In this document: piece by piece, positions 1-64,000 of the stretch
Layout: every line of letters begins with the position of its first letter
How positions within the stretch are numbered: position 1 is the first letter of the stretch
Assembly (NCBI RefSeq): GCF_024628805.1
Contig: NZ_CP102382.1
Span: 2,356,001-2,420,000, forward strand
Source of the DNA: Paenimyroides aestuarii
GTDB taxonomy: Bacteria > Bacteroidota > Bacteroidia > Flavobacteriales > Flavobacteriaceae
Length of the DNA stretch: 64,000 nucleotides
Reading direction: 5' to 3'
The notes under the pieces: model-generated
Told to the model about the DNA's origin: nothing
The model's input: the letters and a program-made list of their open reading frames with translations, nothing else
Database searches by the model: none
Program-made: the position numbers and the translations under genes

Positions 1-757
1 TCACGGAATTGCTATTGTATTGTTCACAATCGTGATTCGTTTGATCATGTCGCCGGTTCAGTACAAATCGTATGTTTCGCAGGCAAAAATGAAATTAATT
101 CGCCCAGAAGTAAACGAATTAAATGAAAAGTACGCGAAAGACCCAATGAAGAAACAGCAGGAAACCATGAAGCTTTATAACAAAGCAGGGGTAAACCCAA
201 TGGCAGGTTGTATTCCAATGTTTATTCAGTTGCCGGTTTTCTATGCGTTGTTTAGTTTCTTTCCATCGGCGTTTGATTTAAGACAAAAAGCATTCCTTTG
301 GGCAGACGATTTATCGTCGTATGACAGTGTGTTTACTTTACCGTTCTCGATTCCATTTTACGGAAACCACGTTAGTTTGTTCCCAATTTTGGCTGCTTTG
401 GCAACGTTTGTTTACATGAAAATGACAACAGGCGATCAGGCTGCCATGACTCCGCAACAAGAAGGTATGCCGGATATGAGCAAAATCATGAAAGTGATGA
501 TTTATATTTCACCAGTGATGATGTTGTTTTTCTTTAACAATTACGCTTCTGGTTTGTCGTTGTACTACTTTATTTCAAATTTAATTACCATAGGAATTAT
601 GTATGTAATTAAAAATAAAATTGTTACAGAAGATAAAGTAAAAGCAATTATCGAAACCAATAAATCAAAAGAAAAGCCCAAATCTAAATTCCAACGCAAA
701 ATGGAAGAAATGATGGAGCAAGCACAGCAACAGCAAAATGCTCAAAAGAAAAAATAA
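1..757 (+). CDS. yidC: Membrane protein insertase YidC (C-terminal part, 5' truncated by window edge)
   Basis: YidC/Oxa1 family insertase that inserts and folds inner-membrane proteins, with or without SecYEG. The reading frame is open from base 2, so the gene starts before the window. The visible part is the conserved 60KD_IMP core: the segment around RLIMSPVQYKSY, a charged cytoplasmic hairpin (EVNELNEKYAKDPMKKQQE), then NPMAGCIPMFIQLPVFYALF, and further membrane segments near YISPVMMLFFFNNYASGLS and LYYFISNLITIGIMYV. The C-terminus is lysine- and glutamine-rich (tail QQQQNAQKKK), as expected for a ribosome-facing cytoplasmic tail. A hairpin terminator follows directly. Confidence 0.95.
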   Translation, partial: HGIAIVLFTIVIRLIMSPVQYKSYVSQAKMKLIRPEVNELNEKYAKDPMKKQQETMKLYNKAGVNPMAGCIPMFIQLPVFYALFSFFPSAFDLRQKAFLWADDLSSYDSVFTLPFSIPFYGNHVSLFPILAALATFVYMKMTTGDQAAMTPQQEGMPDMSKIMKVMIYISPVMMLFFFNNYASGLSLYYFISNLITIGIMYVIKNKIVTEDKVKAIIETNKSKEKPKSKFQRKMEEMMEQAQQQQNAQKKK

Positions 758-776
758 TTTATTTTTGATTATATTT

Positions 777-810
777 AAAGCATCCTTGAAAGAGGGTGCT
801 TTTTGTTTTA
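777..810 (+). terminator. Rho-independent terminator after yidC
   Basis: A 9-bp stem (AAAGCATCC with GGGTGCTTT, one G-T pair) and an 8-base loop are followed by TTGTTTT. It lies 20 bases after the yidC stop. Confidence 0.8.
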
Positions 811-865
811 AAAGAGATACACGTAAATAATTTTCAATCAGAAAAAGTTTTAATATGAAATTGCT

Positions 866-1294
866 ATGAAAAAAATTAAATTATTTTTAGGATCACTTAT
901 TTTATTGTTAGGTCAAAATATAATAGCACAAAACTTTAGCTCTAATGAAAGAAGAGAAACAGTAGAAAAAATTCTTAATACAGCTATTAATAGTTTACCA
1001 TTTGATAGCGTTTATAATCAAAAGCGATTTTGTTTCTTAGCTAATGAGTTATTAACAAAAAATTCCCAATTAATATTAAAACGTAAAAAATGTAAAGTTT
1101 TAATTTTTGAGAGAGATAAAGTCAAAAAATTAAAGAAGTATGTAGTACTTGGTGATTTTACATTAAATTGGAATAATCCAATTGTTGTAAGGATTCAATT
1201 TGAAGTGATGCCAGATAATAGGCTCTTAAATATCTCACTTGAAAAAGTTGATGAATTATGGACTATAAAAGATTATCTAATTTTAGATAATTAA
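866..1294 (+). CDS. Hypothetical secreted protein
   Basis: A 142-residue protein I do not recognise. The N-terminus is a clear Sec signal peptide (MKKIKLFLGSLILLLGQN, probable cleavage after IAQ near residue 22). The mature part is lysine-rich and mixed alpha/beta, with two cysteines (FCFLANE and KKCKVLIFE). It stands alone, between the yidC terminator and a convergent FAD oxidoreductase, in DNA more AT-rich than its neighbours, which fits an accessory gene. A periplasmic or surface location is inferred from the signal peptide only. Confidence 0.6.
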   Translation: MKKIKLFLGSLILLLGQNIIAQNFSSNERRETVEKILNTAINSLPFDSVYNQKRFCFLANELLTKNSQLILKRKKCKVLIFERDKVKKLKKYVVLGDFTLNWNNPIVVRIQFEVMPDNRLLNISLEKVDELWTIKDYLILDN

Positions 1295-1308
1295 ATTAAT
1301 GCCAATTC

Positions 1309-1329
1309 GCGCAAGCGTCACGCTTGTGC
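1309..1329. repeat. Short palindromic hairpin between convergent genes
   Basis: A 9-bp stem (GCGCAAGCG with CGCTTGTGC, one G-T pair) closes a TCA loop in otherwise AT-rich spacer between two convergent genes. It has no T-run, so it looks more like a REP-type extragenic palindrome than a classical terminator. Whether it recurs elsewhere in the genome cannot be seen here. Confidence 0.5.
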
Positions 1330-1358
1330 TGATAGATATACTACAGTATTTTATAAAT

Positions 1359-2474
1359 TTAATCCAACAAATCCGCCAATTCTTCGCCTACAATTGAGCC
1401 AATCGCAATGCCTGTTCCAGTTAAACGAACGCCACAATACACATTTTCCGAAAGCTGTTTCACAATTGGATTTCGTTTTTCGCCCATTCCCATAATTCCG
1501 CTCCAGCGATGATCGATTTCAAATGTATGATTCGGAAGAATGATTTCTCTTAAGTAAGTTTCCAATTGATTTTGAATTAATGTTGTTGTAGCAAATTCCG
1601 TGGTGGTTTCACCTTCCAAATCCAGATTTCTTCCACCTCCGAATAGCACGCGATTACCAACATTTCTAAAATAATAAAAGCCTTCGTCCATATGAAAACA
1701 ACCTTTGAATGGTAAATTTTCAATTGGTTTTGTGACTAAAACTTGTGCCCGAGCGGGAACTACGTCCAAATCATATAATTTTTTGGTAAATGCATTCGTA
1801 CACAAAAATACTTTTTTTGAAGTGAACTGAAATCCATTTTCCAATTCAATTGCTACTTCAGTGTTCAAATCGTTTATTGATTTTACTTCCACATTATTTA
1901 AAATGGATATACCACTAGAAATAACCAATTGTACAAACGATTGCATCATTTTTCCGGTGTGAATATGTCCTTCAAAATCGGTTTCAATCATGCCAATTGT
2001 ATCTTTAAAACCAAAGCTTTTAGTAGCTTTTCGAAATACATTCTCCTGAAAAATGGGATGCAACCAAGAATTAATTCGATCCAAATTTTCTAAACTTCTA
2101 TCCATTAACTCTTTATCGGTTTCTCGAAAAATTTCAAACCCGCCGTATTGATGATAATCCATTTTCTCATCGGGAATTAATGACCGCAATTTTTGCAAAC
2201 CTTTCACTCTTCGTTCCACCAACTTGTAAACATCTTCTTCAGCATTCGATTCCAGATACCAAAGTATTTCCGACAAAGTTCCAAAACAAGCAAACCCGGC
2301 ATTTTTCGTGCTTGCACCCTCGGGAAGCATTCCTTTTTCAATGATGACAATTTTTGCCTTAGGATGTTTTTGTCGCAAATGATAGGCGGTACTCAAACCC
2401 ACAATTCCGCTTCCCACAATAGTAAAATCAATATTTCGAAAGTATGTTTCTAATTCCCAAAAACTTAAATGCAT
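1359..2474 (-). CDS. NAD(P)/FAD-dependent oxidoreductase (DAO family)
   Basis: A 371-residue flavoprotein of the D-amino-acid/glycine oxidase (DAO, PF01266) type. The N-terminal Rossmann motif is visible at about residues 18-35 (FTIVGSGIVGLSTAYHLR), followed by IIEKG for adenosine binding and GASTKNAGF, a typical FAD-contact segment. The C-terminus carries a second FAD-binding stretch (VRLTGTGIAIGS). The family oxidises amine or amino-acid substrates, with electrons usually passed to oxygen. The exact substrate cannot be read from the sequence. The 16 residues before the Rossmann strand have no alternative methionine, so this start is the most likely one. It is monocistronic and faces the secreted protein gene convergently. 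Confidence 0.85.
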   Translation of the reverse strand: MHLSFWELETYFRNIDFTIVGSGIVGLSTAYHLRQKHPKAKIVIIEKGMLPEGASTKNAGFACFGTLSEILWYLESNAEEDVYKLVERRVKGLQKLRSLIPDEKMDYHQYGGFEIFRETDKELMDRSLENLDRINSWLHPIFQENVFRKATKSFGFKDTIGMIETDFEGHIHTGKMMQSFVQLVISSGISILNNVEVKSINDLNTEVAIELENGFQFTSKKVFLCTNAFTKKLYDLDVVPARAQVLVTKPIENLPFKGCFHMDEGFYYFRNVGNRVLFGGGRNLDLEGETTTEFATTTLIQNQLETYLREIILPNHTFEIDHRWSGIMGMGEKRNPIVKQLSENVYCGVRLTGTGIAIGSIVGEELADLLD

Positions 2475-2662
2475 AGTATAATTATATAATTCAAAAATAC
2501 ACGCTTTTTTTACTAATTTTCAAGTTTACACACTTAATTTTTGATTTTTAGTTTATAAATGTGGTGGCAACTTGAATTTGATAAGTGAAATTATAATTTC
2601 TGGCAAAATAATTGCAAATACAAAATCATAAAACGTATTTTTGAAAAAATAATCTTTGAAAA

Positions 2663-3295
2663 ATGAAACAATCTATTATAACAGCAGTTGCTGTGGTGTC
2701 TGCATCGGTTGTGGTATATGCACAAGATGTGAATAAAACCAATGCTCAAGGGCAACGCGAAGGTGTTTGGGTGGGATATTATCCAAAAACAAACCATATA
2801 AAATACGAAGGAACCTTCAAAAACGGTAAAGAAATAGGAACTTTTAAGTTTTATGCCGATGAACCCGATAAAAAGCTCATTGCTACTAAAGAGTTTAAAG
2901 CTGACGGATCGGTGTACACTGTTTTTTATAATGGTAAAAAGAAAATGTCTGAAGGGGTTTATATCAACAAAATGCGAGAAGGCATTTGGAAGATTTATCA
3001 TGTGGACGGGCAAAATATAATGGCGGAGGAACCCTATAAGAACGACAAATTGCACGGTGTGAAAAAAGCCTATTACAGTTCGGGTAAATTGTCGGAAGAA
3101 CTAGAATACAAAAACGGTATCGAAGATGGAATTTCTAATCAATATGCCGAAAACGGCGTAAAAATTAAAGAAACGCATTATAAAAATGGTGCATTGGATG
3201 GAAAGATCATCATTCGTGATACCAATGGAAAAATTACTGATGAAGCCGAATATGTTAACGGAAAGCTAATTGTACCTAAAAAAACTACCAAATAA
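2663..3295 (+). CDS. Exported MORN-repeat / YwqK-type protein
   Basis: A 210-residue protein with a signal peptide (MKQSIITAVAVVSASVVVYAQ) followed by at least five tandem beta-hairpin units of the MORN / YwqK kind: REGVWVGYY, YEGTFKNGKEIGTFKFY, SEGVYINKMREGIWKIY, KNDKLHGVKKAYYSSGKLS and YKNGIEDGISNQYAENG. In Bacteroidota such proteins are often annotated 'toxin-antitoxin system YwqK family antitoxin', but nothing here is a toxin partner and the export signal argues for a periplasmic scaffold or binding role. It lies just upstream of mnmA, which has its own promoter box. Function is unknown. Confidence 0.75.
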   Translation: MKQSIITAVAVVSASVVVYAQDVNKTNAQGQREGVWVGYYPKTNHIKYEGTFKNGKEIGTFKFYADEPDKKLIATKEFKADGSVYTVFYNGKKKMSEGVYINKMREGIWKIYHVDGQNIMAEEPYKNDKLHGVKKAYYSSGKLSEELEYKNGIEDGISNQYAENGVKIKETHYKNGALDGKIIIRDTNGKITDEAEYVNGKLIVPKKTTK

Positions 3296-3317
3296 AATAT
3301 AACTCAATCAATTGTTG

Positions 3318-3325
3318 TAACTTTG
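3318..3325 (+). promoter_or_regulatory. Bacteroidota -7 promoter box for mnmA
   Basis: TAACTTTG fits the TAnnTTTG consensus exactly and lies 18 bases before the mnmA ATG. A clear -33 TTG element is not obvious. Confidence 0.55.
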
Positions 3326-3343
3326 CTTTTCGATTTATAAACA

Positions 3344-4540
3344 ATGAAAAAAAGAGTAGTAGTAGGTCTTTCTGGCGGTGTAGATTCCAGCGTTGCAGCG
3401 CAATTGCTTTTAGATCAAGGGTATGAAGTGATTGGCTTGTTCATGAAGAACTGGCACGATGATTCCGTTACCATTTCCGATGAATGTCCTTGGTTAGAAG
3501 ATAGTAATGATGCGTTATTGGTTGCCGATAAATTGGGAATTCCTTTTCAAACAGTAGATTTAAGCGAAGAATATAAAGAACGTATTGTGGACTATATGTT
3601 CAACGAATATGAAAACGGACGTACACCCAATCCGGATGTTTTGTGCAACCGTGAAATTAAGTTCGACGTGTTCATGAAAATTGCATTAGAATTAGGTGCC
3701 GATTTTGTAGCAACTGGTCATTATTGCCGAAAAGAAGAAACAATTGTAAACGGAAAAAAAGTTTACAAATTATTAGCTGGAAAAGATCCCAATAAAGATC
3801 AATCCTATTTTTTATGCCAATTATCACAAGAACAACTAGCAAAAGCATTGTTCCCGATAGGTGAATATTTAAAGCCAGAAGTTCGTGAGATTGCTGCCAA
3901 AAACGATTTAATTACAGCCGAAAAGAAAGATTCGCAAGGTTTGTGCTTTATTGGAAAAGTACGTTTGCCTGATTTTTTACAACAGCAATTGAAACCTAAA
4001 AAGGGAATTATTTACGAAGTTTCTAAAGATCATGCAGTTTATACCAATCAAAAGCCTACTTTTGATTCGTTGATTGATGAATTAACTTGGGAAGCAACTT
4101 CAGTGAAATATACTCCCGAAATGGCCAAAAAAGTAGGTGAACACAACGGTGCGCATTATTTTACAATTGGTCAGCGAAAAGGCTTGAATGTTGGCGGAAC
4201 GCAAGAAGCATTATTTATCATTGATACAAACGTTGCAGATAATGCCATTTATACAGGTCAAGGTCATGCTCATCCTGGCTTGTTTCGCAAAACCCTTCTG
4301 GTGCAGCCACATGAAATCCATTGGATACGCGAAGATTTGCGTTTGAACAATGGCGAAACCATGGAAGTAATGGCGCGTATTCGTTACCGTCAGCCGTTGC
4401 AAAAAGCAACATTGCATCAAACCGAAAAAGGATTATTTGTGCGATTTGATGAACCACAATCAGCCATTACCGAAGGACAGTTTGTTTCTTGGCATATAGA
4501 TGATGAATTAATAGGCTCTGGAGTGATATCGAAGATATAA
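3344..4540 (+). CDS. mnmA: tRNA-specific 2-thiouridylase MnmA
   Basis: Adds sulfur to U34 of the wobble position in tRNA-Lys, tRNA-Glu and tRNA-Gln, using ATP to adenylate the base and a persulfide relay for sulfur. The PP-loop ATP motif GLSGGVDSS sits at residues 8-16. The catalytic cysteines are Cys101 ([12 protein letters not shown]) and Cys201 ([10 protein letters not shown]), which form the expected pair. The C-terminal domain (from about 270) carries the [11 protein letters not shown] motif. At 398 residues it is slightly longer than E. coli MnmA, as in other Flavobacteriia. The gene stands alone, with a promoter box upstream and a strong terminator 240 bases downstream. Confidence 0.97.
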
Positions 4541-4569
4541 AATACTTGTATTTATTATCTAAATAAAAT

Positions 4570-4735
4570 TCAAAGCCTTAATATTCAAAGGTGTACTTTT
4601 TAATTACCACAGATATAATTTTACAAAGTAATGCTATTAATTAATTAAATTATCACTGATTTGGAATGCGCTGCATTCAATAAATATACATAATTTTTAT
4701 ACTTTCCTTGTGGTACTATTTAATAATATGTGGAA
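4570..4735. repeat. Degenerate dispersed intergenic repeat, copy A
   Basis: The 341-base gap between mnmA and the next gene holds no reading frame. It contains a stretch that aligns with 59126-59290, with shared islands such as ATTACCACA, ATATAATTTTACAAA, GAATGCG and ATTCAA in the same order. Similarity is roughly 70 percent by eye with several small gaps. There are no terminal repeats or coding remnants, so it may be a decayed non-coding element. Confidence 0.5.
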
Positions 4736-4778
4736 GTTCTGTATTGCAGTATGGGTAATAAAATTGAAATTATAATTA

Positions 4779-4820
4779 CAAAACCAAACTAAAAAGTTAG
4801 TTTGGTTTTGTATTTTTTTT
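4779..4820. terminator. Strong, probably bidirectional terminator
   Basis: A perfect 14-bp stem (CAAAACCAAACTAA with its reverse complement), a 4-base loop AAAG, and a T-run on the plus-strand side. It separates mnmA from the convergent metallo-hydrolase gene. Confidence 0.85.
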
Positions 4821-4881
4821 ATGTTGAATACGTTACTGACTGTTTAAGTTCGCTTTAACTTAAATGGCATTTAAACGAATA

Positions 4882-5646
4882 CTAGAAAATCACGTTTTCA
4901 CCATCTTCTGGAATAAAAACTTTTTCTTGTAATTGATGATTTTTAAGTGCATTGCGAAGTTGCATTCTTGTAGTGGGGCAGTGGTTCAACGCTTCCAAAT
5001 GATTGGCAAACACTTTTCCCGGTGCATTTTTGATGAATTTTAAAATATCTTCCATTGTCATTAAAAGTGGTTTTCCGAAATCCAATTGAGCGCTTCCGCA
5101 CGCCAAAACTGAAATTTCGGGTTTCAGTTCTCTCAATACGCGATCTACATCTTGCGTGTATATAGTGTCTGCACTGATGTAAATGGATTTTTCATTCGGA
5201 AATTTTAGATAAAAACCCATTACATTTCCCATTGGTTTGGCAATAAATCCGTAGCCGTGAATGGCAGGAATTCCGATGATTTTTCCCTCCAAAAAATCGT
5301 GTTCTTTCCAAAAATCCAGACTTTCGGCAATGTTTAATCCGCGTTTTTGAAGCGTTTTTTCATCATTTTTAGAGCAAATTACAGGGATGTTTTTTTGTTT
5401 TAAAAATGATTCTGCATCTTTGTCTAAATGATCAGGATGCAAGTGTGTTACTAAGCAATGCGTCACTTTTTCTAAGATAGAATGACTGTTGGAAGGCAAA
5501 TCCACTAAAGGATTTTTTCGAGGTTTAAAACGGAAAAGGGTGAACGGAGATAAAGTGGCTTTTTTTCCTAACATAGGATCAACTAAAATAAATTTTTCTT
5601 GTGTCTCTATAATTAGTGTGGCGTTTCGTAAATGATGTAATTTCAT
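4882..5646 (-). CDS. MBL-fold metallo-hydrolase (UlaG/beta-lactamase-like)
   Basis: A 254-residue protein with the metallo-beta-lactamase fold. The zinc-binding signature THLHPDHLD is at about residues 67-75, with a later histidine and aspartate in AIHGYGF and ISADTIY and a final histidine in ANHLEALNHC. The opening LRNATLIIETQEKFILVDPML matches the UlaG-like branch, which includes lactonases and phosphodiesterases. The precise substrate is unknown. It is separated from the Crp/Fnr gene upstream by about 195 bases containing a GC-rich repeat-like element, so it is probably transcribed on its own. Confidence 0.85.
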   Translation of the reverse strand: MKLHHLRNATLIIETQEKFILVDPMLGKKATLSPFTLFRFKPRKNPLVDLPSNSHSILEKVTHCLVTHLHPDHLDKDAESFLKQKNIPVICSKNDEKTLQKRGLNIAESLDFWKEHDFLEGKIIGIPAIHGYGFIAKPMGNVMGFYLKFPNEKSIYISADTIYTQDVDRVLRELKPEISVLACGSAQLDFGKPLLMTMEDILKFIKNAPGKVFANHLEALNHCPTTRMQLRNALKNHQLQEKVFIPEDGENVIF

Positions 5647-5734
5647 CTTTTTTTGTATTAAAATTTCTGCAAAGATGAGTTGTTCATGCTATACAGTTCA
5701 TTGATTCATATCAAGAAATTTCAATTGTGGTTTT

Positions 5735-5835
5735 TGCGTGAGGGATTGCAGTGGAAATCTTTTTTGTGAGGAACGAACAAAAAAATTGAAACGAAAAGCC
5801 CGACCCGACGGAAGAATGAAGGAGGGACACGCCCA
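5735..5835. repeat. GC-rich non-coding element between MBL hydrolase and Crp/Fnr genes
   Basis: About 100 bases with base composition unlike their surroundings, including GTGAGGGATTGCAGTGGAAA, AACGAACAAAAAAATTGAAA, GCCCGACCCGACGGAAG and GGAGGGACACGCCC. I recall closely similar extragenic sequences occurring repeatedly in Flavobacterium-type genomes, but only one copy is in this window, so its repeat status is inference. It ends 5 bases from the Crp/Fnr stop codon. Confidence 0.4.
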
Positions 5836-5840
5836 AATTT

Positions 5841-6419
5841 TTAAAAAATACGTTTTCGAATTCTGCTCAAGGTTTCGGGTGTAATGCCCAAATAGGAGGC
5901 GATATGATACTGTGGAATTTGTTGCAGCCACAGCGGTTTGTGTTGCAATAGGTTCTTGTAGTTTTCCTCGGCAGTATTGATGAATTGGCAGAATTCGTCT
6001 TGTTCTTTTTTCGCTATAATTCGCTGAAAAATTTCGTCTACAAATAATTTTCCGCAAGTGTATTCTTTTAAAAAATGTAGAAATTTTTCTTTGGATAAGG
6101 TTCTAATTTGTACGTCGGTTACACATTCCTGATTTTTGCGAGTGGGTTTATCGGATACAAAAGAATAAAAATCGGTTACAAATTCGTTGGCAAGAAAAAA
6201 ATCAATATTTTTCTCCTTTTCATTGTTGGCGTAAAACTCGCGAATAATGCCGCTGTCCAAAAAACGAAGCTCCTTTTCGGTTGTCCCAAAATGCAAAATT
6301 GGTTGGTTTTTCTTGTATTTTTTGGTTTCAAAAGAATGCACAAAAAGTTCTAACCCTTCTTTGTTAAAAGGAAATTCGGTAATGAAAAATTGGTATAATT
6401 GGTCGGTTTTAGTATCCAT
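5841..6419 (-). CDS. Crp/Fnr family transcriptional regulator
   Basis: A 192-residue regulator with an N-terminal cyclic-nucleotide-binding-type beta-barrel (about 20-110) and a short C-terminal winged-helix segment with YHIASYLGITPETLSRIRK, the usual DNA-recognition helix of this family. It lacks the N-terminal cysteine cluster of Fnr, so direct oxygen sensing by an iron-sulfur cluster is unlikely. It is divergent from the nitronate monooxygenase-like gene, 78 bases away, a position where such regulators often control the neighbour. That link is inference. A TAATTTTG box ends only 8 bases before the ATG, so its transcript has a very short leader. Confidence 0.88.
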   Translation of the reverse strand: MDTKTDQLYQFFITEFPFNKEGLELFVHSFETKKYKKNQPILHFGTTEKELRFLDSGIIREFYANNEKEKNIDFFLANEFVTDFYSFVSDKPTRKNQECVTDVQIRTLSKEKFLHFLKEYTCGKLFVDEIFQRIIAKKEQDEFCQFINTAEENYKNLLQHKPLWLQQIPQYHIASYLGITPETLSRIRKRIF

Positions 6420-6427
6420 CTACCGTA

Positions 6428-6435
6428 CAAAATTA
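6428..6435 (-). promoter_or_regulatory. -7 promoter box for the Crp/Fnr gene
   Basis: On the minus strand TAATTTTG matches TAnnTTTG and lies 8 bases upstream of the start codon, implying a 5' leader of only a few bases. Confidence 0.5.
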
Positions 6436-6467
6436 AGTAAAAATTAAATAAATTAGTTTGGTTTTCC

Positions 6468-6475
6468 TATTTTTG
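6468..6475 (+). promoter_or_regulatory. -7 promoter box for the nitronate monooxygenase-like gene
   Basis: TATTTTTG matches TAnnTTTG and ends 22 bases before the ATG at 6498. It is divergent from the Crp/Fnr promoter 33 bases away, so one bound regulator could affect both. Confidence 0.5.
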
Positions 6476-6497
6476 TAGGAACTGAAAAGTAAATAAA

Positions 6498-7436
6498 ATG
6501 AACAGAATCTCACAACTATTCAATATAAAATATCCTATTATCCAAGGCGGAATGATTTGGAACAGCGGGTACAAATTAGCTGCTGCTGTTAGCAATGCTG
6601 GCGGTTTGGGCTTAATTGGCGCCGGCTCCATGTATCCGGAAGTTTTGCGCGAACATATTCAAAAATGTAAGCAAGCAACCGATAAACCTTTTGGCGTGAA
6701 TGTTCCCATGTTGTATCCAAATATCGATGAAATTATGAATATCATTGTGGAAGAAGGTGTGAAAGTCGTGTTTACATCGGCAGGAAATCCCAAAACATGG
6801 ACCTCTTGGTTAAAAGAAAAAGGCATTACGGTGGTTCATGTGGTGAGTTCGTCAAAGTTTGCTGTTAAAGCACAAGAGGCGGGTGTTGATGCTGTGGTTG
6901 CTGAAGGTTTTGAAGCCGGTGGTCACAATGGAAGGGAAGAAACCACAACATTGACCTTAATTCCGATGGTAAAACAGCATTTACAAATTCCTTTGATTGC
7001 CGCAGGTGGAATTGCAACCGGAAAGGCGATGCATGCTGCAATGGTTTTAGGTGCTGATGGTGTTCAAATGGGCACCCGATTTGCAATGACTACCGAAAGT
7101 TCTTCGCACCAACATTTCAAAGATGCATGTGTGAATGCACAAGAAGGTGACACTTATCTTACGCTGAAAGAATTGGCACCGGTGCGGTTAATTCGCAATA
7201 AATTTTTTAACGAAGTGCAAGAAGCGTACGGAAAATGTGCCACAACTGACGATTTAAAAGCATTGTTGGGACGTGCAAGAGCCAAACGCGGTATGTTTGA
7301 AGGTGATTTGGAAAATGGTGAACTCGAAATTGGTCAGATTGTTGGCTTGATTAACGAAATTAAACCAGTTGATGATGTGATGCAGGAAATTATTGCCGAT
7401 TTTCATCAATCTAGAAAAGTCGATTTATCGTTCTAA
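6498..7436 (+). CDS. FMN-dependent nitronate monooxygenase-like enzyme
   Basis: A 312-residue TIM-barrel flavoprotein of the 2-nitropropane dioxygenase / FabK superfamily (PF03060). Visible signatures are the opening KYPIIQGGMIWNSGYKLAAA, AEGFEAGGHNGR at about residue 135, and the FMN phosphate-binding segments IAAGGIATGKAMHAA and GADGVQMGTRF. The family includes nitronate monooxygenases, which detoxify nitroalkanes, and enoyl-ACP reductase II (FabK). The sequence cannot decide between them. It is divergent from a Crp/Fnr regulator and monocistronic. Confidence 0.85.
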   Translation: MNRISQLFNIKYPIIQGGMIWNSGYKLAAAVSNAGGLGLIGAGSMYPEVLREHIQKCKQATDKPFGVNVPMLYPNIDEIMNIIVEEGVKVVFTSAGNPKTWTSWLKEKGITVVHVVSSSKFAVKAQEAGVDAVVAEGFEAGGHNGREETTTLTLIPMVKQHLQIPLIAAGGIATGKAMHAAMVLGADGVQMGTRFAMTTESSSHQHFKDACVNAQEGDTYLTLKELAPVRLIRNKFFNEVQEAYGKCATTDDLKALLGRARAKRGMFEGDLENGELEIGQIVGLINEIKPVDDVMQEIIADFHQSRKVDLSF

Positions 7437-7525
7437 ATTCATAATAAACCCATAAAAGCAAGGAATATTTACAATAGATATTCCTTTTTTTATTAATTTT
7501 AGAAAACCAACCTATAAATAAAATT

Positions 7526-9433
7526 ATGAGTTATTACAAAATCGCCGATTTAGAACAATATTTTAAACATTATAAAAAGTCAGTCCGCGAGCCTCGAAAG
7601 TTTTGGAGCAAAATTGCAGAAGAAAATTTTATTTGGTATCAAGTTTGGGATAAAGTTTTTGAAGTTGATTTTCCCAAAGGCGCTATAAAATGGTTTGTGA
7701 ATGCTAAATTAAATATTACTAAAAATTGTATTGACCGACATTTATCAAAGCGTGGCGAAAAAACAGCTTTAATCTTTGAACCAAACAATCCGTCTGAAAA
7801 ACCGCAACACATCAGTTACAATGAACTGTACACTAGTGTTTCAAAAACAGCAAATGTTTTAAAATCGTTAGGCGTTAAAAAAGGCGATCGTGTGTGCATT
7901 TATTTGCCAATGATTCCAGAATTAGCCATAACCATGTTGGCTTGTGCCCGAATTGGCGCCATACATTCAGTGATTTTTGCAGGATTTTCAGATGCGGCCA
8001 TTCGTTCGCGTGTGCAAGATTGTGCTGCAAAAATAATTGTAACTTCAGATGGAGGTTTCCGTGGCGAAAAAACAATTAAAACCAAAGAAGTTGTAGATAA
8101 AGCAATTGAAGGAGTAACTACCGTTGAAAAAGTTTTGGTGGTGAAACGCACCAATGAAAAAGTGGCGTTTAATCCAGAGAAAGACCTTTGGTTTGATGAA
8201 CTGTACCAAGCTGCTGAAAACACAAATACTGCCGAAATTATGGATGCGGAAGATCCATTATTTATCCTTTATACTTCAGGGTCAACCGGTAAACCTAAGG
8301 GAATGGTGCACACCACAGCCGGATACATGGTGCAAACGGCTTATAGTTTTCAAAATGTTTTTAATTATAAAGATACCGATGTTTTTTGGTGCAGTGCCGA
8401 TTTAGGATGGATTACAGGACATTCATACATTTTATATGGTGCCTTGTTAAACGGTGCCACGACAGTTCTTTTTGAAGGAATACCTACTTATCCTGATCCA
8501 TCGCGCTATTGGGAAATCATTGATAAATATAAAATCACGCATTTTTATACAGCTCCCACAGCCATTCGTTCGTTAATGACTACTGATTATTCGTATGTAG
8601 CTTCGCACGATCTATCTTCCTTGCGGGTTTTAGGTTCTGTTGGCGAGCCCATTAATGAAGAAGCTTGGCACTGGTTTAATGATTTTATCGGAAAAAAACG
8701 ATGCCCGATTGTAGATACATGGTGGCAAACAGAAACAGGTTCCATAATGATTGCACCGCTGGCGTTTGTTACTCCAACAAAACCAACTTACGCTACTTTA
8801 CCATTGCCCGGCATACAATCGGTTTTAATGGACGAAAAAAACAATGAAATAAAAGGCAACCAAGTAATGGGCAGTTTATGTGTGAAGTTTCCATGGCCTT
8901 CGATTGCACGAACTATTTGGGGCGATCATGAGCGTTTTGTAAAAACCTATTTCACTGATTTTCCAGGAACTTATTTCACAGGCGATAACGCCTTGCGAGA
9001 TGAAGTGGGCTATTACCGAATCACGGGTAGGGCAGATGATGTGGTGATTGTTTCAGGACATAATTTGGGAACAGCACCGATTGAGGATGCTATTAACCAA
9101 CATCCGGCTGTAGCAGAATCGGCAGTGGTTGGATTTCCACATGATATAAAAGGAAATGCTTTATATGGATACATTTCCTTAAAAAAAGAAGGAAGCACAC
9201 GCGACCGAGAAAACCTGAAAAAGGAAATTAACCAATTAATTGCAGATCATTACGGACCAATTGGTAAACTAGATAAAATGCAGTTTGTGGATGATTTACC
9301 AAAAACACGTTCAGGTAAAATACTGCGAAGACTATTGCGATCAATAGCAATGAATCAATTGGAAAATTTTGGCGATACATCAACGATGATTAATCCCGAA
9401 GTGGTTCAGAACATAATTAATGGTCGTGTTTAA
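7526..9433 (+). CDS. acs: Acetate--CoA ligase (acetyl-CoA synthetase)
   Basis: Activates acetate to acetyl-CoA through acetyl-AMP, feeding the TCA cycle during growth on acetate or overflow products. At 635 residues it has the usual Acs length. The N-terminal ACAS_N domain is followed by the adenylate-forming core with the phosphate-binding loop LYTSGSTGKPKGMVHT (about 248-263), the WWQTETGSIM motif (about 400) and the YRITGRADDVV hinge (about 490-500). The C-terminal catalytic lysine, a known acetylation site in the family, sits in PKTRSGKILRR (about 593-603). It ends at a bidirectional terminator shared with dapD. Confidence 0.96.
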   Translation: MSYYKIADLEQYFKHYKKSVREPRKFWSKIAEENFIWYQVWDKVFEVDFPKGAIKWFVNAKLNITKNCIDRHLSKRGEKTALIFEPNNPSEKPQHISYNELYTSVSKTANVLKSLGVKKGDRVCIYLPMIPELAITMLACARIGAIHSVIFAGFSDAAIRSRVQDCAAKIIVTSDGGFRGEKTIKTKEVVDKAIEGVTTVEKVLVVKRTNEKVAFNPEKDLWFDELYQAAENTNTAEIMDAEDPLFILYTSGSTGKPKGMVHTTAGYMVQTAYSFQNVFNYKDTDVFWCSADLGWITGHSYILYGALLNGATTVLFEGIPTYPDPSRYWEIIDKYKITHFYTAPTAIRSLMTTDYSYVASHDLSSLRVLGSVGEPINEEAWHWFNDFIGKKRCPIVDTWWQTETGSIMIAPLAFVTPTKPTYATLPLPGIQSVLMDEKNNEIKGNQVMGSLCVKFPWPSIARTIWGDHERFVKTYFTDFPGTYFTGDNALRDEVGYYRITGRADDVVIVSGHNLGTAPIEDAINQHPAVAESAVVGFPHDIKGNALYGYISLKKEGSTRDRENLKKEINQLIADHYGPIGKLDKMQFVDDLPKTRSGKILRRLLRSIAMNQLENFGDTSTMINPEVVQNIINGRV

Positions 9434-9438
9434 TAAAA

Positions 9439-9476
9439 AAATCCCTTTAATTTTCATTTTAAAGGGATTTTGTTTT
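9439..9476. terminator. Bidirectional terminator between acs and dapD
   Basis: A perfect 12-bp stem (AAATCCCTTTAA) with an 8-base loop, followed by TGTTTTTT on the plus strand and by A-rich sequence that becomes a T-run on the minus strand. Confidence 0.88.
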
Positions 9477-10292
9477 TTATACAGCTACATTATGTTCACG
9501 CAAAGCATCGTTCAAAGAAGTTTTTTTATCGGTACTTTCTTTTCGTTTCCCAATAATTAATGCACATGGAACTTGATATTCACCGGCCGGGAATTTTTTT
9601 GTATAAGAACCAGGAATGACCACCGAACGCTCTGGCACATATCCTTTAATTTCGATAGGAGTTTCGCCAGTTACATCGATAATCTTTGTAGAAGCAGTTA
9701 AACAAACGTTGGCACCTAAAACAGCTTCTTTCCCTACACGAACACCTTCCACCACAATGCAACGAGAACCAATAAAAGCATTATCTTCAATAATCACAGG
9801 AGCGGCTTGTAGAGGCTCCAAAACACCGCCAATACCAACACCGCCGGATAAATGTACGTTTTTACCAATTTGCGCACAAGAACCCACGGTAGCCCATGTA
9901 TCAACCATTGTTCCTTCATCAACATAGGCACCAATATTAACATAAGATGGCATTAAAATTACACCAGAGGATATATATGCTCCATGACGAGCCACTGCAT
10001 TTGGAACCACACGAACACCTTTTTCAGCATAATTGCGTTTTAAAGGCATTTTGTCATGGTACTCAAAGATTCCGGCTTCCAATGTTTCCATTTTCTGAAT
10101 AGGGAAATAGAGAACAACTGCTTTTTTTACCCATTCGTTTATTTGCCAACCACCATCAGTTGGTTCTGCAGTTCGCAATTCGCCATTATCAATTAAATCA
10201 ATTACCTTTCTAATGGTGTTTTGTGTTTCTTCTTGTTGTAGTAACTCTCGGTTTTCCCAAGCTTGCTCTATGATGTTTTTTAATTCTTGCAT
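9477..10292 (-). CDS. dapD: Tetrahydrodipicolinate N-succinyltransferase DapD
   Basis: Succinylates tetrahydrodipicolinate with succinyl-CoA in the succinylase branch of lysine and diaminopimelate synthesis. At 271 residues it matches typical DapD. The central part is a left-handed parallel beta-helix with hexapeptide repeats (VNIGAYVDEGTMVDTWATVG, IEDNAFIGSRCIVVEGVRVG). The N-terminal helical domain and the C-terminal GKRKESTDKKTSLNDALR tail are in place. A TATATTTG box lies 14 bases upstream of the ATG and the gene appears to be transcribed alone. Confidence 0.96.
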   Translation of the reverse strand: MQELKNIIEQAWENRELLQQEETQNTIRKVIDLIDNGELRTAEPTDGGWQINEWVKKAVVLYFPIQKMETLEAGIFEYHDKMPLKRNYAEKGVRVVPNAVARHGAYISSGVILMPSYVNIGAYVDEGTMVDTWATVGSCAQIGKNVHLSGGVGIGGVLEPLQAAPVIIEDNAFIGSRCIVVEGVRVGKEAVLGANVCLTASTKIIDVTGETPIEIKGYVPERSVVIPGSYTKKFPAGEYQVPCALIIGKRKESTDKKTSLNDALREHNVAV

Positions 10293-10306
10293 AAAATCAG
10301 TTTTTG

Positions 10307-10314
10307 CAAATATA
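10307..10314 (-). promoter_or_regulatory. -7 promoter box for dapD
   Basis: On the minus strand TATATTTG matches TAnnTTTG exactly, 14 bases before the dapD ATG. No clear -33 TTG is seen. Confidence 0.55.
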
Positions 10315-10347
10315 TTAATCTTATTACTTATTTTTTCTAATCTAATA

Positions 10348-10375
10348 AAAAAACCTGCCGTAAAGCAGGTTTTTT
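10348..10375 (-). terminator. Terminator of the thrS-infC-rpmI-rplT operon
   Basis: An 11-bp stem (AAAAAACCTGC with GCAGGTTTTTT) around a 6-base loop, 37 bases after the rplT stop, with a T-run on the minus strand. Confidence 0.85.
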
Positions 10376-10412
10376 ATATTTGATAAGTAAGATAAACGGG
10401 TTTTACAAACGT

Positions 10413-10757
10413 TTATTTAATTTTATTAACGATAGCTGTGAAAGCTTCTGGGTGGTTCATTGCTAAATCTGCTAAAACCTTACGGTTTAATTCGATGTTG
10501 TTCGCTTTGATTTTCCCCATGAATTGAGAATAAGACATTCCGTGTAAGCGTGCACCAGCGTTGATACGCATGATCCATAACGCGCGGAAATTTCTTTTCT
10601 TTTGTTTTCTGTCGCGGTATGCATATTGCATTGCTTTTTCTACCGCATTTTTAGCTACTGTCCAAACGTTTTTACGTCTTCCGAAGAAACCTTTGGCTTG
10701 CTTCAAAATTCTTTTTCTTCTTGCTCTTGATGCTACTGCATTATTTGCTTTTGGCAT
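10413..10757 (-). CDS. rplT: 50S ribosomal protein L20
   Basis: L20 binds 23S rRNA early in 50S assembly and in many bacteria also represses its own operon. The protein has 114 residues, starting [20 protein letters not shown], a very basic N-terminal extension, followed by the family core [16 protein letters not shown] near the C-terminus. A longer open frame to 10799 exists, but its 14 extra residues are not L20-like, so the ATG at 10757 is chosen. It follows rpmI by 113 bases, a gap containing a small hairpin (GGTTA with TAACC). Confidence 0.97.
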
Positions 10758-10870
10758 AATTTTAAATTTTTTTTGTAGTAGGGCGGATGTGAAACACACC
10801 TCTTTCGACCGAATATTTTTAAAGATCAGCCCACTCCAGGGTTATTAAATTGTTTTAACCGAAAGAACGA

Positions 10871-11068
10871 TTAGATGATTCTTAATTGTTCTTTGATGCT
10901 TTTCTCGTCTGCTTTATGTACTAAACCAGAGTGTGTTAAAGCTAATTTACGCTTTTTAGACTTCTTTGTTAAGATGTGGCTTTTAAAAGCGTGTTTTCTT
11001 TTAATTTTTCCAGAACCTGTAACGGTGAAACGTTTTTTGGCACTAGATTTAGTTTTCATTTTAGGCAT
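10871..11068 (-). CDS. rpmI: 50S ribosomal protein L35
   Basis: A 65-residue basic ribosomal protein starting [20 protein letters not shown] and containing [20 protein letters not shown], the standard L35 layout. It lies between infC and rplT in the canonical translation operon order. Confidence 0.97.
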
Positions 11069-11118
11069 TTGTTCCTAGGTATTTATGTTATCTTACTTAA
11101 CAATATTTTGCAAAAATA

Positions 11119-11673
11119 CTAATTTTTCTTTTTAGGTGCAATATACATGGTCATTCTTTTTCCTTCAAGAACGGGCATAGCTTCTACTTTACCATATTCT
11201 TCAAGGTCTTGTGCCAAACGCAATAGTAATATTTGCCCTTGTTCTTTGTAAATAATTGATCGTCCTTTAAAAAATACAAATGCTTTTAATTTAGAACCTT
11301 CTTTAAGAAACTTCATTGCATTTTTCTTTTTAAACTCGTAATCGTGTTCGTCTGTTTGTGGGCCAAAACGAATTTCTTTAACCGTAATTTGTGCAGTTTT
11401 AGCTTTCAACATTTTGTCACGTTTCTTTTGTTCGTAAAGAAACTTTTTGTAGTCGATAATTTTACAAACAGGTGGTGCAGCGTTGGGTGAAATTTCCACT
11501 AAGTCTAATCCTTGCTCATCTGCAATTGCCATTGCCTGAGAAGTTTTATATACTCCAGGTTCTACATTATCGCCTACTAAACGAACTTCTGGCACACGAA
11601 TCGCTTCATTTGTTTTGTGTGCATCTTCCTTCTTCTCGTGAGGTTTGAAACCTCTTCTGTTATGTACTGCTAT
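11119..11673 (-). CDS. infC: Translation initiation factor IF-3, with apparent ATA start codon
   Basis: IF-3 binds the 30S subunit, prevents premature 50S joining and discriminates against non-AUG start codons. The N-terminal domain ([17 protein letters not shown] through [14 protein letters not shown]) and C-terminal domain ([20 protein letters not shown] and [12 protein letters not shown]) are both visible. A start at the in-frame GTG at 11595 would remove a conserved stretch. The upstream frame continues with [20 protein letters not shown], typical of family N-termini, back to an in-frame TAA, and contains no ATG, GTG or TTG before that point. ATA at 11671-11673 gives 184 residues, a normal IF-3 length. 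A rare start codon is known for infC in other bacteria (AUU in E. coli), where it allows self-regulation. Confidence 0.85.
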
Positions 11674-11711
11674 GGGTTTAAAATTTTGTGCTTGTTACCA
11701 AGCGGTTAAAC

Positions 11712-13652
11712 TTAAAATTGTTTTATTGTTTTGTTTATTTCATCTTGAATTAATGAAGAAAATTCTTCAATACTCATTGATGTGTTTGTTTTTCCTGATT
11801 CGCCTTGTTTGCGCACTGAAACTTGGTTGTTTTTTTCTTCTTCTTCGCCAATGATCAACATATACGGGTACTTTTGTAATTCGGCTTCCCGAATTTTTTT
11901 ACCTATTGTTTCGTTGCGGTCATCAAGTTTAGCGCGAATTTCGTTATTTTCCAACAAAGTTAAAACTTTTTTTGCATAATTTTCATATTTCTCGCTTAAA
12001 GACAAGATAATAACTTGCTCTGGCATCAACCATAATGGGAAATGACCGCCGGTATGCTCTAATAAAATGGCAATAAATCGCTCCATTGAACCAAAAGGGG
12101 CACGGTGAATCATTACAGGGCGGTGCAATTTATCGTCTGCTCCTTTGTAGGTTAAATCAAAACGCTCGGGTAAATTGTAATCTACCTGAATGGTTCCTAA
12201 CTGCCAGCTGCGTCCTAAAGCATCTTTCACCATGAAATCTAACTTTGGTCCGTAGAAAGCTGCTTCGCCCGATTCCACCACATAGTTTAAGCCTTTATCT
12301 TTTGCTGCGCTGATGATGGCATTTTCTGCTTTTTCCCAATTTTCTACCGACCCAATATATTTATCTGGATTGCTTAAATCGCGAACGGAAACTTGAGCGG
12401 TGAAGTTTTCAAAACCTAATGATCCAAATACGTAAAGTACTAAGTCAATTACTTTTTTAAATTCTTCATCTAACTGGTCGGGTGTACAGAATATGTGGGC
12501 ATCGTCTTGAGTGAAACCACGAACACGTGTTAAACCATGTAATTCACCTGATTGCTCATATCTATAAACCGTTCCAAATTCTGCATAACGTTTTGGCAAA
12601 TCTTTGTACGACCAAGGTTTTGCATTGTAAATTTCACAATGGTGCGGACAGTTCATTGGTTTTAATAAAAACTCTTCGCCCTCTGCTGGTGTGTGAATTG
12701 GTTGGAATGAATCAGCGCCATATTTTGCATAATGCCCTGATGTTACATACAATTCTTTTTGACCAATATGCGGCGTTACAACTTGTTCATAACCTGCTTT
12801 CTTTTGTGCTTTGCGTAAAAATTGTTCCAAACGATCGCGCAATGCAGCACCTTTTGGCAGCCACAATGGCAATCCTTGCCCCACACGTTGCGAGAAATGA
12901 AACAATTCTAATTCTTTACCTAATTTACGATGATCACGGCGTTTTGCCTCTTCGATCATTTCTAAATATTCGGTAAGTTCTTTTTGTTTTGGAAACGATA
13001 TACCGTACACACGCGTTAATTGCTTGTTCTTCTCATCACCGCGCCAATATGCACCTGCAACCGAAAGTATTTTTACGGCTTTAATGATTCCGGTGTTTGG
13101 AATGTGCCCTCCACGACACAAATCGGTGAAGGTTGCGTGGTCGCAAAAACTTATTGTTCCGTCTTCTAAATTCTGAATTAATTCGGTTTTATATTCGTTA
13201 TCCTTATATAATTCCAATGCTTCTGCTTTTGTTGCAGATCGCATTTTAAACTCGTGTTTTTCTTTTGATATTGCTAAAATTCGATCTTCAATGGCTTTGA
13301 AATCATTGTCTGAGATCTTATTTGCACCAAAATCCACATCATAATAAAATCCATTGTCAATTGCAGGGCCAATTGTTAATTTAATGCCTGGATACATCTC
13401 TTGCAAAGCTTGTGCCATAACGTGTGATGTAGAGTGCCAAAAAGCTTTTTTTCCGTCGGCATCGTTCCAAGTATATAACGTTAAACTACCATCGGTGGTT
13501 AAAGGCGTAACCGTTTCAACGGTTGTTCCGTTAAAATTTGCTGAAATTACGTTACGTGCTAAACCTTCGCTTATGCTTAAAGCGACTTCATGCGGTGTTA
13601 CGCCTGAAGCGTATTCGCGCACCGAACCATCTGGTAATGTTATTTTAATCAT
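11712..13652 (-). CDS. thrS: Threonine--tRNA ligase
   Basis: Charges tRNA-Thr. The 646-residue protein has an N-terminal TGS domain ([17 protein letters not shown]), the editing (SAD) domain with [11 protein letters not shown] and [14 protein letters not shown], the class II core with motif 2 [17 protein letters not shown] and zinc ligands near [10 protein letters not shown], and a C-terminal anticodon-binding domain. A longer start at 13673 is possible, but it lies 2 bases from a perfect TATATTTG promoter box (13675-13682), so it would be at or before the transcription start. The ATG at 13652 is therefore chosen. First gene of the operon thrS-infC-rpmI-rplT. Confidence 0.96.
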
Positions 13653-13674
13653 TTTGCTTTTTAAATTTATCATG

Positions 13675-13682
13675 CAAATATA
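13675..13682 (-). promoter_or_regulatory. -7 promoter box of the thrS operon
   Basis: TATATTTG on the minus strand, an exact TAnnTTTG match. It places transcription start close to position 13668 and decides between the two possible thrS start codons. Confidence 0.6.
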
Positions 13683-13764
13683 CTAAAGAATTATTTTACC
13701 TTAACAAAAAATAGTAAGCTTTCATTATGAAATGTTATAGTTTTTGCTTTATTTCGTTGTTATA

Positions 13765-14712
13765 ATGATTACAAAAGATTTGGTAGAAATTGTTCGGTAT
13801 GAAAATCGTTTTAAAAACGATTGGGATTCCTTTGTTGATAATGCTGAAAATGGAACTTTTTTGTTTCATAGAGTTTTTATGGAATATCACAAAGACCGAT
13901 TCGAAGATTTTTCGCTGATGCTTTTTTGCAAGGGCAGTTTAAAAGCCATTTTGCCCGCTAATGTCTTAGATAAAACGATATATTCACACCAGGGTTTAAC
14001 TTTTGGTGGATTGCTAATTGCGCCTCATTGCACCGATGAAACGTATGCCTTTTTTTGGCAACATATTAAAGACTATCTTTCGGTGAAAGGTTTTACCGAT
14101 TTGATTTTTAAAGAAATGCCAGCGCCTTATCAAAGGCAAATGTGGAATGATGATTTAAGTCTTGATAGAAAATTAGTTCAGCAAACTAGTAATTTTCAAG
14201 TGAACCTTAATGATTTTAAAATTTCTAAAAGTAAATTAAAGCACTATCACCGTGCAGCAAAAAATAATTTTTTATTGGTGGAAGATGATGCATTTGAACC
14301 TTTTTGGAAGAATATTTTAGAGCCATTGCTTAGCGAAAAATACCAAACAAAACCTTTGCATTCGTTGGAAGAAATTACATCTTTAAAGAAAAAATTCAAT
14401 AAAAATATCATTCAATGCAACCTTTATTATAAGGATGAAATTGTGGCAGGAATTACGTTGTTTGTACATGCCGGATTTATTGTTAAATCGCAATACGGTG
14501 CATCGTCAGCTTTAGGAAAAAAATTAAGAGCTATGGACTTTTTGTTTATTGAACTCATCCATAAATTTAAAAAACTTAATTTTGCTTTTTTTGATATGGG
14601 TACCGCGACTGATGCCTCTTTTCCCGAGGGTGTCAATCCTGGTTTAATGAATCAGAAAAAAGAATTGGGATGCCGTGCATATCCACAAAACATTTATCAA
14701 ATTAGGCTATGA
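13765..14712 (+). CDS. FemAB/GNAT-like acyltransferase at head of polysaccharide locus
   Basis: A 315-residue protein resembling the FemAB-like, GNAT-fold family (PF13480 type) seen in polysaccharide and peptidoglycan loci. Visible segments are the N-terminal [19 protein letters not shown], the central [24 protein letters not shown] and the acetyltransferase-like strand and helix around [19 protein letters not shown]. The frame opens at a TTG 21 bases earlier, but the ATG at 13765 ([10 protein letters not shown]) is the better start. It overlaps the next gene by 4 bases (ATGA), so the two are translationally coupled. It may acylate the amino sugar made by its neighbours; this is inference. 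Confidence 0.7.
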
Positions 14713-15806
14713 TTCCTTATCTAAACATAAAAAAAATAAACCAACCGTATCAGGAAGCTTTTTTATCAAAAACCAAACTTTTTTTTGATAAAGGGCATTA
14801 TATTTTAGGTGATGAAGTGTTGAAATTTGAGCAGGAATTTGCAGCTTATTGCAAGGTGTCGCACTGCATTGGCGTGGGTAATGGTTTAGATGCTTTACTG
14901 TTAATTTTTAAAGCTTATATTGAATTAGGAGCTTTGCAACCGGGCGATGAAGTGATTGTGCCTGCAAATACCTATATTGCTTGTATTTTAGCCATTCAAA
15001 ATGCAGGTTTAACCCCGAAATTGGTCGATACTAATTTTTTAAATTATAATCTTACAATTGATGTGTTGCAGCAGCAAGTTACCCAAAATACCAAAGCGGT
15101 TTTGATGGTGCATTTATACGGACAAATCACCGATGCGTTGGCTATTCAAACATTTTGTAAAGATTTTGGATTGCTGCTAATAGAAGATGCAGCACAAGCA
15201 CACGGCGCGGTGGCAAATGATAGAAAAGCCGGTGCTATTGGCAATGCGGCCGGATTTAGTTTTTATCCAGGCAAAAATTTAGGTTGTTTGGGCGATGGTG
15301 GTGCCATAACCACAAACAATGCACAACTTGCTGATTGTGTGCGCAGTTTGCGAAATTATGGTTCTGAATTAAAGTATCACAATATATATAAAGGTATCAA
15401 TTCGCGACTAGACGAATTACAAGCGGCTTTTTTGCGATTGAAATTACCAGATTTAGATTTTGACAACAAGAAAAGACAAGGCATTGCAAAACGTTATTTA
15501 ACAGAAATTGTAAATCCGTTGATTGTTTTGCCGTTTGTAAATGATTTTAGTGCGCATGTTTTTCATGTGTTCCCAGTGCGGGTAGAGCATCGGGCCGAGT
15601 TTCAACAGTATTTGATGGATCACAACATTCAAACGTTGATTCATTATCCTATTCCGCCTCATAAACAACAAGCAATGAGCGAATTAAATGATTTGCGTTT
15701 CCCGATTTCAGAGTTGGTTCACAAGCAAATTGTGAGTATTCCGCTGAACCCATCGCTAACGGTTGATGAGCAAGATTTTATTATTGAAAAAATGAATGGT
15801 TTTTAA
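14709..15806 (+). CDS. DegT/DnrJ/EryC1/StrS-family sugar aminotransferase (FdtB-like)
   Basis: PLP-dependent aminotransferase that puts an amino group on a nucleotide keto-sugar. The 365-residue protein has the family layout: [15 protein letters not shown] near residue 55, [16 protein letters not shown], the PLP-contact EDAAQAHGA, the Schiff-base lysine in [17 protein letters not shown] (about 183), and the [11 protein letters not shown] and [12 protein letters not shown] segments. With the FdtA-like isomerase 3 kb downstream, it fits the FdtB/QdtB branch that makes dTDP-3-amino-3,6-dideoxyhexoses. That assignment depends on context. Start overlaps the preceding stop by 4 bases. Confidence 0.88.
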
Positions 15807-16790
15807 ATGGATGTGTATATAAAATCGTTTAATCGCCCGTATTTGCTGCATCGTACCATTGCCAGTATATATCATTTTTTACAACATTTCGATGCAAGAA
15901 TTGTGGTTTTAGATGATGGAACACCTCAAAAATATTTAGATAAAATTGTAAATTTATTTCCAGAAGTAGAAGTTGTAAAATCACCTTATTACAATCAAAA
16001 AAGTGCAGCTATTTCTTCAAATATAGTTCCGGAAAAAGTTATTCCTGCCAATTTTTGGAGAGATGAAGTTTTAAAAGGCAGTGAACATTTTATACTTTTA
16101 GAAGATGATATGTGGTTTACAACTCCGGTAAATTACAAAGAATTCACTAAAAATGTGTATGATTCAAAAACAGATATGATTAAGTTTAGATGGTTAAAAA
16201 ACAGCCTTTTAATCTCTGAAAATACAGTTGCAGAAAACAATTATTTTAATCTGGTTCAACCAACTGTTTTTACTAAAAATGCATTTTTATTTGATGCAAT
16301 CTTTAGAACCAATTTTTTAAAATTAGGAAGCATTACTCGAAGATTGGTATCTTTTGATAACGAGCTTTTAAAATACTATCAATTATATTCTGTGGCCGGA
16401 GCTGTTTTTTCTAAGAGATATTACAAGGTTTGTTGGCAACAAAATCAAAGCGCTATTGATGAGTTGAATCAAATTGCACAACTTCTAAATGGAGGTATTT
16501 TGTTTAATGTAGGACACACAAAGCAAGAAATTTTAAAAGCAACATATAAAACCACAGCAACACTCATGTCTAAAGAAAATTTGGGTGAAACAGTAGATAT
16601 TTTTTTAGTGAATCGCATTTTAAATGAGGCGTGGTACCATGAAAAAATGTATGATATAGATGCCTTTTCTTCAGATTTGCCCTCCGCTTGGATTGAAAAC
16701 AACCTAGCAGATGAAGCATTGATTGTAAATTGGCAGAATTGGTATAGAGTATTCAAAAAATCTTATACAGCTATTGGTTGTGAAATTTAA
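15807..16790 (+). CDS. Glycosyltransferase (GT-A type)
   Basis: A 327-residue putative glycosyltransferase. The first 110 residues look like a GT-A nucleotide-sugar domain: MDVYIKSFNRPYLLHRTIAS, VVLDDGTPQ and a DxD-like EDDMWF (about 98-103). The remainder is less typical and I cannot assign a family. It begins directly after the aminotransferase stop and its own stop overlaps the flippase start, so it is part of the same operon. Likely role: one sugar transfer in building the surface glycan repeat unit. Confidence 0.7.
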   Translation: MDVYIKSFNRPYLLHRTIASIYHFLQHFDARIVVLDDGTPQKYLDKIVNLFPEVEVVKSPYYNQKSAAISSNIVPEKVIPANFWRDEVLKGSEHFILLEDDMWFTTPVNYKEFTKNVYDSKTDMIKFRWLKNSLLISENTVAENNYFNLVQPTVFTKNAFLFDAIFRTNFLKLGSITRRLVSFDNELLKYYQLYSVAGAVFSKRYYKVCWQQNQSAIDELNQIAQLLNGGILFNVGHTKQEILKATYKTTATLMSKENLGETVDIFLVNRILNEAWYHEKMYDIDAFSSDLPSAWIENNLADEALIVNWQNWYRVFKKSYTAIGCEI

Positions 16791-18262
16791 TGAAAAATAG
16801 CAACACACATTATAAAACCCTATTTAAAGCTACAAGCTTGTTTGGTATTGTAGAGGTTATCCGTATGCTGTTAAAAGTAGTAGCAAATATTGGTGCGAGT
16901 TACTTTCTTGGTGCGGCTAATTTTGGCTTGGTGGGCTTGATAGAAAATACCACGCAACTCATAAGTTCTATTACCAATTTTGGAATAAATTTTACAGGAA
17001 TCAGGGAAGTTGCTGGTTTTAAAGATAAAAACAGTTTAGCGTTTCACAAAACATTAAAAATCATAAATCTATTTTGCTTGTTCAGTGGTATTTTGGCGGC
17101 TGCTATCTCCATTTTAGGAGCTTATTATTTAAGTTTTTTAACGTTTGATTCGTATCAATACTATTTTTGGTTTGTTCTTTTAAGCATCTATTTCGTTTGC
17201 ACAAGTGGCACCCAAAGTAAAATTATTTTTTTGGAAGGTAGCCAAAACTTCAAAAAACTCATTCGAATCAATATTCTGGTAAATATTGTGAACACGCTTA
17301 TTATTTTGGTAGCATATTACTATTTTAAAGTAAACGGAATTGTAATTGCCATGGTTGTTAATGCGTTTATAACATATTTGCTATACTACAAATTTAGCGG
17401 TGTGCAACGCGTTTCGGTCACAGTTACCAATAAAGAAATAAAAGCGCAGTTTAAGAAATTGATGCAATCGGGTGGATTATTGTCTGTAAATGTAGTTTTA
17501 GGATTTCTTTCCCTATATATAATTCGCTTGTATTTAAAAGAAATAGATTTAACCGTTTTAAGCTACTACAATGCCGGATTGATTATTTTAGTGTCCTATT
17601 TAGGAATTATTTTTATAGCAATCAGCAAATTTTTTTTCCCAAAACTCACTCAAGTTATTGAAGAAGAGGGTGATTTTAATTTATTGATAAACAATCAATT
17701 TGAAATTTGTTTATTACTTATTCTTCCTGCAATATTAGTGCTCTATTTATTGGGAGAATTTATAATAGGTATTTTGTTTTCGGCAGCATTCAAACCGGTT
17801 TATCAAATTCTTATTTTTGGACTTGCAGCCATTATTTTTAAAGGATTTAACTATTCCACCGGCTATTTATTTTTATCGAATAAAAACTGGAAACAGTATT
17901 TTTATATAAATGCAGTAAGCGATTTTTTAAATGTGATACTCACTATTTGGTTGTACCATAAAATGCAACTTTTTGGTATTGGTTTGGCGTTGCTTGTCAA
18001 TTATTTTTTAGGAGCTGTTTATTGTTATTTCTACATCCGAAAAAAATATGCGTTTAGTTTAACAAAAGCCAATCAGCTTTTTTTGCTGTTTGCAGTTTGC
18101 GCCGCAGCTCTTATTATTGTTTGTTTTTATACATTAAACCGACAATATTTTGATATTATTGCCTTGTTGTTTGTGATAATTTCGTTAATTTACAGTATTA
18201 AAAGGTTAGATGAATATTTACTAGATTCTAAAATTTTGAATAAAATAAAAGCATTATTTTGA
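16790..18262 (+). CDS. Wzx-like oligosaccharide flippase
   Basis: A 490-residue, very hydrophobic protein with about 12-14 membrane segments, matching the polysaccharide biosynthesis / MOP-superfamily flippase (PF01943 type). The start LFKATSLFGIVEVIRMLLKV and the GASYFLGAANFGLVGLI segment are characteristic. It would move undecaprenyl-linked repeat units across the inner membrane. It overlaps both neighbours by a few bases (ATG on the preceding stop; TTGA into the next gene). No Wzy polymerase is identifiable in the window. Confidence 0.85.
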   Translation: MKNSNTHYKTLFKATSLFGIVEVIRMLLKVVANIGASYFLGAANFGLVGLIENTTQLISSITNFGINFTGIREVAGFKDKNSLAFHKTLKIINLFCLFSGILAAAISILGAYYLSFLTFDSYQYYFWFVLLSIYFVCTSGTQSKIIFLEGSQNFKKLIRINILVNIVNTLIILVAYYYFKVNGIVIAMVVNAFITYLLYYKFSGVQRVSVTVTNKEIKAQFKKLMQSGGLLSVNVVLGFLSLYIIRLYLKEIDLTVLSYYNAGLIILVSYLGIIFIAISKFFFPKLTQVIEEEGDFNLLINNQFEICLLLILPAILVLYLLGEFIIGILFSAAFKPVYQILIFGLAAIIFKGFNYSTGYLFLSNKNWKQYFYINAVSDFLNVILTIWLYHKMQLFGIGLALLVNYFLGAVYCYFYIRKKYAFSLTKANQLFLLFAVCAAALIIVCFYTLNRQYFDIIALLFVIISLIYSIKRLDEYLLDSKILNKIKALF

Positions 18263-18978
18263 TTAGCAGATTGATACACTTTTTCAGCATTAACTGGTTT
18301 CAAACTTTAAGAATAAACTTAAAAGCCTTTGCTTTGAAAGACGCTTTGGCGTTTCCTGTGGTGGTGTATCGTGGTTTTAAAATTTTACAATTTAAAGGAA
18401 AAATTCAGCTAATAGGAAAACCTCAATTTGGGTTGATTGGATTCGGACAATCCTATGAAATTTTTAAACGAAAAAGAGCAGTAGGCGAGGCGGTACTAAA
18501 TGGTGTTTTGCAAATTCATGGAAAAGTTCAGTTTGGTATTGATACAAAATTATACATTAAATCAAATGCCCTTTTAACATTAGGACACATCAATTCATTT
18601 GCCAGCAGAACAGAGATTATTTGCTATAAAAGTATTACCATTGGCGATTGGGTGCAATTTGGAAACGATTGTTTAATTACCGATACCAATTTTCATGCGA
18701 TAAAAAATAGTATTACTCATGAAAAATTGTCATTTGATAAAGAAATTAGCATTGGTTCTTACAATTTTATAGGAGCTCGATCAACCATAAAAGGCAACAC
18801 GCACACAGCAGATAATTGCTTAGTTGGAACAAACTCTTTGCTGAATAAAGATTACCGTTCGTTTGGAAAAAATGTGCTGATTGGAGGTATTCCCGCAAAA
18901 CTAATTAAAGAACATATTGTGCGCGATTGGGAAAGTGAAAAAGAAGCACTTGAAAAATACTTAACCATAAAACTATAA
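18259..18978 (+). CDS. Left-handed beta-helix acyltransferase
   Basis: A 239-residue protein with a C-terminal hexapeptide-repeat (LbH) acyltransferase domain: ITIGDWVQFGNDCLITDTNF, ISIGSYNFIGARSTIKGN and the closing IGGIPAKLIKEHI typical of WbbJ/LacA-type O- or N-acetyltransferases. The first about 80 residues are variable. The start is TTG at 18259, overlapping the flippase stop (TTGA). No ATG occurs in frame before the conserved domain. In this context it may acetylate the 3-amino sugar (FdtC/QdtC-like role) or a glycan hydroxyl. The sequence does not decide. Confidence 0.78.
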   Translation: MISRLIHFFSINWFQTLRINLKAFALKDALAFPVVVYRGFKILQFKGKIQLIGKPQFGLIGFGQSYEIFKRKRAVGEAVLNGVLQIHGKVQFGIDTKLYIKSNALLTLGHINSFASRTEIICYKSITIGDWVQFGNDCLITDTNFHAIKNSITHEKLSFDKEISIGSYNFIGARSTIKGNTHTADNCLVGTNSLLNKDYRSFGKNVLIGGIPAKLIKEHIVRDWESEKEALEKYLTIKL

Positions 18979-18979
18979 A

Positions 18980-19372
18980 ATGAGCAAAATAATTACACTG
19001 CCAAAAATAAAAGATCCACGAGGCAATTTATCAGTTATCGAGGGAAATACCATTCCGTTTGCTATCAATAGGGTATATTTTTTATACGATGTGCCGAGTG
19101 GTGCAGAGCGTGGCGGGCATGCTCATAAAAATCAACAAGAATTTATTATTGCTGTGGCGGGAAGTTTTCAAGTGGTGTTAAACAACGGAAGTGAGGAAAA
19201 AGTATATCACTTATTTAAACCCAACGAAGGCTTATATGTACCTGTGAATACATGGCGTGAATTGCGAAATTTCTCAGCAGGAGCAGTTTGCTTGGTTGTT
19301 TCGTCTGATGCTTTTGATGAAAACGATTATATCCGCGATTTTAATGAATTCAAGAGTTATTTAAGCAGATAA
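18980..19372 (+). CDS. FdtA/QdtA-type dTDP-4-keto-6-deoxyhexose 3,4-ketoisomerase
   Basis: A 130-residue single-domain cupin that moves the keto group from C4 to C3 of dTDP-4-keto-6-deoxyglucose. Visible family features are the N-terminal KDPRGNLSVIE, RVYFLYDVPSGAERGGHAH with the conserved histidines, QEFIIAVAGSF, and the C-terminal DENDYIRDFNEF. Together with the DegT aminotransferase it implies synthesis of a 3-amino-3,6-dideoxyhexose such as Fuc3N or Qui3N. The rmlA and rmlB genes that would supply the precursor are not in the window. Its 3' end overlaps the convergent glycosyltransferase gene by 16 bases. Confidence 0.88.
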   Translation: MSKIITLPKIKDPRGNLSVIEGNTIPFAINRVYFLYDVPSGAERGGHAHKNQQEFIIAVAGSFQVVLNNGSEEKVYHLFKPNEGLYVPVNTWRELRNFSAGAVCLVVSSDAFDENDYIRDFNEFKSYLSR

Positions 19373-20244
19373 AATCGGCATTTCAATTCAATAATACAGA
19401 ATTTCAGCAAATCAATCCAGCGTTTGTTTTTAAAAGATTGCTCCATGCTGTAATGAATGCGTTTTAGCAAAGCTTTGTGTTCTGCTTTGCTGGTGTTTCT
19501 GGTCAAAGATTCTTTAAAAATCCTTCGCAACGATTGATTAATTTTACGTGAAAATTCATCATTTTTATAAAATTGATTGCCTAATGATTGTTTTAAATAT
19601 CTTTTTTCCACCAAAAAGGCATCCAAAAAGGCAATTTTATACTTTTTTGAAAGGCGTAACCAATAATCCAAATCTTCAAAAAACAATTCTTCGTTGTAGC
19701 CATTTAAAAGCATAAAATGTTTTCGAGTGATCATAGAAGCTACGGAACACATGATGTTGCCACCGCCTAAAATTCGAATATAATCGGTTTTAAAAAGTGC
19801 TTTATCAATTACTTTATTTTTATTATCTACTTCAAAAAAAGGTTTTGTGCGGTTCCCATTCTCATCAATATGATAGGCGTTTCCAAAAACAATCCCCACT
19901 TCTTCGGGTTGTTCCATAAAAAAAGCGACTTGTTTTTCTATACATTTTGGCAACAAACAGTCATCGGCAGACAGATCAATTAAAAAAGTTCCAGCAGATT
20001 TTTTAACTCCCAAATTAAAAGCTTGGGTATTGCTGATTGTTTCGCTGCGTTTTATATACTTTATTTTGGGGTGATTTTGAACAACTTCCTGAATTTCTTT
20101 TTCAGAATTGTCTGAACTTCCATTGTTAATTACAATTATTTCAATATTTTTATAGGTTTGATTCAACACCGAAAGCAATGCTTGTTGCACAAAAGCTTCG
20201 TGGTTAAAACAGATACAAATTACAGAAACAAGAGGTATCGACAT
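19357..20244 (-). CDS. Glycosyltransferase family 2
   Basis: A 295-residue GT2 enzyme. The N-terminus PLVSVICICFNHEAFVQQAL and the ALLSVLNQTYKNIEIIVINNGSSDNS segment are diagnostic, followed by DLSADDCLLP, a D-x-D-like metal and nucleotide site (about residues 91-100). The acceptor-side region contains FFEDLDYWLRLSKKY. Sugar specificity cannot be read. It lies on the opposite strand to the polysaccharide operon on either side, with its 3' end overlapping that of the ketoisomerase gene. Confidence 0.9.
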   Translation of the reverse strand: MSIPLVSVICICFNHEAFVQQALLSVLNQTYKNIEIIVINNGSSDNSEKEIQEVVQNHPKIKYIKRSETISNTQAFNLGVKKSAGTFLIDLSADDCLLPKCIEKQVAFFMEQPEEVGIVFGNAYHIDENGNRTKPFFEVDNKNKVIDKALFKTDYIRILGGGNIMCSVASMITRKHFMLLNGYNEELFFEDLDYWLRLSKKYKIAFLDAFLVEKRYLKQSLGNQFYKNDEFSRKINQSLRRIFKESLTRNTSKAEHKALLKRIHYSMEQSFKNKRWIDLLKFCIIELKCRFYLLK

Positions 20245-20284
20245 ATAAAAGTTTATTCTACAAATATATAAATTAAGAATTCAA

Positions 20285-21325
20285 TTGAACACATTAAAAA
20301 CCTTAATCATTGTAACAGATTTAACGCTCGGCGGCATTCAAAACTATGTGCGTGCTTCTGCAAATTTGTTAAAAGAAATGAATCATAAGGTTTTCATTAT
20401 TGCGATTAATGAAGCATACAAGTTTAAAGATATTGAAACGATTAGTTTAAATAATTATTCTTCTTATAAAAAACCTTTATTAATAAGCCAATTTATTAAA
20501 GAAAATGCAATTGATGTGGTTGTGGATCATCGCACAAAATCAAACATTTTAAAGCAAAAAGTGTATGATTTTTTATTGCGAAAAACTCCAAAAATACAGT
20601 TCATCCACAGTGCACATTTTGATTTTTATTTTTATAGATGGAAGGTGCTGAACCAATTTGCTTATAAGCATACAACTGCTTTTGTGAGCGTTTCAAAATA
20701 TATTGATCAATTGGTTTCAAAAGAAATTACAGCCAAGCATCAAGTTTTGTATCATTATTTTGATGATTTGGCGGTTCATCAAAACCAAGATAAAAAAGAC
20801 ATCCTTTTTGTAGGTAGGTTTGAAAATGATGTAAAAGACCTTACTTTTTTGTTAGAAGCTTATCATTTATCGGAATTGCATGTACAAAACGTAAAGTTTC
20901 ACTTTGTGGGCAGTGGTAAAGATGCCGCACTAATCAAGCAGTTTGCAGCAAATCATAATTTAGAACAAAAAATTGTGGTACATGCAGCCACCAACGATGT
21001 TACTCCTTTTTATCAAAATGCCAAAGTAGTGGTTTTGGCAAGTCATTTTGAAGGTTTTCCGCTGGTTTTAATGGAAGCCTTGCAACATGGAACACCTGTA
21101 ATTACTACATCATTCAACAATTCTGTTTATGAATTAGTGAAGCATCAGCAAAACGGATTGATTGTGGAAAAACAGCTTGACATTTTTGCAGAATCCCTTC
21201 AAAAAATGTATCGCAACGAAGAACTTTACAATGAATTATTGAAGAATACCAAGCTCTTTAATGAAAAATTTTCTAAAGAAAATGCCATAAAGCAGTGGGA
21301 TATGTTACTAAGAGATTTATTTTAA
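20285..21325 (+). CDS. Glycosyltransferase family 4 (GT-B)
   Basis: A 346-residue GT4-type enzyme. The N-terminal Rossmann half opens with TLIIVTDLTLGGIQNYVRAS, a typical glycine-rich acceptor-side loop. The C-terminal half has DILFVGRFENDVKDLTFLLE, FHFVGSGKD and the EX7E region ASHFEGFPLVLMEALQHGTP (about residues 255-274), the hallmark of retaining GT4 enzymes. The start is a TTG at 20285; no ATG precedes the conserved strand. Its 3' end overlaps that of the convergent gene by 9 bases. Confidence 0.88.
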   Translation: MNTLKTLIIVTDLTLGGIQNYVRASANLLKEMNHKVFIIAINEAYKFKDIETISLNNYSSYKKPLLISQFIKENAIDVVVDHRTKSNILKQKVYDFLLRKTPKIQFIHSAHFDFYFYRWKVLNQFAYKHTTAFVSVSKYIDQLVSKEITAKHQVLYHYFDDLAVHQNQDKKDILFVGRFENDVKDLTFLLEAYHLSELHVQNVKFHFVGSGKDAALIKQFAANHNLEQKIVVHAATNDVTPFYQNAKVVVLASHFEGFPLVLMEALQHGTPVITTSFNNSVYELVKHQQNGLIVEKQLDIFAESLQKMYRNEELYNELLKNTKLFNEKFSKENAIKQWDMLLRDLF

Positions 21326-22243
21326 AATCGACTTACTAATGCCCCATTTTACTAATAATTGTTGCAATTTCGCCAGGTTTTGTAGAATAAATGCCGGTGT
21401 TTTTAACAGCACACGCTTTCGCAAGGGTAAATTTCGCAATTGAATTTGTTGAACCAACAATTTGTAATTTTGGTAGTTACCGTTCAATTTGCTGTGAAGT
21501 GCAGCAAAATAGCGATTCAAATCAAGATAGGCTTTTAATTTTTGATTACTTTTCTCTGCTTCTTCAAACTTTTTAAAATTCAATCGATGGGTTAAATCGT
21601 CTGTTTTTTTTGATAAACTTTCTGCATCGTGCTTATAAATAGCCAAAATATTCCATGTAAAAACAATAGGGTAGTGCATACCAATTCGAATCCACAAATC
21701 GGTATCTTGTGCAATTTTTATAGTGGTGTCAAAATTTCCTACGTGTTCAAAAACAGATTTTTTAAACACGGCACAAGAGGTCCAAATTACACATTCTTTT
21801 TTACTGGCATCAAAGAAATTTACCACCAAATCTGTTTTAGAAGCATCAATTGAATAAAGCGATGCAAACGTTTTCCACTTGGTTTCTACCTCAAAAGCAG
21901 CCGAAAAAACTTCGTAATCGCTGTATTTTTCAATTAAATCATTAAAAGTTTGCAAAAAATGCGGATACCAAAAATCATCTGCATCCAAAAAACAAATATA
22001 ATTGGCATGTGCATTTTCTATACCGATATTTCTAGCTACCGAAACGCCTTGATTTTCTTGGTGAATGAGTTGAATGCGCACATCGTTTATTTCATTCACC
22101 AATGCAACACTTTGGTCTGTGGAACCATCGTTTACAATTATGATTTCAAAATCTTGAAAGGTTTGATTCAAAACGCTTTTTAAAGTGTGTTGAATATACT
22201 TTTCTTTATTGTACAGCGGAATGATGATGGAAAATCTAGGCAT
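21317..22243 (-). CDS. Glycosyltransferase family 2
   Basis: A 308-residue GT2 enzyme beginning MPRFSIIIPLYNKEKYIQHT, with SVLNQTFQDFEIIIVNDGSTD, the FLDADDFWYPHFLQ metal-site region (about 89-103) and QDTDLWIRIG further on. It overlaps the upstream GT2 gene by 8 bases and is co-transcribed with it and probably ftsE. Donor and acceptor are unknown. Confidence 0.9.
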   Translation of the reverse strand: MPRFSIIIPLYNKEKYIQHTLKSVLNQTFQDFEIIIVNDGSTDQSVALVNEINDVRIQLIHQENQGVSVARNIGIENAHANYICFLDADDFWYPHFLQTFNDLIEKYSDYEVFSAAFEVETKWKTFASLYSIDASKTDLVVNFFDASKKECVIWTSCAVFKKSVFEHVGNFDTTIKIAQDTDLWIRIGMHYPIVFTWNILAIYKHDAESLSKKTDDLTHRLNFKKFEEAEKSNQKLKAYLDLNRYFAALHSKLNGNYQNYKLLVQQIQLRNLPLRKRVLLKTPAFILQNLAKLQQLLVKWGISKSILK

Positions 22244-23129
22244 TTCGATTTAATTTTATCAAATGATACAGTTTATAAAAATCGAGCAATTTTAACGACG
22301 GTTGCGCGCTTACCAAATTTTTACAGATAAACGGCTCGGCTTTTTTTCCTACAAAATAAATCAACCAATTCATTACTTTAAACTTTTGCAATTTGCTGTA
22401 AAATGCCAATATTTTTATGAAAGAATCATCAATTAGTCCATTTTTTTTTAAAAACCATGCACTTTCTACACTAATTAAACTTTTTTCAATGAAAACTTCG
22501 TTGCTTTCTAAGCCTAAATGATAAACTTGATTGTTAATGTGGGTAATTTGGTGCGCATGTTTCATAAAATCAAAAGCAAAAAGCGTGTCTTCGTGCCCAT
22601 AATTTTTAATAGCTACATTAAATTGGATACTTAAAAACAGTTTTTTTTGCACTAAAAAATTGGCTGAAGAAAAATGGTAGTATGGATTTTTCTGTCGATC
22701 TGCAGCACTTTTTGTTTCTCTTTTATAACCGTAATACCAACGCAAATATTCCTTTTTAGGAGGTTTTGCCTGTTGATAACAAATGCCACCAACCACAAGA
22801 TACCTTTCCTTTGAAATCTCATTTACATAGGATTCAATAAAATTTTGATGCACTGGCAACACATCGGCATCAAGAAAAAGTAAATAAGCAAAAGCAGCAT
22901 TTTGCGCCAATAAATTGCGAATGCTGCTTCTTCCAATATTTTGATTTAAAACACGATACGAACAATAAGTAAAACGGTTTATTTCTTCATTTTCAGTCAG
23001 ATATAAAGACGAAGCATCATCTAAAACAAGTATTTCAAAGGTAATCTGCGCTTCCACACACTGCTTATAAATTTCTTTAACAAGCGAAACCGTATTGAAA
23101 TTAAAAGTAGGTATGAGTACAGATAGCAT
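22236..23129 (-). CDS. Glycosyltransferase family 2
   Basis: A 297-residue GT2 enzyme starting [20 protein letters not shown], with FEILVLDDASS, NIGRSSIRNLLAQNA and the LLFLDADVLPVHQNFIE metal site (about 88-104). The later GHEDTLFAFDFMKH resembles the catalytic-base loop. Its start overlaps the ftsE stop by one base, so it is translationally coupled to ftsE, an arrangement that ties a surface-glycan gene to a cell-division gene by position only. Confidence 0.9.
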   Translation of the reverse strand: MLSVLIPTFNFNTVSLVKEIYKQCVEAQITFEILVLDDASSLYLTENEEINRFTYCSYRVLNQNIGRSSIRNLLAQNAAFAYLLFLDADVLPVHQNFIESYVNEISKERYLVVGGICYQQAKPPKKEYLRWYYGYKRETKSAADRQKNPYYHFSSANFLVQKKLFLSIQFNVAIKNYGHEDTLFAFDFMKHAHQITHINNQVYHLGLESNEVFIEKSLISVESAWFLKKNGLIDDSFIKILAFYSKLQKFKVMNWLIYFVGKKAEPFICKNLVSAQPSLKLLDFYKLYHLIKLNRNA

Positions 23130-23812
23130 TAAATGGTTTTTTGAACAACCTCGAAAACTTTACCTTCGTCGCATTTTAATGTTTTTGCCGGATATTTTAA
23201 CAGCAATGCATAATCGTGCGTAGCCATTAAAATAGTTCTACCGTTTTCATTAATTTTTTGCAGTACTTCCATTACTTCCACACTTGTTTGCGGGTCTAAA
23301 TTTCCTGTTGGTTCATCGGCTAAAATCAATTCAGGGTCATTTAGAAGTGCACGCGCAATTGCCACACGTTGCTGCTCGCCACCCGAAATTTGATGCGGCA
23401 TCTTTTTTAAATGTTGCAACATTCCCACACGGTCTAAAACATCTTCGATTCGTGCATTCATATCATTTTCATTGGTCCAGCCGGTTGCTTTCAACACAAA
23501 CAAAAGGTTTTGGTGCACATTGCGGTCTGGTAACAATTTAAAATCTTGGAAAACAATACCCAATTTGCGTCTTAAAAAAGGAATATCGCTTTGTTTTAAT
23601 GAACGCAAATCGTAATCAACAATCACACCTTCTCCTTGTTTCAAGTGTAAATCGGCATAAAGGGTTTTCATTAAACTACTTTTTCCCGAACCTGTTTTAC
23701 CAATCAGGTAAATAAATTCGCCTTTTTGAATATCGATATTTATATCTGTTAAAATAGGTTCTTCTTCTTGAAAAATGCTTGCGTTTTGTAGTTTTAATAT
23801 AGATGTTGACAT
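23129..23812 (-). CDS. ftsE: Cell division ATP-binding protein FtsE
   Basis: ATPase partner of FtsX, which together couple septal peptidoglycan hydrolase activation to division. The 227-residue ABC ATPase shows Walker [13 protein letters not shown]-loop region [16 protein letters not shown], the signature [17 protein letters not shown], Walker [13 protein letters not shown] and the switch histidine in MATHDYALL. The DFKLL and PDRNV wording is typical of FtsE rather than other ABC proteins. The open frame extends 8 codons further, but [12 protein letters not shown] is the family-like start. No ftsX is adjacent, which is usual in this phylum. Confidence 0.88.
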
Positions 23813-23880
23813 AGATTTTTTTTGTAAAAATATCAAAAGTTACGGGTTAATAAAAATTCCATCGGAAAATATGTACTTTA

Positions 23881-24486
23881 TCATCTGTTTTTAGAAAAAG
23901 TAATTCCAATTTTGGCTGTTAAAAATTGATAGTTATTCATGTATTTTTCCCAATTTGGAGCTGTATCGGTTTGCATTTTATGGATGGAATATTTCATGCC
24001 AAATGTAAAATAGGCATTGGTTCCAATTTTATGCAAGTAATCTACTCCTAAACCTAAACCATTGCTTTCTGAATTCAGCTCTTTGCCAAAACCATTGCTG
24101 GTATATTGTGATTTGTCATACGAAATATAAGGTTCTAATATACTTTGTTCGTTTATAGGTTGGTAGAAACTTGCATACAAACCAGGTGTGAGTACGGTGG
24201 TTTTTTCAAAATATCCAAAATAGTTGTTGTTTTTAACCATCATTCTTTGAAAGCCTAAATGCGCTCCAACCGTAAATCGCTGGTAGCTTATGATTGCCAA
24301 ACGTCCTTGAAGCGACGGAAATGCAACTTTGTGTGCATCGCCCATCATACTATTATTGGGTGCTAGATTTGAAAAGCCCAGTGTCATTTGAAAAGTGTTA
24401 AAAAAATCAATACTCGAATTTTTTTCGTTCTGAGAAAAACCTGAAAACGAAATCAATAGGCAGTATAAAGAAACCATTTTTTTCAT
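23881..24486 (-). CDS. Outer-membrane beta-barrel-like protein
   Basis: A 201-residue exported protein: signal peptide MKKMVSLYCLLISFSGFSQ, then alternating amphipathic strands rich in aromatic residues (GRLAIISYQRFTVGAHLGF, YFTFGMKYSIHKMQT) ending YQFLTAKIGITFSKNR, the usual barrel-closing strand. The family is not recognised. It overlaps the upstream lipoprotein gene by 4 bases and ends the five-gene overlapped unit that begins with the ion channel at 27384. An envelope role is likely but unproven. Confidence 0.7.
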   Translation of the reverse strand: MKKMVSLYCLLISFSGFSQNEKNSSIDFFNTFQMTLGFSNLAPNNSMMGDAHKVAFPSLQGRLAIISYQRFTVGAHLGFQRMMVKNNNYFGYFEKTTVLTPGLYASFYQPINEQSILEPYISYDKSQYTSNGFGKELNSESNGLGLGVDYLHKIGTNAYFTFGMKYSIHKMQTDTAPNWEKYMNNYQFLTAKIGITFSKNR

Positions 24487-24890
24487 AATGAATAATTTAA
24501 AGTACCTAAATTCACATAGTAATTATTCGTATTGTAATTGGATATATATCCAAAATAACGGTAGTCATTATTATGCGTAATTCTGATTACATATACATTT
24601 GTTTCTTCATTTCGAGGAATGGAAAAACTAATTGTTCCAGAGGCATCGGTTTTTGTTTTTGAAACACTAATCCACTTGCTGTTTATATTTATTTCGCTAG
24701 GATACAGAGCCGTTATTGATCCATTTGTAGGTTGATTGTACACAGGATACACATTGACTTCTACGCCCTGTAAAGGTGCATTGTTATAAATCAGTTTTCC
24801 CTCAACAATAATTCGAGTATCGCCGTCGTAAATATCTGTGTTACAACCTATAAAAGTTGTGGCTAAAAAAAGTACAGCTATTTTTTTCAT
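24483..24890 (-). CDS. Putative lipoprotein with carboxypeptidase-regulatory-like fold
   Basis: A 135-residue protein with a lipoprotein signal peptide (MKKIAVLFLATTFIGC; lipobox Cys16). The mature part looks like a single Ig-like or CarboxypepD_reg-like beta-sandwich: VEGKLIYNNAPLQGVEVNVYP, then KTDASGTISFSIPRNE, the pattern in which a variable strand is followed by a TDxxGxF-type turn. Such domains often sit in surface lipoproteins. It overlaps both neighbours by ATGA, so it is translated together with the thioesterase and the barrel protein. Confidence 0.72.
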   Translation of the reverse strand: MKKIAVLFLATTFIGCNTDIYDGDTRIIVEGKLIYNNAPLQGVEVNVYPVYNQPTNGSITALYPSEININSKWISVSKTKTDASGTISFSIPRNEETNVYVIRITHNNDYRYFGYISNYNTNNYYVNLGTLNYSL

Positions 24891-25636
24891 AAGTTTTCAT
24901 TTAATTCTAAACGCATTGCAAAACATATAGTAGCATTTTCGCAGATATAAAAATAAAATTCTTTTTCGGTTTTGCAACAATAAATAGCAGCTTTTTGATT
25001 AAATGTTAGTTCTTTTAAGTAATTCAGGTCAATTGATTTAATTTTTGCATGCTGATGAATTTCAATAGGCAAACAGTCCAAACACCATTCGATGTATTTT
25101 ACGTTGTTCACGTGATTTAAAGCATCTAAATCGGAATAAACCACTGTGTGTTCTGCGATTAGTTGGGCAGGTTTTGAAAGATCTATTTTTGCAAAAGATT
25201 GATTTGTTGGTTTTTTGTTGGGAAATTTCTCTAAATGCGAATGATCAATTAAAATGGCTTCGGGTCTGCGTTTTTTGGTATTCACACACACCCACAAACT
25301 GTTTATGCCTATAATTTTTTTTTCGTTAAGAAACACTTCAAAATCGCGGATGGATTTGATACCGGCTAATGTTTCAATCCAAGTTTCCATTTCAATTGTT
25401 TCGTGCCATTGCGGTAAATTTTCCACTTCGATACGCATACTGCTCAGCACCCACGCTTGATGGTTTTTCTGCATATCAAAATAACTCATGCCGCCCAAAT
25501 CGGAATGTTTACCAGCAAGTGCTTGCAAAATGTTCATTAAATCGGTAAACCTGATTTTGGAATTTACCGAGCATTTATCAATGGTAACGTGACAAGTTCC
25601 TTTGAAAATCGATGAAAATTTATTGGGTAATTGCAT
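24887..25636 (-). CDS. Acyl-ACP thioesterase (FatA/FatB-like)
   Basis: A 249-residue double-hotdog protein of the acyl-ACP thioesterase family (PF01643). The first hotdog has RFTDLMNILQALAGKHSD and the second has VVYSDLDALNHVNNVKYIEW, where the Asp-x-x-x-His-x-Asn set provides the usual catalytic residues. It would release fatty acids from acyl-ACP and so influence lipid chain length. It overlaps miaA by 17 bases and the lipoprotein gene by 4. Confidence 0.88.
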   Translation of the reverse strand: MQLPNKFSSIFKGTCHVTIDKCSVNSKIRFTDLMNILQALAGKHSDLGGMSYFDMQKNHQAWVLSSMRIEVENLPQWHETIEMETWIETLAGIKSIRDFEVFLNEKKIIGINSLWVCVNTKKRRPEAILIDHSHLEKFPNKKPTNQSFAKIDLSKPAQLIAEHTVVYSDLDALNHVNNVKYIEWCLDCLPIEIHQHAKIKSIDLNYLKELTFNQKAAIYCCKTEKEFYFYICENATICFAMRLELNENL

Positions 25637-26561
25637 GTATGTGTTTTATAATTTTTTGCACAGATTCTTGATACGAAAACCATTTTGCATCTTCGTTTCG
25701 TTTAAACCAAGTTAGTTGTCTTTTGGCAAATCGGCGGGTATTTTTCTTAATTTCTTCAATTGCATCATTTAAAGAAATTTTTTCATCAAAAAAATCAAAA
25801 AGCTCTCTGTAACCAACTGTTTGTAAAGCGTTTAATTGTTGGTATTCCTTTAAACCAGCCACTTCGTGTAGCAAACCATTTTGCATCATTGCATCAACGC
25901 GTTGGTTGATACGTTGGTACATTATTTCGCGTGGGGCTTCTAAACCAATCACAATGGGAACAAAATTTCTTGCTTTTTTAGGTTGATTTAAAAACGAAGA
26001 GTAAGGTGCTTGTGCTGCGATTGATACCCCGATAAAACGTTTCATGCGCTGTTGGTTTTGCAACGTTTGCGGATTGTTTTCGTTTAAAAAATGGAAATAA
26101 TCGGGATCTAATTGCTGCAAGGTTTTCTGTAAATATTCAAAACCATGCGTGTTGTAATTCTGGTCGATTTTGGCTTTTATTTCATTGGAAACTTCCGGAA
26201 AATCATCAAATCCTTTTAAAATGGCATCTACATACAAACCAGAACCTCCCACCACAATTTGTATATGGTTTTGCATGAATAATTCATCTAACAATGCCAA
26301 AGCTTCTTTTTCGTAATCGCCCACATTGTAATCTTCGGTAATTGATTTATTTTGAATGAAATAGTGCGGTGCTTGTGCTAATTCTTCTTTGGAAGGAACG
26401 GCGGTACCAATGGTCATTTCTTTAAAAAACTGTCGGCTATCACACGATACAATAGCGCAATTAAAATGATTTGCCAGTTTTATGGATAATGCGGTTTTGC
26501 CAATTGCAGTGGCACCAATGATTACAATTAAGTAGTTAGTTGTTGATTTTAACTGCTCCAT
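25620..26561 (-). CDS. miaA: tRNA dimethylallyltransferase MiaA
   Basis: Adds a dimethylallyl group to A37 of tRNAs that read codons starting with U, the first step of ms2i6A synthesis. The 313-residue protein has the Walker A loop IIGATAIGKTALSIKLA (about 15-31), the substrate motif VSCDSRQFF, the VVGGSGLYVDAIL segment and the C-terminal TRRFAKRQLTWFKRN that contacts tRNA. It overlaps the upstream channel gene by 26 bases and the downstream thioesterase by 17. Confidence 0.96.
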   Translation of the reverse strand: MEQLKSTTNYLIVIIGATAIGKTALSIKLANHFNCAIVSCDSRQFFKEMTIGTAVPSKEELAQAPHYFIQNKSITEDYNVGDYEKEALALLDELFMQNHIQIVVGGSGLYVDAILKGFDDFPEVSNEIKAKIDQNYNTHGFEYLQKTLQQLDPDYFHFLNENNPQTLQNQQRMKRFIGVSIAAQAPYSSFLNQPKKARNFVPIVIGLEAPREIMYQRINQRVDAMMQNGLLHEVAGLKEYQQLNALQTVGYRELFDFFDEKISLNDAIEEIKKNTRRFAKRQLTWFKRNEDAKWFSYQESVQKIIKHIHAITQ

Positions 26562-27384
26562 CTATAAATTTTTCGCCGCAATTGTAGCAAAAATTAGCAT
26601 ATTCGTTATAAATATACATTTTGCAACGCGGACAATTTTTCTGATTTTTTTTACCTTTTCTGTTTTTTGCCAATTCAGCGGTTACAATTCCAGTTGGCAC
26701 TGCAATGATACCATAACCCATAATCATGATGAACGATGCAATTGCTTTACCAACAGGCGTGATTGGGGCAATATCACCATAGCCAACCGTTGTCATGGTT
26801 ACAATACACCAATAAATACTGTTTGGAATATTGGTAAAACCATTGTGGCGGCCTTCTACAATGTACATTATTGTTCCTAAAATTATAGACATAACAAAAA
26901 TAAAATACACAAAAACAATGATTTTACTCATGCTGGCACGCAACGATTCTTTAATATGCGAAGATTGATTTAAGAAAGGAATTAAATCTAAAATAGCAAA
27001 CAATCGCAGTAATCTTAACGAGCGAATTACAGTAAGCGCTTCGGATCCAGGTATAAAAAAACTTAAATACATGGGCAAAAGCGATATTAAATCAACAAAT
27101 CCGTAGAAACTAAAAATGTAATTGAGTGGTTTTTTGTTACTAATGATGCGCAATATGTATTCAATAGAAAAAAATACGGTGATAATCCATTCGCTTATTA
27201 CAAAAAAATCGTGGTAAAGCTCATCATATCTAATGATACTTGCCATCATAATCAATACCACACTAAGCAAAATGATCACCAACAGCAATAAATCAAATGT
27301 TTTTCCTGCTAATGTGCTTGTGCCATAGATAATAATGTAGATTTTCTGACGAAGAATTTCGTATTTGCTTTTTACTTTTTTCAT
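26536..27384 (-). CDS. Voltage-gated-type potassium channel with C-terminal zinc ribbon
   Basis: A 282-residue six-transmembrane ion channel. S4 is visible as LTVIRSLRLLRLF (about 117-129) with regularly spaced arginines, and the potassium filter TVGYGD is at 199-204 between S5 and S6. After the last membrane segment there is a basic linker (NRKGKKNQKN) and a four-cysteine ribbon: CPRC at 251-254 and CYNC at 266-269. A zinc ribbon on a bacterial Kv-type channel is unusual and could be a redox or metal sensor, or a structural cap; this is inference. First gene of an overlapped unit with miaA. Confidence 0.88.
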   Translation of the reverse strand: MKKVKSKYEILRQKIYIIIYGTSTLAGKTFDLLLLVIILLSVVLIMMASIIRYDELYHDFFVISEWIITVFFSIEYILRIISNKKPLNYIFSFYGFVDLISLLPMYLSFFIPGSEALTVIRSLRLLRLFAILDLIPFLNQSSHIKESLRASMSKIIVFVYFIFVMSIILGTIMYIVEGRHNGFTNIPNSIYWCIVTMTTVGYGDIAPITPVGKAIASFIMIMGYGIIAVPTGIVTAELAKNRKGKKNQKNCPRCKMYIYNEYANFCYNCGEKFIDGAVKINN

Positions 27385-27386
27385 TC

Positions 27387-28706
27387 CTAGAACGATAGCA
27401 ATTTATAATCTTTTTTTGTGTAAAGATAATGTTTTATAGTGTTTAAGACATCTTTGGTGTAAACCAGTTGAATTAATTTCTTTTGCAACACATCGGTATT
27501 CAATACTTGATAATTCAAATCAAAAAAACAATAGCCTTTAAAAATACCATTCTCAATAACCACTGCACTTTTTTCGTTTATAGTTCTTCCTTTTAAAATA
27601 ATGATTTTTTTATTCCACAGCAATTCATTTTTACTCAATAAATCATTAAATAGTGTATTGTGCATGTCGGTGGGATAGTTGATTTGTTCGGAAGCTGAAA
27701 GGGCGTTTTGAACCTGTTCTACAATTTCGTTTTCTTGATACAAATCGTTGATAAATTGTACGGCATTTTTTTGGGTTTTGAACGATTGTAGGGCTTTTTT
27801 ACGACCGTTTGATTTTTGAATTTTCAATGTTTCGTAACCGCTGTCTAATTTTTCTTGATAAACTGCCCACAAAAAAGGCGATTTTCGTTGTGTGATATTT
27901 AAAACCGGTTTGTTGTGCAACAGCTCTTCCCGTTCTTTCAGCAAAGCGATTAATTCGTTGCCGGTTTCCTCAAATGTAACGGTGTACACTTCTTTTTGAA
28001 TGCGTTTGGCAATTTTGGAATCGGCAGTAAAAATTTGATTGAGCTTTTTACGGATATTGTTGCTTTTGCCGATATAAATAATATTTCCTTTATCGTTGTG
28101 CACATAAAAAATACCTACAGTGGAAGGAATATTTTGTAAAATATCGAACAATTTTGGTGAAATGCCCTGATGTTGCTCGTTCTTAATTTGTTGTTTCACA
28201 ATTTGCTTGTCCAAATCTTTATCAAGCAATAACTTGAACAATTTCAACGTAGCCATAGCATCACCGCTTGCTCTGTGACGATCAGCAATAGGAATTCCCA
28301 ATGAGCGAACCAATTTACCCAAGCTATACGCTTCTGCATCGGGCAACAAAATCTTAGACATTTCAACAGTGCACAGCGTAGATTTCTGAAAATTATAGCC
28401 CAACCGATCAAATTCTAATTTTAAAACCCGATAATCAAAAGATGCGTTGTGTGCCACAATGATACAACCTTCGGTTATTTCAATGATGCGTTTGGCAACC
28501 TCAAAAAACTTCGGAGCCTGACGTAGCATAGCGTTGTTTATACCAGTAAGTTTTACAACAAACGGCTGAATGGGAATTTCAGGATTAACCAGGCTGATGA
28601 ACTGATCTATAATTTCAACACCGTCAAACTTATAAATGGCAATTTCGGTAATGCCTTCTTTATTAAATTGTCCGCCGGTGGTTTCTATATCTATAATTGC
28701 GTACAC
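27387..28706 (-). CDS. DEDD exonuclease fused to GIY-YIG nuclease domain (Cho-like)
   Basis: A 439-residue protein with an N-terminal DnaQ-like 3'-5' exonuclease domain (residues 1-175; metal site FAIIDIE-type DIETTGG at 6-12, later HNASFD and HRASGDA) and, from about 200, a UvrC N-terminal-like GIY-YIG domain (GIFYVHNDKGNIIYIGKSNN). The C-terminal third is not recognised. This domain fusion is known in Bacteroidota and Actinobacteria and is thought to act in excision-type DNA repair, with GIY-YIG cutting and the exonuclease trimming. It ends 2 bases before the channel gene, suggesting co-transcription. Confidence 0.87.
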   Translation of the reverse strand: MYAIIDIETTGGQFNKEGITEIAIYKFDGVEIIDQFISLVNPEIPIQPFVVKLTGINNAMLRQAPKFFEVAKRIIEITEGCIIVAHNASFDYRVLKLEFDRLGYNFQKSTLCTVEMSKILLPDAEAYSLGKLVRSLGIPIADRHRASGDAMATLKLFKLLLDKDLDKQIVKQQIKNEQHQGISPKLFDILQNIPSTVGIFYVHNDKGNIIYIGKSNNIRKKLNQIFTADSKIAKRIQKEVYTVTFEETGNELIALLKEREELLHNKPVLNITQRKSPFLWAVYQEKLDSGYETLKIQKSNGRKKALQSFKTQKNAVQFINDLYQENEIVEQVQNALSASEQINYPTDMHNTLFNDLLSKNELLWNKKIIILKGRTINEKSAVVIENGIFKGYCFFDLNYQVLNTDVLQKKLIQLVYTKDVLNTIKHYLYTKKDYKLLSF

Positions 28707-28809
28707 TGTAATGATTTGGCAGCCCTCTAAAAAGTGGGCTGGTTTATTAAAGGCTAAAATACGAAAAATGTTAATGGTATTAAAAATGATTTTCTTTCTA
28801 ACAAATTCT

Positions 28810-29178
28810 TTAATCTACATAAAAATAAGAAATACGTTCAGCTACTTTATTATCTTTTAAATAAACTTGTCTTAATCTATAATGAGTACTAGAAGGTGAT
28901 TCAGAGTATTGTAAGGCATCGATATCATTTTGTGGATTCCATTCAACAATTGGATTACCAATTATTTTTAAAACTTCTTCTTTTGTCATTCCTTCTTTAA
29001 TTTTCAAAAATTTTTTATGAGAATAATTTTCTGAAAATTTTGTTTCTTCAACAAGAAGTGTATTCAGTAGAAGTCCGGAGTATCCATCAAGGTTTAAAAC
29101 TGGAATCAATTGTTTTAAAGCAAAAAGGAATATTACAGTAAGTAAAATACTTAAAACAAAATTTTTAATTTTTTTCAT
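28810..29178 (-). CDS. Hypothetical membrane-anchored protein with SmpA/OmlA-like motif
   Basis: A 122-residue protein: an N-terminal hydrophobic anchor (KNFVLSILLTVIFLFALKQL) followed by a small soluble domain containing IKEGMTKEEVLKIIGNP, the wording found in SmpA/OmlA (BamE-like) folds, and ending in beta-strand-like YRLRQVYLKDNKVAERISYF. The open frame continues 26 codons upstream, but that part lies inside yggS and does not look like a signal sequence, so the ATG at 29178 is chosen. Sixteen bases separate it from yggS. Function unknown. Confidence 0.65.
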   Translation of the reverse strand: MKKIKNFVLSILLTVIFLFALKQLIPVLNLDGYSGLLLNTLLVEETKFSENYSHKKFLKIKEGMTKEEVLKIIGNPIVEWNPQNDIDALQYSESPSSTHYRLRQVYLKDNKVAERISYFYVD

Positions 29179-29194
29179 CTGGTGAATATTTGAA

Positions 29195-29854
29195 TTACCT
29201 CCCTCCAAAAATTGAACTTCCAATGCGAACAATAGTGCTTCCGCATTCAATAGCAATTTTATAGTCGCCGCTCATTCCCATAGAAAGTTGCTGAAAATGA
29301 CAATTGGGTAATTGGTAAGGCTGTAAATAATCGAAAATATCTTTTAGAGATTGAAATTCTGAACGAATTTTATCCTGATTTTCTGTAAAAGATGCCATTC
29401 CCATTAATCCAATTACTTTGATATGTTCTAGCGATTTGAATTCTTCGGAATGTATCAATTGCAGCAATTCATCGTGTGCCAAACCAAATTTCGATTCTTC
29501 GGTGGCTATATATACTTGCAATAAACAATGGATGGTTCTTCGCCATTTTTTTGCTTGTTTGTTGATCTCTTTCAACAGTTTTAAACTATCCACACCGTGA
29601 ATTAAGCTTACGTAAGGTGCCATGTATTTTACCTTGTTGGTTTGCACGTGGCCAATCATGTGCCATTGGATGTCTTTAGGCATTTGTTGCCATTTTTCAG
29701 TCATTTCCTGAATTTTGTTTTCGCCAAAAATCCGCTGACCTGCATTATAGGCTTCCAGCAAATCGGCAACCGGTTTTGTTTTAGAAACCGCTACCAAATG
29801 AACATGTTCCGGTAAAGTATCTTTTATATTTTGTAAGTTTTCAGCTATATTCAT
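29195..29854 (-). CDS. YggS-family PLP homeostasis protein
   Basis: A 219-residue alanine-racemase-like, single-domain PLP-binding protein (YggS/PROSC), which buffers pyridoxal phosphate and affects amino-acid balance rather than catalysing a known reaction. The PLP lysine lies in VHLVAVSKTKP (about residue 24) and the family core FGENKIQEM, IQWHMIGHVQTNK, LMGMASFTEN and LSMGMSGDYKIAIECGST are all present. The longer frame would start 11 codons upstream inside the ACCACAAAG motif region; MNIAENLQNIK is chosen. Confidence 0.93.
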   Translation of the reverse strand: MNIAENLQNIKDTLPEHVHLVAVSKTKPVADLLEAYNAGQRIFGENKIQEMTEKWQQMPKDIQWHMIGHVQTNKVKYMAPYVSLIHGVDSLKLLKEINKQAKKWRRTIHCLLQVYIATEESKFGLAHDELLQLIHSEEFKSLEHIKVIGLMGMASFTENQDKIRSEFQSLKDIFDYLQPYQLPNCHFQQLSMGMSGDYKIAIECGSTIVRIGSSIFGGR

Positions 29855-29856
29855 TT

Positions 29857-30318
29857 TTTTTACCACAAAGTTTTTAAGTTTTTGCACAAAGTTTACAAAG
29901 AGCCGTTTATTACTCTTTTTAAACCGTGTTTTAATAATACAACATTAAAGTTTATTAATAATCCAAGCTTGAAATTTCCTAATTTCATATAGGTTAGTGT
30001 TTGTGCTAAATGTACGTCGTTTAATGCATCTACACTTTTTATTTCGATTACTAATTTATTTTCAACCAATAAATCCATTCTATAACCACACTCAAGTTTT
30101 ACATTCTCAAAAACCAAAGGCATTGCTTTTTCTTTTTCAACCTTTATACCTTCTTGTTTAATTTTATAGAATAAACATTCTTTATAGGCGCTTTCTAACA
30201 ATCCAGGACCTAAGGCTTTATGAACATCAATGGCAAAACCAATAACTTTATTAGATAATTCATTTTCAATCATAGTTTTATTTCCTTTGTGTGAAATCTT
30301 TGTGTCTTTTGTGGTTAA
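29857..30318. repeat. Inverted CCACAAAG motifs bounding the GxxExxY gene
   Basis: TTTTACCACAAAG at 29857-29869 and its inverted form CTTTTGTGGTTAA at 30306-30318 bracket the GxxExxY gene. The flanks also carry further short ACAAAG-type repeats. Similar accessory context is common for GxxExxY genes, so the unit may have entered as a cassette. No transposase and no clear target duplication are visible. Confidence 0.4.
29893..30273 (-). CDS. GxxExxY protein
   Basis: A 126-residue member of the GxxExxY family (TIGR04256), named after the motif GLLESAYKECL visible at about residues 23-33. The later YRMDLLVENKLVIEIKSVDAL resembles a PD-(D/E)xK nuclease core (D and E-x-K), so a nuclease fold is plausible, but its role is unknown. 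The gene sits alone between yggS and the DUF1015 gene and is bracketed by inverted CCACAAAG motifs. Confidence 0.9.
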   Translation of the reverse strand: MIENELSNKVIGFAIDVHKALGPGLLESAYKECLFYKIKQEGIKVEKEKAMPLVFENVKLECGYRMDLLVENKLVIEIKSVDALNDVHLAQTLTYMKLGNFKLGLLINFNVVLLKHGLKRVINGSL

Positions 30319-30319
30319 T

Positions 30320-31534
30320 CTACAATTCGTAAATTATTAATCCATTTCTTAATTTTGGTTCAATATAGGTGCTTTTTGGGGGCATAGTTAAATCGTTATC
30401 TGCAAGAGTTTTTATTTCGCTTATTGTTGATGGATATAAAATAAAACCAATTTTAAATTCCCCATTATCTACCTTGTTTACCAATTCAATGATATTTTTA
30501 TTTCCTGGGATGTAACTAATTCTGCTATCGGTTCTTAGATCTTTTATATTCAACAAAGGGTTTAATATTTTTTTGTATAATATTTGAGCATCTAATCTAT
30601 CGATAATGCGTTCGTTTTCAGGAAGTTCTTTTAATGCAAGCGAATAAAATGTGCCTTCTAGATACATTCCAAACGTATATTTTTTGTTAGGTTTCCAAAA
30701 TTCATGTACTTTTTCAACCGTAAAATCATTTTCCAAAACAGATAAAAATTCGGCAGTTTCCATACCGTTTAAATCATGAACCAAGCGGTTGTATTCATTA
30801 ATTTGTATCAATTTTTCACAAATTAAATAGCTCATAAAATAATTCATATTATCACTTGCATCAACCCCTTTTTCGTTCAACAATAAATTAGATGTTGCCG
30901 AACGATGATGACCATCTGCAATATACAAATTGGGCATTTTTTGGAAACTTTGTTGAATAAAATCTAAGTCACCTTCCGCATCTATTTTCCAAATAATATG
31001 GCGCTCACGGTTTGTTGTAGAAAAATCATACAAGGCAGGTTGATTCATTTTTTCGCCAATCCATTGCTCTAGTTCTTCACAATTTGGATACATCATTAAA
31101 ACCGGTTCGGTATTGAAACGGGTTTCGTTGAAATAATCTTTCAGATTTTCAACGCGGTATTGCAAGGTGTTTTCGTGTTTTTTAATGATGTTTTCCTTAT
31201 AATCTTGAAGCGATGTTCCTGCTAAAATACCTATAAAATTATTTTTTTTAGTTTTGATTTGATACAAATACATTGCGGGCTTTTCGTCTTTAATCAAGAT
31301 GCCGTCTCGTTTAAAATCCTCGTATTTTGTAGCCACCATTTTATAACGGCGTATCGGATCAATCTTTTCTTGATTGATAAAGGCCAAATTAACGATGTGA
31401 AGAAACGAAAACGGATTAAAATCGAGCCACGAAGCCAGTTCGGCTGCCGAATAATCATCATAAGGACGCGTAGTGACCAACGAAACTTTATCTGCCGCCG
31501 GACGAACTGCTTTAAAAGGAATTATATCTGCCAT
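30320..31534 (-). CDS. DUF1015 domain-containing protein
   Basis: A 404-residue protein matching the DUF1015 (PF06245) family across its length: MADIIPFKAVRPAADKV, the LYQIKTKKNNFIGILAG region, YIADGHHRSATSNLLLNE in the centre (a conserved His-His-Arg site) and a C-terminal MPPKSTYIEPKLRNGL, which resembles a conserved metal or phosphate-binding tail. The family is described as a predicted HTH-associated or serine kinase-related protein, with unproven biochemistry. In Flavobacteriia it is often found near serine and PLP metabolism genes; here yggS is nearby. Confidence 0.88.
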   Translation of the reverse strand: MADIIPFKAVRPAADKVSLVTTRPYDDYSAAELASWLDFNPFSFLHIVNLAFINQEKIDPIRRYKMVATKYEDFKRDGILIKDEKPAMYLYQIKTKKNNFIGILAGTSLQDYKENIIKKHENTLQYRVENLKDYFNETRFNTEPVLMMYPNCEELEQWIGEKMNQPALYDFSTTNRERHIIWKIDAEGDLDFIQQSFQKMPNLYIADGHHRSATSNLLLNEKGVDASDNMNYFMSYLICEKLIQINEYNRLVHDLNGMETAEFLSVLENDFTVEKVHEFWKPNKKYTFGMYLEGTFYSLALKELPENERIIDRLDAQILYKKILNPLLNIKDLRTDSRISYIPGNKNIIELVNKVDNGEFKIGFILYPSTISEIKTLADNDLTMPPKSTYIEPKLRNGLIIYEL

Positions 31535-31585
31535 TTATTTAAAATCAAATTAATAAATAGTCTCTGTTATGGTACAGTAACTGTT

Positions 31586-31633
31586 AAGCTGAACTTGTTT
31601 AACTGCGTTCAATTCGCAAGTTCGGGTCAGCTT
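31586..31633. repeat. Extragenic imperfect palindrome
   Basis: Outer arms AAGCTGA (31586-31592) and TCAGCTT (31627-31633) with inner arms ACTTG and CAAGT, plus a GAAACAAGTTCAGAATGC segment shortly after that repeats part of an arm. It lies in the 257-base spacer between DUF1015 and the 3-hydroxyacyl-CoA dehydrogenase terminator. It has the look of a REP-like intergenic repeat; only one copy was noticed in the window. Confidence 0.4.
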
Positions 31634-31742
31634 CTCATTATTTAAATTTCAAGATGTGATTCCGAAACAAGTTCAGAATGCCAAAACATTTCAAATTAGT
31701 ATTTATAAAGGTACTAAATGTATCTATTAAAAAAACAGAAAA

Positions 31743-31767
31743 GACAATTGAACATTGTTCAATCGTC
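31743..31767 (-). terminator. Terminator after the 3-hydroxyacyl-CoA dehydrogenase gene
   Basis: An 11-bp stem with one A-C mismatch (GACAATTGAAC with GTTCAATCGTC) and a 3-base loop, followed by a T-rich run on the minus strand. Confidence 0.7.
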
Positions 31768-31791
31768 TTTCAAAATTAATTTTCTATATGA

Positions 31792-32679
31792 TTATGAAAA
31801 CATTTTTGCAACTTTCTCTGCTTTTTTGCTTTCAGAATAATCGTAAAAACCTTCGCCCGATTTCACACCTAATTTTCCTGCCATAACCATGTTTACTAAC
31901 AGCGGACACGGTGCATATTTAGGGTTTTTAAAGCCATCGTACATTACGTTTAAAATCGATAAACAAACATCTAAACCAATAAAATCGGCTAATTGTAAGG
32001 GGCCCATTGGGTGTGCCATTCCCAATTTCATAACCGTATCAATTTCTTGAACACCTGCAACACCGTTGTATAATGTTTCGATAGATTCGTTAATCATAGG
32101 CATTAAGATACGGTTTGCAACAAATCCTGGATAATCGTTTACTTCGGTTGGTGTTTTTCCTAAAGCCAATGATAAATCCATGATTTTTTTGGTAACATCG
32201 TCGCTGGTGTTGTACCCACGGATAATTTCTACCAATTTCATAATAGGCACCGGATTCATAAAGTGCATACCAATAACGCGTTCCGGATTTTTAACAACCG
32301 CTGCAATCTGTGTGATGGAAATAGAAGAAGTGTTTGATGCCAAAATAACATCTTCTCTGCAAACTTCGCTCAATTCTTTAAAGATGTTTAATTTTAGGTT
32401 GATGTTTTCGGTAGCAGCTTCCACAACCAAATCTACGTTTACTACACCGTCTTTAATATCGGTATAAGTAATGATGTTTTCAATAGTAGCTTTTTTATCG
32501 GCTTCGGTAATTGATCCTTTCGCAATCATACGGTCTAAATTAGACACAATGGTGTTCATTCCGCGCTCAATTGCTTTGTCTGAAATATCAATTAAACAAA
32601 CTTTAAATCCTTTTTGTGCAAATGTATGAGCAATTCCATTGCCCATTGTTCCTGCACCAATTACAGCTATATTTTTCAT
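31792..32679 (-). CDS. 3-hydroxyacyl-CoA (3-hydroxybutyryl-CoA) dehydrogenase
   Basis: A 295-residue NAD(P)-dependent dehydrogenase oxidising or reducing 3-hydroxyacyl-CoA, in fatty-acid, butanoate or phenylacetate-type metabolism. The N-terminal Rossmann motif IAVIGAGTMGNGIAHTFAQ opens the protein. The substrate-site residues appear in SNTSSISI (about 116-123), GMHFMNPVPIMKLVE and VNDYPGFVANRIL, and the C-terminal domain has GMAHPMGPLQLADFIGLDVC. It resembles Hbd or PaaH; the pathway cannot be fixed from position. Confidence 0.93.
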   Translation of the reverse strand: MKNIAVIGAGTMGNGIAHTFAQKGFKVCLIDISDKAIERGMNTIVSNLDRMIAKGSITEADKKATIENIITYTDIKDGVVNVDLVVEAATENINLKLNIFKELSEVCREDVILASNTSSISITQIAAVVKNPERVIGMHFMNPVPIMKLVEIIRGYNTSDDVTKKIMDLSLALGKTPTEVNDYPGFVANRILMPMINESIETLYNGVAGVQEIDTVMKLGMAHPMGPLQLADFIGLDVCLSILNVMYDGFKNPKYAPCPLLVNMVMAGKLGVKSGEGFYDYSESKKAEKVAKMFS

Positions 32680-32723
32680 TTTTATGTTTTAATACGATTT
32701 TATGCGAATATACTTTATTTAAT

Positions 32724-33689
32724 TTATTTACCGAAACAATTAATGATTCGATGTGCAATTCTTAATGCTTCTGTTCCGTCTTCTAGGGTTACAATTGGCG
32801 TGGTGTTAGTGTTAATGGCATTGGCAAATGTTTCCAACTCATCTAAAATAGCGTTATTGCTTGGAACAGACGGATTATCGAAATAAATCTGCTTTTTAAC
32901 GCCTTCTGCATTCTGAAGAATTAAATCAAAATCGCCTGGAGTTTCAGGTGCATCTTTCATTTTCACCACTTCACAGATTTTATCTAAATAATCAACAGAA
33001 ATATAGGCGTCTTTTTGAAAAAAACGAGCTTTACGCATATTTTTCATTGAAATTCGACTCGATGTAATGTTTGCAACACAACCGTTTTCAAACTCAATTC
33101 GGGCATTGGCAATATCGGGTGAATCACTAATTACGGCAGTTCCCGTTGCGTGAATGTTTTTAACAGGTGATTTTACCACACTTAAAATGGCATCGATATC
33201 GTGAATCATTAAATCTAAAACCACAGGAACATCAGTACCGCGCGGATTGAATTCTGCCAAACGATGGGTTTCGATAAACATTGGGTTGTGAATTTTATCT
33301 TTCACAGCCATAAATGCCGGATTAAATCGTTCCACATGCCCCACTTGTCCTTTTACATTGAATTCTTTTGCTAGTTCAATAATGTGTTCGGCTTCTTCCA
33401 CCGTATTCGAGATGGGTTTTTCCAAAAAAATATGTTTACCTGCTTTAATTGCTTCCACCGCACAATCGTAATGCGAAAGGGTAGGCGTAACAATATCCAC
33501 CACATCAACCGCTGCAATTAAATCGGTAATCGAATCAAAAGCTTTATAACCAAATTCTGCCGCTACTTTTGCAGCATTTTCTTTAAAAGGATCATAAAAT
33601 CCTACCAATTCGTATTTTGAAGATTGATTTAACAATCGCAAATGAATTTTTCCTAAATGACCTGCGCCTAATACGCCAATTTTTAACAT
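32724..33689 (-). CDS. Gfo/Idh/MocA family oxidoreductase
   Basis: A 321-residue NAD(P)-dependent sugar-type oxidoreductase with the N-terminal Rossmann motif MLKIGVLGAGHLGKIHL, the catalytic-lysine segment FLEKPISNTVEEAE (about 92-105) and the C-terminal substrate domain with DLMIHDIDAILS. The substrate is unknown; UDP-sugars are common for this branch. A perfect TAACTTTG box at 33705-33712 lies so close to the longer possible start at 33707 that only the ATG at 33689 can be used. It is adjacent to the 3-hydroxyacyl-CoA dehydrogenase and on the same strand. Confidence 0.9.
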   Translation of the reverse strand: MLKIGVLGAGHLGKIHLRLLNQSSKYELVGFYDPFKENAAKVAAEFGYKAFDSITDLIAAVDVVDIVTPTLSHYDCAVEAIKAGKHIFLEKPISNTVEEAEHIIELAKEFNVKGQVGHVERFNPAFMAVKDKIHNPMFIETHRLAEFNPRGTDVPVVLDLMIHDIDAILSVVKSPVKNIHATGTAVISDSPDIANARIEFENGCVANITSSRISMKNMRKARFFQKDAYISVDYLDKICEVVKMKDAPETPGDFDLILQNAEGVKKQIYFDNPSVPSNNAILDELETFANAINTNTTPIVTLEDGTEALRIAHRIINCFGK

Positions 33690-33704
33690 ACTGAATGTTT
33701 TTTG

Positions 33705-33712
33705 CAAAGTTA
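33705..33712 (-). promoter_or_regulatory. -7 promoter box for the Gfo/Idh/MocA gene
   Basis: TAACTTTG on the minus strand, an exact TAnnTTTG match 15 bases before the chosen ATG. It rules out the start codon at 33707. Confidence 0.55.
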
Positions 33713-33785
33713 AAATATATTTGAAAACCGAAGTGATTTATTAGCTGAAAGTTACGTTGCCGTTAAAAATATTCTGTATAAAAGC

Positions 33786-33817
33786 TTGCATTAACTTTGA
33801 AAATATGTGTAATTTTG
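33786..33817 (+). promoter_or_regulatory. Promoter of pcm (-33 TTG and -7 TAATTTTG)
   Basis: TTG at 33786-33788 and TAATTTTG at 33810-33817, separated by 21 bases, fit the Bacteroidota promoter pattern well. The pcm start codon follows 24 bases later. Confidence 0.65.
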
Positions 33818-33841
33818 AATGCTTAAGAAACGATTTAAAAG

Positions 33842-34486
33842 GTGAAAGACACTGCAAAACATCAAGGTTTACGAAATCAACTAATAAAGCTATTAGCTGA
33901 AAAAGGTATTTATGACCAAAATGTACTCACAGCTATGAATACCATTCCAAGACATTTGTTTTTAGAATCGGGCTTTCATGATTTTGCTTATCAAGATACT
34001 GCTTTTCCTATCGGAGCCGGACAAACTATTTCGCAACCATACACCGTTGCTTTTCAGTCGCAGTTATTGCAAGTGAAACCCGATGATAAAATTTTAGAAA
34101 TTGGTACGGGATCGGGCTATCAAACAGCCGTTTTGTGCAAAATGGGTGCAAAAGTTTTTACGGTTGAACGCCAAAATGAATTGTACAGAAAAACATCGGT
34201 TTTATTACCCAAATTAGGCTATCGTCCACGTGTGGTTTCGTTTGGCGACGGATACAAAGGCTTGCCTAAAGACGCACCATTCGATGGAATCATCGTTACT
34301 GCCGGTGCGCCTTTTATTCCGCAACCGTTAATGGCACAGTTAAAAATAGGAGGTAGGCTGGTAATTCCTGTTGGCGATGCTGTTCAAGTAATGACTTTAT
34401 TGATTAGAACCTCGGAAACGCATTTTGAGCAACACGAATTTGGCGATTTTAAGTTTGTACCGATGCTGGAGGATAAGAATAGGTAG
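33842..34486 (+). CDS. pcm: Protein-L-isoaspartate O-methyltransferase
   Basis: Methylates L-isoaspartyl residues formed in ageing proteins with S-adenosylmethionine so that they can return to aspartate. The 214-residue enzyme has the active-site loop RHLFLESGFHDFAYQDTAFP, then GAGQTISQPYTVAF and the SAM-binding ILEIGTGSGYQTAVL. The start is GTG at 33842 (KDTAKHQGLRNQL). No ATG occurs before the conserved first helix. It is monocistronic, convergent with the next gene, with a 2-base spacer. Confidence 0.95.
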   Translation: MKDTAKHQGLRNQLIKLLAEKGIYDQNVLTAMNTIPRHLFLESGFHDFAYQDTAFPIGAGQTISQPYTVAFQSQLLQVKPDDKILEIGTGSGYQTAVLCKMGAKVFTVERQNELYRKTSVLLPKLGYRPRVVSFGDGYKGLPKDAPFDGIIVTAGAPFIPQPLMAQLKIGGRLVIPVGDAVQVMTLLIRTSETHFEQHEFGDFKFVPMLEDKNR

Positions 34487-34488
34487 GT

Positions 34489-34914
34489 TTACGAAAACCA
34501 ACTAATTATTTCTCCTAAACCAACAAAAAAGCAAACTCCAAAGATTATAAAAAGTAAAAAACAACCAATTGGAATAAGTTTTTGAAAGACATTTGAGTCG
34601 TTTCTTTCTATTACTTTTTTAGGATTAGCTTCATATTTCTCAACATATCCAATTATTGTTGATGAGTCTTTATCAATCCAATCTACAAATCGTTCAAAAG
34701 GTATTGTTTTGTCTTTTGATATGTCTGTAATAGTATTAATATTTTTTGAAGCAATTAGCATGTACATTGAATAAAGAAGTAAACCCTCTTTATTGGCTTT
34801 TATATAACTTTCGTCATTACCACCACCATATTGGAAAATCCCAAAATAGGCATTTTCCTTTAATTTTTCTGTATCAAATTGATTTATTAATTCTTGAATT
34901 TTTTGATCATCCAT
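34489..34914 (-). CDS. Hypothetical tail-anchored membrane protein
   Basis: A 141-residue protein I do not recognise. Residues 1-105 are soluble and acidic (MDDQKIQELINQFDTEKLKEN, GYVEKYEANPKKV). The C-terminal 27 residues form one hydrophobic helix (LIPIGCFLLFIIFGVCFFVG), so it is probably tail-anchored in the inner membrane. It has no signal peptide. It lies in an AT-rich pocket with a second unknown gene, between pcm and smpB. Confidence 0.6.
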   Translation of the reverse strand: MDDQKIQELINQFDTEKLKENAYFGIFQYGGGNDESYIKANKEGLLLYSMYMLIASKNINTITDISKDKTIPFERFVDWIDKDSSTIIGYVEKYEANPKKVIERNDSNVFQKLIPIGCFLLFIIFGVCFFVGLGEIISWFS

Positions 34915-34986
34915 AAGTTATATTTTTTCCAAAAATAAAAAAAATTATCAATCTCTTAATGAGCTTTTATATCTTTGAAAGAAAAT

Positions 34987-35520
34987 ATGAGAATAAGTTT
35001 CTGTCTTTTTCTATTGTCTATTTCTGTTTTTTCTTGTAAAAAAGAAGAATCGGTAATAACTGATATGGGCATATATTCAGATCGTTTCTTTATCGATGAA
35101 AATGCATTTTTTGAACAAATGAGTTTAGATGACACTTTAACATGCTATATAATGTTAGATAAGTGTGGTGAATGGGGAGGACCTCAAGAATATTATAAAA
35201 TTTACCAAACACATAAAGATAGTACCTATTTAAAATATTATTGGTTTGATATGGATTGTGACTCAAATAGAATTTGGAGAGATTCAATGAGATTTCACGA
35301 GAAATCACCTATTCTTTTAACCCAGAAAGATAAAAAATACCTTTCAAATTTATTTCTTCTTATTATGAAAGGAAAAATAACTGAGAAAGTTGGTAGCAAT
35401 GCAGGTGATAATGTTCATTTATTTTCCAAAGATTCTACTTTGAATGTTTCTTTTCACACCGATAATGATTTATTTGAAAGAGATTACAAACAAATAAAAA
35501 ATCAATTATTTAAAAATTAG
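34987..35520 (+). CDS. Hypothetical lipoprotein
   Basis: A 177-residue protein with a lipoprotein signal: MRISFCLFLLSISVFSC with lipobox SVFSC (Cys17) followed by KKEES. The open frame starts 4 codons earlier at a TTG, but the ATG at 34987 is the natural start of the signal peptide. The mature part contains DTLTCYIMLDKCGEWGGP and FDMDCDSNRIW but no family I recognise. It is divergent from the tail-anchored protein gene and convergent with smpB. Confidence 0.65.
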   Translation: MRISFCLFLLSISVFSCKKEESVITDMGIYSDRFFIDENAFFEQMSLDDTLTCYIMLDKCGEWGGPQEYYKIYQTHKDSTYLKYYWFDMDCDSNRIWRDSMRFHEKSPILLTQKDKKYLSNLFLLIMKGKITEKVGSNAGDNVHLFSKDSTLNVSFHTDNDLFERDYKQIKNQLFKN

Positions 35521-35557
35521 ATATTGTCAGTAAAATCAAAAAAAACTTATTAGTTTC

Positions 35558-36010
35558 CTAATAAGCTTTCTTCAAGCGGTCTAAACTAATTTTATTTTCG
35601 CGGTCTTTAATGGTTTCGCGTTTATCGTATAGTTTTTTACCTTTTGCCAAAGCAATTTCAACTTTTGCCAAGCCTTTTTCGTTGGTAAACAAACGCAGTG
35701 GTACAATGGTTAAACCTTTGTTTTGCACACTTTTATTTAACGATTTTAATTCTTTTTTGTTTAAAAGCAGTTTGCGTTCGCTTTTTGCTTTGTGGTTGTA
35801 ATGTGTTCCGAACGAATATTCTTCTACATGCGAATTAATCATAAACAATTCACCGTTTTGAAACTCACAAAAACTGTCGGCAATAGATGCTTTCCCCAAA
35901 CGAATGGACTTTATTTCGGTTCCTGCCAAAACAATTCCAGCCGTATATTTTTCAATAAACTCAAACTCAAATTTGGCACGTTTGTTTAATATGTTGATAT
36001 TTTTCTGCAT
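35558..36010 (-). CDS. smpB: SsrA-binding protein SmpB
   Basis: Binds tmRNA and brings it to stalled ribosomes for trans-translation. The 150-residue protein has the family core: KNINILNKRAKFEFEFIEKY, AGIVLAGTEIKSIRLGKASI, the EYSFGTHYNHKAKSERKLLL segment, and the C-terminal tail KGKKLYDKRETIKDR that enters the decoding centre. A perfect TACATTTG box ends only 4 bases before the ATG, so the mRNA is probably leaderless. No tmRNA gene is seen nearby. Confidence 0.96.
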   Translation of the reverse strand: MQKNINILNKRAKFEFEFIEKYTAGIVLAGTEIKSIRLGKASIADSFCEFQNGELFMINSHVEEYSFGTHYNHKAKSERKLLLNKKELKSLNKSVQNKGLTIVPLRLFTNEKGLAKVEIALAKGKKLYDKRETIKDRENKISLDRLKKAY

Positions 36011-36014
36011 AGTG

Positions 36015-36022
36015 CAAATGTA
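36015..36022 (-). promoter_or_regulatory. -7 promoter box directly adjacent to the smpB start
   Basis: TACATTTG on the minus strand matches TAnnTTTG. Four bases (CACT) separate it from the ATG, which puts the transcription start at or next to the start codon. Confidence 0.55.
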
Positions 36023-36045
36023 CTAAAAGTTGGTGTTTTGTAAAA

Positions 36046-37701
36046 CTATTTGTCTTTTTTCCAAATGGAATAAATAATAACGATGCCCAAAATGCCTGAA
36101 ATGATAAAACCTATCAAACCTAAAAACGAATTTCCGTAGAACAGCGGCGGAATATGAGCCATCATTAAAATAGACGAGCCAATTGACAAAGCAGCAATGA
36201 TAATGGCATACGTTAACCGGTTTGATGCATTTTGCAGGGTTTTTCGAACATCTTCTAAGCCCTGTACTTCAAAATTGATCTTTAATTTATCATCTTTTAT
36301 TTTCTCTAATAAAACGGTTAAATCATCGGGCAGGTTTTGCATATTTGCTGCCAAAATTTTTAAATGTTTTATTGATTTTTGTGCAATTTGTTTGGGACCG
36401 TATTTTTTTAAAGCCAATTCATTTGCATATGGGCGCATGCTTTCCATAACGTTTAGCTCAGGGTCTAACTGCTTGCCAATTCCTTCAATGATTGAAATTC
36501 CACGCATCAGCAAATAGATAAATTCCGGCATCAACACATGATTATTTGCCATAATCGATTTTACTTTTGCCACAATATCGTTCACGTTAATCTCGTTCAA
36601 AGCGGTGTGTTCCAGCATGTGAAAAATATCGTAAATTTCCCGTTCCAACGTTTTTTCATCTTCAATATGATATTCAATTGCCAAACGTTTGGTAAGACGA
36701 ATGATTTTTTTGGCATCTTGAATCATAAAACTTTCAATAATTTCTTCTAACAATGCCATATCGCCTTTCATAATCTGCCCCATAGAACCAAAATCTATAA
36801 AGCAAAACTTTTGGTTGTTCATTATAAACACGTTGCCCGGGTGCGGATCTGCGTGAAAAAAACCATCTTCTAAAACCATTTTCATAAACAAAACAATGCC
36901 TGTTTGCGCCACATCTTTTGGCAGCATGCCGTTTTCAATGATTTTTTCTTTATTGTTCACCTTGAAACCCTCCACAAATTCCATGGTAAGCACGTTATTG
37001 TTCGATAGTTCTTTATAGGTTTGCGGAACATATACTTCGGTGCGGTTTTCGAAATTTTTGCGGAATTTTTCTATATTATGCAGTTCATTGGTCAGCGATA
37101 ATTCGCGATACATATTGTTTTCAAACGAATTTATAAGCTGTTTTAAACTCATTTTTCGGGCAGTATCATAATTTTTTTCCAGAATATTTGCCAAATCTTT
37201 CATGATCATGATATCCGACCGAATTATTTCTTCGATAGTGGTTCTCTTAACCTTAATCACCACTTTTTCACCGTTAATCAATCGCCCCACATATACTTGC
37301 GAAATAGACGCAGATGCAATAGGAGTAGGGTTGATATATTCAAATTGTTCTTGAGGATCAATTAAAAGTTCGTCTGCCAATTTTTGGAATATATCTATAT
37401 CTTCAGGCGGCACATTATCTTGCAGTTCGGCTAATTCGGCAATCATTTCTGGTGGCAGAATATCTTCGCGGTTGCTGAACATTTGTCCGAGCTTCACATA
37501 CGTTGGTCCCAATTCTTCCAACACTAAACGCACACGCTTATAAACGCCGAGTTTAAAAATTTCTTCGCCGCGTTTTGATTTTAGGAAACCTTTGGGCAGA
37601 AATTTTTCTGCACTGGTACGCGCAATAATATCATCGAATCCATATTTAGATAAAATACTGATTACGTTGCCAATACGTTTTATTTTTTTGATTTGATTCA
37701 T
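36046..37701 (-). CDS. ABC1/AarF/UbiB-family protein kinase-like
   Basis: A 551-residue member of the ABC1/UbiB atypical kinase family, which supports isoprenoid quinone synthesis and membrane lipid homeostasis. Visible are the KxGQ-type motif YVKLGQMFSNREDILP (about 85-100), the A-rich nucleotide loop ASASISQVYVG, catalytic-loop FFHADPHPGNVF and the metal-binding FCFIDFGSMGQI, then two C-terminal membrane segments (YAIIIAALSIGSSILMMAH, GLIGFIISGILGIVIIYSIW). The longer frame adds 6 codons; the ATG at 37701 is taken as more likely. Start choice is uncertain. Confidence 0.92.
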   Translation of the reverse strand: MNQIKKIKRIGNVISILSKYGFDDIIARTSAEKFLPKGFLKSKRGEEIFKLGVYKRVRLVLEELGPTYVKLGQMFSNREDILPPEMIAELAELQDNVPPEDIDIFQKLADELLIDPQEQFEYINPTPIASASISQVYVGRLINGEKVVIKVKRTTIEEIIRSDIMIMKDLANILEKNYDTARKMSLKQLINSFENNMYRELSLTNELHNIEKFRKNFENRTEVYVPQTYKELSNNNVLTMEFVEGFKVNNKEKIIENGMLPKDVAQTGIVLFMKMVLEDGFFHADPHPGNVFIMNNQKFCFIDFGSMGQIMKGDMALLEEIIESFMIQDAKKIIRLTKRLAIEYHIEDEKTLEREIYDIFHMLEHTALNEINVNDIVAKVKSIMANNHVLMPEFIYLLMRGISIIEGIGKQLDPELNVMESMRPYANELALKKYGPKQIAQKSIKHLKILAANMQNLPDDLTVLLEKIKDDKLKINFEVQGLEDVRKTLQNASNRLTYAIIIAALSIGSSILMMAHIPPLFYGNSFLGLIGFIISGILGIVIIYSIWKKDK

Positions 37702-37730
37702 AGCTTTTTTGTTGACCAAAAGGTATAAAA

Positions 37731-37757
37731 AAAGTAGTAAGGTTTTCTTACTACTTT
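37731..37757 (-). terminator. Terminator of clpC
   Basis: A perfect 10-bp stem (AAAGTAGTAA with TTACTACTTT) around a 7-base loop, followed on the minus strand by a T-run. It lies 18 bases after the clpC stop. Confidence 0.85.
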
Positions 37758-37775
37758 CTTAAAATTTTGATTGAT

Positions 37776-40319
37776 TTAATTTTTTAAAGAAGAATTTGCG
37801 TTTTTCACACTCACCTTTAATTGGTCTTCATCCTTCATTTTATCCATCACTAAAACATCATTTTCGTGAATGTTTCCATTGATGATTTCTTCAGCCAATA
37901 AATCTTCCACATACTTTTGGATGGCACGTTTTAACGGACGCGCTCCATATTGTTTGTCGAAACCTTTTTCTGCGATAAAATCCAAGGCATCTTGCGTTAA
38001 TTCTAACTGATAACCTAAAGACATCACACGCAAATATAATTTCTCAATTTCGATATTGATGATTTTATGGATATGCTCTTTTTCTAAAGCGTTGAACACC
38101 ACCACATCGTCAATTCTATTCAAAAATTCGGGTGCAAATGCTTTTTTCAAGGCATTTTCAATCACCGATTTTGATAAATCTTCTTGTTGGTCTTGTTTGG
38201 ATTTAGTTCCAAAACCAACGCCTGTTCCAAAATCTTTTAACTGGCGTGCACCCACATTCGAGGTCATGATGATAATGGTATTTCTAAAATCGATCTTTCT
38301 ACCCAAACTGTCCGTTAAGTGTCCATCGTCTAAAACCTGCAGCAACATATTAAACACATCTGGGTGGGCTTTTTCCACTTCATCTAACAATACCACTGCA
38401 TAAGGTTTTCTGCGCACCTTTTCGGTTAACTGACCACCTTCTTCGTACCCAACGTATCCCGGAGGTGCACCTACTAAACGCGAAATGGCAAATTTTTCCA
38501 TATACTCGCTCATATCGATACGGATTAATGCATCTTCAGAATCGAATATTTCTTTAGCAATTACTTTTGCCAATTGTGTTTTACCAACACCTGTTTGCCC
38601 AAGGAAAATAAACGAACCAATTGGTTTGTTAGGATCTTTTAATCCTGCGCGATTTCTTTGGATTGATTTGGCAATTTTTGCAACTGCTTCGTCTTGACCA
38701 ATAACTTTTCCTTTAATCGCATCGGGTAATTTTGCCAATTTTTTACTTTCGGCCTGTGCAATTTTGTTAACAGGAATACCAGTCATCATCGAAACTACAT
38801 CGGCTACATGGTCTTCGGTAACAGTAATTTTATTGTTTTTAGAATCTTCTTCCCAACGTTCTTGTGCAACGGCTAAATCTTTTTCAATACGTTTTTCGTC
38901 ATCGCGCAAAGCTGCAGCTTCTTCGTATTTTTGACGTTTCACAGCATCGGTTTTTTTATCGCGCACTTCTTCTAAGTCTTTTTCCAGACTTAAAATTTCA
39001 TCGGGAACCTCAATATTGGTAATATGTACCCGCGATCCTGCTTCGTCCAATGCATCAATAGCTTTGTCTGGTAAAAAACGATCGCTCATATATCTACTTG
39101 TTAATTTCACACAAGCTTCAATAGCTTCGGGTGTGTAAATTACATTGTGATGATCTTCATATTTAGGTTTGATATTGTTCAGAATAGTAACTGTTTCTTC
39201 TTCTGTTGTAGGTTCCACAATTACTTTTTGAAAACGACGTTCCAAAGCGCCGTCTTTTTCAATATATTGGCGGTATTCATCTAAGGTGGTTGCACCTACA
39301 CATTGAATTTCTCCACGCGCCAAAGCAGGTTTAAACATATTCGATGCATCTAATGAACCTGTTGCACCGCCGGCACCAACAATGGTATGAATTTCATCGA
39401 TAAAAAGAATAATATCATCGTTCTTTTCCAATTCATTCATTACGGCTTTCATACGCTCTTCAAACTGTCCGCGGTATTTTGTACCTGCAACCAAGCTTGC
39501 TAAATCTAAAGTTACCACACGTTTGTTAAACAAAATACGCGATACTTTCTTTTGCGTGATGCGCAGCGCCAAACCTTCTGCAATAGCCGATTTACCCACA
39601 CCTGGTTCTCCGATTAAAAGCGGATTGTTCTTTTTGCGGCGCGATAAAATTTGCGAAACACGCTCTATTTCTTTCTCGCGACCTACAACCGGATCTAGTT
39701 TACCAAGTTCAGCCATTTCTGTTAAATCACGACCAAAATTGTCTAAAACCGGAGTTTTAGATTTTTTGCCTGACTTGTTTTGGGCAGATGGATTATTAAA
39801 ACCGTCTGACATACTGTCACCTCTTTCTTCATCGTCGAAAGCGCTGTTTCGTGGTTGTTCATTCATAGATTCTGAATTAGATAATAAACCTACAAATTCT
39901 TCCTTAGCACTGTCGTAATCTACTTTACAGCGGTTTAACAGAATAGTGGATGGATCTTCGGTATTTCGAAGGATCGACATAAGAATATGTCCTGTGTTGA
40001 TCACATCGGTTTTGTATAATTTTTTTTCCAAAAACGCTCTTTTCAAGGCATTTTCAGCTTGTTTTGTTAAGTGAATATTCTTTTTTTCTGTGTTGATGAT
40101 TTTATTAGGGTTCTCAGGAATCAACGCTTCAAAGCGATTTCTAAGAAATTCTAAATCAATTGATAAGTTTTGTAATATCGTGATTGCTTCGCCTTGGCTT
40201 TCGCGCAAAATACCAAGCATGATATGCTCTGTACCAATATAATCGTGCCCTAAACGTAAAGCTTCATCTCTACTAAAGGTAATTACTTCCTTTACTCTTG
40301 GTGAAAAATTGTCGTCCAT
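37776..40319 (-). CDS. clpC: ATP-dependent Clp protease ATP-binding subunit ClpC
   Basis: AAA+ unfoldase that feeds substrates to ClpP. The 847-residue protein has the Clp N-domain (residues 1-145, two repeats), AAA1 with Walker A GEPGVGKSAIAEGLA (about 237) and Walker B DIILFIDEIHT, a UVR-like middle region (KRQKYEEAAALRDDEKRIE, about 430-450) typical of ClpC/MecB rather than ClpA, and AAA2 with GQTGVGKTQLAKVIA and the Clp loop region. The C-terminal D2-small domain GFDKQYGARPLKRAIQKYV completes it. Monocistronic with its own terminator. Confidence 0.96.
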   Translation of the reverse strand: MDDNFSPRVKEVITFSRDEALRLGHDYIGTEHIMLGILRESQGEAITILQNLSIDLEFLRNRFEALIPENPNKIINTEKKNIHLTKQAENALKRAFLEKKLYKTDVINTGHILMSILRNTEDPSTILLNRCKVDYDSAKEEFVGLLSNSESMNEQPRNSAFDDEERGDSMSDGFNNPSAQNKSGKKSKTPVLDNFGRDLTEMAELGKLDPVVGREKEIERVSQILSRRKKNNPLLIGEPGVGKSAIAEGLALRITQKKVSRILFNKRVVTLDLASLVAGTKYRGQFEERMKAVMNELEKNDDIILFIDEIHTIVGAGGATGSLDASNMFKPALARGEIQCVGATTLDEYRQYIEKDGALERRFQKVIVEPTTEEETVTILNNIKPKYEDHHNVIYTPEAIEACVKLTSRYMSDRFLPDKAIDALDEAGSRVHITNIEVPDEILSLEKDLEEVRDKKTDAVKRQKYEEAAALRDDEKRIEKDLAVAQERWEEDSKNNKITVTEDHVADVVSMMTGIPVNKIAQAESKKLAKLPDAIKGKVIGQDEAVAKIAKSIQRNRAGLKDPNKPIGSFIFLGQTGVGKTQLAKVIAKEIFDSEDALIRIDMSEYMEKFAISRLVGAPPGYVGYEEGGQLTEKVRRKPYAVVLLDEVEKAHPDVFNMLLQVLDDGHLTDSLGRKIDFRNTIIIMTSNVGARQLKDFGTGVGFGTKSKQDQQEDLSKSVIENALKKAFAPEFLNRIDDVVVFNALEKEHIHKIINIEIEKLYLRVMSLGYQLELTQDALDFIAEKGFDKQYGARPLKRAIQKYVEDLLAEEIINGNIHENDVLVMDKMKDEDQLKVSVKNANSSLKN

Positions 40320-40461
40320 TTTTAAATATTTAGGGTTTTTTTAATTAACATATCAAATTTCGTACCGTTACAATTTATATGTCAGTTTGTTTTATTTGAC
40401 TATAACTAATATATGAAACTATTTTGTATTTTCCTACAATTGTTAAAAGAAAAAAGACAGC

Positions 40462-41226
40462 TTAGTAGCTATCTTCATTTATAGAGTTAATGATTGATGG
40501 TTCAACTGCTGCTTCGGATGCAACCTCTGTTGCAGCTTCGTCATAGCCTTCCTCATAATATTCCTCGGGTTCGTTCATTGATCTGATATCGTCTTCGGTA
40601 TATTGATAATGTATATTGAATTTCTTTGATTTTTTGTCATATACAATTGCTTCTTTTCTATAATCGGTTTTCACAATTAATCCACCACAAGAAGCAGGTG
40701 TCAATTTTGCTTCGTTTTCATAAATTTTTGAACCTACTTTAAAGGAATTAATAATTGGCAAATCACCGGTATATTTTTTTATAAACAAACCTTCACCTTT
40801 ATGATTGAAAATGACCAACATGCTGCTTGTGTAATCGTTGTTTTCAAACAAAACTGCTAAATCGTCTTCATCATTGTCATCATCGGTAAAATCGCCAAAC
40901 GCATAAACCGATTTTGCCCGATCTGGAATTTTAGTTAAAAAGTAAGTGCCGTCTAAATAACCGTTATATTCCATAAAGTCATAGATAAATTGCTTATAAT
41001 GATCTGGAATTTGATCATATTCGGCCACAGAAAATATTTGTTCGTAGGCTGGGGTAGCGGTTTCAACGGGCAATTCTTCCTCATTTTTTGTTGTTGTTTT
41101 CCAAAAAATTCCTGCTGAAATAAGAAGCAGTGCTACAATGCCTAAAATGATATAGAGCCCTTTTTTAGATTTTTTTGGCGGCACGGAACCGTACCTTTCT
41201 TGTAAATTTTCATTGCTTGTTTCCAT
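40462..41226 (-). CDS. Hypothetical single-span membrane protein
   Basis: A 254-residue protein starting METSNENLQERYGSVPPK, with a cytoplasmic lysine-rich segment, one transmembrane helix (GLYIILGIVALLLISAGIFW, about 29-48) and a large periplasmic domain. The domain contains an acidic run (DFTDDDNDEDDLAVLFENND) and a FG-GAP-like or calcium-binding-like wording, but no family I can name. The C-terminus is acidic and rich in E, A and S. The frame opens 29 codons further upstream, but those residues are not conserved-looking; the ATG at 41226 is chosen. Function unknown. Confidence 0.6.
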   Translation of the reverse strand: METSNENLQERYGSVPPKKSKKGLYIILGIVALLLISAGIFWKTTTKNEEELPVETATPAYEQIFSVAEYDQIPDHYKQFIYDFMEYNGYLDGTYFLTKIPDRAKSVYAFGDFTDDDNDEDDLAVLFENNDYTSSMLVIFNHKGEGLFIKKYTGDLPIINSFKVGSKIYENEAKLTPASCGGLIVKTDYRKEAIVYDKKSKKFNIHYQYTEDDIRSMNEPEEYYEEGYDEAATEVASEAAVEPSIINSINEDSY

Positions 41227-41291
41227 TTTTTTCTTTCTAAATTTTATCAAAAATAAAAAATGATTTGATACGAGTGCTATTTTTTTAGAGC

Positions 41292-41326
41292 AAAAAAAAT
41301 AAGCCCGATACAACTATCGGACTTAT
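41292..41326 (-). terminator. Terminator of sucC
   Basis: A 12-bp stem with one C-A mismatch (ATAAGCCCGATA with TATCGGACTTAT) around CAAC, followed on the minus strand by a run of eight T. It is 30 bases after the sucC stop. Confidence 0.82.
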
Positions 41327-41355
41327 CTGTATATTTAATTTAAAGAATCAATTAA

Positions 41356-42549
41356 TTATGATAATGCTTCTTTAACGCGATCTGATGCTTCTTGGAATTC
41401 AATAGCCGATAAAATTGGCATACCAGACTCATCAATAATTTGTTTAGCTAAATCTGCGTTTGTTCCTTGTAAACGTACAATAATTGGCACTTTAATATCG
41501 TCGCCCATGTTTTTGTATGCATCAACAATACCTTGAGCCACACGGTCGCAACGAACAATTCCACCAAAAATATTGATTAAGATTGCTTTTACGTTTGGAT
41601 CTTTTAAAATGATACGGAAAGCAATTTCTACACGTTTAGCATCTGCAGTTCCACCTACGTCTAAGAAGTTTGCTGGTTCAAAACCTGCATACTTAATTAA
41701 ATCCATTGTAGCCATTGCCAAACCAGCACCGTTTACCATACAACCTACGGTTCCATCTAAATCTACATAGTTTAAACCTGCTTCTTTAGCTTCCACTTCA
41801 ATTGGGCGTTCTTCTGTAGTATCGCGCATTTCCGCATAATCTGCATGGCGGTATAAAGCGTTATCGTCTAAAGTAACTTTTGCATCAACAGCAATGATTT
41901 TGTCATCTGAAGATTTTAAAACGGGGTTAATTTCAAACATTGAAGCGTCGCAACCTACATAAGCTTTGTACAATGCATCAACAAATTTCACCATTTCTTT
42001 AAATGCACCACCTGATAAACCTAAGTTGAATGCAATTTTACGTGCTTGGAATGATTGTAAACCAACAGCTGGATCAATTTCTTCAGTAAAGATTAAATGA
42101 GGTGTTTTTTCTGCTACTTCTTCAATATCCATACCTCCTTCGGTAGAATACATAATCATGTTTTTACCAGTACCTCTGTTCAATAAAACAGACATATAGA
42201 ATTCGGAAGTTTCGCTATCGCCCGGGTAGTAAACATCTTCAGCAATCAATACTTTGTTTACTCTTTTACCTGTTGGAGGTGTTTGTGGAGTAATTAAATC
42301 CATGCCAATGATTTGACCTGCAATTTCTTTTACTTGGTCTAAGTTTTTTGCTAACTTAACACCACCACCTTTTCCACGGCCACCAGCATGAATTTGTGCT
42401 TTAATAACATGCCAACCTGTACCTGTTTCTTCTGTTAACTGTTTTGCTACTGTTACTGCTTCTTCAGCTGTGTTAGCTACATGGCCGCGTTGAACACGTA
42501 CACCGTAACTAGAAAGTATCTGTTTACCTTGAAATTCGTGTAAATTCAT
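41356..42549 (-). CDS. sucC: Succinate--CoA ligase (ADP-forming) subunit beta
   Basis: Beta subunit of the TCA-cycle enzyme that makes ATP (or GTP) from succinyl-CoA. The 397-residue protein has the ATP-grasp domain: MNLHEFQGKQILSSYGVRV, KAQIHAGGRGKGGGVKLAKN (about 50-69), the metal ligands near MFEINPVLKSSDD and IAVDAKVTLDDNALYRH, and the C-terminal CoA-ligase domain with FLDVGGTADAKRV and INIFGGIVRCDRVA. No sucD is adjacent, which is common in this group. A TATTTTTG box lies 23 bases upstream of the ATG. Confidence 0.96.
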   Translation of the reverse strand: MNLHEFQGKQILSSYGVRVQRGHVANTAEEAVTVAKQLTEETGTGWHVIKAQIHAGGRGKGGGVKLAKNLDQVKEIAGQIIGMDLITPQTPPTGKRVNKVLIAEDVYYPGDSETSEFYMSVLLNRGTGKNMIMYSTEGGMDIEEVAEKTPHLIFTEEIDPAVGLQSFQARKIAFNLGLSGGAFKEMVKFVDALYKAYVGCDASMFEINPVLKSSDDKIIAVDAKVTLDDNALYRHADYAEMRDTTEERPIEVEAKEAGLNYVDLDGTVGCMVNGAGLAMATMDLIKYAGFEPANFLDVGGTADAKRVEIAFRIILKDPNVKAILINIFGGIVRCDRVAQGIVDAYKNMGDDIKVPIIVRLQGTNADLAKQIIDESGMPILSAIEFQEASDRVKEALS

Positions 42550-42572
42550 TAATTATACGTTTTTTAGAGTTA

Positions 42573-42580
42573 CAAAAATA
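42573..42580 (-). promoter_or_regulatory. -7 promoter box for sucC
   Basis: TATTTTTG on the minus strand matches TAnnTTTG, 23 bases before the sucC start codon. Confidence 0.5.
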
Positions 42581-42646
42581 TAAAACTTGTTTTACATTGC
42601 CTAAAAAAAATGAAATATTGTTGTTTTTAGGCTAAAACTTTGGTTT

Positions 42647-44041
42647 TTATAGAGCCAAATCGGTTGGATCGGCTGATTTGTTGTTTGCAATAGTTTGTTT
42701 TTCGCTGTCGTCTTGTTTAAAACCAATTTTGTTGATTGGAGCTTTTTTAGCTTGAAACGATTCTAAATCGGCTTCTAATTCTAATATACGATGCGGAAAA
42801 TCTTGTCCTAAATTTTGTTTTACTTCAATCAGAAAAATTGCGCAACGTTTGATATAATCGGTTGTTAATTTAGCTTTGGCTTCGTTGAATGATGCCATGA
42901 GTACTTTATCGCTCAATTCAATATTTTTAGTTTCATCTTTGCGGTGCAAGGCATACAAACGCTTTTTTAGTGACTGAGTGAAATCAATAATCATGGTATT
43001 TGAAAACAATTTCATTTGGTTTGCCAATGGCTCCCAAAACGATTTGCACAAAGCATTGTGTTTTCTAAGAATGGCCAATAAAGGCGATTCGTCTATTAAA
43101 TTTTGGGTGAGGTGGTAAATAATCAGTTGGGCGCGCTCGTCTGCATTGGGTGGAAAAATGGGTATTTGCATATCAAACCTTCCGGGTGCCAAAACCTCAT
43201 CATTAAATAAATTTAAAATTTCTGCCGAGCCCACAATCAGCAACTCTTGATGGATGTTTTTCTGAGAATGACGCAAAATAGAGTTGATTAATTCCATATT
43301 TTCAGAAAAAACACTTTGTTCGCCATTTTTGGTAAGCAACTCGTCTAACGAATCGATAAAAAGCATGGTTTTGGGTTGCTGTAATTTAGCATTTAAAAAG
43401 TGGGTAAGCGAATTTTTATTGGTTTTTAAATTTCCTGCTAAATAATCTTTGTACACATGCACAAATTCATAACCAATCATTTGTGCTATTTGTTGTGCCC
43501 AAAAGATTTTACCACTGCCCGGCGGACCATAAAGCACCATTCCTGCAGGTTTTGAAATACCCCACGTTTTTGATTGATCTTTGTTCATAAACGGATCCAT
43601 CATATCGCTTAGGTAAAAGTATAAATCGGTGTATCCTACCAATCGTTTGGCTGCATAATTCTGGGTTTCCGGAAATGCTTCGTCTATAAACGGGTATTTT
43701 CCACCTATATATATATGTATTAAAAAACTAGAGATATGCGTTTTTATGTTTTTTGCCAATTCTTCGGGAATGCCGTTTGATACAAAGAATTGCAATACCA
43801 ATTGTTCATCAACACCAATGGTTTTTGCTATTTCGGGTAATGTTTTTTCCTTAGAATGATCTTCGGCATATTTCTTCAGAAAATCGATGTTTTTTAAAGT
43901 AAATTGTTTGAATTTTTCGGTAACATTGAATTGTTCATCAATACAAAAACTTAAATCTATATTGAAATCGTAAATAAAGTTTTGAAGGCTTTCTAACGAT
44001 ATTTCTAATTCGTTGGATAAATCTTTTAGTTTCATTTTCAT
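42647..44041 (-). CDS. AAA-family ATPase with degenerate Walker motifs and IF2-N-like domain
   Basis: A 464-residue single-AAA protein. Residues 1-90 contain a small helical domain (MKLKDLSNELEISLESLQNF and LPEIAKTIGVDEQL) resembling the DNA- or RNA-binding IF2_N / HTH type. The AAA module follows: Walker A YGPPGSGKIFWA (172-179; K then I instead of T/S), Walker B LFIDSLDEL with Asp230 followed by Ser231 where Glu is expected, a sensor-1 position reading GSAE instead of Asn, and an intact APGRFD arginine (Arg288). These changes suggest slow or absent hydrolysis. The C-terminus is Lys- and Gln-rich. The role is unknown. The ATG at 44041 or the one 2 codons later are both possible. Confidence 0.75.
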   Translation of the reverse strand: MKMKLKDLSNELEISLESLQNFIYDFNIDLSFCIDEQFNVTEKFKQFTLKNIDFLKKYAEDHSKEKTLPEIAKTIGVDEQLVLQFFVSNGIPEELAKNIKTHISSFLIHIYIGGKYPFIDEAFPETQNYAAKRLVGYTDLYFYLSDMMDPFMNKDQSKTWGISKPAGMVLYGPPGSGKIFWAQQIAQMIGYEFVHVYKDYLAGNLKTNKNSLTHFLNAKLQQPKTMLFIDSLDELLTKNGEQSVFSENMELINSILRHSQKNIHQELLIVGSAEILNLFNDEVLAPGRFDMQIPIFPPNADERAQLIIYHLTQNLIDESPLLAILRKHNALCKSFWEPLANQMKLFSNTMIIDFTQSLKKRLYALHRKDETKNIELSDKVLMASFNEAKAKLTTDYIKRCAIFLIEVKQNLGQDFPHRILELEADLESFQAKKAPINKIGFKQDDSEKQTIANNKSADPTDLAL

Positions 44042-44100
44042 CTATTTTGATTAGCAAGATACTAACTGATGTTAAAATTTTAAATGAATTTATATTTGTT

Positions 44101-45165
44101 TTAACTATTTTTTGGTGTTAGAATCGCATCCATTTTTTGAAGAATATCTTCGTGCGACTCTTTATTGGTGTTCACAAAGGTGCTTTTGTTGCCATACGGT
44201 GCATATACTTCTGTTCTCGTTACCGAAAACAAGCCTATTGTGGGGGTTAATGCCGCACTGCTTAAATGCATCATGCCTGAATCGGCTGCAACAACCAATT
44301 CGCAATTTGCCATTACCGATGCAATTTCACGGATATCTTTACTGTAAAATGTGGGCAGTTTTCCTTCTAATTGTGAAATATTTTCTACAGGTAAAATCTC
44401 TATTAAATGATATTCTGCTGCATATTTTGGATAGAATTTTTCATAAAAAGCGTTCCACCATTCCACCGAATAGCATTTAGCGCCTGTTGCAAATGTAAAA
44501 AAAGCAATGGTTTTTTTATCTCCACTTTTTGTTACATCGTTTATTTTTAATCTACCTTGGGCAAGTTCATCGGCAGATAATTTTATATCTAAAACAGGAA
44601 CAGCGCCGCTTAAAGGTTTTTGGTGAAGAATTTCTAAAAATCTACGGAAATTATAAACAGGATATTTGGCAATATGCGCTATATCGTTATAAACACTTTT
44701 CAACTCTTCAAAATCATCGCCATAAAATTTAAAGTTTGCCGACGGAATGATGGTTGAAATTCTGCCTGATGACGAACCTTTTTCCACATTTATGACCAAA
44801 TCATATGTGTTGCGTTTTAGTGAAAACCAAACTTTTAAATATTCCGAAAAATCTTTTAAAGGTTTTTTGGGAAGTTCAATAATGTTTTGAATCTGTGGAT
44901 AATTTTGAAAAATAATGGGCGTTATTTTTCCTTTTACAAATAAATCGATGGTGCAGTTTGGAAAAGTATTGCAAATTTCCTGCACCAAAGGCGTAATTAA
45001 AAGCATGTTGCCCAACCGATGATTGGGCCGACTAATTAACACACGCTGCACTTGGAAATTGTTTGCTTTTTTTTGCATTTCGCCGATCGATTTTTTCCCA
45101 ATGTTTTGGGTTAAAGCGTGCATTAGCTTTTTGCGAACCACATTGGCTTTCGATTTTAAGCTCAT
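44101..45165 (-). CDS. Glycosyltransferase family 9 (heptosyltransferase-like)
   Basis: A 354-residue protein of the GT9 family, which transfers heptose or related sugars to the lipopolysaccharide core. The N-terminal half has VLISRPNHRLGNMLLITPLVQ with the NMLL-type loop, and the C-terminal half has ELVVAADSGMMHLSSAAL plus PTIGLFSVTRTEVYAPYGN, the sugar-nucleotide-binding region. The specific sugar is not predictable. It starts 12 bases after the downstream end of a small membrane protein gene, on the same strand. Confidence 0.9.
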   Translation of the reverse strand: MSLKSKANVVRKKLMHALTQNIGKKSIGEMQKKANNFQVQRVLISRPNHRLGNMLLITPLVQEICNTFPNCTIDLFVKGKITPIIFQNYPQIQNIIELPKKPLKDFSEYLKVWFSLKRNTYDLVINVEKGSSSGRISTIIPSANFKFYGDDFEELKSVYNDIAHIAKYPVYNFRRFLEILHQKPLSGAVPVLDIKLSADELAQGRLKINDVTKSGDKKTIAFFTFATGAKCYSVEWWNAFYEKFYPKYAAEYHLIEILPVENISQLEGKLPTFYSKDIREIASVMANCELVVAADSGMMHLSSAALTPTIGLFSVTRTEVYAPYGNKSTFVNTNKESHEDILQKMDAILTPKNS

Positions 45166-45187
45166 TTTATAGCAGTATAGATTAGGT

Positions 45188-45577
45188 TTATTCTTTATTT
45201 TTTGGGTTGAATTCGTTTTCGCGATGAGTGGTGTATAAATAAATATTGGTCATAAAAAACCAGATAAAACCAAATAAAAACCACTTAAGAATATCGGCAG
45301 TGCGAACAATTGCTTTGTTATAATCTTGTAATAATTTTAAAATCTGACCATCTGTTTTAATATCGTTAACGGTTTCAGGATAGCCAAAAGTTTCTAATAT
45401 TGGGGTAGAAGGTACGCACAACCATAAAACCACCGAATAAATACCGAAGAGTATTAATGATAATTTCATTTTGCTAAATGCATCCACATTTTTGCTTCTA
45501 AACCGAACAAAATATGCAGTGAGATACATTAAAAATAAAAAAGCTACTACATATATTATAGGTATTTCTTTTAGCAT
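45188..45577 (-). CDS. Small three-helix membrane protein
   Basis: A 129-residue protein with membrane segments at IPIIYVVAFLFLMYLTAYFV, MKLSLILFGIYSVVLWLCV and KWFLFGFIWFFMTNIYLYT and short loops. No known family is recognised. The frame opens 31 codons earlier, but this would overlap the NUDIX gene heavily and the residues are not membrane-like; the ATG at 45577 is chosen. It lies 10 bases after the NUDIX gene and 22 before GT9. Confidence 0.65.
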   Translation of the reverse strand: MLKEIPIIYVVAFLFLMYLTAYFVRFRSKNVDAFSKMKLSLILFGIYSVVLWLCVPSTPILETFGYPETVNDIKTDGQILKLLQDYNKAIVRTADILKWFLFGFIWFFMTNIYLYTTHRENEFNPKNKE

Positions 45578-45587
45578 AGTTACAAAT

Positions 45588-46013
45588 TTATAAGTTATAC
45601 TTTTTTTGCAATTTATTAAAAACCAATTGATCAACCGGCAATGTAAACGGATTATTTCCATCAATTGCAACCCATTCTATCTGCTGAATGTTTTCATCTA
45701 AGACTTGCATTTGCTCTATATTTAAAATAGTTGCAAAAAAATAAAGCGTTAACAATTGTTTGTGGTCTTTTGCTAATGAATCTACAAAATTTTCTTGGAT
45801 ATAAAAAGGTTCATTGACATCAATTTTCAAATTGAGCTCTTCTGCAAATTCCCGCTTCAGACAATCTACCGTTCCTTCGCACAATTCTAAACCACCGCCC
45901 GGAAGCTTAGTGACCACTACACCCGAAAAAGGTTCTTTCAATGTTAATAACTTGTTGTTTATAACACACAATGCATATACCCGAATGTTAAATCCTTTTA
46001 AATTGCCTTCCAT
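45588..46013 (-). CDS. NUDIX hydrolase
   Basis: A 141-residue NUDIX-domain protein that hydrolyses a nucleoside diphosphate linked to another moiety. The Nudix box is visible as GGGLELCEGTVDCLKREFAE then EL (about 39-60), with the G-x5-E-x7-R-E-x2-E-E pattern intact. The substrate is unknown. First gene of a small minus-strand unit that continues with a membrane protein and the GT9 gene. Confidence 0.9.
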   Translation of the reverse strand: MEGNLKGFNIRVYALCVINNKLLTLKEPFSGVVVTKLPGGGLELCEGTVDCLKREFAEELNLKIDVNEPFYIQENFVDSLAKDHKQLLTLYFFATILNIEQMQVLDENIQQIEWVAIDGNNPFTLPVDQLVFNKLQKKYNL

Positions 46014-46112
46014 CTTTCAAAATTATTCATATTTAATGAATTTTTTATGATTTTGCTTCTAATTTAGAGCAATTTCACAATAAATAACGGAACAAACCAT
46101 CTGAAATTAGAA

Positions 46113-46196
46113 TTATCGGTTTTAAAGACGATAATTCAGATTATCGGTTAAATAAGCGATATTTTAAAATATAGGTTAAACAAACGATATTTTTTG
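46113..46196 (+). promoter_or_regulatory. Three tandem 28-bp imperfect repeats upstream of the SatD-type regulator
   Basis: Copies start at 46113, 46141 and 46169, an exact 28-base period. Each contains a TATCGG- or TATAGG-type block followed by TTAAA-like sequence and ACGAT or GCGAT (TTATCGGTTTTAAAGACGAT, TTATCGGTTAAATAAGCGAT, ATATAGGTTAAACAAACGAT). Each unit has a small partial inverted symmetry (ATCG with CGAT). They end 29 bases before the ATG and are likely operator sites for a DNA-binding protein, perhaps the encoded regulator itself. Confidence 0.6.
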
Positions 46197-46225
46197 TACC
46201 TTTAACCTTTAATACATTCATACAC

Positions 46226-46840
46226 ATGATTGCAATTATAACAGGCGATATCGTTTCATCGCGCACTTTAGACCCCAGAATTTGGCTTCATCACCTTAGG
46301 GAAGGTTTAGAAACGCTTGCAGCATCATCCTTTCATTGGGAAATATACCGAGGCGACAGTTTTCAATTTAAAACCACCCCCGAAGATGCTTTATTACACG
46401 CCATTTTGTTAAAAACATGGGTTAAACATTTAAAGGAAATAGACGTGCGTTTAAGCATTGGAATTGGAGAACAATCGTTTGAAGGAACAAAAATTACCGA
46501 AGCAAACGGTTCTGCTTTTGAGCTTTCGGGTGAAGGTTTTGATGCATTAGACAAGAAAAATTTAACCATAAAAACACCCCATAAATCGCTAAACGACACT
46601 TTTAGGGTTATGACCGATTTATCTTTGCTTATTATGGATAAATGGTCGGATAAATCGGCCGAAATTATCTATTTAAAGCTTAAAAATCCTACTTGGAACC
46701 AAACACAAATTGCAGTACAATTGAACAAAAAACAAAGCACGATAAGCGAAGCCTTGAAACGCGGCGGTTTTGAAGAAATTGAACAATTCATAAATTATTA
46801 TAAAGAAACAATGATACATTATGTGGCTACTTCTACTTAA
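46226..46840 (+). CDS. SatD-like regulator with C-terminal helix-turn-helix
   Basis: A 204-residue protein. The first 125 residues match the SatD family (MIAIITGDIVSSRTLDP, the YRGDSFQFKTTPEDALL and IDVRLSIGIGEQSFEG segments), a small fold of unknown biochemistry. The last 60 residues form a helix-turn-helix of the sigma-like kind (NPTWNQTQIAVQLNKKQSTISEAL). Three 28-bp tandem repeats precede it. It overlaps the following membrane gene by 20 bases, so both are probably translated together; SatD and DUF3307 genes are frequently paired. The combination suggests a sensor or regulator of that membrane partner. Confidence 0.75.
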   Translation: MIAIITGDIVSSRTLDPRIWLHHLREGLETLAASSFHWEIYRGDSFQFKTTPEDALLHAILLKTWVKHLKEIDVRLSIGIGEQSFEGTKITEANGSAFELSGEGFDALDKKNLTIKTPHKSLNDTFRVMTDLSLLIMDKWSDKSAEIIYLKLKNPTWNQTQIAVQLNKKQSTISEALKRGGFEEIEQFINYYKETMIHYVATST

Positions 46841-47546
46841 ATTTCTGGCAGCTCATTTTCTGGGCGATTTTGTTTTTCAGACCAAAAAAATGGTGCAACA
46901 CAAAAAGAAAAGCATTTATTTTTTAAGCCATATCATGATACATACTGCATTGCTCATTGTTTTTTTATGGAACGATGAAATGTGGTGGGCAATAGCTTAT
47001 GTGGTTGTTTTACATGCAATTACCGATTGGTTAAAATTGCAATTAAGCCATAAAATGAAATCATCGGTTTTGTTTGTATTGGATCAGCTGCTGCATTTTG
47101 TTGCGATTGCATCGGCATTGATGCTTTTTTCAACATTGCGCATTTCGCTTGATTTTTTCAATCAACCGCAATGGTGGTTGGTGTTGGTAGCAATTATTTT
47201 AGTAACCCAAGTAACCGCTATTTTTATTCGAATTATTTTATCGCCTTATCAAGAGCACAAGAAAATTAGTAATGAAGATAAACAAAATGATAAAAAAGTG
47301 TTATTCAATGCCGGAAAATACATTGGAATATTAGAGCGATTGTTTATTTTTGGCTTTGTAGTAGCCAACTTTTGGGAGGGAATAGGTTTTTTATTGGCTG
47401 CAAAATCTATATTTAGATTTGGTGATTTAAACAATGCCAAAGAACGCCATTTAACCGAGTATGTTTTAATAGGCACTTTTTTAAGCTTTGGTTGCGCCAT
47501 TTTAGTAGGCTTGATTTTTAATTATGTTTTAATAAATTTAATATGA
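46821..47546 (+). CDS. DUF3307 membrane protein
   Basis: A 241-residue integral membrane protein of the DUF3307 family. The start MWLLLLKFLAAHFLGDFVFQTKKM is the family signature (a helix with HxxxDFxxQ wording), followed by more membrane segments (HIMIHTALLIVFLWNDEMWW, VLVAIILVTQVTAIFIRIIL). It overlaps the SatD-like gene by 20 bases and the following MmcQ/YjbR gene by 4. The function is unknown. Confidence 0.85.
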   Translation: MWLLLLKFLAAHFLGDFVFQTKKMVQHKKKSIYFLSHIMIHTALLIVFLWNDEMWWAIAYVVVLHAITDWLKLQLSHKMKSSVLFVLDQLLHFVAIASALMLFSTLRISLDFFNQPQWWLVLVAIILVTQVTAIFIRIILSPYQEHKKISNEDKQNDKKVLFNAGKYIGILERLFIFGFVVANFWEGIGFLLAAKSIFRFGDLNNAKERHLTEYVLIGTFLSFGCAILVGLIFNYVLINLI

Positions 47547-47899
47547 ACAATATAGAAGATTTTCGCGAATACTGTTTATCGTTTAAAGGCGTTACAGAAA
47601 AATTTCCGTTCGATGAAACCACACTTGTTTTTTATGTAATGAACAAAATGTTTTGTTTGGTGGATATTGAAACCTTTGAATTTTGCAACTTAAAATGCGA
47701 TCCCGACCAAGCTGAAGAACTGCGTGCAGAACACAACGGCATTAAACCCGGCTACCACATGAGCAAAAAGCATTGGAACAGCGTGTATTTTAACAGCGAT
47801 GTTTCTCCCAAATTGCTACAAGAATTAGTTGTAAACTCTTACGATTTAGTGGTTAAAGGATTAACTAAAAAAGATCAAACTGTTTTGAAGGAGATGTAG
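47543..47899 (+). CDS. MmcQ/YjbR-family protein
   Basis: A 118-residue protein of the MmcQ/YjbR (PF04237) family, a double-stranded-DNA-binding-like CyaY fold. Visible signatures are FREYCLSFKGVTEKFPFDETTLVFYVMNK at the N-terminus split as FREYCLSFKG and FPFDETTLVF, LKCDPDQAEELRAEH, and the WNSVYFNSDVSPKLLQEL segment. It ends a three-gene unit and is followed by a strong terminator. Confidence 0.9.
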   Translation: MNNIEDFREYCLSFKGVTEKFPFDETTLVFYVMNKMFCLVDIETFEFCNLKCDPDQAEELRAEHNGIKPGYHMSKKHWNSVYFNSDVSPKLLQELVVNSYDLVVKGLTKKDQTVLKEM

Positions 47900-47930
47900 T
47901 TTCTGTTTTATTTAAGAAATCTCGTTAATT

Positions 47931-47971
47931 AAATATGCCCCAAAGAGCGTTTAACTCGTTGGGGCATATTT
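47931..47971. terminator. Strong inverted-repeat terminator after the SatD/DUF3307/MmcQ unit
   Basis: A perfect 13-bp stem (AAATATGCCCCAA) with a 15-base loop that itself has GAG/CTC. It lies 31 bases after the MmcQ stop. There is no long U-run, so it may act as a bidirectional barrier with the convergent barrel-like pseudogene. Confidence 0.7.
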
Positions 47972-48066
47972 AATATGTAAACTTTACGGTATCAATCAAA
48001 TTAGTAATATTGTTTTAGTTTTGAAAATTTAACAAGTAAAAAGTCAATAAGTATTTGTAAACTGTT

Positions 48067-48383
48067 TTACATCTTTTTTAGATTAAACATATAAGCCAAA
48101 CCAATTTGGAATGCATGGTTTTTAGCATTAGCCGTCGTTACAGCATTTGGTGTTTTTGGTAAATTGTCTTCGTTATAAATATTGCTCAGACCAAAATAGT
48201 AACGCGCTTCGAAACAAAAGTTTTTAAGAAAAGTATAAGAAGCTCCTGCAGTAAGACCGAAATTTGTTTTTTTGAATAATTCCATGTTTTTTTGTTCAGT
48301 AGTTTCGGTTATTTTTTCATCGGTAAAACGCATGAAAGGTTTGTCGCTAAAATGGTTGTAAAAATTACTAGTGCTTTTTTCAT
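48067..48383 (-). pseudogene. Remnant of an outer-membrane beta-barrel protein
   Basis: The 3' part (48067-48333) encodes an 88-residue C-terminal barrel portion (FGLTAGASYTFLKNFCFEAR, NHAFQIGLAYMFNLKKM), with no signal peptide. In a different frame just upstream, starting at ATG 48383, is a signal-peptide-like MKKALVIFTTILATNLSC that runs into a stop at 48309. The two fit together only after an internal deletion plus a frameshift: a signal peptide joined to the last third of a porin-like barrel. It is likely inactive, though a sequencing error or a short functional remnant cannot be excluded. Confidence 0.6.
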
Positions 48384-48404
48384 GATGTTTATAATAATAA
48401 ATTT

Positions 48405-49091
48405 CTATGCTTCTTTCGCAAATTTCTGTAGATCCTCGTTAGCTCCGTAAATTACGATAATATCGTGTTGCAATAGGATAGTGGAGGGTTCGGGGATTCC
48501 TTGAACGCTTGCTACGGTTTTGCTTCGTCCAAGAAAGGTTTTTTCTTGTGTATCGCGAATTATTGTTAGTATCAACACATTGTGGTGTTCGGTGAATTTC
48601 ACATCTGCTATTGTTTTTCCAATGTACTTTTGAGGCACAACAATTTCCACAATACTGAAATTTTTGTTTAATTCAAACGAATCTACAACGCCTTTTAAAC
48701 ATAGTTTTTTAGACCAACGCTCGGCGGTTTCTTCTTCCGGACGAACAATTTCGCTTACACCAATTGCTTGCAATACGTTTTCATGCAATGGATTAATGGA
48801 GCGGCTTATCAATCTTTTAACGCCTAAGTTTTTAAATAGCGCTGTAACCATAATGTTTGCCCCTTCATCTTCACCAATACAAACCATCACCACATCGGTG
48901 TTTTTTAGTGGTAAATGCGAAATGGAAGTTTGGTCGGTGGCGTTCATGCAAATTGTGTGCGACAGCTTATCTTTTAATAAAGAAACTCTTTCAGGTCTTG
49001 AATCAACTCCAATTACTTCGTTTCCTTGCTGTGTTAATTTTTCGGCTAAAGATCCACCAAAATTTCCTAAACCTATTATTATAAATTTCAT
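48405..49091 (-). CDS. Potassium uptake regulator TrkA/KtrA
   Basis: A 228-residue RCK-type subunit that gates a TrkH/KtrB-like pore in response to nucleotides. The N-terminal Rossmann domain opens KFIIIGLGNFGGSLAEKLTQ and contains EVIGVDSRPERVSLL. The C-terminal domain (from about 130) is the RCK_C fold (IVEIVVPQKYIGKTIADVKF). It follows the pore gene by 11 bases on the same strand. Confidence 0.93.
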   Translation of the reverse strand: MKFIIIGLGNFGGSLAEKLTQQGNEVIGVDSRPERVSLLKDKLSHTICMNATDQTSISHLPLKNTDVVMVCIGEDEGANIMVTALFKNLGVKRLISRSINPLHENVLQAIGVSEIVRPEEETAERWSKKLCLKGVVDSFELNKNFSIVEIVVPQKYIGKTIADVKFTEHHNVLILTIIRDTQEKTFLGRSKTVASVQGIPEPSTILLQHDIIVIYGANEDLQKFAKEA

Positions 49092-49102
49092 TTTTTCTAC
49101 TT

Positions 49103-50842
49103 TTAATTAATTAATATTTCATCAGAAGGATAATGATAATTTGCTTGCCTGCTTTTCTTGAAAAACGCAATTAAAATGGTAAGCATACTTACCCTTCCTA
49201 CAAACATAGTGGTGATTAAAACCATTTTGCTTTCACTGCTTAAATTTCCTGTGATACCTAAACTAAGACCTGTGGTGCTATATGCAGAAAAGCTTTCAAA
49301 GGCAATGTCTAACAAAGGAATTTCGTTATTAAAATGTGAAATTAAGAAAATACTAAAACCTATCACAATCAATGATAAACTCATTACTGCAAATGCTCTA
49401 CGAACTGAAATATCTGCGATTTCACGTCTGAAAGCTTCAATTTTGGTTTTTCCTTTTGCCAAACTAAAATAATTCAATGTGGCAATTGCAAAGGTGCTGG
49501 TTTTTATACCACCACCTGTTGAAGCTGGCGATGCTCCAATCCACATAAGAAAGATAATGATAATGATTGATGAAAAATGCAGTTCACTAAAATCTATGGA
49601 GTTGAAGCCTGCAGTCCGCGGTGTGGTAGCTGTGAACAAAGCCGTAACTACTTTTCCTATGCCTGTATGCGTATGCAATACATTGTAATATTCTTTAATG
49701 TAAATCACTGTGGTTCCCAGAACAATTAAAATTAAAGAAGTGCGCAAATTAATTTTATTGCTAAGGGTTAAAATCCATGGGCGGTAGTTGTTTCTTTTCT
49801 CTGTGAATCTTAAGATGTATCGAATGATTAAATGTTTTAAATATCTAATGGAATTGATAACAATTGGAAATCCTAATCCACCGAAAACAAAAATAAGAAT
49901 GATGATGAATTGCAAGGAATAATTATAGACATACCCGGTTTCCATTAAACCATTTGCCAAGGTTGAAAAACCAGCGTTGCAGAAAGCTGAAACCGCATGA
50001 AAAATAGAAAAATAGATGCGATCGCCCAATGCAGGTAAAATGGTTTTATCTAAATTTATAAATATAAGTAATGCGCCAATGGATTCAATAAAAAAAGTAA
50101 TGGCTAAAATTCGCTTTACCGTGGTAAAAACTTCGCCTATTTTTTCTGAATTGGTCATATCGCTCAAAGCCAATTGATTTTCGTAGGTTGATCCACCTTT
50201 AAAAAAATAACTGAAATAGCTGGCAAATGTCAAAATTCCCAAACCGCCAGCCTGAATTAAGAGTAAAATAAGCGTTTTTCCAAACATGGTGAAATAACTA
50301 CTGGTATCAACCACGATTAATCCGGTAACACAAACGGCACTTGTAGAGGTGAATAAAGCATCGATAAAACTAATGCCGTTGGTAGTAGCTTTTGGTAACA
50401 TCAACAACAAAGCTCCCGACAAAATTAGCATCATAAAGCTAATAATGAACAGCTGTGCCGGATTGAGCAAAGAGCGTTTATAGCTGATTTTTGCGCGGGT
50501 AAATTCGCGAACAAGTTTTAAAATTACTGCTAAGCGCAACCAATGTGTGGTGTCTGAAAAACCTTCTAGCGAAATTTGTTTTAGTAAGCAATACACCACA
50601 AAAAGCACGCTGAGCACATCAAAAATAAAAACCGATAAAATGATATCTTTACGGTGGTAATAATATTTTAAAACGGTGAAACTCACCCCAATCACAAGCA
50701 CCAAGATATACAATACCAAAATGCTGTTCTTTGCAAACGGATACAAGCTGTAACCATAATCTAAAATAAGACTAACAAGCGCCGCTAAGTGTAAAAATAC
50801 AATAAATTGCTGTATCCATTTTGCATATAAAAAATCTTTCAT
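49103..50842 (-). CDS. TrkH/KtrB-family potassium transporter
   Basis: Pore-forming potassium uptake protein. The 579-residue sequence has an extra N-terminal membrane region and then four pore repeats, each with a filter glycine: AVCVTGLIVVD, SAFCNAGFSTL, TPRTAGFNSID and SAYSTTGLSLGI. The single glycine per repeat (GS/GG pattern absent) is as in Ktr-type transporters that are often Na+-coupled. The next gene downstream is the RCK regulator. Preceded by the DUF389 gene with an 11-base gap. Confidence 0.93.
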   Translation of the reverse strand: MKDFLYAKWIQQFIVFLHLAALVSLILDYGYSLYPFAKNSILVLYILVLVIGVSFTVLKYYYHRKDIILSVFIFDVLSVLFVVYCLLKQISLEGFSDTTHWLRLAVILKLVREFTRAKISYKRSLLNPAQLFIISFMMLILSGALLLMLPKATTNGISFIDALFTSTSAVCVTGLIVVDTSSYFTMFGKTLILLLIQAGGLGILTFASYFSYFFKGGSTYENQLALSDMTNSEKIGEVFTTVKRILAITFFIESIGALLIFINLDKTILPALGDRIYFSIFHAVSAFCNAGFSTLANGLMETGYVYNYSLQFIIILIFVFGGLGFPIVINSIRYLKHLIIRYILRFTEKRNNYRPWILTLSNKINLRTSLILIVLGTTVIYIKEYYNVLHTHTGIGKVVTALFTATTPRTAGFNSIDFSELHFSSIIIIIFLMWIGASPASTGGGIKTSTFAIATLNYFSLAKGKTKIEAFRREIADISVRRAFAVMSLSLIVIGFSIFLISHFNNEIPLLDIAFESFSAYSTTGLSLGITGNLSSESKMVLITTMFVGRVSMLTILIAFFKKSRQANYHYPSDEILIN

Positions 50843-50853
50843 GGAATCGTTTT

Positions 50854-52164
50854 TTATTTATTTTCATCAACATCCTGTAAAAGTAAGGTGTTGGAAACAT
50901 TTAATCGCTGGTTAAGCCATTTTTTTATTTTAGCGATATCGGGTTTTTTTTCTGGATTTTGTAAATGATACAAAACCACCCAATCAATTTGGGCACTATC
51001 TGTACCTGAGTATTTTTCAATTTTTCCCAACGAAACTTCTTTTAATTCAGGGAAAAGCACATTAATTTCTTTTACCAAGCCAGGTTCGTTTACTTTGTAT
51101 TTATTTAATTCTTGGCGCAGGTTGTTAATGGTTACATCTTTTTCGGAAAGTGTAGCGTTTTGTTTATTTACCTCGTTTAAAATTTCAGCTTTTAAATCGG
51201 CATCATCTTGTCTAAAAATCATTTGGGTGTTGGTAAGCCCTGTTTCCTGTAGCATTTTGTTGTACAAAGCCATATCCTCTTTGCTCAACTTTTTATTTAA
51301 AAAAGCCAATTCCACTTTTTTCGGATTGCTGTTATACGACACCTTTTTATAGATAACGGTGTAGCCACGGCTGTTAAATTCCGTATTAATGAAATCGTCA
51401 ATATTTTTAGTAAATTTTTTTTCTTGATACAGATTATAAGCCAAATAAAAACTTGGTATAATCATCACCATCATTAAAGTAGAAATACCGTAGCGGATTC
51501 TTTTTTCGTTTTTTGGATCGATAGCAGCCGATGCCGGATATTTTAAGTATTTAATTACAAAGAATGTAGCCAAACATATAAAAAAACAGTTGATGGTGTA
51601 CAAATAGAAAGCTCCTGCAAAATAAGAGAAATTAAAAGTAGCCAAGCCATAACCAGCCGTACACAAAGGCGGCATCAAGGCGGTTGCAATGGCCACACCC
51701 GGAATTGGATTACCTTTTTCAACTCGGGTAAATGCAATTACACCTACTAATCCACCAAAAAAAGCAATTAATACATCGTAAATATTCGGAGAGGTTCGAG
51801 CCAATAGTTCTGATTGCACATCTTTAAACGGACTCAAATAAAAGTAAAAAGCCGAAACAAATAAACTTACAGCTGTGGCAATTAATAAATTTTTTATCGA
51901 TTTTCTTAACAGCACAAAGTTGTATGTTCCCAATGCTAAACCTGCTCCTAAAATAGGACCCATTAAAGGCGATATAAGCATGGCACCAATCACCACTGCT
52001 GTTGAATTTACGTTTAAACCAATTGATGCAATAATGATTGCACAAGCCAAAATCCATAAATTAGAACCTCTAAAAGAAATGTTTGCAGTAACATTTTCTA
52101 AAACCTTTTCTTTATCTTCTTCACCGTAGTGCAGATTGATAAAATCTAACAGTTTATTGCTCAT
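50854..52164 (-). CDS. DUF389 membrane protein
   Basis: A 436-residue protein with the DUF389 (PF04087) membrane region: ILACAIIIASIGLNVNSTAVVIGAMLISPLMGPIL-like wording (split as IIASIGLNVNSTAVVIGAM and LISPLMGPILGAGLALG) plus more helices to about residue 220. The C-terminal about 200 residues are soluble and coiled-coil-like, containing EILNEVNKQNATLSEKDV. Function unknown, but it sits in an operon with Na+/H+ and K+ transporters. Confidence 0.9.
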   Translation of the reverse strand: MSNKLLDFINLHYGEEDKEKVLENVTANISFRGSNLWILACAIIIASIGLNVNSTAVVIGAMLISPLMGPILGAGLALGTYNFVLLRKSIKNLLIATAVSLFVSAFYFYLSPFKDVQSELLARTSPNIYDVLIAFFGGLVGVIAFTRVEKGNPIPGVAIATALMPPLCTAGYGLATFNFSYFAGAFYLYTINCFFICLATFFVIKYLKYPASAAIDPKNEKRIRYGISTLMMVMIIPSFYLAYNLYQEKKFTKNIDDFINTEFNSRGYTVIYKKVSYNSNPKKVELAFLNKKLSKEDMALYNKMLQETGLTNTQMIFRQDDADLKAEILNEVNKQNATLSEKDVTINNLRQELNKYKVNEPGLVKEINVLFPELKEVSLGKIEKYSGTDSAQIDWVVLYHLQNPEKKPDIAKIKKWLNQRLNVSNTLLLQDVDENK

Positions 52165-52175
52165 TAAACATTATT

Positions 52176-53507
52176 TTAGTTGTTCTTTTTTGCTTGTTTA
52201 TTGAGAACAATATATCCCAAAACACCACCAATAATCGATGCCACAAAAATACCTATTTTGGCTTGAATCATATATTCTTCATGTTTAAAAGCCAATGAAG
52301 TTACAAACAATGACATAGTGAAACCGATGGATGCCAATAAGCCCAAACCAAACAAGTTTCGCACATTCATACCAGCGGGAAACGATGCAATTTTTAATTT
52401 CACCAAAAGTAGGGTAAAACCAACAACTCCCACAACTTTTCCTACTAATAACCCAAGTGCCACACCCAAAGCTACATTGGTGCTGAATAAATGTTCAAAA
52501 TCAATAGCCAAAGAAACGCCCGCATTTGCCAACGCAAAAATTGGAATGATGATAAAGGTTACCATTGGGTGCATGGCATGTTCTAATCGTTGCAAAGGCG
52601 GCGTGGCAGCCACCGTGTTTTCTTTGATCTCGTCTAAAACATGCAACTGTTCATTTGTTAATGTAGGTTTGGTGTTGTCGGGGTCTAAGCTCTTGAATTT
52701 ATCCAATAAATATTGTATGCTAGAGCTGAATACTTTTTCATCGATTTTTACATTTGCTGGAATGGTAAAGGCTGCTAAAACGGCTGCGATTGTGGCATGA
52801 ACACCCGATAATAAGAATGTTGACCACACGCCACCAATTCCCAGAATCGCATAAAACAAAATGCTTCTAACCCCCAATTTGTTTCCAATATACATGGCCA
52901 TTAAAATCAGTATGCCCAAAATCAAATAATACATTGATATTTCGGATGTATAGAAAAATGCAATTACCAACACAGCTCCTAAATCATCTACAATTGCCAA
53001 GGCAGTTAAGAACACTTTTAATGTTAACGGAATACGGTTTCCAAGCAAATAAAGCACTCCAAGCGCAAAAGCAATATCGGTTGCCATTGGTATTCCCCAA
53101 CCGCTGTGTACTTCGCCCGATGGGTTTAGCGCGAAATAAATAATCGCCGGAACCACCATACCGCCCAAAGCAGCTGCAATTGGCAACAATGCTTTTCGGG
53201 GATTTGATAATTCGCCACCCACAATTTCGCGTTTTAATTCTAAACCAACCACAAAAAAGAAAATAGCCATTAAACCATCGTTGATCCAATGATGCAGATT
53301 GTATTCAAAATAAGTGTTTCCGTCTAACTGAAACCCAAATTTATGCTCTAAAATATGATGGTATTCGTCAGCAAAAACAGAGTTTGCTAAAAACAACGCA
53401 ATAATAACACTGATTCCTAAAACAATTCCCCCAGATTTTTCTTGTTTAATAAAACTTTGAATAGGCGATACTATTTTTTCTATAGGGGTCTTCCTTTTGT
53501 GCTCCAT
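52176..53507 (-). CDS. nhaA: Na+/H+ antiporter NhaA
   Basis: Exchanges intracellular Na+ (or Li+) for external H+, controlling pH and sodium. The 443-residue protein has about 12 membrane segments. Family signatures include the N-terminal SGGIVLGISVIIALFLANS region, DGLMAIFFFVVGLELKREI, the ion-binding Asp pair in FLTALAIVDDLGAVLVIAFF, and the C-terminal GLLASIGFTMSLFVTSLAF. It heads the 11-base-spaced unit nhaA, DUF389, trkH-like, trkA-like. Confidence 0.94.
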   Translation of the reverse strand: MEHKRKTPIEKIVSPIQSFIKQEKSGGIVLGISVIIALFLANSVFADEYHHILEHKFGFQLDGNTYFEYNLHHWINDGLMAIFFFVVGLELKREIVGGELSNPRKALLPIAAALGGMVVPAIIYFALNPSGEVHSGWGIPMATDIAFALGVLYLLGNRIPLTLKVFLTALAIVDDLGAVLVIAFFYTSEISMYYLILGILILMAMYIGNKLGVRSILFYAILGIGGVWSTFLLSGVHATIAAVLAAFTIPANVKIDEKVFSSSIQYLLDKFKSLDPDNTKPTLTNEQLHVLDEIKENTVAATPPLQRLEHAMHPMVTFIIIPIFALANAGVSLAIDFEHLFSTNVALGVALGLLVGKVVGVVGFTLLLVKLKIASFPAGMNVRNLFGLGLLASIGFTMSLFVTSLAFKHEEYMIQAKIGIFVASIIGGVLGYIVLNKQAKKNN

Positions 53508-53708
53508 TTAGTTTCCTTTTTTAAATTAATTGGGTAATTAAAAAATAAATTATGTGGTGCAAAAATAAGGAATTCTAAGTTAATCTTTCGTAAAATCGTT
53601 CAATATCAAGTGGGCTACTATATAAACTCTTTGTTTCTTGCTTCCTATTTATTGCTTTTTCTAAAAAAATGACGTTCTTTAGCAATTAAAATCATAGAAG
53701 CTGCATTG

Positions 53709-55169
53709 ATGATTAATTATTATGTTGTTTTAGAAATTCCTAATTTTTCAGAGGAGACCGTTATAAAGAAAGCTTATCGAAAGCTTTCCAAAAAATACCA
53801 TCCCGATGTGAACAAAGATCCGTTTGCCCACACTTATTTTTTGAAAATAAACGAAGCATATGATTTTTTAATGGATGCCAATAAGCGGTTTCTATTGCAT
53901 CAATACCTTCACACGGTGCAACACGCAGCTGCCACAAACTCTCAAGAAACCACCCATGTGCACCAAAAAGCGGCTGCACCCGATATTTTGCTTTTTGCTG
54001 TTGATAAAAAGTATTTTAAAGTGGGCGATTATATGCTGTTGCAATGGAACGTATCCAATTGCCGAAGGGTGCATATTAGTTTGTTGGGCGATGTGCATTT
54101 TTCGGGAACACACTACATTAAAATGGAACATTTCACCGAAGAATTTATCATTTTAATGACCGTGGAAGCAACAGATGGAACATTGTATAAATACCAAATT
54201 AAACTTTTGTACGACAACAGCAATCCTGTTCAAGTGGCCTTTGAAAAAATAAAAGCACGTTTTCCGCAGGTTGATGAAATTCATTTTAAAAAAGAAACAT
54301 TTTTTGGAATGAATGCCCGAATAAACGGCAATGAATTTAAAAATCGAATGCTTTTTCTTGGAATTTTGCAAGCAATTTGCCTTGTGTTTTTCATTTTAAC
54401 TTCCTTAAAAGTAATTTTGTTTTTACTAGCATTAATCCTTTTTTGGTTGACCTTTGCCCAACTTTATAAACGGGCACACGACACTTTGGCATATAAGAAC
54501 AAAGTATATTATTTATTTGTCCCTTTTTATAATTTATATATTGCCGCCCAGCTTTTTAAAACACCTACCGAGCCAGCTGTAAATGAATTTGGAATGCTTC
54601 CAGCCGCATCAAAATATACTTTTTGGGGTTGGATACAGCAGCGAATGGGAATAATAAACCAGCATTTAACAAAGCTTCAAAAAATATCGATGGGTAGTTT
54701 TGTGTTGCTTTGGTTAGTAGTTTTTATCAAAGCTTCTGTTACTTACGACGAACAACCAATGCAGCTCACAAATCATTATACCGAAACTTCGCGCCCTTCC
54801 AAACAAAGTGGTATAAACGTTGATTATTATCTAGTTTTTAATGAAAAATATGCTGTAAATGTGAGCGAAGACCAATTTAACCAAATCGTTCATCGCAAAG
54901 CATACAATCGGTTTGCCTTGGCAAAAGAGCGTAGTGGAGAAGTGGCATACATTCGTATGACTAACTCAGAAACCCAACAAACCGATAAGTTGCGTTTTGG
55001 TGTGTTGCAAAGTTCCAATCCATTGTTGCTGTTAGTGAGTTTACTGTTTTTAAGTCAGTTATATGTTTGGCAAAATTTAACAGCGCCTAATGAAAAATCT
55101 TTTGCAAATGGATATATGATATTTGCACTAGTTTTTTATCTGTATGGCATTCTTGTAACTGTTTTTTAA
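53709..55169 (+). CDS. Membrane-anchored J-domain protein
   Basis: A 486-residue protein. Residues 1-65 are a DnaJ J-domain with the HPD motif at 31-33 (KKYHPDVNKDP), so it should stimulate an Hsp70 ATPase. Next is a beta-rich, sandwich-like region (residues 90-170; FKVGDYMLLQWNVSNCRRVH). The rest is membrane-embedded: hydrophobic segments at LGILQAICLVFFILTSLKVI and ILFLLALILFWL-type sequence, near 330-345, and at the C-terminus (LLLLVSLLFLSQLYVW, MIFALVFYLYGILVTVF). It has an unusual order: a cytosolic J-domain before a membrane body. The ATG at 53709 is preferred over the in-frame TTG one codon earlier. Client unknown. Confidence 0.75.
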   Translation: MINYYVVLEIPNFSEETVIKKAYRKLSKKYHPDVNKDPFAHTYFLKINEAYDFLMDANKRFLLHQYLHTVQHAAATNSQETTHVHQKAAAPDILLFAVDKKYFKVGDYMLLQWNVSNCRRVHISLLGDVHFSGTHYIKMEHFTEEFIILMTVEATDGTLYKYQIKLLYDNSNPVQVAFEKIKARFPQVDEIHFKKETFFGMNARINGNEFKNRMLFLGILQAICLVFFILTSLKVILFLLALILFWLTFAQLYKRAHDTLAYKNKVYYLFVPFYNLYIAAQLFKTPTEPAVNEFGMLPAASKYTFWGWIQQRMGIINQHLTKLQKISMGSFVLLWLVVFIKASVTYDEQPMQLTNHYTETSRPSKQSGINVDYYLVFNEKYAVNVSEDQFNQIVHRKAYNRFALAKERSGEVAYIRMTNSETQQTDKLRFGVLQSSNPLLLLVSLLFLSQLYVWQNLTAPNEKSFANGYMIFALVFYLYGILVTVF

Positions 55170-55191
55170 AAAGTTTACGATTAAGAATGGA

Positions 55192-55884
55192 TTATTTAGG
55201 ATTTTTCTTTTTAAAAGGAATCAAATAGCTCACTGTGTAACCAAAGCCCACACCAATATTGCCGCTGTATTTTTGATCAAAACCCGGATAATACAAGTTT
55301 TCAAAACCGTCGGGTTGTTTTTGAAACAGCAAACCTTTTAAGCGAACATTCATACCAATGAACACATTTTGAGCCACTTCGGTTTTAATTCCAACCACCA
55401 ATTCTAACCAATGGGCAGAAAGTCCGGTTGATTTCAATTCCGGATATTGCAGCTCTTCATCAAAATATGCTGTGCCGGTATTCACGCGGTAGCGGTGCAA
55501 GGTTTGGTTGTGTAAACTTAAACCATAGCGTCCGCCCACAAAAATAAGGTTGTTCATATCCAACCAATTTTTGTGAAAGTTTTTTTCGGCCCCAACTTTT
55601 AAAAACATACCGCTGGTGGTAAACGAAAGTTGTTCATCTTCTTGAAAACGGTCTTCAAACCCCGCTTCGGCAGCCAAATACCAATTTTTATTGTAGCGGT
55701 AATCAGCAACCACTTCAAATCCCTTGTAGTTTTTATCCCAAATATTCCGTGAAGCTTTCACCAAATCAGTACCAATACGCAATCCGTAAACTTCTGGATA
55801 TACCTTTTGAGGTGCTTTTTCTTGAGCCGAAATTTTTGCAGTTATCAGCAAAAGCAAACTAATAGTAAATCTGAATGTGCGCAT
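55192..55884 (-). CDS. DUF6048 outer-membrane protein
   Basis: A 230-residue exported beta-barrel-like protein (DUF6048 family). Signal peptide MRTFRFTISLLLLITAKISAQ, then repeated amphipathic strands (GFEVVADYRYNKNWYLAAE, NLIFVGGRYGLSLHNQ, NIGVGFGYTVSYLIPF). It overlaps the upstream lipoprotein gene by 26 bases. In this family the pair is typical of Flavobacteriia. Function unknown. Confidence 0.85.
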   Translation of the reverse strand: MRTFRFTISLLLLITAKISAQEKAPQKVYPEVYGLRIGTDLVKASRNIWDKNYKGFEVVADYRYNKNWYLAAEAGFEDRFQEDEQLSFTTSGMFLKVGAEKNFHKNWLDMNNLIFVGGRYGLSLHNQTLHRYRVNTGTAYFDEELQYPELKSTGLSAHWLELVVGIKTEVAQNVFIGMNVRLKGLLFQKQPDGFENLYYPGFDQKYSGNIGVGFGYTVSYLIPFKKKNPK

Positions 55885-56353
55885 TGTTGTTGTTTGAAAT
55901 TTCGTTTGTTACTTTAAAAATATTTTCAATCCAGCCATCGCTGGAAGTATTGGGTAATTTTACACTGTTAAAATTGTAGAAAACCGTTTTGTAGCCACAA
56001 GCTTTTGATACATAAAACGCTTCGGGGTTATATGTAAACCGCAATTGATCGTTTTTCAAAATGGTATCATTCGACGAATTTAATTGATGCAAACGAATGT
56101 TCCAAACGGTTTCAGTAGTGTTTATTTGCAACGGAATTTCTATTTTAGAAGTGTTTCTAAACACAATTGTATCTGTATAACCTTCCACAAAAATACTAAT
56201 TTTGGGAGCCGGTTTCAACAATTGCGAATCAAGCCGATCAAACAAATCAATCACCACATTGGGCGTAACCGACTCGCCGCCCACACAAATATCATCTTTT
56301 TCGCAAGCTGAAAATGCAAAAAGGCATAGAACGGCACATGTTATTTTTTTCAT
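55859..56353 (-). CDS. DUF6452 lipoprotein
   Basis: A 164-residue lipoprotein with signal MKKITCAVLCLFAFSAC (lipobox Cys17) and the DUF6452 wording: CVGGESVTPNVVIDLFDR and YVSKACGYKTVFYNFNS. It precedes and overlaps the DUF6048 barrel gene by 26 bases, and both are probably translated together. Confidence 0.85.
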   Translation of the reverse strand: MKKITCAVLCLFAFSACEKDDICVGGESVTPNVVIDLFDRLDSQLLKPAPKISIFVEGYTDTIVFRNTSKIEIPLQINTTETVWNIRLHQLNSSNDTILKNDQLRFTYNPEAFYVSKACGYKTVFYNFNSVKLPNTSSDGWIENIFKVTNEISNNNNAHIQIYY

Positions 56354-56577
56354 AGGGTACTAATATGCGGTAAAAATACAAAATCATTTTGTAAAAAAAG
56401 CAGGGGAGAAACAGGTCTTACTAATTTGTTGAAAAATCAATAAGCAGTATAAAAAGAAGTATTATCAATTGAATCGCATGCATTTTTTGCGTAAATCAAT
56501 ACCATTTTTATAGTATTTTAATAGTTTGTTTTGCATCTATTTATTATTTGTTTATTTTTAACAAAAACTATTCATTT

Positions 56578-57357
56578 ATGAACATATTTCATGTACTTAC
56601 TTTATTGATATGTTGCCAAATAATGGGAGCGCAAACCAACAATTATAAAATTACCTATAAACGTTTTGAAGACAATCTTAAAAAAGACGCTATTTTGTAT
56701 GTAAAACAAGGTGAACCAACGGTAATGCATATTATTTCAGCCTCTACTGTCCCTGTAAAAGTGATAAAAGACACCACTTATATCGATGAAAACGGTGCTA
56801 CGGTATGGAAAAAAGGCACTGGCTCTACAGATTACAGTAAATTTCCAGACGATTATATAAAAGTAGATCACGTAGCCAATAAAATAGAAATGATTAAAGA
56901 TGTTCAAAAAAAGAATTTCTTGGTTACAGATGAGCTGAATTATAAGTGGAACATAACAAACGAAACCAAAAAAATTCAAAATTATACGTGTTACAAAGCC
57001 ACCACTTCCTTCCGTGGTAATACTTTTGAGGCATGGTTTACGCCCGATATTCCTATAAATGCAGGGCCATGGAAATGGTACGGTTTGCCAGGTCTTATTC
57101 TAGAAGCCACCGATACAGACAAAAGTGTGGTTTTTAAAATAGAAAAAATGGAGCAACTCACAGTCGAAATACCGTTTCCTTCAAAAGGATTAGAACAACT
57201 AACATTGCAGCAGTATTTTAAAAAGGTAGATGAAGTAATGGATGCTTTCTGGGCAGAAATAGAAAGCGATCGAAGTGTATCTGTTACAAAGACTGTTTTA
57301 GGTAGATTTGGCTTGGAACGGGTTTACGAATGGGAAGAAGAACCTAAAAAACAATAG
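56578..57357 (+). CDS. GLPGLI family protein, array member 1
   Basis: A 259-residue protein of the GLPGLI family (TIGR01200), exported and of unknown function, limited largely to Bacteroidota. Signal peptide MNIFHVLTLLICCQIMGAQ. The core is visible as CYKATTSFRGNTFEAW, then TPDIPINAGPWKWYGLPGLI (about 160-180), and the C-terminus is EWEEEPKKQ. The open frame starts 10 codons earlier, but the ATG at 56578 begins the signal peptide. Its 3' end is nearly identical to that of array member 2, an obvious duplication junction. Confidence 0.9.
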   Translation: MNIFHVLTLLICCQIMGAQTNNYKITYKRFEDNLKKDAILYVKQGEPTVMHIISASTVPVKVIKDTTYIDENGATVWKKGTGSTDYSKFPDDYIKVDHVANKIEMIKDVQKKNFLVTDELNYKWNITNETKKIQNYTCYKATTSFRGNTFEAWFTPDIPINAGPWKWYGLPGLILEATDTDKSVVFKIEKMEQLTVEIPFPSKGLEQLTLQQYFKKVDEVMDAFWAEIESDRSVSVTKTVLGRFGLERVYEWEEEPKKQ

Positions 57358-57510
57358 CATGCTTATGTGTTATAACCTACAATAAAAAAAGAGCTTCAAA
57401 AAAGTAACAAACAAAAAAGAGAACACAAAGAATACATGAAAAATATCATTCTTACCCTCGTTTGGTTTTACTGTCACGCAACAAATGCGCAGCATTTAAA
57501 AATTACCTAC
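57331..57510 (+). repeat. Duplicated junction, copy 1 (end of GLPGLI 1, spacer, start of GLPGLI 2)
   Basis: This stretch (3' end of gene 1, intergenic DNA and signal-peptide region of gene 2) is nearly identical to 58189-58366, with shared blocks CATGCTTATGTGTTATAACC, AAAGAGAACACAAAGAATAC and TACTGTCACGCAACAAATGC. The differences are a few substitutions. The gene interiors between the copies are much more diverged. Confidence 0.8.
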
Positions 57511-58215
57511 AAGCAATTTCAAACATATGATTATACATCTGTCATAGATACCTATTTGTATATAAATACTAAAGAAAACAAATCTATTTTAGTTCAAGAT
57601 TATAAATCTCAAAAAGAGCTAGATGAAAAAATAAATGATATCGCACATGCTGACGCGTATGCAACACTTGATAGAAGTATCCCTTATGATTTTATTTTTT
57701 TAGATTTAACTAAAAAATCTATAAGTATGTATGAAGATTTTGCTCGGAAAATTTACATGGTTGATGATGTATTTCCAGAAATTAGCTGGCAATTAATTGA
57801 TGAGCAAAAAACAATAAATGATATAAAAGTTAATAAAGCAATTGGCACCTATCGTGGTAATACATGGTATGTTTGGTATGCACCTTCAATTCCTTATAGT
57901 TTTGGTCCTTGGAAACTAAATGGTTTACCAGGATTGATTTTAGAAGCAAAAGATATTGCCGGAAACATAGTTTTTAATGTAGAAAAAATACAATATAACG
58001 TAATTTGTAATGATTGTACACCACCTGGTAATAATCTACATAAGATTACACTTAAAGAGTATCTCATATTACAAGATAATTTTACAAATAATTTAGAAGC
58101 CGATTTGCCGCGAGGAACTACTGTTAGTTATACAAAAAAAAGTATTTTAACAAAAGAATTGAAATTTGAATTTCCAATCAAGTTTTTATGGGAAGAAGAA
58201 CCTAAAAAACAATAG
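57436..58215 (+). CDS. GLPGLI family protein, array member 2
   Basis: A 259-residue GLPGLI protein. Signal peptide MKNIILTLVWFYCHATNAQ, almost the same as in member 3. Core: NKAIGTYRGNTWYVWYAPSI, PYSFGPWKLNGLPGLILEAK. C-terminus LWEEEPKKQ. It lies 78 bases after member 1. In the mature part it contains a pair of close cysteines (ICNDC, about 191-194) not seen in the others. The start ATG is the first of the signal peptide. Confidence 0.9.
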   Translation: MKNIILTLVWFYCHATNAQHLKITYKQFQTYDYTSVIDTYLYINTKENKSILVQDYKSQKELDEKINDIAHADAYATLDRSIPYDFIFLDLTKKSISMYEDFARKIYMVDDVFPEISWQLIDEQKTINDIKVNKAIGTYRGNTWYVWYAPSIPYSFGPWKLNGLPGLILEAKDIAGNIVFNVEKIQYNVICNDCTPPGNNLHKITLKEYLILQDNFTNNLEADLPRGTTVSYTKKSILTKELKFEFPIKFLWEEEPKKQ

Positions 58216-58366
58216 CATGCTTATGTGTTATAACCTACAATAAAAACAGAATTTCAAAATGTAACAAACAAAAAAGAGAACACAAAGAATACATGAAAAA
58301 TATCATTCTTACCATAGTTTGGCTTTACTGTCACGCAACAAATGCGCAGCATTACAAAATAACGTA
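58189..58366 (+). repeat. Duplicated junction, copy 2 (end of GLPGLI 2, spacer, start of GLPGLI 3)
   Basis: Second copy of the junction described at 57331-57510. Differences include CTCGTT/ATAGTT in the signal-peptide region and GAGCTTC/CAGAATT in the spacer. Confidence 0.8.
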
Positions 58367-59087
58367 TATAGAACAATATAATTTTGCCATACCGGTAAAT
58401 TTCACCAGCAGGTTGGTAATTTCTGAGACGGGATCATTGTTTTTAAAAGATGTTAATACCAGAAAGCAAGGTTATGTTACTAATCCAATAGATAATCAAG
58501 ATTTTTTTAAAAATCGGGAAGGTATAACAGAACAAGTTGTGCTAACAGGAACCAATGAATATACTTTTTACGATGCTAATAGCCAATCGTTTAGTTTTCT
58601 TGTGGGCGGAAATTCAAATGTTTGTAAAGAGTTTGTAGATACACCTAACGATATCAATTGGCTTTTAACAAACGAAACCAAAGAAATTGGCAAATTTGTT
58701 ACGCACAAAGCGGTTGCAAATTTTAGAGGCAGAGAATGGGAAGTTTGGTTTACACACGATATTCCGATGTCATACGGACCTTGGAAATTAAGAGGATTGC
58801 CAGGTTTAATAGTAGAAGCCAGAGAAAAAACCGGAAAAATTTATTTTTCTGCAATTAAAGTTGAAAAAACAACAGATTCGGCTGTAAGTTTATATAATGC
58901 TATACCTAAATCAGGTGTAAAAAAAACGTACAAAGAATTTGTAATGCTAACAGAAAACCGTTTAAAGGAGTCTTTTGAATCTCGAAGAGCGAATTTACCA
59001 AGAGGGGAAAATGCAGAAATTTTTATTGCACCACGAAACGGCATCGAACTTATCTACGAATGGGAAGAACAACTGCAAGTTAATTAA
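58293..59087 (+). CDS. GLPGLI family protein, array member 3
   Basis: A 264-residue GLPGLI protein with signal peptide MKNIILTIVWLYCHATNAQ. Core: HKAVANFRGREWEVWFTHDI, PMSYGPWKLRGLPGLIVEAR. The C-terminus ends EWEEQLQVN, where the other tails read EWEEQPKKQ or EWEEEPKKQ: the conserved tail breaks after EWEEQ. It is followed by 306 bases without a gene, which contain a dispersed repeat. Confidence 0.9.
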   Translation: MKNIILTIVWLYCHATNAQHYKITYIEQYNFAIPVNFTSRLVISETGSLFLKDVNTRKQGYVTNPIDNQDFFKNREGITEQVVLTGTNEYTFYDANSQSFSFLVGGNSNVCKEFVDTPNDINWLLTNETKEIGKFVTHKAVANFRGREWEVWFTHDIPMSYGPWKLRGLPGLIVEAREKTGKIYFSAIKVEKTTDSAVSLYNAIPKSGVKKTYKEFVMLTENRLKESFESRRANLPRGENAEIFIAPRNGIELIYEWEEQLQVN

Positions 59088-59125
59088 TGTGTCAGTTAAT
59101 TTGTAGTGGACTATCTATATAAATT

Positions 59126-59290
59126 TCGAAACCTTAAAATCCAAAATTTGCTTTTTTATTACCACAAATGCAAGGATATAATTTTACAAATTAATCGTAC
59201 TAATCCATTAAACTTTCACAAATCTTGAATGCGTTGATTCAACAAAGAGGCACAATTTTTAGACTTTGCTTGAAGTAATATTAATTATAT
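59126..59290. repeat. Degenerate dispersed intergenic repeat, copy B
   Basis: The 306-base gap after array member 3 has no reading frame. It holds the second copy of the element at 4570-4735, with the same ordered islands. A promoter box for member 4 lies at its downstream side. The rest of the gap is AT-rich and featureless by eye. Confidence 0.5.
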
Positions 59291-59356
59291 GTGCATCAGT
59301 GAGAATTTTATAGTGTTATGTGTATTAATTAATAAAAATAATCCAAAAAAAAAAAT

Positions 59357-59364
59357 TATATTTG
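59357..59364 (+). promoter_or_regulatory. -7 promoter box for array member 4
   Basis: TATATTTG matches TAnnTTTG exactly and ends 29 bases before the ATG at 59394. Members 4 onwards may therefore form a transcription unit separate from members 1-3. Confidence 0.55.
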
Positions 59365-59393
59365 ATAGGAATTTGTTTTAAAATTTAACGAAA

Positions 59394-60179
59394 ATGAAAA
59401 AAAAATCTTTTACTATTATTTTTTGTTTATTTATTGCGTGTTATTCTTTCGGTCAATCTAATGGTCTTTTAATTGAGTATCTTCAAGTTATTGATACAGA
59501 AAAAGCTGTTGAAATGAAAGGTTATTTATACGCTTTACCTTCAGAAGCAATTTATGAAGAGTTACTTGAAACAAGAAGACCTTTAAGTGAAAAAGTTGAA
59601 AAAAATGAAAATGAAATTGTTGAAGTTTATCAGCCTTTAATTAATGATAACAAAATATTTATTGTTGATATTAATAATAAAGATGTAGAATATTTTGAAT
59701 ATTTAAAATCGTCTAAAAAATCTAAAATCACTGATGAATTCTCCATAAAGTGGACCACTATTAATGAAAAAAAGATGATAAATGATATTGAGTGTTATAA
59801 AGCAACTACTGATTTTAGAGGTAGAAAATGGGAAGCTTGGTATGCACCTTCAATTCCCTATTCATTTGGGCCTTGGAAGTTTTATGGCTTACCAGGTTTA
59901 ATTATTTCCATTCATGACGAAAGCAAACGCTATAATTTTGCAGTTAAAAAAATTGAAAACCTTAAAGAAAACATTTACAACGACAAATTAAAACATTTTA
60001 AAAGCATTAAATATGATGTGCAACAAACGTTAAAAGAATTTGTTTTGGAAAGAGAAAAAATTGTGGAATCATCTTTTTCTGGTAGAACAATTGAAAGAGG
60101 GAAAGAAATCATAAGAGAAAAAAGACAACGGTCAGGAAGAGAGCTTATCTATGAATGGGAAGAACAATCTGAAAAGTAG
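59394..60179 (+). CDS. GLPGLI family protein, array member 4
   Basis: A 261-residue GLPGLI protein. Signal peptide MKKKSFTIIFCLFIACYSFG. Core: CYKATTDFRGRKWEAWYAPS, IPYSFGPWKFYGLPGLIISI. The C-terminus reads EWEEQSEK. The gene is richer in A and T than members 1-3. No small secreted frame follows it; member 5 begins 122 bases downstream. Confidence 0.9.
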   Translation: MKKKSFTIIFCLFIACYSFGQSNGLLIEYLQVIDTEKAVEMKGYLYALPSEAIYEELLETRRPLSEKVEKNENEIVEVYQPLINDNKIFIVDINNKDVEYFEYLKSSKKSKITDEFSIKWTTINEKKMINDIECYKATTDFRGRKWEAWYAPSIPYSFGPWKFYGLPGLIISIHDESKRYNFAVKKIENLKENIYNDKLKHFKSIKYDVQQTLKEFVLEREKIVESSFSGRTIERGKEIIREKRQRSGRELIYEWEEQSEK

Positions 60180-60301
60180 TAGTTTTTTAACATAATAAAG
60201 GTTTTTTTAATTAATATTGAGTTACTAACTAAAAAAGTGCAAAAACTGTATTTCATAACTTTTGTAGAATGATAAATCAAAATGAGTAGCAAACTAGAAT
60301 T

Positions 60302-61081
60302 ATGAATGCCACTAGAATTACATACATTTTTATACTTGTATATTTTACAGCACAAGCTTCTTTTTCACAGAAGCTAGTGACTATTGACTATACCTCATAT
60401 TATGATTTTAACTTTCCCAAAAAAATACCTTCACAGTTAATTTACAATAACGACGAGTCAATTTTTATAGAGTATATAAGCAAATCTGAAGATTGGGATA
60501 GTCAAAATGTAACAGACAGTATTCTAGGGATTTCATTAGCAGGTTTTGACAACGTATATAATAGTCCCATCACTTCTGAGAATTTCTTTTATCGTATAAA
60601 TACCCAGCCACAAACAGTTATGTTTAATGAGATCTATAAAGGACAAAACGCTTGGATAAAAGATGAATTTGAAAAAATAGAATGGAAAATAACAACAAAA
60701 ACCAAAAATATTGCAAATTTGAAATGCTATAAAGCAATAGCAAACTTTAGAGGTAATGTTTGGAACGCTTGGTTTTCGTATGATTTGCCAGGATCTTTTG
60801 GTCCTTGGAAACTTTCTGGTTTACCAGGTACCATTTTGCAGGCAAGCACATCAAATAAAAAAATTCAGTTTATAGCAAATAAAATCAGCTATTCAAATGA
60901 ACCGATTACAATAACGCCCGTAGTAAAAAATGATCTTGTTAAGTTTAAAGATTTTATTGAATATAAATACAATCTAACTCCAAATACAGACTTTAGTCGT
61001 GGAGAATTACCTCAAAATATACTTTTTAGAGATCCCTTAGAACCAAATTACGAATGGGAAGAACAACCTAAAAAACAATAG
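60302..61081 (+). CDS. GLPGLI family protein, array member 5 (GLPGTI variant)
   Basis: A 259-residue GLPGLI protein with signal peptide MNATRITYIFILVYFTAQA. Core: CYKAIANFRGNVWNAWFSYD, LPGSFGPWKLSGLPGTILQA: the signature is GLPGTI instead of GLPGLI. C-terminus EWEEQPKKQ. It is the first member followed by the shared 160-bp junction and a small secreted frame. Confidence 0.9.
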   Translation: MNATRITYIFILVYFTAQASFSQKLVTIDYTSYYDFNFPKKIPSQLIYNNDESIFIEYISKSEDWDSQNVTDSILGISLAGFDNVYNSPITSENFFYRINTQPQTVMFNEIYKGQNAWIKDEFEKIEWKITTKTKNIANLKCYKAIANFRGNVWNAWFSYDLPGSFGPWKLSGLPGTILQASTSNKKIQFIANKISYSNEPITITPVVKNDLVKFKDFIEYKYNLTPNTDFSRGELPQNILFRDPLEPNYEWEEQPKKQ

Positions 61082-61207
61082 CATATTTATAGTATTTTAA
61101 CATAATTAATTGTATTTTGATTTTGTAATTTGTAATTTCAATTTTTAAGTGCATTAGCTTGCGTAGCTTTTGCTGGGAGCAGTTTTGATTCTAATAAGAT
61201 TGTTAAA
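61049..61207 (+). repeat. Junction repeat, copy 1 (GLPGLI 3' end, spacer, small-protein leader)
   Basis: About 159 bases starting at the codons for YEWEEQPKKQ, through the stop, the spacer and the leader of the small frame (LSALACVAFAGSS). It is nearly identical to copies at 62218 and 63450. Sequence on both sides is diverged. Confidence 0.85.
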
Positions 61208-61456
61208 GATGATAATTGTATGGCAATTACTAAAGAAACAACAAATGAACCAGTAGAGTTTAATAAACCTTGTAAAATTGAGGTAAGGGTAAGAGATCGA
61301 GAAGGGAATCATTCTACACAATTTGCAGGGTCAGTTGGAAACGTGTCTTTATCAGATTGTGATGGAATAAGAGTTCGTTTTGAAGAAGATCTTAGAGCGA
61401 AAGGATATACTTTTGCAGAAGAAGATGTGACTTTGACATGGGGTGTTAGCCAATAA
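61136..61456 (+). CDS. Small secreted-protein-like frame 1, no canonical start codon
   Basis: The frame is open for 106 codons after an in-frame TAA at 61133-61135. It begins with a signal-peptide-like hydrophobic leader FLSALACVAFAGSSFDSN and continues into a mature part with two cysteines 29 residues apart (PCKIEVRVRDREGN ... SLSDCDG). No ATG, GTG, TTG or near-cognate codon lies before the leader; the first ATG (61220) is inside the mature part and would remove the leader. The mature sequence aligns with frames 2 and 3 but is divergent. In this copy the -1 position of the likely cleavage site is Asp instead of Ala. Function unknown. Confidence 0.5.
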   Translation, partial: FQFLSALACVAFAGSSFDSNKIVKDDNCMAITKETTNEPVEFNKPCKIEVRVRDREGNHSTQFAGSVGNVSLSDCDGIRVRFEEDLRAKGYTFAEEDVTLTWGVSQ

Positions 61457-61466
61457 ATACTAATAA

Positions 61467-61503
61467 AATCAATATTAGTGCTATTTTAGCACTAATATTG
61501 ATT
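61467..61503. terminator. Long perfect hairpin after small frame 1
   Basis: A perfect 17-bp stem (AATCAATATTAGTGCTA with its reverse complement) and a TTT loop, 10 bases after the stop. No U-run follows. It may act as a terminator or mRNA-protecting structure. The next gene's start (61516) is 12 bases beyond the stem. Confidence 0.65.
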
Positions 61504-61515
61504 AATAACTTATAT

Positions 61516-62250
61516 ATGAGAAAATTAATATTAGTTAGTTTATTTTGTTTAGTTTACAATATACTACATTCCCAAAAGCAATATAACTATTTATTTTATG
61601 TGGATAACACCGTACGAACAGGGGCGTTGCTATTTAACGAAAAAACAAACACTGCAGAATATATTGACAAAATGGAGAATCTTAAATCGACCAAAGCTGA
61701 AGGAAAACCTGTTTTTACAGTTTCTGTAGATGGATTTAATGATTTTGTGTATTACAAAAAAAACGTCAATGAATTGAATTATACTTATGAATTACTTAAG
61801 ATACCCTATTTTATAAATGATTCTACAATAAATATAAATTGGGAATTGCATTCCGATCAAAAAGAAATTCAAGGTTTAAACTGTAAGAAAGCCACCACCT
61901 TTTTTAGAGGTAGAAAATGGACTGTTTGGTATTGCCCAGATATACCGGTGGTTTACGGACCTTGGAAGTTTTATGGCTTACCCGGTTTGATGGTAGAAGT
62001 AACTGAAGATACTAATAGGTTTGCTTTTGTCTTAATAGAAATATTAGAAAAACCAACTGCGGTTTTACCCAACTTAAACCTTTCGAAACACAAACAAATT
62101 GATCTAAAAACATTTGATGAAATTTTTCATGATGCCATGAATTTAAAAGATCTTAAAAATTCAAGAGGTTATGTTATTGAAGGCGAACCTTTTAAAAGGC
62201 AAGGCATCGAACTCCTCTACGAATGGGAAGAACAACCTAAAAAACAATAG
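61516..62250 (+). CDS. GLPGLI family protein, array member 6
   Basis: A 244-residue GLPGLI protein. Signal peptide MRKLILVSLFCLVYNILHSQ. Core: CKKATTFFRGRKWTVWYCPD, IPVVYGPWKFYGLPGLMVEV. C-terminus EWEEQPKKQ. The frame could open at a TTG at 61498, but this lies inside the upstream hairpin, so the ATG at 61516 is chosen. It is followed by a copy of the shared junction and small frame 2. Confidence 0.88.
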   Translation: MRKLILVSLFCLVYNILHSQKQYNYLFYVDNTVRTGALLFNEKTNTAEYIDKMENLKSTKAEGKPVFTVSVDGFNDFVYYKKNVNELNYTYELLKIPYFINDSTININWELHSDQKEIQGLNCKKATTFFRGRKWTVWYCPDIPVVYGPWKFYGLPGLMVEVTEDTNRFAFVLIEILEKPTAVLPNLNLSKHKQIDLKTFDEIFHDAMNLKDLKNSRGYVIEGEPFKRQGIELLYEWEEQPKKQ

Positions 62251-62376
62251 CATATTTATAGTATTTTAACATAATTTTTTGTATTTTGATTTTGTAATTT
62301 GTAATTTCAATTTTTAAGCGCATTAGCTTGCGTAGCTTTTGCTGGAAGCAGTTTTGCTTCGAATGAAGTTGTTAAT
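62218..62376 (+). repeat. Junction repeat, copy 2 (GLPGLI 3' end, spacer, small-protein leader)
   Basis: About 159 bases. Compared with copy 1, differences include TAATTTTTTG for TAATTAATTG and AAGCGCAT for AAGTGCAT. The missing start codon before the leader is shared with the other two copies. Confidence 0.85.
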
Positions 62377-62628
62377 GTAGTATCTAAAGTTGAGACTAGT
62401 ATAGACTCTAATTATTTTCAAGACGATAATGGTTTTACTTACTGTACAATAACAATTACTGTATCAGACCAAGATGGAAACGTTGTAGATCAAAGAACTT
62501 TTTTTAGAATAGTTTCTGGTACTGGTTATGCTGGGGCAATTAATTGTGCTGCAACAGGTGCTGAATTAGCAGCACAAATAAGTAAGAACATTACCCCTGA
62601 TGGTCACATACCTCTTATGTTTCAATAA
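62305..62628 (+). CDS. Small secreted-protein-like frame 2, no canonical start codon
   Basis: An in-frame open stretch of 107 codons after a TAA at 62302-62304. The leader FLSALACVAFAGSSFASN matches frames 1 and 3. The mature part has two cysteines (FTYCTITITVSDQDG and AINCAATGAEL) with 33 residues between them, plus a central GTGYAG. It lacks any in-frame start codon. The first methionine codon is next to the C-terminus, so no shorter product is possible; unless a start is supplied by recombination or frameshifting, it is silent. Confidence 0.5.
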   Translation, partial: FQFLSALACVAFAGSSFASNEVVNVVSKVETSIDSNYFQDDNGFTYCTITITVSDQDGNVVDQRTFFRIVSGTGYAGAINCAATGAELAAQISKNITPDGHIPLMFQ

Positions 62629-62635
62629 TTATCAT

Positions 62636-62660
62636 GTGCTAGCAATTAAATTGCTAGCAC
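62636..62660. terminator. Perfect hairpin after small frame 2
   Basis: An 11-bp stem (GTGCTAGCAAT with its reverse complement) with loop TAA, 7 bases after the stop. It lacks a U-run. The sequence is unrelated to the hairpin after small frame 1, although position is the same. Confidence 0.6.
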
Positions 62661-62678
62661 TATGTAAGATTTAACTAT

Positions 62679-63482
62679 ATGAAAAGAATTTTAACGTTAC
62701 TAGTTTGCTTATTATTTTCAACATTTTTGAGAGGTCAATACTCTTTACAAATAGAGTACAATCAAATTTTCAATACAGATTTTCCTTTAATAAGAACCGG
62801 ATTGCTTCAAGTGAATAGTAATCAATCTATTTTTGTAGATTTAATGAAAAGTAAAAGACCTATAAAGGAAAATAGTGATACGAATATTTCATACTTAGAT
62901 AACCTTTCCGACCATGAAAGATATACAGAAATAAAAGAAGGAGAAAAAATTAATTTACAGGTTGGTGGTAATTATGATCAGTATTACATGTATGACCAAA
63001 GTAAAAAGACTTTTCTGTTTACAGGTGAACTTGGCAAAGAGCAATTTCTTATTTCGGATAACTTTAATTTGCAATGGGAAATAACGAATGAAACAAAAAC
63101 GATCTCTAATTATAAGGTTTATAAAGCCTCTACAAATTTTAGAGGGCGAAATTGGGATGCATGGTTTGCTCCTGAATTGGCTTATAATTTTGGACCATGG
63201 AAACTGCATGGTTTACCAGGGTTAATTTTAGAAGCTTATGATGACAGTCATCGATATCATTTTGTAGCTATAAAAATTAAGAATGATAAAAATTTACCAA
63301 TGGAACCAAATACTCATTTTTTAAAGAAGATTGATTTTAAAAATTTTATATTGGGTAATTTTGAAATAATTGAAAATAGTGTAAACATAATTGAAAGAGA
63401 CTATGAGGTTATTAGGCATAATGTAAAGCGTAACAGTAAAGAACTCATCTACGAATGGGAAGAACAACCTAAAAAACAATAG
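62679..63482 (+). CDS. GLPGLI family protein, array member 7
   Basis: A 267-residue GLPGLI protein with signal peptide MKRILTLLVCLLFSTFLRG. Core: VYKASTNFRGRNWDAWFAPE, LAYNFGPWKLHGLPGLILEA. C-terminus EWEEQPKKQ. The first residue of the usual C-K-A motif is Val (YKVYKAS), so the cysteine seen in members 1, 4, 5 and 6 is absent. It is followed by a third copy of the junction and small frame 3. Confidence 0.9.
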   Translation: MKRILTLLVCLLFSTFLRGQYSLQIEYNQIFNTDFPLIRTGLLQVNSNQSIFVDLMKSKRPIKENSDTNISYLDNLSDHERYTEIKEGEKINLQVGGNYDQYYMYDQSKKTFLFTGELGKEQFLISDNFNLQWEITNETKTISNYKVYKASTNFRGRNWDAWFAPELAYNFGPWKLHGLPGLILEAYDDSHRYHFVAIKIKNDKNLPMEPNTHFLKKIDFKNFILGNFEIIENSVNIIERDYEVIRHNVKRNSKELIYEWEEQPKKQ

Positions 63483-63610
63483 CATATTTATAGTATTTTA
63501 ACATAATTAATTGTATTTTGATTTTGTAATTTGTAATTTCAATTTTTAAGTGCATTAGCTTGCGTAGCTTTTGCTGGAAGCAGTTTTGCTTCTAATGAGA
63601 TTGTTAAAGA
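63450..63610 (+). repeat. Junction repeat, copy 3 (GLPGLI 3' end, spacer, small-protein leader)
   Basis: About 161 bases, identical to copy 1 through the spacer (AATTAATTGTATTTTGATTT) and with only a few changes in the leader. Again no start codon precedes the leader. Confidence 0.85.
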
Positions 63611-63836
63611 AGTAGAAGCAAACAAAAGTTCAAATGTGAATTTAGATTTTGATGCTGCTCCTTGTAGATTTAGTATTTGTGTTTACCATCCTGAAACGGG
63701 AGAAGCTATCTACGGTTTCGATTATGTTGGAACAGCAGGAAGTGCTGACGATTGTTTTGAAAAAGGCTTAAGAAAACAAGAGGAACTTAGTATTGAGTAT
63801 CCCGGAATGAACATAAGTATGGATATAATAAATTAA
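63537..63836 (+). CDS. Small secreted-protein-like frame 3, no canonical start codon
   Basis: An in-frame open stretch of 99 codons after a TAA at 63534-63536. The leader FLSALACVAFAGSSFASN is followed by a mature part with a cysteine in APCRFSICVYHPETGE and a second in SADDCFEKGL, with 29 residues between them. A third cysteine (SICV) lies between. The first ATG (63636) is inside the mature part. It is followed by a terminator with a U-run, unlike frames 1 and 2. Confidence 0.5.
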   Translation, partial: FQFLSALACVAFAGSSFASNEIVKEVEANKSSNVNLDFDAAPCRFSICVYHPETGEAIYGFDYVGTAGSADDCFEKGLRKQEELSIEYPGMNISMDIIN

Positions 63837-63846
63837 CAAAAAAAGA

Positions 63847-63873
63847 GAGGGAAGTTTAATTCCCTCTTGTTTT
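63847..63873 (+). terminator. Terminator after small frame 3
   Basis: A 7-bp stem (GAGGGAA with TTCCCTC) with a 6-base loop, followed by TTGTTTT, 11 bases after the stop. Confidence 0.75.
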
Positions 63874-63889
63874 AATAAATAAATTAATA

Positions 63890-64000
63890 ATGAAAAAAAT
63901 TTTTATATACAGTTTATTTTTTTTAGTCATAAAAACTTGGGGGCAAAATAATAAATTAGTTGTTAAATATGATATTCTATATCAGACAACTAAAACGTTA
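63890..64000 (+). CDS. GLPGLI-like protein, array member 8 (3' truncated by window edge)
   Basis: The first 37 codons of another exported protein: signal peptide MKKIFIYSLFFLVIKTWGQ followed by NNKLVVKYDILYQTTKTL, which resembles the start of the mature part in the other array members (YKITYKRF, LKITYKQF, LLIEYLQV). The GLPGLI motif itself lies beyond the window, so membership is inferred from start pattern, spacing and position. Confidence 0.7.
   Translation, partial: MKKIFIYSLFFLVIKTWGQNNKLVVKYDILYQTTKTL

What the first reader, a model, noticed from the sequence alone, without database searches (positions are those of the whole stretch)
56578..64000. An array of at least eight GLPGLI-family genes, three of which pair with a small secreted-like protein
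Eight consecutive plus-strand genes encode exported GLPGLI proteins (the last one truncated). The three units at 60.3, 61.5 and 62.7 kb each add a small frame with a signal-peptide-like leader and a diverged two-cysteine mature part. The sequence shows gene ends, spacers and leaders nearly identical, but mature parts strongly diverged. Established knowledge: GLPGLI proteins (TIGR01200) are a Bacteroidota family of unknown function. Inference: the array is a diversifying set of secreted protein pairs, perhaps an antagonism or self/non-self system with the large protein as partner, chaperone or immunity factor.
Basis: partly seen in the sequence, partly recalled or inferred. Interest (0 to 1): 0.85.

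Follow-up and report, generated by a model that had tools for sequence, protein, structure and literature searches.

The report
Shuffling secreted-protein pairs beside outer-membrane gene
This Flavobacterium genome carries eight related exported-protein genes that belong to a fast-changing set of two-gene cassettes, a small secreted cysteine protein plus a larger partner of the uncharacterised GLPGLI family, and the partner is kept when the small protein is lost or silenced, as in weapon-and-antidote arrays, although no activity has been tested.

Summary
The array has eight GLPGLI (TIGR01200) genes and ends just past the window in an 887-aa outer-membrane protein (OMP). The three small frames are real, but none has a start codon, so they are probably silent here. 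Each pairs with the GLPGLI gene downstream of it.

In relatives the standard unit is small secreted protein > GLPGLI > OMP: 87 locus groups, 220 GLPGLI genes. Small and GLPGLI co-vary as cognate pairs: 30 of 31 best-matching smalls bring the matching GLPGLI, 12.1 expected. Against relative G188 (flanks 94-96% identical) only three of eight GLPGLI genes have orthologues; G188 keeps a small gene that the window lacks. No surveyed full-length small (0 of 106) lacks a GLPGLI; 79 of 220 GLPGLI lack a small. Small genes lack an ATG more often than GLPGLI genes (19/141 vs 3/205); 18 of 103 carry upstream repeats of 14 nt or more, against 2 of 545 controls.

Best reading: a polymorphic secreted effector-immunity-like cassette array with GLPGLI as the retained partner. 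Cassette evolution is shown; antagonism is inferred. Structure prediction never ran.

The parts
56578..57357 (+). GLPGLI gene 1, no small gene; orthologue in G188 (90%) and G220 (68%)
   Evidence: dN/dS 0.30 vs G188, 0.19 vs G220
57436..58215 (+). GLPGLI gene 2, no small gene; no orthologue in G188
58293..59087 (+). GLPGLI gene 3, no small gene; shares 93-96% identical spacer and leader with gene 2
   Evidence: (D8, D9)
59088..59393 (+). spacer without a small frame; in G188 an ATG-started small gene precedes the orthologue of gene 4
59394..60179 (+). GLPGLI gene 4, without the small partner that G188 has
   Evidence: dN/dS 0.20
60302..61081 (+). GLPGLI gene 5, no small gene upstream
   Evidence: dN/dS 0.35
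61040..61213 (+). conserved block: GLPGLI tail + spacer + start-less leader (copy 1)
   Evidence: family D2
61142..61456 (+). start-less small secreted-type frame 1
61516..62250 (+). GLPGLI gene 6, partner of small frame 1; this pair best matches two pairs in G220
62209..62382 (+). conserved block (copy 2)
   Evidence: family D2
62311..62628 (+). start-less small secreted-type frame 2
62679..63482 (+). GLPGLI gene 7, partner of small frame 2
63441..63614 (+). conserved block (copy 3)
   Evidence: family D2
63543..63836 (+). start-less small secreted-type frame 3
63890..64000 (+). GLPGLI gene 8 (continues to L009:1188), followed outside the window by the 887-aa OMP (L009:1197-3860)

Best explanation
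The locus is a recombining cassette array. Each cassette is a cognate pair: a small Sec-type exported protein with a conserved leader and a hypervariable mature domain of nearly fixed two-cysteine spacing, and a GLPGLI protein directly downstream. One OMP closes the array. Cassettes are gained, lost and exchanged, probably through the conserved blocks (GLPGLI tail, spacer, leader, 5' end of the OMP gene). The small gene is the expendable half: it is absent, or without a start codon, or placed behind a repeat-bearing upstream region in part of the cassettes, while the GLPGLI gene is kept (under purifying selection in the three orphans tested). I infer that the small protein is a narrow-spectrum secreted effector, the GLPGLI protein its cognate periplasmic immunity-like partner, and the OMP the shared outer-membrane route. 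In this strain the array would be mainly a retained protection set (eight GLPGLI genes, no small frame with a start codon). Shown: pairing, turnover, asymmetric loss, start lesions, repeat enrichment. Inferred: toxicity, immunity, the role of the OMP, actual switching.
For: Pairing: r=0.672 against 0.394 +/- 0.032 for within-locus partner shuffles (2000 shuffles, P=0.0005); 30 of 31 best-matching smalls bring the matching GLPGLI, 12.1 expected; 21 of 22 when comparisons inside the closest species group are left out, 6.1 expected. Turnover: 3 of 8 orthologues against G188. Asymmetry: 0 of 106 full-length smalls without a GLPGLI within 450 nt, 79 of 220 GLPGLI without a small; no ATG in 19 of 141 small frames against 3 of 205 GLPGLI, P=1.4e-5; with GTG and TTG allowed 17 of 141 against 1 of 205, P=1.5e-6; dN/dS 0.20-0.35 for orphan genes 1, 4, 5. 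A small gene present in G188 and absent in the window before gene 4. Geometry: smalls with exactly two mature cysteines have a median spacing of 31 residues, 5-95% range 25-33, n=100, although mature parts are hardly alike (within-locus median score 0.04, leader 0.83). Repeats of 14 nt or more upstream of 18 of 103 smalls against 2 of 545 intergenic controls. OMP 5' fragments in 34 of 96 inter-unit spacers. A module on a plasmid-like contig of G188.
Against: No toxin or immunity family matches in the proteins scanned. Mature smalls are acidic (median pI 4.5), unlike many membrane-active bacteriocins (recalled). GLPGLI genes are far commoner (55 of 61 genomes) than the helical small type (15 of 61 in another draw), so an orphan may have another role; of 26 orphans with a close counterpart elsewhere, 15 counterparts are orphans too, and absence of a small could be gain elsewhere rather than loss. 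Small genes are not significantly closer to the OMP within arrays (P=0.20-0.32), so the polar order expected of sequential displacement is not supported. One small gene on the G188 plasmid-like contig has no GLPGLI after it.
Confidence: 0.45

Rival explanations
1. [quoted passage not shown] the small protein is a surface ligand, adhesin or signal, and diversification comes from recognition specificity or escape.
For: Strict pairing, an OMP at the end of the arrays and its CarboxypepD_reg N-terminus, as in Oar (PMC6434023, passages read).
Against: A carrier would not be expected to stay under purifying selection where its cargo gene is gone.
Confidence: 0.22
2. Variation archive: start-less cassettes are silent donors or switched-off copies; leader conversion swaps ON (ATG) and OFF leaders and repeat slippage tunes expression, giving a varying secreted or surface repertoire.
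For: Lesions sit at the start while the mature frame stays open (15 start-less full-length frames against 1 ATG-truncated, of 113 leader hits); the same or nearly the same OFF leader is shared by cassettes with different mature parts (L082 two, L095 two, L106 two, window three); the same cassette is ON in F. glaciei and OFF in F. turcicum and F. erciyesense; upstream repeats.
Against: No single expression site was found; in the window all three copies are OFF and no ON copy of this small type was seen in the loci read from this genome; no strain series was available.
Confidence: 0.2
3. Nutrient or metal capture: small secreted binders with GLPGLI and a TonB-type OMP scavenge ligands, and paralogues differ in ligand.
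For: The OMP architecture resembles TonB-dependent transporters (weak Plug match, 13.4 bits against a cut-off of 23.9).
Against: Does not explain cassette turnover, start-codon silencing or strict pair co-variation.
Confidence: 0.08
4. Neutral decay: the small genes are ordinary pseudogenes in an old paralogue cluster.
For: All three window copies lack a start codon; a leader relic remains in a G188 spacer; one small gene (L091) has two internal stops.
Against: 122 of 220 units have ATG small genes; lesions are not spread along the frame; cysteine spacing is conserved.
Confidence: 0.05

Closest known systems
GLPGLI family (TIGR01200 / Pfam Porph_ging PF09697)
   Same: All eight large proteins score over the TIGR01200 cut-off.
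   Different: No function is known to me; the 3 papers found mention GLPGLI genes in gene lists or annotation remarks in the passages I read, without a small partner or array.
Orphan immunity gene arrays of T6SS clusters in Vibrio cholerae (PMC5361080, abstract and start of the introduction read)
   Same: Pairs exchanged as modules; effector lost while immunity is retained; arrays differ between relatives.
   Different: Here both partners have Sec-type leaders, an OMP closes the array, small genes are silenced at the start codon and carry upstream repeats; no polar order was found. I did not search for T6SS genes in this genome.
Bacteroidetocins (PMC6671954, passages read)
   Same: Small secreted cysteine-containing proteins of Bacteroidota.
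   Different: They have 15-16 aa double-glycine leaders and ABC transporter/peptidase genes; here Sec-type leaders, acidic mature parts, a GLPGLI partner and an OMP.
Oar, the TonB-dependent transporter required for PopC secretion (PMC6434023, passages read)
   Same: CarboxypepD_reg N-terminal domain plus outer-membrane barrel.
   Different: The Plug domain is below cut-off here; export of the small protein is not shown.
N-terminal bowl-like (NBL) domain of PNGase F-II type enzymes (PF22252; 7ZGN, PMC9522356, passages read)
   Same: Sub-threshold sequence matches to GLPGLI, so possibly the same fold.
   Different: NBL is an enzyme domain of unknown function; no fold comparison could be run.

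Membership tests
GLPGLI family TIGR01200 | score above the curated cut-off of 50 bits | tested here: met
   eight of eight array genes, 111-145 bits
Effector-immunity cassette array with orphan immunity genes | cognate pairs co-vary and move together | tested here: met
Effector-immunity cassette array with orphan immunity genes | second gene retained without the first, not the reverse | tested here: met
   79 of 220 against 0 of 106; one exception on the G188 plasmid-like contig
Effector-immunity cassette array with orphan immunity genes | order set by sequential displacement (orphans far from the delivery gene) | tested here: not met
   within-locus permutation P=0.20-0.32
Effector-immunity cassette array with orphan immunity genes | toxicity of the first protein and specific protection by the second | not testable with these tools
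   needs expression assays
Bacteroidetocin (class IIf) | double-glycine leader and adjacent ABC transporter/peptidase | tested here: not met
   by inspection: Sec-type leaders, neighbours GLPGLI and OMP
Oar-type TonB-dependent transporter | CarboxypepD_reg N-terminal extension | tested here: met
   PF13715 above cut-off in 3 of 3 different OMPs scanned
Oar-type TonB-dependent transporter | Plug domain with TonB box | tested here: inconclusive
   Plug only 13.4 bits against 23.9 in one of 3 OMPs, none in the other two; TonB box not sought
Silent-cassette antigenic variation | start- or promoter-less donors and one expressed copy of the same type | tested here: inconclusive
   start-less copies seen; no dedicated expression site recognised

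The most novel reading that the evidence does not exclude
GLPGLI proteins of this clade are specificity-matched immunity partners of a hypervariable family of secreted disulfide-type effectors. The effector half is a contingency locus: its conserved leader is a gene-conversion tract that turns start codons on and off between cassettes, and a homopolymer or trinucleotide repeat at a fixed place upstream tunes expression, so cells switch weapons while keeping all antidotes. This would give the GLPGLI family its first function.
Probability: 0.28. Interest if true: 0.88.

Novelty: new variant of a known kind. Interest (0 to 1): 0.72.

Why it matters
GLPGLI (TIGR01200) is a common Bacteroidota family without a known function; the strict pairing with a small secreted partner makes its function testable with one two-gene construct. 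If the antagonism reading holds, Flavobacteriaceae have a switchable Sec-exported effector-immunity system that the family and defence libraries scanned here do not name. If it fails, the pairs still offer a clean case of co-evolving secreted partners with silencing at the leader.

Tried and rejected
Polar growth of the array (old orphans far from the OMP): the raw gradient (ATG small in 63 of 93 units nearest the OMP, 6 of 21 at rank 4 or more) is not significant in the within-locus permutation, and G220 shows the opposite order. GLPGLI as toxin with the small protein as obligate immunity: disfavoured because orphan GLPGLI genes are common (68 intact of 79) and three tested ones are conserved. 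The roughly 43-nt insertion in F. turcicum leaders as a mobile element: its 71-nt block occurs only in the two array cassettes of that genome; the other 5 matches are short and weak. PDB by sequence: GLPGLI gave two weak hits, 7ZGN at E 0.07 and an unrelated-looking one at 0.3; OMP none at 0.001. Defence library: no match for 5 proteins.

Limits. The 80 named loci are the best 80 of 260; 74 of them contributed arrays. The 87 groups are locus-and-strand groups; two neighbouring modules on one strand count as one group, and close species are counted separately. The leader profile was trained on smalls upstream of GLPGLI and most arrays were found through the OMP, so solitary smalls elsewhere could be missed; in a scan of 61 whole genomes all 18 hits of at least 32 bits lie just upstream of a GLPGLI gene (matched by hand against the tables), and the 6 weaker of the 24 hits were not counted. 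The lesion-target arithmetic (P about 0.02 for substitutions, about 1e-5 to 1e-4 for indels) rests on my own count of independent lesions and is rough. In one search the OMP of L079 was taken from the wrong array, so its six 'far' pairs there are not valid and the partial correlation is slightly affected; one search repeats the main test without comparisons inside that species group. In one search the OMP dN/dS line failed (wrong coordinates) and is not used. Two of the 19 small frames without ATG have an in-frame TTG farther upstream (L106 second copy, L184).
Full report
What is there. The window lies in a 2.96-Mb single-contig genome. Eight GLPGLI genes run from 56578 to just beyond the window end, all over the TIGR01200 cut-off. 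The eighth ends at L009:1188 and is followed by an 887-aa protein with a CarboxypepD_reg domain and a sub-threshold OMP_b-brl_3 match. Three small frames with a signal-peptide-like leader lie upstream of genes 6, 7 and 8. In all three an in-frame stop sits three codons upstream of the leader, and no ATG, GTG or TTG lies between. A nearly identical 5' junction occurs in one cassette of the relative G188 (which has an in-frame TTG farther up), while another G188 cassette has an ATG and roughly 40-50 nt more at this place. The junction is therefore unlikely to be a sequencing error.

The standard module. Elsewhere in the same genome two modules read small (ATG) > GLPGLI > OMP, and a third locus reads small (frame broken just after its ATG) > GLPGLI. 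Of 20 regions taken from relatives, at least 8 (L055-L062) show small, GLPGLI and OMP together; others have GLPGLI without small or OMP. A collection scan with the OMP found 260 relatives and kept the best 80: Flavobacterium, Capnocytophaga, Paenimyroides, Polaribacter, Tenacibaculum and unclassified Bacteroidota genomes. With the window, the other modules of its genome and 11 loci from unnamed relatives this gives 87 locus groups with 220 GLPGLI genes: 122 with an ATG small gene, 19 with a small frame without ATG, 79 without a small. Of 31 single-unit loci 27 have an ATG small gene, 1 one without ATG and 3 none, two of these with an incomplete GLPGLI at the contig end. Multi-unit groups hold 95, 18 and 76. 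Mature smalls fall into two sequence types (my classification): most look like a helical hairpin with invariant cysteines at alignment positions 43 and 75 (40 sequences); the window belongs to a second type with conserved C39, G50 and C67 (9 sequences).

Pairs. Over 136 pairs, mature-small similarity correlates with GLPGLI similarity (r=0.672; within-locus partner shuffles 0.394 +/- 0.032, 2000 shuffles, P=0.0005); 30 of 31 best matches carry the matching GLPGLI, 12.1 expected. Leaving out comparisons inside the closest species group it is 21 of 22, 6.1 expected, and the partner is the downstream gene (r 0.64 against 0.24, 68 smalls). Controlling for OMP identity leaves a partial correlation of about 0.60 (with the flaw told under Tried and rejected). 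Within a locus the leaders are alike (median score 0.83) while mature smalls (0.04) and GLPGLI (0.18) are not.

Turnover. G188 is colinear on both flanks at 94-96% DNA identity. Window genes 1, 4 and 5 have orthologues at 90-91%; genes 2, 3, 6, 7 and 8 have none; G188 has three of six unmatched. G188 has an ATG small gene before its copy of gene 4; the window has none. The window pair small 1 + gene 6 best matches two pairs of the more distant G220 (44/42% and 40/40%). Fragments of the OMP 5' end lie in 34 of 96 inter-unit spacers, in 24 loci; in 20 of 34 the resident OMP is the best match. A related module (OMP, four small genes, two GLPGLI) lies on a 64.6-kb contig of G188 whose genes look plasmid-like to me (ParA-, Tra- and transposase-like; recognised by eye, no family search; the two GLPGLI and the OMP by profile).

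The small half is expendable. None of 106 full-length small frames in the surveyed loci lacks a GLPGLI within 450 nt, but 79 of 220 GLPGLI lack a small (68 of them intact; 44 have less than 150 nt of room). One small on the G188 plasmid-like contig is followed by transposase-like genes and has no GLPGLI after it. Orphan genes 1, 4 and 5 evolve under constraint (dN/dS 0.30, 0.20, 0.35 against G188). Of 26 orphans with a close counterpart in another locus, 11 counterparts are paired (7 ATG, 4 without ATG) and 15 are orphans.

Start-codon silencing. Of 113 leader hits in 83 sources, 94 have ATG and full length, 15 are start-less with full length, 3 are start-less and truncated, and 1 has ATG but is truncated. 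Loss of the ATG is commoner in small frames (19 of 141) than in full-length GLPGLI frames (3 of 205, one frame at a locus edge dropped; P=1.4e-5); with GTG and TTG allowed it is 17 of 141 against 1 of 205 (P=1.5e-6). The lesions differ between lineages, and the same or nearly the same lesion is shared by cassettes with different mature parts inside one genome, 100% identical over 71 nt in F. turcicum. One cassette is intact in F. glaciei and start-less in two relatives with nearly identical mature DNA. This suggests leader conversion, and possibly reversible silencing, which I could not test on strains.

Upstream repeats. Repeats of at least 14 nt lie within 130 nt upstream of 18 of 103 ATG smalls against 2 of 545 intergenic controls (P=1.6e-13), and T-runs of at least 9 end 47-58 nt before the ATG in 23 of 25 cases. 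GLPGLI upstream regions have none of 14 nt or more (0 of 202). In the window's own genome two other small genes have TAT repeats of 54 and 18 nt ending 31 nt before the ATG. The T-run abuts a sequence that resembles the Bacteroidota -7 promoter element (recalled consensus TAnnTTTG), which would make it a promoter spacer; this is a reading, not a test. The three window copies carry no such repeat (by eye).

How it probably works. The asymmetry (partner kept, small absent, silenced or behind repeats), the strict specificity and the turnover fit a secreted effector with a cognate immunity-like partner, like orphan immunity arrays (PMC5361080, abstract and start of introduction read). The OMP may be the shared export route, as Oar is for PopC (PMC6434023, passages read). 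I put the antagonism mechanism at 0.45. The missing links are toxicity, protection, secretion and structure; structure prediction was never accepted by the busy machine (16 tries). A search of the held library for GLPGLI found 3 papers, and the passages I read say nothing of such pairs; Porph_ging found none. Papers outside that library were not searched.

Noticed in passing
L011:3403-3740 and L011:7357-7760 (own genome near 297.7 and 301.7 kb, minus strand): Small genes of two small-GLPGLI-OMP modules in tandem have TAT repeats of 18 and 6 units, 31 nt before the ATG.
   Followed up: partly
L012:2508-2850 (own genome near 1.4 Mb, minus strand): A third small gene whose frame is broken just after its ATG in a run of A; the counterpart in L072 is open.
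   Followed up: partly
L082:6398-6468, and similar in L079, L106, L084: A related insertion of about 43 nt after the first codons of several small genes; origin unknown, not found elsewhere in the F. turcicum genome at useful scores.
   Followed up: partly
L186, L233-L235 (64.6-kb contig C2 of G188): Plasmid-like contig with an OMP, four small genes, two GLPGLI and transposase-like genes, beside metal-resistance-like and conjugation-like genes (by eye).
   Followed up: partly
L009:5653-10099: A restriction-modification-like gene pair (methyltransferase- and helicase-like, by eye) a few kb downstream of the array.
   Followed up: no
upstream of helical-type small genes, for example L103:590-683: A GGTTAAC/GTTAACC motif in 28 of 119 small upstream regions and 0 of 202 GLPGLI upstream regions; where a T-run is present it lies between the T-run and the ATG in most listed cases.
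   Followed up: no
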